The notes beneath the pieces are model-generated. The model saw only the letters and a program-made list of their open reading frames with translations. It ran no database searches and was not told the origin of the DNA. From positions 1 through 22,925 of the IMG/VR virus record IMGVR_UViG_3300027749_000489: 22,925 nucleotides of DNA; one strand, 5' to 3'. The translations under genes and the position numbers were made by a program. The stretch is from a virus. Below, one piece after another: positions 1-22,925 of this stretch (within the stretch, counting starts at the first letter, position 1; the number at the start of each line of letters is the position of its first letter).

Positions 1-103
1 TCCTAGAATAGGGGATGTATGGATTGATACTGTTGCATCAACATATAACACTTATATATATGATGGTACTTCTGCTTATTGGCTGCAAGTTACACAAATT
101 TAA
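1..103 (+). CDS. 3' end of a virion/tail-fibre-like protein (partial)
   Basis: The frame is open from base 2 to the TAA at 101-103 and gives about 33 C-terminal residues; the start is outside the window. The peptide has a G-D-V-W-I-D ... Y-I-Y-D-G-T ... Y-W-L-Q-V pattern, a short beta module ending in an aromatic residue. Similar patterns occur in the sheath and gp14 genes of this window (GDIWIS...VYSTTAGW; GDFFLRTD...FDGIHW). Its position just upstream of two repeat-rich fibre genes on the same strand suggests another fibre or baseplate-attached structural protein. The function cannot be fixed from 33 residues. Confidence 0.6.
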   Translation, partial: PRIGDVWIDTVASTYNTYIYDGTSAYWLQVTQI

Positions 104-119
104 TAAATGAGAAAATAAC

Positions 120-1043
120 ATGACAACACGATACGGATTTCCATTTTATCCAACACCTACAATTGGTGATAAACAGGTCACTGCAACAAAAACTTATACC
201 TGGAATGGAATTGTTTGGAGAATAGAAACAGCATCAAATACAGCAACTAGTATTGTTTCTCCTGAATTACAAGTTACTAGTAGTACTGTTTCTCTTTCAA
301 CCATTACAGGTGCTCTAACAGTAGTAGGCGGTGTGGGTATAGGCGGTGATTTACACATAGGCGGATTAATTTATTCTAATGGAGTTCCAGCATTAACAAC
401 TGCAAGTTTTAATCTTAGCTCAGGACCAGATGGCGGCGTTGATATTGGCATAGATGTAACTGCTACTGATCCTATATCTGGATTACATACTATAACAATT
501 AATAATCAATCAACCCTAGAAACAGTAACAGGTAGAGGTTCTTCATCTACGCATATTATAAGACTTACCAACAACACAACTTCAACTGATATCTATACAG
601 GTGCATTGGTAGTTGCTGGTGGCGTTGGAATTGCAGGAAGGGTAAATACAGAAAGTATACAAATTGCTGACACAGTATTTGACTCCACTGAATCTTTTTC
701 GTCAACATTTTCGCCTTCTGTTATCGACTCATACCACTTGAGTGCTTACAGATCGTCAAAATATTTCATACAGATTTCTGAACCAAATATTGATCAAGGC
801 GGATATGAATCAAGATTCCATGCTGTGGAAATTGTATTAACAGCAAAGAATGATGGTACACCGTATATGACACAATACGGACAAGTAACAACAGGTGGAG
901 AATTAGGAACGTTTAGCGCAGAGAGTAGTGGTACAGCACCTGATATAGTAATATCTTTAATTTTTACTCCTAATCCAGCAGGACCAAGAGAACATGGAAG
1001 TTTAAAAACGATTAAAGTACTAAGAACAGCAATGGTTGCTTAA
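120..1043 (+). CDS. Modular tail-fibre-like structural protein (307 aa)
   Basis: No catalytic motif is visible. The protein carries two copies of the fibre module GALxVxGGVGIxG (about residues 62-80 and 160-175), separated by a segment with STLETVTGRG that recurs in the next gene as STLQSITNRG. The N-terminus has an aromatic-rich W-N-G-I-V-W-R stretch typical of short beta-structured virion modules. The C-terminal third (about 185-307) lacks repeats and may be a distinct head or receptor-facing domain. It lies 16 bases after the preceding gene and 16 bases before the 1448-aa fibre gene, so the genes are probably co-transcribed. A structural tail-fibre or fibre-linker role is inferred from composition and neighbours; the specific T4 equivalent is not recognisable. 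Confidence 0.75.
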   Translation: MTTRYGFPFYPTPTIGDKQVTATKTYTWNGIVWRIETASNTATSIVSPELQVTSSTVSLSTITGALTVVGGVGIGGDLHIGGLIYSNGVPALTTASFNLSSGPDGGVDIGIDVTATDPISGLHTITINNQSTLETVTGRGSSSTHIIRLTNNTTSTDIYTGALVVAGGVGIAGRVNTESIQIADTVFDSTESFSSTFSPSVIDSYHLSAYRSSKYFIQISEPNIDQGGYESRFHAVEIVLTAKNDGTPYMTQYGQVTTGGELGTFSAESSGTAPDIVISLIFTPNPAGPREHGSLKTIKVLRTAMVA

Positions 1044-1059
1044 TTAAAGGAATAAGAAA

Positions 1060-4000
1060 ATGGCAATAGCAATTACAGAAGATTTTGTAACCAAAGGTGG
1101 TTTAATTGTTCAGGGAACAGGAACGGTTACAACTTCGTCAGTTGTTCTTAACTTTCAAACTGGCACATTGCAAGTTGCTGGTGGCGCAGCTATTGCCAAG
1201 AATTTAATTGTAGGTACTACCGCAACAATTTACGGAGAGTTAATAACAATTAATGGTACTGTATTAGCAGACCTAAGAGTAGCTGGCAATTCACAACTAA
1301 CTACGTTAACTGCAAATGGTGTAGTATCAATAACTGATTCCACAGCAGCAAGTATTGGCGGCGCGGGTGCTTTAAAAGTCACTGGTGGAATAATTGCAAA
1401 TAAAAATATAGTAGTAGCAAGTACTGTAGCAAGTACAGGAACTGTGGCTAGTAATGCTTTGTATGTTGCTGGTGGAGTGGGCATTGAAAAATCTTTGGTA
1501 GTGTCAGGAACAGCATTGTTTCAAAACGATGTTGTTTTTAGTGGTGCTACAACTAATGTTTTTAGTACCAATACAGTTTATACTGATAATTTAATAGAAT
1601 TGCATGTATCTAGTACTGGTACATGGACATTAGACGATGGCAGAGATATTGGCCTACGTTTTCATTATTATGCAAATAGTGCTGAACAAAATGGAGCATT
1701 GGTATTAGCCAATGATACAAAATACTTAGAATGGTATAATACCGGTGCAGAATCTACTACTGGAACATTTACAGCTACTACTTACGGAACATTTAAAACT
1801 GGAAATATAATTTTAGCTGGAAACAATACAGCAATTTCAACACAATCTGGTGCATTACAAGTCGTTGGTGGAGTAGGCATTGGACAAGATTTATATGTTG
1901 GTGGAGTAATTAATGCGTCAACATTTAGTGGATATTTAGAAGGGTTAGCATCTACTGCAACAAACATTTCTGGCGGTGCCACTGGATCTATTTTATATCA
2001 AAGTACATCTGGAATTACTACATCTATACCAATTGGTGGGTTTGGCCAAATATTATCATCAGATGGAACCAATCCAGTTTGGTATCCATTATCTACTGTG
2101 CCGGTTGAATATGCTACTACAGCCACTTATCTTAGATTTGGTGATGATATGCAGATTCCTTATCAAACTGATGTAGGAAAAACCGCGTTTGCATATAATT
2201 TTAGATATGACTATACAGCAAAGATATTGCGAACCGTTAATGTAATATTAACAGGTACAACCAATGCAACAAGTACTATTTCTGGAGCATTACAACTAGT
2301 AGGTGGCGCAGGTATTGGACAAGATTTGTGGGTCGGCGGCAATCAAGTTATTTTAGGTGATATTGATATACGTGGCGGCGACATTACTACAAATAAATCA
2401 ACATTTAATATTGTAAACAATACTGCCACAACTGTTAATTTTGCAGGATCGGCAACAGCACTTACCATCGGATCACTAGCTGGATATACTAAAATTCAAA
2501 GTACTGCTTCAGCCTTAAGTACTCTTACTGGTGCATTACAAGTTGCAGGTGGTGTTGGAATACAAGGCGATGTTTATATTGGTGGAATAACTAATATCAG
2601 TGGTAATATAGTTCCTACTAATAGTAGTGTTTCCCTAGGAACATTAGCATCTCCATTTGCTGATTTATTCCTTGGGCCTCATTCGTTATATGTTGACACA
2701 GTTCAGTTATCTGGTAGCGGGTCATCACTAAAAGCTGAAAGCTCTACAGGCCCGGTTACATTAACAGCAGGTGGAGGAATATTTACTCTTACTACAAATG
2801 CATCGAGCACCATTACTGGAGCAGTAAAGGTATCTGGTGGTGTTGGTATTGGTTTAAATTTATGGGTAGGCGGCAATCAAGTTATATTAGGTGATATTGA
2901 TGTTCGTGGCGGCGATATCACCACTGATCAAACAACTTTTAATTTAGTAAACACCAATGCTACCACTGTTAATATTGCAGGTGCAGCTACAACTACCACA
3001 ATTGGATCATTATCCGGTTATACTAAAATTCAAAGTATTGATGCTGCTTCAAGTACCAACACAGGTGCGTTGCAAGTAATAGGCGGCGTTGGTATAGGAC
3101 AAAACTTATGGGTAGGTGGTAATCAAATTATCTTAGGTGATATTGATGTTCGTGGTGGAGACATTACAACTAATCAAACTACTTTTAATTTAATAAACAC
3201 TAATGCTACCACTGTTAATATTGCAGGTGCATCCACAGCTACCACAATTGGATCATTATCTGGTTTTACTAAAATTCAAAGCACTACTTCTGCGACTAGT
3301 ACTACCACAGGTGCATTACAAGTTATAGGTGGTGTTGGAATTGGTGGTGCATTGTATGTTAGCAGTGTTGGATATGTTAATAATGCTGTAATTATAACAA
3401 CAGCAACATTATCATCACAGAGTGTAACAGGAATTACTGCAGGAACAGATACAGCGGTTTCAACTTCTACTGGTCCTGTTGTTATATGGAATACAAGCAC
3501 TTTACAAAGTATAACCAATAGAGGATATACAACCACTAATGTAATATCCATTACAAATATTACCGCTGCATCAAGCACTATAACCGGTGCATTACGAGTG
3601 TCAGGCGGTGCCGGTATTGGTGGTAGATTATATGTAGGTGATAGACTTACAGTAATAAGCACCTTATCTGCTGTATCAACTATTACAGGCGCAATAGTAG
3701 TTACAGGCGGCGTTGGTATTGGTGGTAATTTATATGTTGGTGGTAATATTGTCGGAACAATCACTACTGCTACAAATGTTGCAGGTGGCGTTGCTGGACA
3801 AATTTTATATCAATCTGCTACTGGAATTACCGGATTTTCTAATGCAGGATCTGCAGGACAATTATTTGTTAGTCAAGGGTCTTCTGCACCACTTTTTGTT
3901 GGTACAAATTCAATTACAGTTGGATATTCAAACAATGTAGTGGGCGGTGCAACCGGATCATTGTTGTATCAAAGTGCTTCTAATACCACTAATTTTATTG

Positions 4001-5406
4001 GAATTGGCCCAGATGGTGCATTCTTAAGAAGTAATGGAACAACCGCAACTTTTGTTACTACTGGGTCTATGTATGTAGGAGCAGCATTAAAATCAACTAA
4101 TTTACAAGGTGGTGCAACTGGATCAATACCGTATCAAAGTGCTGCTGACACCACCGCAATGTTGCCAATTGGCATTGGCGGGTATCTATTAACTTCTGAT
4201 GGTACTTCTCCTCAGTGGACTAGTTTAACTAGTTTATCTGCAGGAACTGCAACTAATGTTGCTATAACAAATGATGTTACAAGTGCTACAACACATTATA
4301 TTGCTTTCATGAACACAACCACTGGTGCTAGTGGAGTTAGAACATCTGGACCAACAAAATTAACTTATCTACCAAGTACCGGTGATGTAGGCGTAGGTGG
4401 TGCAATAAAAATTGCAAGTAATGCGGCCGCCTCAAGCACTATTACTGGTGCATTACAAGTGGTTGGTGGCGTTGGTATTGGTGGAAATATATATTTTGGC
4501 GGTGATGTTGTTGCTACTCAATCAACTGTTAATTTAATAAACACTAATGCTACTACTGTTAATATTGCAGGTGCCGGAACAACTGTTAATATAGGTGCTG
4601 CTACAGGTAATACTAATATTAAAAATAATTTAGTTGTAACAGGTAATTTAACCATACAAGGTACAACCACTGCGGTTGATAGTACAGTAACAAATATAGT
4701 TGATCCTATTATTACACTAGGTGGTCTAGCAAATAATGCTCCTTATATAGGAGCAGATTTTAAAGACAAAGGTATTGCTTTTAAATATTGGGGAGCAAGT
4801 ACTTCTAAAGTAGGATTCTTTGGATATAATGAAAGTACAGGAGCTTTTACTTATCTATTGGATGCAAGTATTACCAATGAAGTAGTTAGTGGCACAACTG
4901 GAACAATAGAAGCAAATCTTTATGGTGGAACATTAAACTCATTGATATATCAAAGTGCTCCTAATGTTACATCATTCCTTGCTAATGCATCTACTTCTGG
5001 TTATGTATTATCGGCAGTTGCAGGATCTTCTCCAGCTTGGTCATCATTAAGCGCATTGGGTGTAGGTAATGCAAACACTGCAACTAACCTTGCAGGTGGA
5101 ACACCTGGTCAGATTCCTTATCAAATAGCAAGTAGTTCTACTGGATTTATTTCAACAGGCAGTGTAGGTACAGTATTAGTAAGTAATGGAACTAACTCAC
5201 CCGCATACCAAAATACATTAACACTAGCTGGTACTACTGCTGCAACAAACACTACAACAGGTGCATTACAGGTAAAAGGCGGAGTTGGAGTTGGAGGCAA
5301 CATTTATACTGGTAATAGAATCGGTTGGACATCATCTACAAATGTTAGTGCTGTATATCAATATTACAATGCTGCCACAAATAGTTTAGATACAGTATTT
5401 GGTTAA
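1060..5406 (+). CDS. Large modular tail fibre / adhesin protein (1448 aa)
   Basis: A very long Gly/Thr/Ser/Val-rich protein made almost entirely of repeated beta modules. One module is TGALQVxGGVGIGxxLxVGG, in many copies along the length. A second, about 40 residues long with core GGATGS(I/L)xYQS followed by a G-x-x-L-x-S-x-G-T segment, appears about six times (near 1966, 3778, 3937, 4105, 4921 and 5092). A third larger unit with LWVGGNQVILGDID and TTIGSLSGYTKIQS is tandem at 2254-3283. Segments DGRDIGLRFHYY (near 1640) and ADFKDKGIAFKYWG (near 4760) are non-repeat inserts related to each other. These modules are familiar from long fibres of marine T4-like phages and usually form trimeric beta-structured shafts. 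No C-terminal chaperone is visible, so folding may need a partner. AAAGGA at 1046-1051 is a good ribosome binding site for the ATG. Confidence 0.85.
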   Translation: MAIAITEDFVTKGGLIVQGTGTVTTSSVVLNFQTGTLQVAGGAAIAKNLIVGTTATIYGELITINGTVLADLRVAGNSQLTTLTANGVVSITDSTAASIGGAGALKVTGGIIANKNIVVASTVASTGTVASNALYVAGGVGIEKSLVVSGTALFQNDVVFSGATTNVFSTNTVYTDNLIELHVSSTGTWTLDDGRDIGLRFHYYANSAEQNGALVLANDTKYLEWYNTGAESTTGTFTATTYGTFKTGNIILAGNNTAISTQSGALQVVGGVGIGQDLYVGGVINASTFSGYLEGLASTATNISGGATGSILYQSTSGITTSIPIGGFGQILSSDGTNPVWYPLSTVPVEYATTATYLRFGDDMQIPYQTDVGKTAFAYNFRYDYTAKILRTVNVILTGTTNATSTISGALQLVGGAGIGQDLWVGGNQVILGDIDIRGGDITTNKSTFNIVNNTATTVNFAGSATALTIGSLAGYTKIQSTASALSTLTGALQVAGGVGIQGDVYIGGITNISGNIVPTNSSVSLGTLASPFADLFLGPHSLYVDTVQLSGSGSSLKAESSTGPVTLTAGGGIFTLTTNASSTITGAVKVSGGVGIGLNLWVGGNQVILGDIDVRGGDITTDQTTFNLVNTNATTVNIAGAATTTTIGSLSGYTKIQSIDAASSTNTGALQVIGGVGIGQNLWVGGNQIILGDIDVRGGDITTNQTTFNLINTNATTVNIAGASTATTIGSLSGFTKIQSTTSATSTTTGALQVIGGVGIGGALYVSSVGYVNNAVIITTATLSSQSVTGITAGTDTAVSTSTGPVVIWNTSTLQSITNRGYTTTNVISITNITAASSTITGALRVSGGAGIGGRLYVGDRLTVISTLSAVSTITGAIVVTGGVGIGGNLYVGGNIVGTITTATNVAGGVAGQILYQSATGITGFSNAGSAGQLFVSQGSSAPLFVGTNSITVGYSNNVVGGATGSLLYQSASNTTNFIGIGPDGAFLRSNGTTATFVTTGSMYVGAALKSTNLQGGATGSIPYQSAADTTAMLPIGIGGYLLTSDGTSPQWTSLTSLSAGTATNVAITNDVTSATTHYIAFMNTTTGASGVRTSGPTKLTYLPSTGDVGVGGAIKIASNAAASSTITGALQVVGGVGIGGNIYFGGDVVATQSTVNLINTNATTVNIAGAGTTVNIGAATGNTNIKNNLVVTGNLTIQGTTTAVDSTVTNIVDPIITLGGLANNAPYIGADFKDKGIAFKYWGASTSKVGFFGYNESTGAFTYLLDASITNEVVSGTTGTIEANLYGGTLNSLIYQSAPNVTSFLANASTSGYVLSAVAGSSPAWSSLSALGVGNANTATNLAGGTPGQIPYQIASSSTGFISTGSVGTVLVSNGTNSPAYQNTLTLAGTTAATNTTTGALQVKGGVGVGGNIYTGNRIGWTSSTNVSAVYQYYNAATNSLDTVFG
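2254..3283 (+). repeat. Three copies of an ~80-residue fibre module
   Basis: Three units lie at about 2254-2506, 2797-3040 and 3041-3283. Each encodes GAL(Q/K)VxGG(V/A)GIG, then LWVGGNQ(V/I)ILGDID, a TTFNLVNTNATTVNIAGA-like stretch and TTIGSLSGYTKIQS. Units two and three are directly adjacent and very similar. Unit one is more diverged and is separated by a unique segment that contains one more GALQVAGGVGI copy. A degenerate fourth copy (TNATTVNIAGAGTTVNIG) lies near 4540. The pattern fits growth of the shaft by unequal recombination. Confidence 0.85.
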
Positions 5407-5407
5407 T

Positions 5408-5629
5408 ATGGCAATAGTAGCATCCCGTTTAACTTCAACAGGTACACTGTTTATCAGTGGAGAATTCAACGAAGTTACTCAATCAAGTATTAAACTTACT
5501 ACCACAACTTATTATGCTGCTGAGTTTAATGAAGTTTCTATATATGGTAGCAGTGTGGCTAAACGTGAAACAAGTACGGGAACATTTTTAGTATCTAACG
5601 GCTTTAACGAAGTAAATAAGCCAGTATAA
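5408..5629 (+). CDS. 73-aa protein of three FNEV repeats
   Basis: A small ORF starts one base after the stop of the 1448-aa fibre (TAA-T-ATG), so translational coupling is likely. An in-frame TTG at 5399 would overlap the upstream gene and is less likely. The whole protein is three units of about 20-25 residues, each containing FNEV (residues 20-23, 40-43 and 66-69). Units one and three also share TSTGT ahead of FNEV. No signal peptide, membrane segment or cysteines are present. It lies between two long fibres, so it may be a fibre-associated capping, linker or adhesin piece. Function is unknown and no family is recognised; the regular repeat and tight spacing argue that it is a real gene. 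Confidence 0.75.
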   Translation: MAIVASRLTSTGTLFISGEFNEVTQSSIKLTTTTYYAAEFNEVSIYGSSVAKRETSTGTFLVSNGFNEVNKPV

Positions 5630-5635
5630 CAATTA

Positions 5636-5643
5636 GGTAAATA
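5636..5643 (+). promoter_or_regulatory. Late-promoter-like GGTAAATA
   Basis: GGTAAATA lies 7 bases before the ATG of the collagen-like fibre gene. It resembles the T4 late promoter core TATAAATA and recurs as NNTAAATA before other virion genes in the window. With T4-like geometry the RNA would start at or just before the ATG. Confidence 0.5.
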
Positions 5644-5650
5644 TTAGACT

Positions 5651-8602
5651 ATGGCACAACTCTTATCTGGAACAAGAATATACGGAACTGGTACAGTAGA
5701 TACCCGTCTAATAATTAGTGGTAATACCAACTCTAGTTCAACTACAACGGGTGCATTAAATGTCGTTGGTGGCGTTGGTGTTGGCGGAAATATTTACTTT
5801 GATGGAAATTTATATCAAAATGGTGTTTTATTCACCGCTGGGCAAGGACCACAAGGTGTTCAAGGTGTTCAGGGTACTCAGGGTGCTCAAGGCTACCAAG
5901 GCACACAAGGTGCTCAAGGTGCTCAGGGTCGTCAAGGATTGCAAGGCGTACAGGGAGCAAATGGTAGTCAAGGTGTTCAAGGTGCAGATGGGCTTGATTC
6001 AACAGCACAAGGTGTTAAAGGCAGTCAGGGTATACAGGGAGCACAAGGTTATCAAGGTGTACAAGGTGCTCAAGGCTACCAAGGTTTACAAGGTATACAA
6101 GGCGCCACCGGCAGCCAAGGTATACAAGGTGCTCAGGGTATACAGGGACTTCAGGGATACCAAGGCACGCAAGGTGCTCAAGGATACCAAGGCGTAAAGG
6201 GAGACCCTGGATTAGATTCAACCGCACAAGGCGTTCAAGGCGTTCAAGGTACACAAGGTGCTCAAGGTACACAAGGATATCAAGGTGTTATTGGCGCCCA
6301 AGGCGTACAAGGTGCTCAAGGTGCTCAAGGCTACCAAGGTTTACAAGGTGTGCAAGGTGTACAAGGACAAGCAGGTAATATTCAAGGAGCAACCGGTTCT
6401 CAAGGTATACAAGGTAGTCAGGGTATACAGGGACTTCAAGGATACCAAGGCACGCAAGGTAGTCAGGGTATACAGGGACTTCAAGGATACCAAGGTACGC
6501 AAGGTACGCAAGGTCCTCAGGGTTTACAAGGTAGTCAAGGTATTCAGGGACTTCAGGGTTATCAAGGTACACAAGGAACTTACGGAGTAGGAGGTATTGG
6601 TTATTATGGTCTAACTGCTACTAGTTCACCACAAGCTATTACATCAACTGGTGGTCCATATACATTTACTACTAATTTATCAGCTACACAAACTGCATTT
6701 GTAATAGGTCAACGAATAAGAATTTTTGTTACTGCTAGTCCTGCCAACTTCATGGAAGGGTCAATTACCACTTTTAGTGGAACTACACTTACATTTACAC
6801 CTTCAAACAGTGGCGGTAGTGGATCATTTGCTGCATGGACCATTACCGATGCAGGTTTACAAGGTACGCAAGGTGCTCAAGGCTACCAAGGTACACAAGG
6901 TGCTCAAGGTTACCAAGGTGCTCAAGGCTACCAAGGTACACAAGGTGCTCAAGGCTACCAAGGTACACAAGGTGCTCAAGGTACACAAGGTGCTCAAGGC
7001 TACCAAGGTACACAAGGTGCTCAAGGTTATCAAGGTGTACAAGGTCCTCAAGGTATACAAGGTATTGGTTATTATGGTTTAACTGCTACTAGTGCATCGC
7101 AGGCTATTACATCAACTGGTGGTCCATATACATTTACTACTAATTTATCAGCTACACAAACTGCATTTGTAATAGGTCAACGAATAAGAATTTTTGTTAC
7201 TGCTAGTCCTGCCAACTTCATGGAAGGGTCAATTACCACTTTTAGTGGAACTACACTTACATTTACACCTTCAAACAGTGGCGGTAGTGGATCATTTGCT
7301 GCATGGACCATTACCGATGCAGGTCTTCAAGGTACGCAAGGTGCTCAAGGCTACCAAGGTACACAAGGTGCTCAAGGTTACCAAGGTGCTCAAGGCTACC
7401 AAGGTGCTCAAGGCTACCAAGGTTTACAAGGTGTTACCGGTGCTGGTACAGGTTATATTTTAACATCGGTTAGTAGTATAACTATTATTGCTTCGGGTAC
7501 TAGTGGTGCATTTACTACTTCGTTGGCAGCAACAGCAAGTGCTTTTGTAGTAGGGCAACGAGTTAGAGTATTTCAAACTGCCACGCCAACTAACTTCATG
7601 GAAGGCACCATTGCTACATTTTCTGGAAGTTCTCTAACACTTACTGTTACAAATAGCAGCGGGTCTGGTACTCTTGCCGGCTGGACATTTGTTGCCGCAG
7701 GTTTACAAGGTGTCCAAGGTACACAAGGTGCTCAAGGCTACCAAGGTACACAAGGTTACCAAGGTGCTCAAGGCTACCAAGGAATTCAAGGTGCAACTGG
7801 ACCATCAGCAGGTACTATACAACAAGTATTATTCAGTCAGGGTGTAGGCGTTGCTGCTGCTGGAGACCCTAACTTATTATGGGCATTAAATGGACTCGGT
7901 GCTATACAACGAACATTGTATATTGGCGGAACAGCAGGTACTAATGGATATGGTACATTTGCTAAATCACATAATTTTGCTACAAATAGCTCAATATTTG
8001 ATTCAACAACTGGTGATAGATTAGATTTTGCTGTACAAGGCTCATCTAGGATGTACTTGACCAGCTCTGAGTTTGCCGTCAATGCGCCCGGTGTAATACG
8101 AGTTGCAAATTTTGGCGGCAACACCGCGGCAGGACTACTGCGTTTTGGAGCCACAGGTAGTGCAACTTATTTGGCCTATGATGCTGCCAATGTCAGCGGC
8201 CTCGGCGTAGGATTTTTCTTTGCAGGTGGAGATGTAATTGTAGGAAACAGTAGAAATCTCAATGTAACTGGAGATATTGTTGCTCACTTTTCTTCTGATC
8301 AACGATTAAAAACCAACATTGAATTAATTACTGACGCTGTTAATAAAGTAGGTAAACTTGACGGGGTTACTTATAATTGGAATGAATTAGCCAACCAAAT
8401 TGATAATAACAAAAAAACTAATGTAAGAGAATCTGGCCTGATTGCTCAACAAGTAGAAGCAGTATTACCAGAAGTAGTAGCCACAAGAGAAAATGGATAT
8501 ATGGCTGTTAAATATGAAAAAGTTGTTCCATTATTAGTTGAAGCTATCAAAGAACTTACCGGTCGGGTTGAAAAACTTGAAAAACAGGTAAAATCACTAT
8601 AG
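5651..8602 (+). CDS. Collagen-like tail fibre with C-terminal peptidase S74 chaperone (983 aa)
   Basis: Domains in order: an N-terminal beta module with TTGALNVVGGVGVGGNIYF (about residues 32-50); four blocks of Gly-X-Gln triplets (about 64-308, 402-470, 558-596 and 684-718), roughly 120-130 triplets with Gln almost always third; three ~87-residue globular inserts between blocks (about 315-401, 471-557 and 597-683), the first two nearly identical; a beta-rich region (about 720-880); and a C-terminal intramolecular chaperone. The chaperone starts at FSSDQRLK, where Ser882-Asp883 and Lys887 match the Ser/Lys dyad of peptidase S74 (endosialidase type), with RESGLIAQQVEAVLPEVV following and a terminal coiled coil. 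By analogy, trimerisation would be followed by cleavage before Ser882, releasing about 102 residues. The product is most likely a trimeric, triple-helical receptor-binding fibre. The exact T4 counterpart is not assignable. Confidence 0.9.
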   Translation: MAQLLSGTRIYGTGTVDTRLIISGNTNSSSTTTGALNVVGGVGVGGNIYFDGNLYQNGVLFTAGQGPQGVQGVQGTQGAQGYQGTQGAQGAQGRQGLQGVQGANGSQGVQGADGLDSTAQGVKGSQGIQGAQGYQGVQGAQGYQGLQGIQGATGSQGIQGAQGIQGLQGYQGTQGAQGYQGVKGDPGLDSTAQGVQGVQGTQGAQGTQGYQGVIGAQGVQGAQGAQGYQGLQGVQGVQGQAGNIQGATGSQGIQGSQGIQGLQGYQGTQGSQGIQGLQGYQGTQGTQGPQGLQGSQGIQGLQGYQGTQGTYGVGGIGYYGLTATSSPQAITSTGGPYTFTTNLSATQTAFVIGQRIRIFVTASPANFMEGSITTFSGTTLTFTPSNSGGSGSFAAWTITDAGLQGTQGAQGYQGTQGAQGYQGAQGYQGTQGAQGYQGTQGAQGTQGAQGYQGTQGAQGYQGVQGPQGIQGIGYYGLTATSASQAITSTGGPYTFTTNLSATQTAFVIGQRIRIFVTASPANFMEGSITTFSGTTLTFTPSNSGGSGSFAAWTITDAGLQGTQGAQGYQGTQGAQGYQGAQGYQGAQGYQGLQGVTGAGTGYILTSVSSITIIASGTSGAFTTSLAATASAFVVGQRVRVFQTATPTNFMEGTIATFSGSSLTLTVTNSSGSGTLAGWTFVAAGLQGVQGTQGAQGYQGTQGYQGAQGYQGIQGATGPSAGTIQQVLFSQGVGVAAAGDPNLLWALNGLGAIQRTLYIGGTAGTNGYGTFAKSHNFATNSSIFDSTTGDRLDFAVQGSSRMYLTSSEFAVNAPGVIRVANFGGNTAAGLLRFGATGSATYLAYDAANVSGLGVGFFFAGGDVIVGNSRNLNVTGDIVAHFSSDQRLKTNIELITDAVNKVGKLDGVTYNWNELANQIDNNKKTNVRESGLIAQQVEAVLPEVVATRENGYMAVKYEKVVPLLVEAIKELTGRVEKLEKQVKSL
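5840..7805 (+). repeat. Collagen-like Gly-X-Gln coding repeat (four blocks)
   Basis: Nine-base periodic repeats of the type GGT-NNN-CAA fill 5840-6580, 6854-7060, 7322-7438 and 7700-7805. The middle codon varies (Ala, Tyr, Thr, Val, Leu, Ile, Ser) and Gln holds the third place where animal collagens favour Pro/Hyp. A few triplets deviate, such as the twice-occurring GLDSTAQG segment (near 5990 and 6210). Confidence 0.9.
6593..7321 (+). repeat. Near-identical 261-bp domain duplication
   Basis: The segments 6593-6853 and 7061-7321 (offset 468 bases) encode the same GIGYYGLTATS... domain. The stretch 6638-6856 is identical base for base to 7106-7324, and the similarity continues into the collagen triplets after it up to about 6935/7403. 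A third, diverged copy of the same domain is at 7439-7699 (sharing FVxGQRxRxF and NFMEG). Confidence 0.9.
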
Positions 8603-8629
8603 GAATTTAAAAATAGATCAGTTATAATT

Positions 8630-8666
8630 AACAGAGTATATTATACGAATAAATAAAAGCTCTGTT
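8630..8666. repeat. Inverted repeat in front of the propeller gene
   Basis: AACAGAG at 8630-8636 is the exact reverse complement of CTCTGTT at 8660-8666, which ends at the base before the ATG at 8667. The 23-base interior contains an 11-base AT palindrome (8636-8646) and AATAAATA. It could be a 5' hairpin or an operator, or coincidence in AT-rich DNA. Confidence 0.4.
8648..8655 (+). promoter_or_regulatory. Late-promoter-like AATAAATA
   Basis: AATAAATA lies 11 bases before the ATG at 8667 and inside the 64-base gap after the fibre gene. It matches T4 TATAAATA at seven of eight bases. It would drive the enzyme cassette 8667-12906 as late genes. Confidence 0.5.
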
Positions 8667-9647
8667 ATGACAAATCTTGCAAAATTTTCTTTAGAAAGAG
8701 GTGGAAGTATCCACCCACTCATTATCCCATCAATGCTTACCAATGGTACAGGATTGATGAATCCTTCCATCTTACTTGACAATGGTAAAATTATAGTTAA
8801 TATTCGACATGTTAACTATACATTTTTTCATTCTGAAAAGAAACTATTTCAACATCCGTGGGGGCCACTTACATATCTTCATCCCGAAAATGATATAAAA
8901 TTAAGGACAGATAATTATTATTGTGAGCTCGATGATAAATTTGAAATTACACGTTTTAATAAAGTAGATACATCTGCGTTTGATACTTATGAACCAATGT
9001 GGGATTTTGTAGGACTCGAAGATGCCAGATTAATGCGTTGGGATGGAAAATTATATATATCAGGTGTACGCAGAGATACTACCACAAATGGTCAAGGGCG
9101 TATGGAACTGTCTGAAATTGTAGTCGGCAATGATACAGTTAAAGAAATATCTAGGTTTAGAATTCCTCCACCCAATGATCCAAATTCTTATTGCGAAAAG
9201 AATTGGATGCCAGTGTTAGATAAACCTTACCACTATGTAAAATGGACCAATCCAACAGAGTTGGTAAGTGTTAATCCAAATAGTAAAACTTCTAAAACAG
9301 AATATTTAAGCGCATCAATTTCGTTGCCAAGAGATATTCGAGGCGGAACACAAGTAATGGAATTTGAAGGACATTATATTGCATTAACGCACGAAGTGGA
9401 TTTATTTCATAGCGAAGCAGGTCGTAAAGATGCTGTATATAGACATAGATTCATTGTATGGGATAACAACTGGAATATAGTAAAACATACTTCTGATTTT
9501 TCTATCATGGATGCTCATGTTGAATTTGCTGTAGGTATTTGTAAATTAAATGATGACATATTAATTACGTTTGGTTTTCAAGACAATGCTGCGTATTTGT
9601 TAAAAATTCCAGCTACCGTCCTTGCTGATTTTATAAATTCTAACTGA
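8667..9647 (+). CDS. Five-bladed beta-propeller, GH130/GH43-like glycan-active protein
   Basis: The 326-aa protein shows features of five-bladed glycosidase propellers: NPSILLDNGKIIVNIRH (residues 32-48) as an early blade; GLEDARL (116-122) followed by WDGKLYISG, resembling the E-D-P-R region with the acidic catalytic residue in GH130 phosphorylases/hydrolases; CEKNWMPV (176-183); GGTQV...GHYIALTHEV (226-244); and a last blade with VEFAVGI...DDILITFGFQDNAAYLL. The E-D-A-R variant replaces the usual Pro. It has no signal peptide, so it acts in the infected cell or on the virion. It opens a cassette with methyltransferase, GT2 and 2OG-oxygenase genes, suggesting work on a glycan. The substrate is unknown; a non-catalytic sugar-binding propeller is also possible. 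Confidence 0.65.
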   Translation: MTNLAKFSLERGGSIHPLIIPSMLTNGTGLMNPSILLDNGKIIVNIRHVNYTFFHSEKKLFQHPWGPLTYLHPENDIKLRTDNYYCELDDKFEITRFNKVDTSAFDTYEPMWDFVGLEDARLMRWDGKLYISGVRRDTTTNGQGRMELSEIVVGNDTVKEISRFRIPPPNDPNSYCEKNWMPVLDKPYHYVKWTNPTELVSVNPNSKTSKTEYLSASISLPRDIRGGTQVMEFEGHYIALTHEVDLFHSEAGRKDAVYRHRFIVWDNNWNIVKHTSDFSIMDAHVEFAVGICKLNDDILITFGFQDNAAYLLKIPATVLADFINSN

Positions 9648-9654
9648 GTAATAT

Positions 9655-11499
9655 ATGAATAGAACAGATATAATAAATTACTATATTGCAAAAACTAATG
9701 CTAAATCATATTTAGAAATTGGAATTTCTGGTGGTGAAAATTTTGCCAAAATTATTTGTAATAATAAAGTTGGAGTAGATCCAAGTCCAACTTCTCCTGC
9801 AACTATACATTTAACTTCTGATGATTTCTTTATTGAAAATAAAAATTCATTTGATGTAATTTTTATTGATGGGTTACATCATGCTGATCAAGTTGAAAAA
9901 GATATCTTAAATTCTTTAAACGTACTAAATGATGGCGGTGTAATCGTATGTCATGATATGAAACCAGAAACAGAAGATGCTCAAATTATTCCATATCGAG
10001 GTGGTGAATGGAATGGTGATTGCTGGCGTGCATTTGTTAGTCTACGACAAACTCGCTCAGATTTAGAAATGTTTACCATTGACTGCGACCAGGGTGTATC
10101 GGTTATTACTCAAGGTAAACAAGATTTACTAAAAATTAATGAAGAAATGAATTATGAAAATTTTTCAAAGAATAAAAAAGAATGGCTAAATTTAATATCA
10201 GTAGATAAATTTAGCGAACTTATGAATATAAAAATGGATACTAATACACTTACACTGCTAATTAACAAATTTGTCATGGATCCAGCCGATCCTGAAAATA
10301 ATTTTGCACTGGCTATATATTACAATTACATAGGACAAACAGCATCTGCCGTATCTTATTATATTAGAACAGCAGAAAGAACAGATAATGATCTTTTAAA
10401 ATATGAATGTTTAATCAGAGCCGCTAGATGTTTTGAAGTACAAGGAACTAGAGCATTTTCTGTAAAAGGATTATTACAACATGCTATATCATTAATTCCA
10501 ACTCGCCCCGAAGCATACTATTTTTTAAGTAGAATACATGAAACATCTAAAGGCGATGGAGATATGTTTGCTTGTTATATGTTATCGTCTATTGCACTAG
10601 GTGTTTGTGATTTTAATCTCCCTGAGTTAAGAACAGATGTTGGCTACCCAGGGAGATATGGATTATTATTTGAAAAAGCTGTTAGCAGTTGGTGGTGTGG
10701 ATTGTGTGAAGAATCCAAAAATCTATTTAAAGATTTATTGAACAACGACGAGCTCGATGATACACATAGACGTGCAGTAATACAAAATCTTAAATTTTTT
10801 AATTTAACACATACTAAAGAATTAACACAATTCAATAAAGAAAAACATCAAAAATTACGAGTAAAGTTTACTGATTCGGATAAAATTGAAAAGAACTACG
10901 CCGAATCGTATCAGGATATATTTGTATTAACTATGTTGAATGGAAAAAAGAATGGTACATATTTAGAAATAGGTGCAGCAAATCCGTTCTATGGAAATAA
11001 TACAGCATTGCTGGAACAAAACTATAATTGGAAAGGTATATCTTTAGATATAGAACAACAGTTTGTTGATGCATTTTCAAAAGAAAGAAAAAATCCATGC
11101 CTGTTGAAAGATGCTACATTGATAAACTATGATAGATTTTTATCTGGGTTAGATTTTTCCACTGACATTGATTATCTCCAATTAGATTGTGATCCGCCCG
11201 ACGTTACATATAAAATATTATTGTCTATACCGTTTGAAAAATATAGATTTGCTACTATTACGTATGAGCATGATTATTACTGTGATGAGTCAAAGAGCTT
11301 TAGAGAAAAATCAAGAAAGTATTTAGAGTCATTTGGATATATTATGGTTGCTGGAGATATTGCACCAGACGAGTGGCGCAATTATGAAGATTGGTGGATT
11401 CATCCAGATTTAGTAGACAAAACAATTTTAAGTCAAATGTTGAACACAGATACAGCCACTAAAAAAGCTGAAAATTATATGTTAATGGAGAAAAAATGA
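9655..11499 (+). CDS. Methyltransferase / helical-repeat / FkbM-type methyltransferase fusion (614 aa)
   Basis: Three parts are visible. Residues 17-130 form a class I SAM-dependent methyltransferase of the Methyltransf_24 type: motif I YLEIGISGGENF (19-30), FDVIFIDGLHHADQVEKDI (66-84), then GGVIVCHDM (94-102). Residues about 200-395 are alpha-helical and TPR-like (ADPENNFALAIYYNYIGQ and similar). Residues about 433-585 form a second methyltransferase of the FkbM kind: GTYLEIGAANPF (434-445), WKGISLDIE, then DYLQLDCDPPD (506-516). FkbM-type enzymes commonly O-methylate sugars or carboxyls in glycan pathways. The gene starts 7 bases after the propeller gene and its stop overlaps the next ATG (ATGA at 11496-11499), so it belongs to the same operon and very probably the same pathway. 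Both SAM motifs look intact. Confidence 0.8.
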   Translation: MNRTDIINYYIAKTNAKSYLEIGISGGENFAKIICNNKVGVDPSPTSPATIHLTSDDFFIENKNSFDVIFIDGLHHADQVEKDILNSLNVLNDGGVIVCHDMKPETEDAQIIPYRGGEWNGDCWRAFVSLRQTRSDLEMFTIDCDQGVSVITQGKQDLLKINEEMNYENFSKNKKEWLNLISVDKFSELMNIKMDTNTLTLLINKFVMDPADPENNFALAIYYNYIGQTASAVSYYIRTAERTDNDLLKYECLIRAARCFEVQGTRAFSVKGLLQHAISLIPTRPEAYYFLSRIHETSKGDGDMFACYMLSSIALGVCDFNLPELRTDVGYPGRYGLLFEKAVSSWWCGLCEESKNLFKDLLNNDELDDTHRRAVIQNLKFFNLTHTKELTQFNKEKHQKLRVKFTDSDKIEKNYAESYQDIFVLTMLNGKKNGTYLEIGAANPFYGNNTALLEQNYNWKGISLDIEQQFVDAFSKERKNPCLLKDATLINYDRFLSGLDFSTDIDYLQLDCDPPDVTYKILLSIPFEKYRFATITYEHDYYCDESKSFREKSRKYLESFGYIMVAGDIAPDEWRNYEDWWIHPDLVDKTILSQMLNTDTATKKAENYMLMEKK

Positions 11500-12281
11500 A
11501 TAGTATACCAGTGATAGGAACTGCGGTAGTTAATAGCACACATTGGGTGTCTAGACTACTAATGAGCATAGATTACCCTGTTGATAATTTTGTTATTATC
11601 AATAACAACGGTCGTGGCGAACTTGATCGAGAGTTAGATAATCTAAAAAAGATGAATCACAAATTTGTTAAAAATATAGTTGTGTCTCATCTTCCTGCAA
11701 ATATAGGTTGCGGCGGCGCTTGGAATCTTATAATAAAATGTTTCATGCATAGCCCTTATTGGGTTCTTGTAAATGACGATGTATCATTTGGCATGGGCAT
11801 GTTAGAAGAAATGGCCACTGCTGCTAATGCAGACCCTACAGTAGGAATAATACACGGCCATGAGGGCGATTTTAATGTAGGTAGTTGGGATTTATTCTTA
11901 ATACGAGATTTTATCATACAAGAATTTGGACTGTTTGACGAAAACTTATATCCTGCATATTGCGAAGATGCTGATTATATAATGAGATTGATTCATCGAC
12001 CTATTAAAAAAATAATGTCTTTGAATAAAACATATTATCACGGCACCGGAGAATGTGGGGATTATTTAGATCATGGAAAACAAACTCAAAAAACTGAACC
12101 TGAATTAAAAGAGAAGTTAGACATTGTTAATCTTCAAAATATAGATTATCTAACTAGAAAATGGGGTAATGGCTGGAGATTGTGTGAACCAACATTTATG
12201 CCTTTTGAAAATGAAGGTAGATCCATAACTCAAACTACCTATGATTTAAATTTTGTTAGACAAAAAAATCTAGGATTTTAA
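11496..12281 (+). CDS. GT2-family (GT-A fold) glycosyltransferase
   Basis: The 261-aa protein is typical of short GT2 enzymes: N-terminal IPVIGTAVVNSTHWVSRLL; IINNNG near 35-39; ANIGCGGAWNLII (68-80); the metal/nucleotide-sugar site VNDDV (92-96); and the acceptor-side signature GLFDENLYPAYCEDADY (145-161), where the E-D region normally holds the catalytic base. It has no membrane segment, so it is a soluble cytoplasmic enzyme. The 4-base overlap with the methyltransferase gene indicates translational coupling. The donor and acceptor cannot be deduced. It may decorate a virion protein or act on host surface glycan together with its neighbours. Confidence 0.85.
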   Translation: MNSIPVIGTAVVNSTHWVSRLLMSIDYPVDNFVIINNNGRGELDRELDNLKKMNHKFVKNIVVSHLPANIGCGGAWNLIIKCFMHSPYWVLVNDDVSFGMGMLEEMATAANADPTVGIIHGHEGDFNVGSWDLFLIRDFIIQEFGLFDENLYPAYCEDADYIMRLIHRPIKKIMSLNKTYYHGTGECGDYLDHGKQTQKTEPELKEKLDIVNLQNIDYLTRKWGNGWRLCEPTFMPFENEGRSITQTTYDLNFVRQKNLGF

Positions 12282-12282
12282 A

Positions 12283-12906
12283 ATGAATAGCAAATTACTG
12301 GAAACCTCGTATCTAATACATAAGCCAGTTAATATAACTCAAACAGAAGATAAAGTTATCAGTGAATTGCTTTCAGGCCCATATTTTCCGTGGTACTGGC
12401 AGGAGAAACAAACACTCAACAATGATGAAACTGTTAAACTTGCATTGCCAGCTGAATTAAGAGAAACTATACAATTTTATAATGGTCCTTTAATGGCACA
12501 TTCTTTAATATATCGAGCTGAAAATGAAAATATAAAATATACAGAAAGACCTGACAAAGATATAAGTCCATACTGCGGATTGTTTATGGAAATATTTCAT
12601 AGATTCACAGTTGAAAATAATATAAAATATACAAATATATTTCGAGCCGCCCTAAATTTAACCTGGCATACTGGCAACTTACACACAGCTCCTCATGTAG
12701 ATCATACATGGTCACATAAAAATTTTATTATGTATTTGACAGATTGTGAAGATAGTGAAACTATAATATGGTCTTCAAATTTTTTAGAAAGTTATTATAT
12801 TCCTTGCATAAAATATACAGCGGCAGCTTTTGATCAGCAATGGCATGCCCATCGATATCCACCTCTAAAAACAAGAAGAATGGTATTGGTTGTAACTTAT
12901 ATATGA
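12283..12906 (+). CDS. 2-oxoglutarate/Fe(II)-dependent oxygenase-like protein
   Basis: The 207-aa protein has the facial triad pattern of 2OG-Fe(II) oxygenases: His138-x-Asp140 in APHVDH, a distal His188 or His190 in QQWHAHRYPP, and Arg198/Arg199 about ten residues later as the likely 2-oxoglutarate anchor, followed by a hydrophobic VLVVTYI strand. Such small oxygenases are common in T4-like aquatic phages; known members hydroxylate amino-acid side chains, nucleobases or small molecules. The gene follows the glycosyltransferase with a one-base gap (TAA-A-ATG) and ends the plus-strand operon; its stop is directly adjacent to the stop of the convergent Nudix gene. The substrate is unknown; the neighbouring collagen-like fibre is one candidate. 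Confidence 0.75.
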   Translation: MNSKLLETSYLIHKPVNITQTEDKVISELLSGPYFPWYWQEKQTLNNDETVKLALPAELRETIQFYNGPLMAHSLIYRAENENIKYTERPDKDISPYCGLFMEIFHRFTVENNIKYTNIFRAALNLTWHTGNLHTAPHVDHTWSHKNFIMYLTDCEDSETIIWSSNFLESYYIPCIKYTAAAFDQQWHAHRYPPLKTRRMVLVVTYI

Positions 12907-12922
12907 TTAGAGTAAATCTAAT
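12906..12922. terminator. Possible weak bidirectional hairpin at convergent stops
   Basis: ATTAGA (12906-12911) pairs with TCTAAT (12917-12922) around a 5-base loop exactly where two genes meet tail to tail. The stem is AT-rich and no clean T-tract follows, so termination activity is uncertain. Confidence 0.25.
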
Positions 12923-13347
12923 AATAATTCTATTTTAGCTCTAATAATTTTATTATTAAAAGAATTCTTTACTGCTCTGTGCAAAGGTTTGGGCCATTGA
13001 TCATAACTAGCCCAGGCATATCCATCGTGCTCGTTGTTTAATAGTGGAATAAATTCACGTTCGACCACTAGAACATAAGTGTTATATTGAAACCGTTGAT
13101 CGTTGCTAATAAACAATTCTAAAGGAATTACTTTTTTTATAGTGGGTGTTTTGCCCACTTCTTCATGTATTTCTCGTGTAAGAGCATCAAATGGTGTGCT
13201 ATCAGATGGTTCTTTTTTACCTCCAACTAATCCCCATGTACCTGCAGTTTTAGTCTGTGTTCTTGATAAAAGTAAAAATCGTTTGGTATCTTTGGCAAGA
13301 AACAATCCACCACTGCATATTACTTGATTTACAGAACTATTCTCCAT
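12907..13347 (-). CDS. Nudix hydrolase
   Basis: The 146-aa protein has a Nudix box at about residues 42-65: GGKKEP, then ALTREIHEEVG with the metal-binding R-E-x-x-E-E core intact. Compared with the canonical G-x5-E-x7-REUxEExGU pattern there is one extra residue in the loop and Asp in place of the first Glu. Family members hydrolyse nucleoside diphosphates linked to other groups (dNTPs, ADP-ribose, NAD, nucleotide sugars, capped RNA); the substrate cannot be chosen from sequence. Its start overlaps the end of gp15 by 19 bases on the same strand, so it is co-transcribed with gp14/gp15. T4 and relatives also carry Nudix enzymes, though not at this location. Confidence 0.85.
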   Translation of the reverse strand: MENSSVNQVICSGGLFLAKDTKRFLLLSRTQTKTAGTWGLVGGKKEPSDSTPFDALTREIHEEVGKTPTIKKVIPLELFISNDQRFQYNTYVLVVEREFIPLLNNEHDGYAWASYDQWPKPLHRAVKNSFNNKIIRAKIELLLDLL

Positions 13348-14693
13348 AATGCTGCACTATAGATGCCCTCATAACTCTTGCTCCATGCTCCGTTCTCCCA
13401 TTTGTATTGTGTATTTGTATATGAATTAGTTATATACACAACAGTCTTATAGGTTGTAGAACTGAATACTATAATCCATTTGGTGCCGTCCCATTCAATT
13501 ATATCATTGGCAAATGCTTGAAAATCACTATAGTCAGCATTCTTCCATGCTACTGGACCCGAATATCCATATTGTCCAAATTGTGCATTATTATTAATAT
13601 CTTCTAATATTAAATAGCGTGTACCTGCTGCAACCGTACCTGGATTATATGTGTCAGGATTTATAACAGCATCAACTGTTCCTCTACCCGCAATGGTAGT
13701 ATTGCTTGGAACAGTATCACGATTAATGTTTAATCTCATAGCAAAATCATCACCGGGATCTAAACTCATATAAGCAATTACTTCATTACCATCGGATTGT
13801 GCAAATCTTAATTCACTTAACCCTGCTCTAAATTTTCCAGGATATAAATCTAATATTTTTAACCAAGATGCTGTATTTTTAGGAGATGTAATATCTATAT
13901 TTTCTCCTGCACCATTGGCATTTATAAGTCTTGCGGTATTGTTTAAAACTAATAAATCAAAATTGCCTGGTGTTATAATCACTGCCGAATCTGGAGAAAT
14001 ATTTGAGAATACTTCAGCTGCTTGTGCTTGATCGTAGACTGATGCAATTGTACCCTGTGCATTGCTGGCAAAAATATTAGATATAATTTTAGTGATAACA
14101 CCTAACTTCTTCACCTTAGCAGGAGGAGTTATCCATATAGGTGTATCAAATGTCATAGTCATTATATCTATATCTTCAGTAACACCCTGTGGTATTTGCC
14201 TACTAGTAAAATTTACATCATCTAATCTAACAGTACTCAAACTAGTCCAATCTAGATAATTGTCAGTAGTTTGAATTTCAAAACTAGGAGTAAAGAAAAC
14301 TGCAATCTGTTCAAATATCTGCAACTTTTGATCTGTACTAGTAGCCCATATGTCTGCATTTAAGGTTAACTTATATGGACTTGGCATAATACGTTCAATG
14401 GTAAAATTACTGCCTTTGGTATCTAAGTATTGATTTGTAGTTGGGTCAATGGCTCTTTCAATGACATTAATCTTACTAATATACGTAGGATCTTGTAAAC
14501 GTTCTCGGTCAAATTCTAATTCTTTAATATAACAAGAAATAAATGGAGCACTTGGAATCGCATTCTCACTATTTTTTCTAAGAATTTGACCAACTTGTCT
14601 AGTCATATCTCCATAGCGAACAGGCACCTGTACTAGATTGCCCTTGGCATCCTTATAGGCAAAGTCGCTGAATATCTGAATAAATTGTGTCAA
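13329..14693 (-). CDS. gp15: Tail sheath stabiliser / tail completion protein, T4 gp15-like
   Basis: Aligning by eye with T4 gp15 gives matching blocks in order: QIFSDF...VQVPVRYGD near the N-terminus, MPSPYKLTLNADIW...QIFEQIAVFFTPSFEI in the middle, and DIDIMTMTFDTPIWITPPAKV at about residues 170-190. gp15 forms the hexameric cap at the top of the sheath and tube that joins the neck. At 454 aa it is longer than T4 gp15 (about 270); the extra C-terminal ~200 residues include W-rich beta motifs (IIEWDGTKW, YKWENGAW) also seen in gp14 and sheath here. The start given is a TTG, the only usable one in frame. However, ten more conserved residues (YFYDGQIRRY, 14723-14694) are encoded in frame just upstream, so the real N-terminus is probably farther up (see the leader entry). 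Confidence 0.85.
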   Translation of the reverse strand: MTQFIQIFSDFAYKDAKGNLVQVPVRYGDMTRQVGQILRKNSENAIPSAPFISCYIKELEFDRERLQDPTYISKINVIERAIDPTTNQYLDTKGSNFTIERIMPSPYKLTLNADIWATSTDQKLQIFEQIAVFFTPSFEIQTTDNYLDWTSLSTVRLDDVNFTSRQIPQGVTEDIDIMTMTFDTPIWITPPAKVKKLGVITKIISNIFASNAQGTIASVYDQAQAAEVFSNISPDSAVIITPGNFDLLVLNNTARLINANGAGENIDITSPKNTASWLKILDLYPGKFRAGLSELRFAQSDGNEVIAYMSLDPGDDFAMRLNINRDTVPSNTTIAGRGTVDAVINPDTYNPGTVAAGTRYLILEDINNNAQFGQYGYSGPVAWKNADYSDFQAFANDIIEWDGTKWIIVFSSTTYKTVVYITNSYTNTQYKWENGAWSKSYEGIYSAALWRIVL

Positions 14694-14791
14694 ATATCTA
14701 CGTATTTGACCGTCATAGAAGTAGTCCGATTTAGTACAGTCGGTGTTAAACCGCTGCCTCCGTGTTTAATTTTTTTTTGTAAATAACCATG
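14694..14791 (-). other. gp14-gp15 junction with broken or recoded gp15 5' end
   Basis: On the minus strand an ATG at 14790-14788 follows the gp14 stop by one base, the usual coupling in this window. It opens only 14 codons through an A9 run (14778-14770) to a TAA at 14748-14746. The gp15 frame is open from 14765 downward and encodes YFYDGQIRRY (14723-14694) but contains no ATG, GTG or CTG before the TTG. The third frame in between reads sensibly as GGSGLTPTVLNRT. A GGAGG lies at 14761-14757. Two missing bases in A runs, or frameshifting, would join the ATG to gp15. Confidence 0.6.
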
Positions 14792-15991
14792 TTATAAATC
14801 TGCCCTTGGTTTTAATACTTGACTCAATGCCTGACGCTCTGGTACCACTTCACCTGCAATGGTAGCTGTATTGATATTGTTTATAAAACTTGCTTTGAGT
14901 TTTCTTCTTACTAGCAATGGATTATCGGTCTGTGTTTCGCCTAACATACTTGTTGTCATTCTTACATTATCCTCGTACTTGAGCCAATGTATTCCATCAA
15001 ATCTAAATAATCTATTAGGCAAATAATCTGTTCTTAGGAAGAAATCACCTAATCCTGGTGTTGTAGGAAATGATATTCCAAACCCATATGGAATACCATT
15101 TGGAGGAACACCATTACCAGTTAGATAACCAATATAATAATTTTTACCAGGGGTATTCAATATAGCAGATGAATCTAAATACGATGATGTTGCTGTGACA
15201 TCTGTATTATCGATAGTAGTATCTGCTACAGATACCAATCCTGTTCCTGTATTACTAACTGGTACAACATAGAATTGGTCAGTTTGATAACCACTCTTTT
15301 CAACATCTGATTGTGCTTGTTGAATAATCTGATTATTAATTTCTATATTTTTCTTATATGATGACAACAAATCACGTAATGTGCTGCCATCTTCTGCTCC
15401 ACTATCTGCATCGAGAATCTCTTTAAATTCTTGACTATCAACTAGTGGTGAACATTTTGCTCTGACTAAATGAGGATACCACGTTTGACTATATCCTGTT
15501 GCAGGACGAGTAACTTCTGATACAACATAAAATCTTCTCAATGCTACAAGACTATCATCTAATGCATATTCATCTTTTTGGTGTGGTAGTTCTATTACGT
15601 CACCAGCCATAATTTTTCTACCTAACGCATCATAACTGCTACGTAGGTGAAAGTTGATCATTATATTATCATTTTGTAAAAATAACCCAAATTGACTTAG
15701 ATTAAAATCCAGGTCAGCCATGGTATAAATTCCGCGAATAATGTAAACATCTGGATCATAATGACGATCTCTGTTTTCCATGAATAACAAATCTTGTATA
15801 CCTAATTCAGGAATGCTATTTAAATTGTTAGGTTGAGTAGGAGTGCTATTTCCATCTTCTGGATTAACGGGACCGAGATATTTGTGTATATAAACATCTG
15901 TGCCTCCAACCTGAAATTGCTCGTTTATAGCACGATCTAAGAATCTAAAGTCACTGCCTTTTTCTGGTTTGTATAATGATAGTCTTGGCAT
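14792..15991 (-). CDS. gp14: Neck protein, T4 gp14-like
   Basis: The 399-aa protein has the gp14 outline. FRFLDRAINEQFQVGGTDVYI is followed by GIQDLLFMENRDRHYDPDVYII, a segment with FGLFLQNDNIMINFH, and GDVIELPH...RRFYVVSEV, which corresponds to the T4 stretch with GDLIYFP and FEINWV. gp14 joins the head portal/gp13 ring to the tail. It is longer than T4 gp14 (256 aa) and has a C-terminal extension. The extension holds a GDFFLRTDYLPNRLFRFDG module (about residues 315-333), a variant of which occurs in several virion proteins here. It diverges from gp13 across 28 bases, whereas T4 has 13, 14 and 15 in one direction. A GATAAATA late-type promoter sits 7 bases before its ATG. Confidence 0.8.
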   Translation of the reverse strand: MPRLSLYKPEKGSDFRFLDRAINEQFQVGGTDVYIHKYLGPVNPEDGNSTPTQPNNLNSIPELGIQDLLFMENRDRHYDPDVYIIRGIYTMADLDFNLSQFGLFLQNDNIMINFHLRSSYDALGRKIMAGDVIELPHQKDEYALDDSLVALRRFYVVSEVTRPATGYSQTWYPHLVRAKCSPLVDSQEFKEILDADSGAEDGSTLRDLLSSYKKNIEINNQIIQQAQSDVEKSGYQTDQFYVVPVSNTGTGLVSVADTTIDNTDVTATSSYLDSSAILNTPGKNYYIGYLTGNGVPPNGIPYGFGISFPTTPGLGDFFLRTDYLPNRLFRFDGIHWLKYEDNVRMTTSMLGETQTDNPLLVRRKLKASFINNINTATIAGEVVPERQALSQVLKPRADL

Positions 15992-15998
15992 AGTATTC

Positions 15999-16006
15999 TA
16001 TTTATC
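15999..16006 (-). promoter_or_regulatory. Late-promoter-like GATAAATA for gp14/gp15/Nudix
   Basis: On the minus strand GATAAATA is followed by GAATACT and the gp14 ATG. It matches T4 TATAAATA at seven of eight bases. It abuts the plus-strand motif at 16007 without a gap. Confidence 0.6.
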
Positions 16007-16014
16007 GCTAAATA
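16007..16014 (+). promoter_or_regulatory. Late-promoter-like GCTAAATA for gp13
   Basis: GCTAAATA-TTAGT-ATG places the motif at -13 to -6 if RNA starts at the A of the gp13 ATG. This is the spacing of T4 late promoters and predicts a leaderless message. The same 5-base spacing occurs at 21624-21637. Confidence 0.6.
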
Positions 16015-16019
16015 TTAGT

Positions 16020-16778
16020 ATGACTGAGAACGAAAACGAACGCCAAAAGATAGTGCAATATGTGCAAGCCATGTTAGGCAGTGGCATGATTGATGTAGAG
16101 TTAGACCCTGTACATTACAATACTGCTATTGACCGTGCATTGGCTAAATTCCGCCAACGTAGCAGCAATGCTGTAGAAGAAAGTTTTGGATTCTTGACCT
16201 TGCAATTGGATCAAAATGAATACATAATGCCACAGGAAGTTACTAATGTTAGACAGATTTTCCGTCGCAGTATTGGTAGTAGAACAGGTGGTGGACAAGG
16301 TGGTACACTTTATGAACCATTTAACCTAGCATATTCTAACACCTATTTGCTGACAAGTACAAATATGGGCGGTTTAGCCACTTACTATGCGTTTGCTAGC
16401 TATCAGAAATTAGTGGGTAAAATGTTTGGCGGTGAGATCAACTTCACATTTAACAAAACTACTAAAAAACTCACAGTTATGCAACGTCCTAGAGCTGAAG
16501 AAGAAGTTATGCTATGGATGTATAATTACAGACCAGACTTTAATCTAATACAAGATCAGTTTGCAGGACAATGGCTTAAGGATTACAGCCTTGCAACTTG
16601 TAAAATTATGCTAGGTGAAGCACGTGAAAAGTTTGGTACAATTGCCAGCCCACAGGGTAGTACAACATTAAATGGTGCAGCGCTCAAGTCTGAGGGCAAG
16701 GCTGAGATTGAGACATTAGAACTTGATCTAATCAACTACAAAGACGGCGGTACTCCTCTTACTTTTGTAATTGGCTAA
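16020..16778 (+). CDS. gp13: Neck protein, T4 gp13-like
   Basis: The 252-aa protein resembles T4 gp13 at both ends. The N-terminal IVQYVQAMLGSGMIDVELDPVHY...AIDRALAKFRQRS parallels the T4 stretch with [26 protein letters not shown]. The C-terminal WLKDYSLATCKIMLGEAREKF, then SPQGSTTLNGAALKSEG and a terminal FVIG parallel RWVKDYATALVKELNG, LPGGVTIDG and ILVG. gp13 forms part of the neck ring sealing the head after packaging. I chose ATG 16020 (MTENENE) over an in-frame ATG at 15969: the longer form adds a hydrophobic stretch absent from the family, lies inside gp14 on the other strand and starts upstream of the promoter-like motif. Confidence 0.85.
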   Translation: MTENENERQKIVQYVQAMLGSGMIDVELDPVHYNTAIDRALAKFRQRSSNAVEESFGFLTLQLDQNEYIMPQEVTNVRQIFRRSIGSRTGGGQGGTLYEPFNLAYSNTYLLTSTNMGGLATYYAFASYQKLVGKMFGGEINFTFNKTTKKLTVMQRPRAEEEVMLWMYNYRPDFNLIQDQFAGQWLKDYSLATCKIMLGEAREKFGTIASPQGSTTLNGAALKSEGKAEIETLELDLINYKDGGTPLTFVIG

Positions 16779-16785
16779 AAAACTC

Positions 16786-16814
16786 TTGACAACTTAATAC
16801 ATATGTAATATATT
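16786..16814 (+). promoter_or_regulatory. Sigma70-type promoter for the dNMP kinase
   Basis: TTGACA (16786-16791) and TATATT (16809-16814) are separated by 17 bases. This is followed by a short leader with AAAGGA (16826-16831) four bases before the ATG. It is the best host-type promoter seen in the window and suggests early expression independent of the surrounding late genes. Confidence 0.75.
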
Positions 16815-16835
16815 ATAGTATCACTAAAGGATGCT

Positions 16836-17471
16836 ATGATTATCGGTTTTGTAGGTTTAATTGGTTCGGGCAAAGATACCGCTGCTGATTATTTGGTAAA
16901 TTTTCACGAGTTTCGTAGAGAAAGTTTTGCTGGTACACTAAAAGATGCGGTAAGTATGGTATTTGGCTGGGATCGTACTTTGCTAGAAGGACGTACAAAA
17001 CAAGCCCGCGAGTGGCGCGAACAACGCGACGACTGGTGGAGCAATCGTTTAGGCATGGAAATTACTCCACGTTGGATTCTACAATGGTGGGGCACAGAAG
17101 TATGCCGTAAAGGATTCCATGATGATATCTGGATTGCTAGTTTAGAAAAGAAACTATACGACAGCAAAGATGATATTGTTATCAGTGATTGCAGATTCCC
17201 CAATGAAATTAAATCAATTAAAGATGCAGGCGGCATTGTTGTACGAGTCATTCGTGGAGCAGAACCCAAGTGGTACGATACAGCCGTACAAGCTAATCAG
17301 GGTAGTGAATTACATCGCACTTTATTAGAAGAACAAGGTATACATCCAAGTGAGACTTCCTGGATTGGTACTAAGTTTGATGCCATATTAGACAACAATA
17401 ACACCATTGATGATTTGTTTAGTCAAATTAAAAATCTGGTTTCAAGTCTCCCTGCCGCCAAGGCAGTTTAA
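16836..17471 (+). CDS. gp1: Deoxynucleoside monophosphate kinase, T4 gp1-like
   Basis: The 211-aa protein starts with a P-loop GLIGSGKDT (residues 7-15), the form seen in dNMP kinases of T4-like phages, followed by AADYL. SFAGTLKDAV (35-44) and a WILQWWGTEVCRKGFHDDIW segment (about 79-98) match the nucleotide-monophosphate-binding part of the family (T4: LMQALGTDLI...YWVKLF). DIVISDCRFPNEIKSIKDAGG and VVRVIRG match the T4 region YIVPDTRQDHEMDAARAMGA and VIHVVRP. The enzyme phosphorylates dTMP, dGMP and hydroxymethyl-dCMP in T4; substrate range here is unknown. It has its own sigma70-like promoter and good ribosome binding site. Its last 44 bases overlap the convergent zinc-ribbon gene. Confidence 0.85.
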   Translation: MIIGFVGLIGSGKDTAADYLVNFHEFRRESFAGTLKDAVSMVFGWDRTLLEGRTKQAREWREQRDDWWSNRLGMEITPRWILQWWGTEVCRKGFHDDIWIASLEKKLYDSKDDIVISDCRFPNEIKSIKDAGGIVVRVIRGAEPKWYDTAVQANQGSELHRTLLEEQGIHPSETSWIGTKFDAILDNNNTIDDLFSQIKNLVSSLPAAKAV

Positions 17472-17763
17472 GTTTATGTAGTATGCGTTGACAGTTAGCA
17501 CATACTGTCTTTAAGTTAGTATATCTACAATTTGTTAAATTTCCATCAATGTAGAATACATTAAACTGTTCAGAATATTTAGAAGTAAAGCCGCATTTAT
17601 CACAGGCAGATTTTTTAGTATATCCAGCTTTGGCCCACAATGGTGTACCTTCTCGGCGTTGGCTTGCACAGTGGTCGCACTTTGACCTATAGAAAGGTCT
17701 CCCCTCCTTATAATAGTTTATAGCAACCGGTCGTTGCCCACATTCATTACATAGATCACGCAT
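17428..17763 (-). CDS. Small double zinc-ribbon, HNH-nuclease-like protein (111 aa)
   Basis: Four Cys-x2-Cys pairs are present: C5/C8, C29/C32, C54/C57 and C88/C91, enough for two zinc ribbons. The C-terminal half (DGNLTNCRYTN then LKTVCANC) has the D-G-N...N...N-L...C-x2-C layout of zinc-supported HNH/endonuclease VII-type folds. A classical catalytic His pair is not evident, so nuclease activity is uncertain. The ending PWRQGDLKPDF and start MRDLCNECGQRPVA look like a conserved small protein of T4-like aquatic phages, recalled from general knowledge and not checked. It is antisense to the end of the dNMP kinase gene (44-base overlap) and divergent from the sheath gene. It could be a DNA-binding regulator or a homing-type nuclease remnant. 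Confidence 0.7.
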   Translation of the reverse strand: MRDLCNECGQRPVAINYYKEGRPFYRSKCDHCASQRREGTPLWAKAGYTKKSACDKCGFTSKYSEQFNVFYIDGNLTNCRYTNLKTVCANCQRILHKLKLPWRQGDLKPDF

Positions 17764-17793
17764 ATTGCGCCCTTTTTGTTGCCCTTTCCTAAG

Positions 17794-17801
17794 TATTTAA
17801 C
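17794..17801 (-). promoter_or_regulatory. Late-promoter-like GTTAAATA for the zinc-ribbon gene
   Basis: Read on the minus strand, GTTAAATA lies 30 bases before the ATG at 17763. It mirrors the GGTAAATA 31 bases before the sheath ATG on the other strand. Confidence 0.35.
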
Positions 17802-17822
17802 CCTGTGTTTTTTCATATAGTA

Positions 17823-17830
17823 GGTAAATA
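17823..17830 (+). promoter_or_regulatory. Late-promoter-like GGTAAATA for tail sheath
   Basis: GGTAAATA is followed by a 31-base leader with the ribosome binding site TAGGAGA and the sheath ATG at 17862. This leader is ordinary in length, unlike those at gp13 and gp14. Confidence 0.55.
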
Positions 17831-17861
17831 ATTCAAGTAATCCAATTAGGAGATATTACAT

Positions 17862-20800
17862 ATGGCAACATTGAATTCACCAGGCGTAAGCGTAACAGTA
17901 ATCGACGAAAGTTTTTATAACCCAGCGTCACCAGGCACTGTTCCTCTACTATTTGTAGCGTCTGCACAAGATAAAACAAACGCAAGCGGCACCATTGCAG
18001 CAGGTACCACAGCAGCAAATGCTGGTAAATTATGGCTCATGACAAGTCAACGTGATTTAGCTGACACCTTTGGTGTTCCGCATTTTTACACTGATGCCAG
18101 CAGCAATCCATTACATGGTGATGAATTAAACGAATACGGTCTACAAGCTGCTTACAGTGTGTTAGGAGTTAGTAGCCGCGCTTATGTTGTTAGAGCAGAT
18201 ATTGATACATCTGCATTAATTCCAAAAGAAAGTGCTCCAAGTGGAAAACCATACGGTGGCCAATATTGGGTTGACACAAATGATAGTAAATTTGGCATTA
18301 AAGAATGGCAACATAGCACATTATCATTTGTTGATAAAACTCCAATTGTATTTGATGATAATACCGATGTAGGATCTTATAAAAATAGTGATTGGAATCA
18401 AGGTCCTGATTTAACAATTGGTCAAGCAGGCGACTATTGTATAATTATTACCATGGATAATAGTTTCCGTATATGGTATAAACAGCCATCAACTACAACA
18501 TGGGTTGTGGTAAGAGATGGATACGGACCACCGGGCGCTCAAAGATCATTGATAATTGGGCCACATTATCAAGTTCCTAATTGGAATAGTAGCACAATTG
18601 ACAAGAGTGTGTGGGTTGTAACAACTAAAGAAAATAATGGTGCTAGTTGGAAAATAAAACGCTATAACAGTTCAGCACAAGGATGGGATACATTATCTAC
18701 TCCTATGTATGCAGATCTTCCAACCGCTATAGCAAAGTTAGATACAGTTGGAGGAAAAAATATTCCAGTAGGATCTGTGTTTGTTGAAGATAATTTTGAT
18801 AACTTTATTAACCCAGATGGAATTTTTAAGGTATGGAGACGTAATTCTACTGGTCCAACATCAATTACTAGCGATAGTCAAAATTATAAAACAAATCAAT
18901 GGTGGGATAATGCAACTGGACATTTAACAACTGCAACTTTTAAAATTAGATATACAGTACCAGGAAGTACAGCATGGAGCGCATTAACCACTATTAATAT
19001 TACACCCGCTAGTTATGGTTCTAATTCCGGAACAAGTATTGCATCTTTAATTCCAGCAGCAATAGCAGGTGCAGGATTACCTAATATTTCATCTACATAT
19101 AATGCTCTTACTGATCAAATAACGATTACACATTTACAAGGTGGAGATTTTGAATTAGTAGAGGTAACAAATAACCCAATTACTCTTGCAGGTATTGGTT
19201 ATACTACTGCTAATGTAATTGTTCCTCCAACTTATGATTATGCTACATACTTGGCAACAGGCTGGGCATCCTTGGACTTCCAGGCCAGTGCAGATGCACC
19301 TTACAATGTTCCAGCAGATGGCACATTGTGGTATGATTCTGTACATGATCAAGTAGATATTTTATATCACAATGGTACAACTTGGGTCGGCTATCACAAT
19401 GCTTTCCCAAATACAGATCCAAATGGCCCAATTGTATCAGCCACTGAACCATTATCAGCAAACGGTCAGAGCGATAGTACACCATTGGTTAATGGTGATA
19501 TTTGGATTTCTACCGCAGATATAGAAATGTATGGTAAAAACATCTATGTTTATAGTACCACTGCAGGTTGGGTAGCACAAGACACCACTGATCAATCAAC
19601 AAGCAACGGTTGGTTATTTGCTGATGTACGTTGGGCAACCACAGGAACATCATTGACTGCTAGCAATATCTATTCATTGATTAGAAGCGATTATTTAGAT
19701 CCAGATACTCCAGATCCTGCTATCTATCCAAGAGGTATGCGTCTGTGGAATACTCGTCGTAGTGGATTTAATGTTAAGAAATATATTTCTGGACATATTG
19801 ATATATATGCAAATAATGGACTTAATGCTCGTTATCCACATAACGCTGGTGAATCAATGGACACATCAGGACACGAATATGCAGCAGATCGTTGGGTAAG
19901 TCAACACAATGTTGCAGCCGATGGATCTGGTGTGTTCGGACGTCATGCACAAAGAGCACAACTAGTACAAGCATTCAAATCAACTATAGATACTAATGCA
20001 ATTATTAGAGACACTGATACTGTTAATTTCAACTTAATGGCTACTCCTGGATATTCAGAAGTTATTCAAAACATGGTTGCACTTAACATCGATCGTGGTC
20101 AAACTGCATTTATAGTTGGAGATACTCCGTTCCGCTTGATGCCAACTGGAACAGAGTTAAGCAACTGGGGATTGAATACTGCTCAAGCATTAGATAACGG
20201 AGATGAAGGTGCAGTTACATATGATGAATATCTAGCATTGTATTATCCAAGTGGTTATACTAACGACAATACAGGCAACTATATTGTTGTTCCACCAAGT
20301 CACATGATGCTACGTACAATTATCAACAGTGATGCCAAGAGCTTCCAATGGTTTGCACCTGCAGGAACACGACGCGGTGGTGTTGACAATGCTACATCAG
20401 TTGGTTATATTACCAGCGAAGGCGAATTTAAATCTACTCCACTATCACAAGGAATACGCGATGTAATGTTAAGTCCAAGTACTAAAGTTGCAATTAACCC
20501 AATTGCGACATTAGCCGGAGTAGGAATTGTAGCCTACGGTCAACGTACTCGTGCAAAGAATGCTAGCTCATTAGATAGAATTAATGTTGCTCGTTTAGTT
20601 TGCTATCTACGTAGACAATTAGATGTTCTTGCAAGACCATTCTTGTTTGAACCTAATGATGCACAAACACGTCGCGAAATCAAAGCCGCAGCAGAAAGTC
20701 TAATGCTAGAGTTGGTAGGCCAACGTGCATTGTATGACTACGTTGTGGTCTGCGATGAAACTAACAATACCGCTGCGAGAATTGATCGCAATGAGTTATA

Positions 20801-20894
20801 TATGGATATCGCTATTGAACCTGTTAAAGCAGTTGAGTTTATTTACATTCCTCTAAGACTGAAAAATACTGGTGATATCAAAGCTGGTCTATAA
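17862..20894 (+). CDS. gp18: Tail sheath protein, T4 gp18-like, with large insertion (1010 aa)
   Basis: The N-terminus (SPGVSVTVIDES, then FVASAQDK) and especially the C-terminal third are clear sheath: NPIATLAGVGIVAYGQRT, NASSLDRINVARLVCYLRR, LFEPNDAQTRREI, RALYDYVVVCDETNNT, IDRNELYMDI and VEFIYIPL align in order with T4 gp18 (NPIASFRGRG..VYG, RVNVR, YDFRVVCDETNNT, IDRNEFVADI). The sheath polymerises around the tail tube and contracts at injection. T4 gp18 is 659 aa. The extra length is between about residues 120 and 575, where W-containing beta modules repeat (GGQYWVDTN, GTLWYDS...NGTTWVG, GDIWIST...TTAGWVAQD). These are probably surface-exposed insert domains. Strong ribosome binding site; the stop is followed after 2 bases by the promoter for tail tube. 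Confidence 0.93.
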   Translation: MATLNSPGVSVTVIDESFYNPASPGTVPLLFVASAQDKTNASGTIAAGTTAANAGKLWLMTSQRDLADTFGVPHFYTDASSNPLHGDELNEYGLQAAYSVLGVSSRAYVVRADIDTSALIPKESAPSGKPYGGQYWVDTNDSKFGIKEWQHSTLSFVDKTPIVFDDNTDVGSYKNSDWNQGPDLTIGQAGDYCIIITMDNSFRIWYKQPSTTTWVVVRDGYGPPGAQRSLIIGPHYQVPNWNSSTIDKSVWVVTTKENNGASWKIKRYNSSAQGWDTLSTPMYADLPTAIAKLDTVGGKNIPVGSVFVEDNFDNFINPDGIFKVWRRNSTGPTSITSDSQNYKTNQWWDNATGHLTTATFKIRYTVPGSTAWSALTTINITPASYGSNSGTSIASLIPAAIAGAGLPNISSTYNALTDQITITHLQGGDFELVEVTNNPITLAGIGYTTANVIVPPTYDYATYLATGWASLDFQASADAPYNVPADGTLWYDSVHDQVDILYHNGTTWVGYHNAFPNTDPNGPIVSATEPLSANGQSDSTPLVNGDIWISTADIEMYGKNIYVYSTTAGWVAQDTTDQSTSNGWLFADVRWATTGTSLTASNIYSLIRSDYLDPDTPDPAIYPRGMRLWNTRRSGFNVKKYISGHIDIYANNGLNARYPHNAGESMDTSGHEYAADRWVSQHNVAADGSGVFGRHAQRAQLVQAFKSTIDTNAIIRDTDTVNFNLMATPGYSEVIQNMVALNIDRGQTAFIVGDTPFRLMPTGTELSNWGLNTAQALDNGDEGAVTYDEYLALYYPSGYTNDNTGNYIVVPPSHMMLRTIINSDAKSFQWFAPAGTRRGGVDNATSVGYITSEGEFKSTPLSQGIRDVMLSPSTKVAINPIATLAGVGIVAYGQRTRAKNASSLDRINVARLVCYLRRQLDVLARPFLFEPNDAQTRREIKAAAESLMLELVGQRALYDYVVVCDETNNTAARIDRNELYMDIAIEPVKAVEFIYIPLRLKNTGDIKAGL

Positions 20895-20896
20895 TC

Positions 20897-20904
20897 GGTA
20901 AATA
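20897..20904 (+). promoter_or_regulatory. Late-promoter-like GGTAAATA for tail tube
   Basis: GGTAAATA starts two bases after the sheath stop. AAGGAG at 20914-20919 then gives a strong ribosome binding site before the ATG at 20927. A separate promoter fits the high demand for tube subunits. Confidence 0.55.
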
Positions 20905-20926
20905 ACATAGAATAAGGAGCATTTAT

Positions 20927-21574
20927 ATGCCAATTGCAAGTTTAAATAGATTTACAGTACCATTACCGGCTGGAGCAGGAGCAACAACCCAGGGACTGTT
21001 AATGCCAAAATTACAGTATCGCTTTCGCGTTACATTGGATCAATTTGGCGTAGGCGGCAAACAAAGCACTGAATTAACTAAACAAGTTATGAGTGTTAGC
21101 CGCCCTGAAATAATATTTGATGATTTCACATTAGATGTTTACAATAGCAGAATTAAAATGCTAGGTAAACATAAAATTAGTGATGTTAAATTTAAAGTTA
21201 GAGATGATGCTAGTGGTGTTGTTGCCAAGAAAGTTGGCGAACAAATGCAAAAGCAATATGACTTCTTTGAACAAAGTGGTGCAGCAAGTGCTGTTGATTA
21301 TAAATTCAGAATGCGTGTAGAGATCCTCGACGGCGGCAATGGTGCATATGAACCAGTAACACTTGAAAGTTTTGAATACTTAGGTTGTTTTGTTAAACAA
21401 ATTACCTATGCAGGTGGCGATTATACCAAGAACGATCCTCTAGATATTGATATGTCAATATCTGTTGATAATGTAATTCAACTTGAAGCACCTGGCGGCA
21501 CAGCCAGCGGCATTGGATTAGACATTGGTAGAGTTGTTCGTGAGAATAAGAACCAAGGGCTAGCTACTGGTTAA
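20927..21574 (+). CDS. gp19: Tail tube protein, T4 gp19-like
   Basis: The 215-aa protein has the tube-protein pattern: YRFRVTLDQFG, SVSRPEIIFDDFTLDVYNSRIKMLGKHK (which corresponds to the R-P...YNSR...GKH block of gp19 family members), KFKVRDDASG, a segment with YDFFEQ, then FEYLGCFVKQITYAGGDYTKNDPLDIDMSISVDNV at the C-terminal end. The product forms the hexameric inner tube through which DNA passes. It is slightly longer than T4 gp19 (163 aa). Placement right after sheath is the conserved T4 order 18-19. A strong ribosome binding site, its own promoter-like motif and a terminator after the stop make it an independent high-level unit. Confidence 0.92.
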   Translation: MPIASLNRFTVPLPAGAGATTQGLLMPKLQYRFRVTLDQFGVGGKQSTELTKQVMSVSRPEIIFDDFTLDVYNSRIKMLGKHKISDVKFKVRDDASGVVAKKVGEQMQKQYDFFEQSGAASAVDYKFRMRVEILDGGNGAYEPVTLESFEYLGCFVKQITYAGGDYTKNDPLDIDMSISVDNVIQLEAPGGTASGIGLDIGRVVRENKNQGLATG

Positions 21575-21595
21575 TAACCATTAACTATAAAGTCA

Positions 21596-21618
21596 AACCT
21601 GGATTTATCCGGGTTTTT
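21596..21618 (+). terminator. Rho-independent terminator after tail tube
   Basis: AACCTGG (21596-21602) pairs with CCGGGTT (21609-21615) with one G-U pair around ATTTAT, followed by a run of T (21614-21618). GTCAAA (21592-21597) and TTTGAC (21620-21625) could extend pairing outward. It lies 21 bases after the gp19 stop. Confidence 0.8.
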
Positions 21619-21623
21619 CTTTG

Positions 21624-21631
21624 ACTAAATA
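21624..21631 (+). promoter_or_regulatory. Late-promoter-like ACTAAATA for the 386-aa gene
   Basis: ACTAAATA-TTAAT-ATG has exactly the motif-to-ATG spacing seen at gp13 and lies directly behind the terminator. Only a leaderless or near-leaderless transcript is possible from this site. Confidence 0.55.
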
Positions 21632-21636
21632 TTAAT

Positions 21637-22797
21637 ATGACTTCACAACATTTTCAAAATTTTGTAACCAACGGAACTGGCCAAACAGTTATGAAAGACT
21701 TTCAACATGCAAATAGATTGTATATTAACAATGGCTTTGCAAGAGCACCTAAAGTTGGATTTTTATATTTTGTAAGATTTAATCTTAATAAAGATGCAAT
21801 ACCAGATAAAACATGGAATGAGAAAAATATTAATGTTGTAGGATTGCTGGCTAAAAAAGTAGACCTTCCTAAATTCACAATTGCTACAGAAACATTGAAT
21901 CAATATAATAGAAAAACTATAGTACAAAAAAGTATAAGTTATAATCCTATTAATATAGATCTACACGACGATAATACAGATATTACTCATTCACTTTGGG
22001 AAAATTATTACAAACATTATTATGTTGACGGACTTCAATCTGATGCTGCATATGGTAATACAAAATACGAAGAAAAAGATTACAATTACGGTAGATATGA
22101 TTCTTTACATAATCAGGGTGGCCGATCAGATACAAAACCAGTATCAGAAAATTTCTTTAGGTCAATTGACATTTATGTATTACATCAAAAGAATTTTACC
22201 AAATACACACTAGTTAATCCTAAAATTAAAGATTGGAAACATGATTCCGTGGATCAATCATCAGGTAATAAAGTATTACAAAATAGTATGACTGTTGAAT
22301 ACGAAAGTGTATTTTATAAAAAAGGAAAACTAAAAAAAGGTAGTGATGATTATATGATTGAGGAATATCTTGATCAAACACCAAGTCCACACACCATCGG
22401 TAATGACGGAGACGAATATCGCAGAAGTCCTTCTACATTTGATGACCAATTAGCAACACAGACTTTTGGAGTAAAAAATAGACCAGGCGAAGGCGATTTA
22501 TTGTCTCAACTTGGAACCACTGTGCTTAGAAATTATATAAATCAAAACGGACTTACTAGGCAAACAGCCACAGCATATAATATTGCAGGTAGTGCTTTAA
22601 CTGCTGCACTAAGTTCAGGACCAGGCAAATACGGTGCTGCTGGTCCTGCAAATGATTATGCTGAAACGCCTGGAAATCAGCCTGGAGTTTTTAACTTGTT
22701 TGGCGGAGTTAAAATTGATTTATTTAAAGGACTCAATGTCAGCGTTGACGGCATTACTAGAGCTAATCCAGCATCGTTGTTATTTCCTAAAGGTTAA
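21637..22797 (+). CDS. Tail tube/tube-initiator-like structural protein (386 aa)
   Basis: Residues about 40-245 have the flavour of phage tail-tube-fold proteins: KVGFLYFVRFNL, a KKVDLPKF then YNRKTIVQKSISYNPINI stretch, SLWENYYKHYYVDG, and WKHDSVDQSS...LQNSMTVEYESVFYKKG. Position directly after the tube gene also fits a paralogue or a gp48/gp54-like tube initiator or baseplate component, but I cannot align it confidently with either. The C-terminal 100 residues are Gly/Ala/Asn-rich with SGPGKYGAAGPANDY and end in NPASLLFPKG. No Shine-Dalgarno is visible. The next gene follows after 2 bases, so it is co-translated. Structural role likely, exact part unknown. Confidence 0.65.
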   Translation: MTSQHFQNFVTNGTGQTVMKDFQHANRLYINNGFARAPKVGFLYFVRFNLNKDAIPDKTWNEKNINVVGLLAKKVDLPKFTIATETLNQYNRKTIVQKSISYNPINIDLHDDNTDITHSLWENYYKHYYVDGLQSDAAYGNTKYEEKDYNYGRYDSLHNQGGRSDTKPVSENFFRSIDIYVLHQKNFTKYTLVNPKIKDWKHDSVDQSSGNKVLQNSMTVEYESVFYKKGKLKKGSDDYMIEEYLDQTPSPHTIGNDGDEYRRSPSTFDDQLATQTFGVKNRPGEGDLLSQLGTTVLRNYINQNGLTRQTATAYNIAGSALTAALSSGPGKYGAAGPANDYAETPGNQPGVFNLFGGVKIDLFKGLNVSVDGITRANPASLLFPKG

Positions 22798-22799
22798 TA

Positions 22800-22925
22800 A
22801 TGGCAACATATTCTAATTTACCACCTGCTGATACTGCACAATCAAATGCTACTTTAAAAGCATTTGACAATTATTATTCACAGCCGGTTGAATTAAGTTC
22901 ATCTGTGTTAGCAGCAATGAAGGCA
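22800..22925 (+). CDS. 5' end of a probable virion protein (partial)
   Basis: The ATG at 22800 starts two bases after the preceding stop and the frame stays open for 42 codons to the window edge. The peptide starts MATYSNLPPADT and has FDNYYSQPVELSSSVLAAMKA. No Shine-Dalgarno is visible, consistent with coupling to the upstream gene. The Y-x-x-P-V-x-L-x-x-x-V-x-x-A-M-K pattern is reminiscent of small virion proteins near the tube gene of marine T4-like phages, but this is memory only. The function cannot be assigned from the part present. Confidence 0.6.
   Translation, partial: MATYSNLPPADTAQSNATLKAFDNYYSQPVELSSSVLAAMKA

What the first reader, a model, noticed from the sequence alone, without database searches (positions are those of the whole stretch)
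15992..16019. Back-to-back abutting late promoters drive gp14 and gp13 with no room for leaders
The 28-base gap holds GATAAATA (minus, 15999-16006) touching GCTAAATA (plus, 16007-16014). Each lies 5-7 bases from its start codon. With T4 late geometry RNA would begin at or within a couple of bases of each ATG, so both messages would be leaderless or nearly so, and two polymerases could not load at once. This couples gp13 and gp14 expression in an unusual way.
Basis: partly seen in the sequence, partly recalled or inferred. Interest (0 to 1): 0.6.

Follow-up and report, generated by a model that had tools for sequence, protein, structure and literature searches.

The report
Leaderless late promoters in giant phages
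In a group of uncultivated giant phages, the switch that turns on many late (mostly virion-building) genes sits so close to the gene that the message should begin at, or two to three letters before, its start codon, a layout that the related phages checked (T4, RaK2, PA5oct and others) lack but that at least one cultured SAR11 phage seems to have evolved separately.

Summary
The 28-base gap 15992-16019 holds GATAAATA (minus) touching GCTAAATA (plus), 7 and 5 bases from the two ATGs. In 50 distinct versions of this gap from IMG/VR relatives, the plus-side distance is 5 in 50/50 and the minus-side distance 7 in 46/50, although the gap varies from 27 to 67 bases. So motif-to-ATG distance is held, not motif-to-motif distance.

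The pair is one case of a wider class. In 1.14 Mb of relatives, 83 ATGs have TAAATA exactly 5 bases upstream (shuffles: 2.9) and 158 have it 4-8 upstream (shuffles: 13.9), with a trough at 9-16 and a second, SD-bearing group at 17-35. T4, RaK2, PA5oct, Atu_ph07 and S-PM2 have 0-3 each. A gp55-type late sigma factor is present. By T4 geometry these transcripts start at, or 2-3 bases before, the AUG.

The cultured SAR11 phage HTVC008M shows the same class and a compact divergent pair at gene 2/gene 4; a TerL tree puts the two lineages apart.

Special gp13-gp14 coupling is not supported: the boxes separate in relatives and occur singly elsewhere. The plus gene is gp13; the minus gene is not detectably gp14. 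No transcription start has been measured.

The parts
15992..16019 (.). 28-base intergenic gap holding both late-promoter boxes; no room for a ribosome-binding leader on either side
   Evidence: 50 distinct homologous gaps in relatives
15999..16006 (-). late-promoter box GATAAATA of the minus gene; 7 bases to ATG; predicted start at the conserved A 15994 (3-nt leader ACU) or 15993
   Evidence: TAAATA-N4-ACT-ATG in most relatives; A at the 5th base after the box in 88% of the d=7 class
16007..16014 (+). late-promoter box GCTAAATA of the plus gene; 5 bases to ATG; predicted start = A of the ATG (16020)
   Evidence: d=5 in 50/50 distinct gaps; CTAAATA is the published Aeh1 variant starting at -12 (PMC1524935)
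16020..16778 (+). gp13 homolog (head-tail adaptor Ad2), predicted leaderless message
   Evidence: phrog_211 E 2e-33; hhalign to T4/S-PM2 gp13 99.2%; several of codons 2-14 vary only or mainly synonymously
   Evidence: codons 2-14 vary mostly synonymously, MP[RK]LS start conserved; start shared with Atu_ph07
21625..21631 (+). single leaderless-type box CTAAATA, 5 bases before the ATG of a tail-tube-like gene (21637-22797), just after an intrinsic-terminator-like hairpin (21595-21616)
   Evidence: its apparent family has the box at d4-8 in 14/14 relatives
5637..5643 (+). box GTAAATA, 7 bases before the ATG of the tail-fibre gene 5651-8602 (near-leaderless)
20899..20904 (+). leadered contrast: TAAATA 22 bases before the tail-tube gene 20927 with AAGGAG in the leader
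17825..17830 (+). leadered contrast: TAAATA 31 bases before the tail-sheath gene 17862 with AGGAGA in the leader

Best explanation
The two motifs are gp55-type (T4-like) late promoters placed so that transcription starts on the A of the gp13-homolog AUG and 2-3 bases before the AUG of the divergent virion-protein gene. Both messages would then be translated by leaderless initiation (a ribosome binding the 5'-terminal AUG) rather than through a Shine-Dalgarno (SD) leader. They belong to a clade-wide class of leaderless late promoters that coexists with ordinary late promoters having an SD leader; the back-to-back layout is what two such promoters look like in a very short divergent gap. Shown: the motifs, their fixed distance to the AUG across relatives, gene starts supported by synonymous codon variation, a late sigma factor homolog in relatives, and near absence of the class from the cultured relatives tested. 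Inferred: that gp55-RNA polymerase uses the boxes, that starts fall at or 2-3 bases before the AUG, and that the messages are translated leaderless.
For: T4 late boxes lie at -13 to -6 from the start (PMC1524935; review PMC2988020), so TAAATA-N5-ATG puts +1 on the A of ATG. In 14 IMG/VR relatives TAAATA-to-ATG distance is bimodal: 83 at d=5, 158 ATGs at d=4-8, trough at 9-16, 120 ATGs at 17-35; shuffles 2.9 and 13.9. SD present in 4/158 of the close class and 82/120 of the far class. Per-pair conservation 50/50 and 46/50. Nine gene families in at least 5 genomes have the close box in every member; annotated close-box families include the gp13 homolog, terminase large subunit, portal and a baseplate wedge subunit. 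GTG and TTG show no d=5 peak (1 each). Late sigma homolog in G001: phrog_12791 E 2.9e-82, phrog_234 E 4e-26. T4 0, PA5oct 3, Atu_ph07 2, RaK2 1, S-PM2 0 ATGs in the close class. In L080 an HNH ORF occupies the box-ATG position and the displaced virion gene has an SD and a putative ATT start; in L069 the gene lies ~21 bases from the box with an SD.
Against: No transcript 5' end has been measured for any member. gp45 was not found by Pfam PF09116 or T4 gp45 in this clade, but the same searches also failed in RaK2, PA5oct and Atu_ph07; gp33 was not searched. Lack of SD in the close class is partly forced, because the box occupies the SD position. GTG/TTG starts are also few in the far class, so the AUG-only result is weak support. 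The window itself is a 22.9 kb fragment without a sigma gene; that comes from relatives. The host is unknown, so its ability to translate leaderless messages is unknown.
Confidence: 0.8

Rival explanations
1. The boxes are ordinary host sigma-70 -10 elements (TA-like boxes as in bacterial leaderless genes) used by the host polymerase, not gp55 late promoters. Transcripts would still be leaderless but not late-specific.
For: Bacterial leaderless genes carry a TANNNT box about 12 bases upstream of the start (PMC3160421); 15 other genes of this clade do have a sigma-70-like -35/-10 pair whose -10 ends 5-6 bases before ATG, none with an SD.
Against: The hexamer is TAAATA, not TANNNT; the same box occurs at longer distance with SD leaders as in T4 relatives; a late sigma factor is encoded; the annotated genes of the class are mostly virion/packaging genes.
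Confidence: 0.1
2. TAAATA next to the AUG is an AU-rich translation signal inside a longer message; the promoters lie elsewhere.
For: Position relative to AUG is fixed, as for a translation signal.
Against: The same hexamer also occurs 17-35 bases upstream together with an SD, as a promoter would; it matches the published T4/Aeh1 late box; on the minus side only 28 bases separate the gene from its divergent neighbour; T-tracts precede it in 30/83 d=5 cases against 11/102 of the far class.
Confidence: 0.07
3. The abutting pair is a dedicated regulatory device: polymerases exclude one another and so fix the ratio of the two proteins. This could be true in addition to the best explanation.
For: Predicted starts lie ~26 bp apart, less than one polymerase footprint (general knowledge); 42 of 50 gaps are 27-29 bases; a similar pair (YqgE/AlgH-like gene and a phrog_36119 gene) recurs in 7 of 14 contigs.
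Against: Box-to-box distance is not conserved (3-5, 15-16, 25, 38, 40 bases); a homing endonuclease interrupts the pair in some relatives; compactness alone explains it.
Confidence: 0.12
4. Chance AT-rich matches or wrong start codons.
For: Single boxes are about as frequent as in shuffles within the window.
Against: Positional peak 83 against 2.9; 50/50 conservation; the first codons of both genes vary mostly synonymously; the TAA of TAAATA ends an upstream open frame in only 13/162 cases.
Confidence: 0.02

Closest known systems
T4 late promoters (gp55/gp33/gp45-dependent; Geiduschek and Kassavetis 2010, PMC2988020; TATAAATA at -13 to -6, PMC1524935)
   Same: Box sequence, including variants at the first positions; late sigma factor homolog present
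   Different: In T4 no TAAATA lies 4-8 bases before an ATG; its boxes lie mostly 22-29 bases upstream. Here a large class sits 4-8 bases upstream
Bacterial leaderless ('TA-led') genes, e.g. Deinococcus and Actinobacteria (PMC3160421, PMC12340547)
   Same: -10-like box directly before the ATG, no SD, coexisting with SD-led genes
   Different: Box is the phage late box TAAATA rather than TANNNT; it serves phage late genes
Jumbo phages RaK2, PA5oct, CBB, Atu_ph07 and Phosso
   Same: Homologous gp13 and minus-strand virion protein; divergent gene order shared with Atu_ph07 and Phosso; ATAAATA late motif reported in CBB (PMC5259590)
   Different: 1-3 close-class ATGs in the three scanned (RaK2, PA5oct, Atu_ph07); no clear d=5 excess in CBB or Phosso by pattern counts
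Pelagibacter phage HTVC008M (cultured, SAR11)
   Same: d=5 peak (11), 15 close-class ATGs, and a compact divergent pair with d=5 on both sides at gene 2/gene 4, mostly kept in its near IMG/VR relatives
   Different: Sister to S-PM2 in the TerL tree, far from this clade: probably a parallel origin

Membership tests
T4-type late promoter | TATAAATA-like box at -13 to -6 of a mapped start | tested here: inconclusive
   Box present and conserved; starts not mapped
T4-type late promoter | gp55-family sigma factor in the phage | tested here: met
   In relatives G001, G004, G005 by T4 gp55; G001 protein phrog_12791 E 2.9e-82; the window fragment itself does not cover it
T4-type late promoter | gp45 sliding clamp as activator | tested here: inconclusive
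   No match with T4 gp45 or PF09116, nor in RaK2/PA5oct/Atu_ph07
T4-type late promoter | gp33 co-activator | not tested
   not searched; CBB is reported to lack detectable gp33 and gp45 (PMC5259590)
Leaderless gene class | promoter box about 10-12 bases before ATG with positional peak above shuffles | tested here: met
   definition from PMC3160421
Leaderless gene class | no Shine-Dalgarno | tested here: met
   4/158 with SD; partly forced by the box position
Leaderless gene class | 5' end at the AUG and translation without leader | not testable with these tools
   needs 5'-end mapping and ribosome profiling
T4 gp13 (plus gene) | sequence homology to head-tail adaptor Ad2 | tested here: met
   phrog_211; hhalign 99.2%
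T4 gp14 (minus gene) | sequence homology to head closure Hc2 | tested here: not met
   hhalign 0.3% against T4 + S-PM2 gp14; phrog_11591 virion structural

The most novel reading that the evidence does not exclude
At least two separate T4-related lineages (this uncultivated jumbo-phage clade and SAR11 phage HTVC008M) have converted many late genes to leaderless mRNAs by fixing the gp55 late box 4-8 bases before the AUG, possibly exploiting hosts with efficient leaderless (70S) initiation or escaping SD-based control.
Probability: 0.6. Interest if true: 0.72.

Novelty: new variant of a known kind. Interest (0 to 1): 0.6.

Why it matters
T4 late transcription is a textbook system, and most of its late boxes lie far enough from the start codon for an SD leader. 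A large, conserved class of late genes with no leader would mean a phage routes much of its virion synthesis through leaderless initiation, and it may explain why published late-promoter searches failed in pelagimyophages (PMC7029224). It is directly testable in a cultured phage (HTVC008M). It also gives an annotation aid: a TAAATA 4-8 bases upstream marks the likely true start codon in these phages.

Tried and rejected
Judging the boxes by count alone: uninformative. Stop-codon overlap (TAA of the upstream gene) as cause of the peak: only 13/162. Minus gene as gp14: no profile match. Host identification: genome-contig scans with a YqgE/AlgH-like protein and with gp13 found no relative. gp45 by Pfam PF09116 or T4 protein: nothing in the clade or in RaK2/PA5oct/Atu_ph07. 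The d=7 pattern by raw counts is not clearly enriched genome-wide; its signal rests on gene starts. Literature searches for leaderless T4-type late messages found none in the open library, which does not exclude subscription papers.

Full report
What is there. Between the minus ORF 14792-15991 and the plus ORF 16020-16778 lie 28 bases, AGTATTCTATTTATCGCTAAATATTAGT. GATAAATA (minus, 15999-16006) touches GCTAAATA (plus, 16007-16014). TAAATA ends 7 and 5 bases before the two ATGs. The plus gene is a gp13 homolog (phrog_211; hhalign 99.2%, E 2.7e-19 against T4/S-PM2 gp13). The minus gene is phrog_11591, virion structural protein; it shows no detectable relation to gp14. The next structural gene on the minus strand, 13329-14693, is the gp15-type tail sheath stabiliser (PF16724). 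Closest annotated relatives are jumbo phages: Atu_ph07, Phosso, PA5oct, RaK2 and SCTP-2. Atu_ph07 and Phosso share the divergent order with larger gaps.

Is it more than chance? Single boxes are not rare in this AT-rich DNA. Conservation is the test. From two IMG/VR searches I collected 50 distinct versions of the gap over 142 locus entries; the two searches overlap, so entries are not independent. The plus side is 5 in 50/50; the minus side is 7 in 46, 5 in 2, 6 in 1, none in 1. Gap length runs from 27 to 67 and box-to-box distance from 3 to 40 bases. So each box is tied to its own ATG. The first codons of both genes vary mostly at synonymous sites, which supports the starts.

A class, not a curiosity. 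I read 14 larger IMG/VR relatives (1.14 Mb) with a simple ORF caller and measured TAAATA-to-ATG distances. There is a sharp peak at 5 (83), flanks at 4 (19) and 7 (36), a trough at 9-16, and a broad group at 17-35. Dinucleotide shuffles give 2.9 at d=5 and 13.9 ATGs at d=4-8 against 158 observed. SD-like tetramers occur in 4/158 of the close class and 82/120 of the far class; part of this is forced, since the box fills the SD position. GTG and TTG show no d=5 peak. In the d=5 class T precedes ATG in 89%; in the d=7 class the run-in is A-[CT]-T-ATG with A at the fifth base after the box in 88%, which fits a purine start at the fifth or sixth base. 47 families have a close-class member, nine of them in at least 5 genomes with every member in the class. 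For genes with several in-frame ATGs I preferred the one with the box, which favours this count. Annotated examples are terminase large subunit, portal, baseplate wedge, gp13 and other virion proteins.

Controls. T4 has 0, S-PM2 0, RaK2 (1-340 kb) 1, Atu_ph07 (1-220 kb) 2 and PA5oct (1-220 kb) 3 ATGs in the close class, while their 17-35 group is similar to the clade's. Pattern counts in these and 12 further T4-related phages singled out HTVC008M (14 against 4 control hits). There the d=5 peak holds 11, and at 18914-18945 two boxes four bases apart with d=5 on both sides precede gene 2 (DNA end protector) and gene 4 (head closure), agreeing with the GenBank starts. Its near IMG/VR relatives mostly keep d=5-6 before gene 4. 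A TerL tree needs two changes to place the trait; long branches are present and only one pelagiphage was included, so parallel origin is likely, not proven.

Machinery. T4 gp55 finds a homolog in G001, G004 and G005; the G001 protein matches phrog_12791 'sigma factor for late transcription' at 2.9e-82 and phrog_234 at 4e-26. gp45 was not detected, nor was it in RaK2, PA5oct or Atu_ph07 with the same tools; CBB is reported to have a gp55 but no detectable gp33 or gp45 (PMC5259590). T4 geometry (box -13 to -6: PMC1524935) puts +1 at the A of ATG for d=5. Bacterial leaderless genes are recognised by the same logic (PMC3160421; PMC12340547).

Natural test. In L080 an HNH-type ORF sits where the minus gene would begin and takes over its box and ATG (d=7); the displaced gene has AAAGGAG and a putative ATT start overlapping the HNH stop. 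L069 lacks the HNH but keeps the SD and ATT, with the box about 21 bases away. When the box is moved from the start, an SD appears. These are two cases, read from sequence only; HNH identity rests on the sequence and position, not on a family search.

Early promoters. 15 genes have a sigma-70-like promoter whose -10 ends 5-6 bases before ATG, none with an SD; most sigma-70-like sites lie 20-33 bases upstream. Controls have 0-2. So leaderless geometry may not be confined to late boxes.

Compact pairs. Box-ATG divergent pairs in the 14 contigs recur at gp13/virion protein and at a YqgE/AlgH-like gene with a phrog_36119 gene (seven contigs), with single other cases; none in the T4, PA5oct, Atu_ph07, RaK2 or S-PM2 segments, one in HTVC008M. 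I read the compact pair as two leaderless promoters in a short gap. Polymerase exclusion is likely (inference) but no evidence ties it to regulation.

Limits. No 5' ends are measured. Gene calling was simple and counts include internal ATGs. Contigs are fragments and partly redundant. The host is unknown.

Noticed in passing
L080:2274-3013 and L069:2960-3005: HNH-type homing-endonuclease ORF placed exactly at the start of the minus virion gene, using its late box and ATG; the displaced gene has an SD and a putative ATT start. L069 carries what looks like the scar without the endonuclease. G012 (48390) has a similar arrangement.
   Followed up: partly
G002 (L177), contig positions 23526-25107: Terminase large subunit is split into two ORFs by an insert whose 228-aa ORF (24512) has its own close-class box; possible intron with endonuclease, not identified.
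   Followed up: no
L164:5650-18512 (G001): Cluster of 41 predicted tRNA genes.
   Followed up: no
G001:207543-207577 and equivalents in six other contigs: Second conserved compact divergent pair, between a YqgE/AlgH-like gene and a phrog_36119 gene.
   Followed up: partly
G001-G012 (one search list): Sigma-70-like promoters with the -10 box 5-6 bases before ATG and no SD: possible leaderless early genes.
   Followed up: partly
window 21595-21631: Terminator-like hairpin runs straight into the late box of the next gene; T-tracts precede 30/83 d=5 boxes against 11/102 of the far class.
   Followed up: partly
window 9655-12906: Cassette of a DNA methyltransferase-like protein, a galactosyltransferase-like protein and an endonuclease V-like protein between tail-fibre and neck genes.
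   Followed up: no
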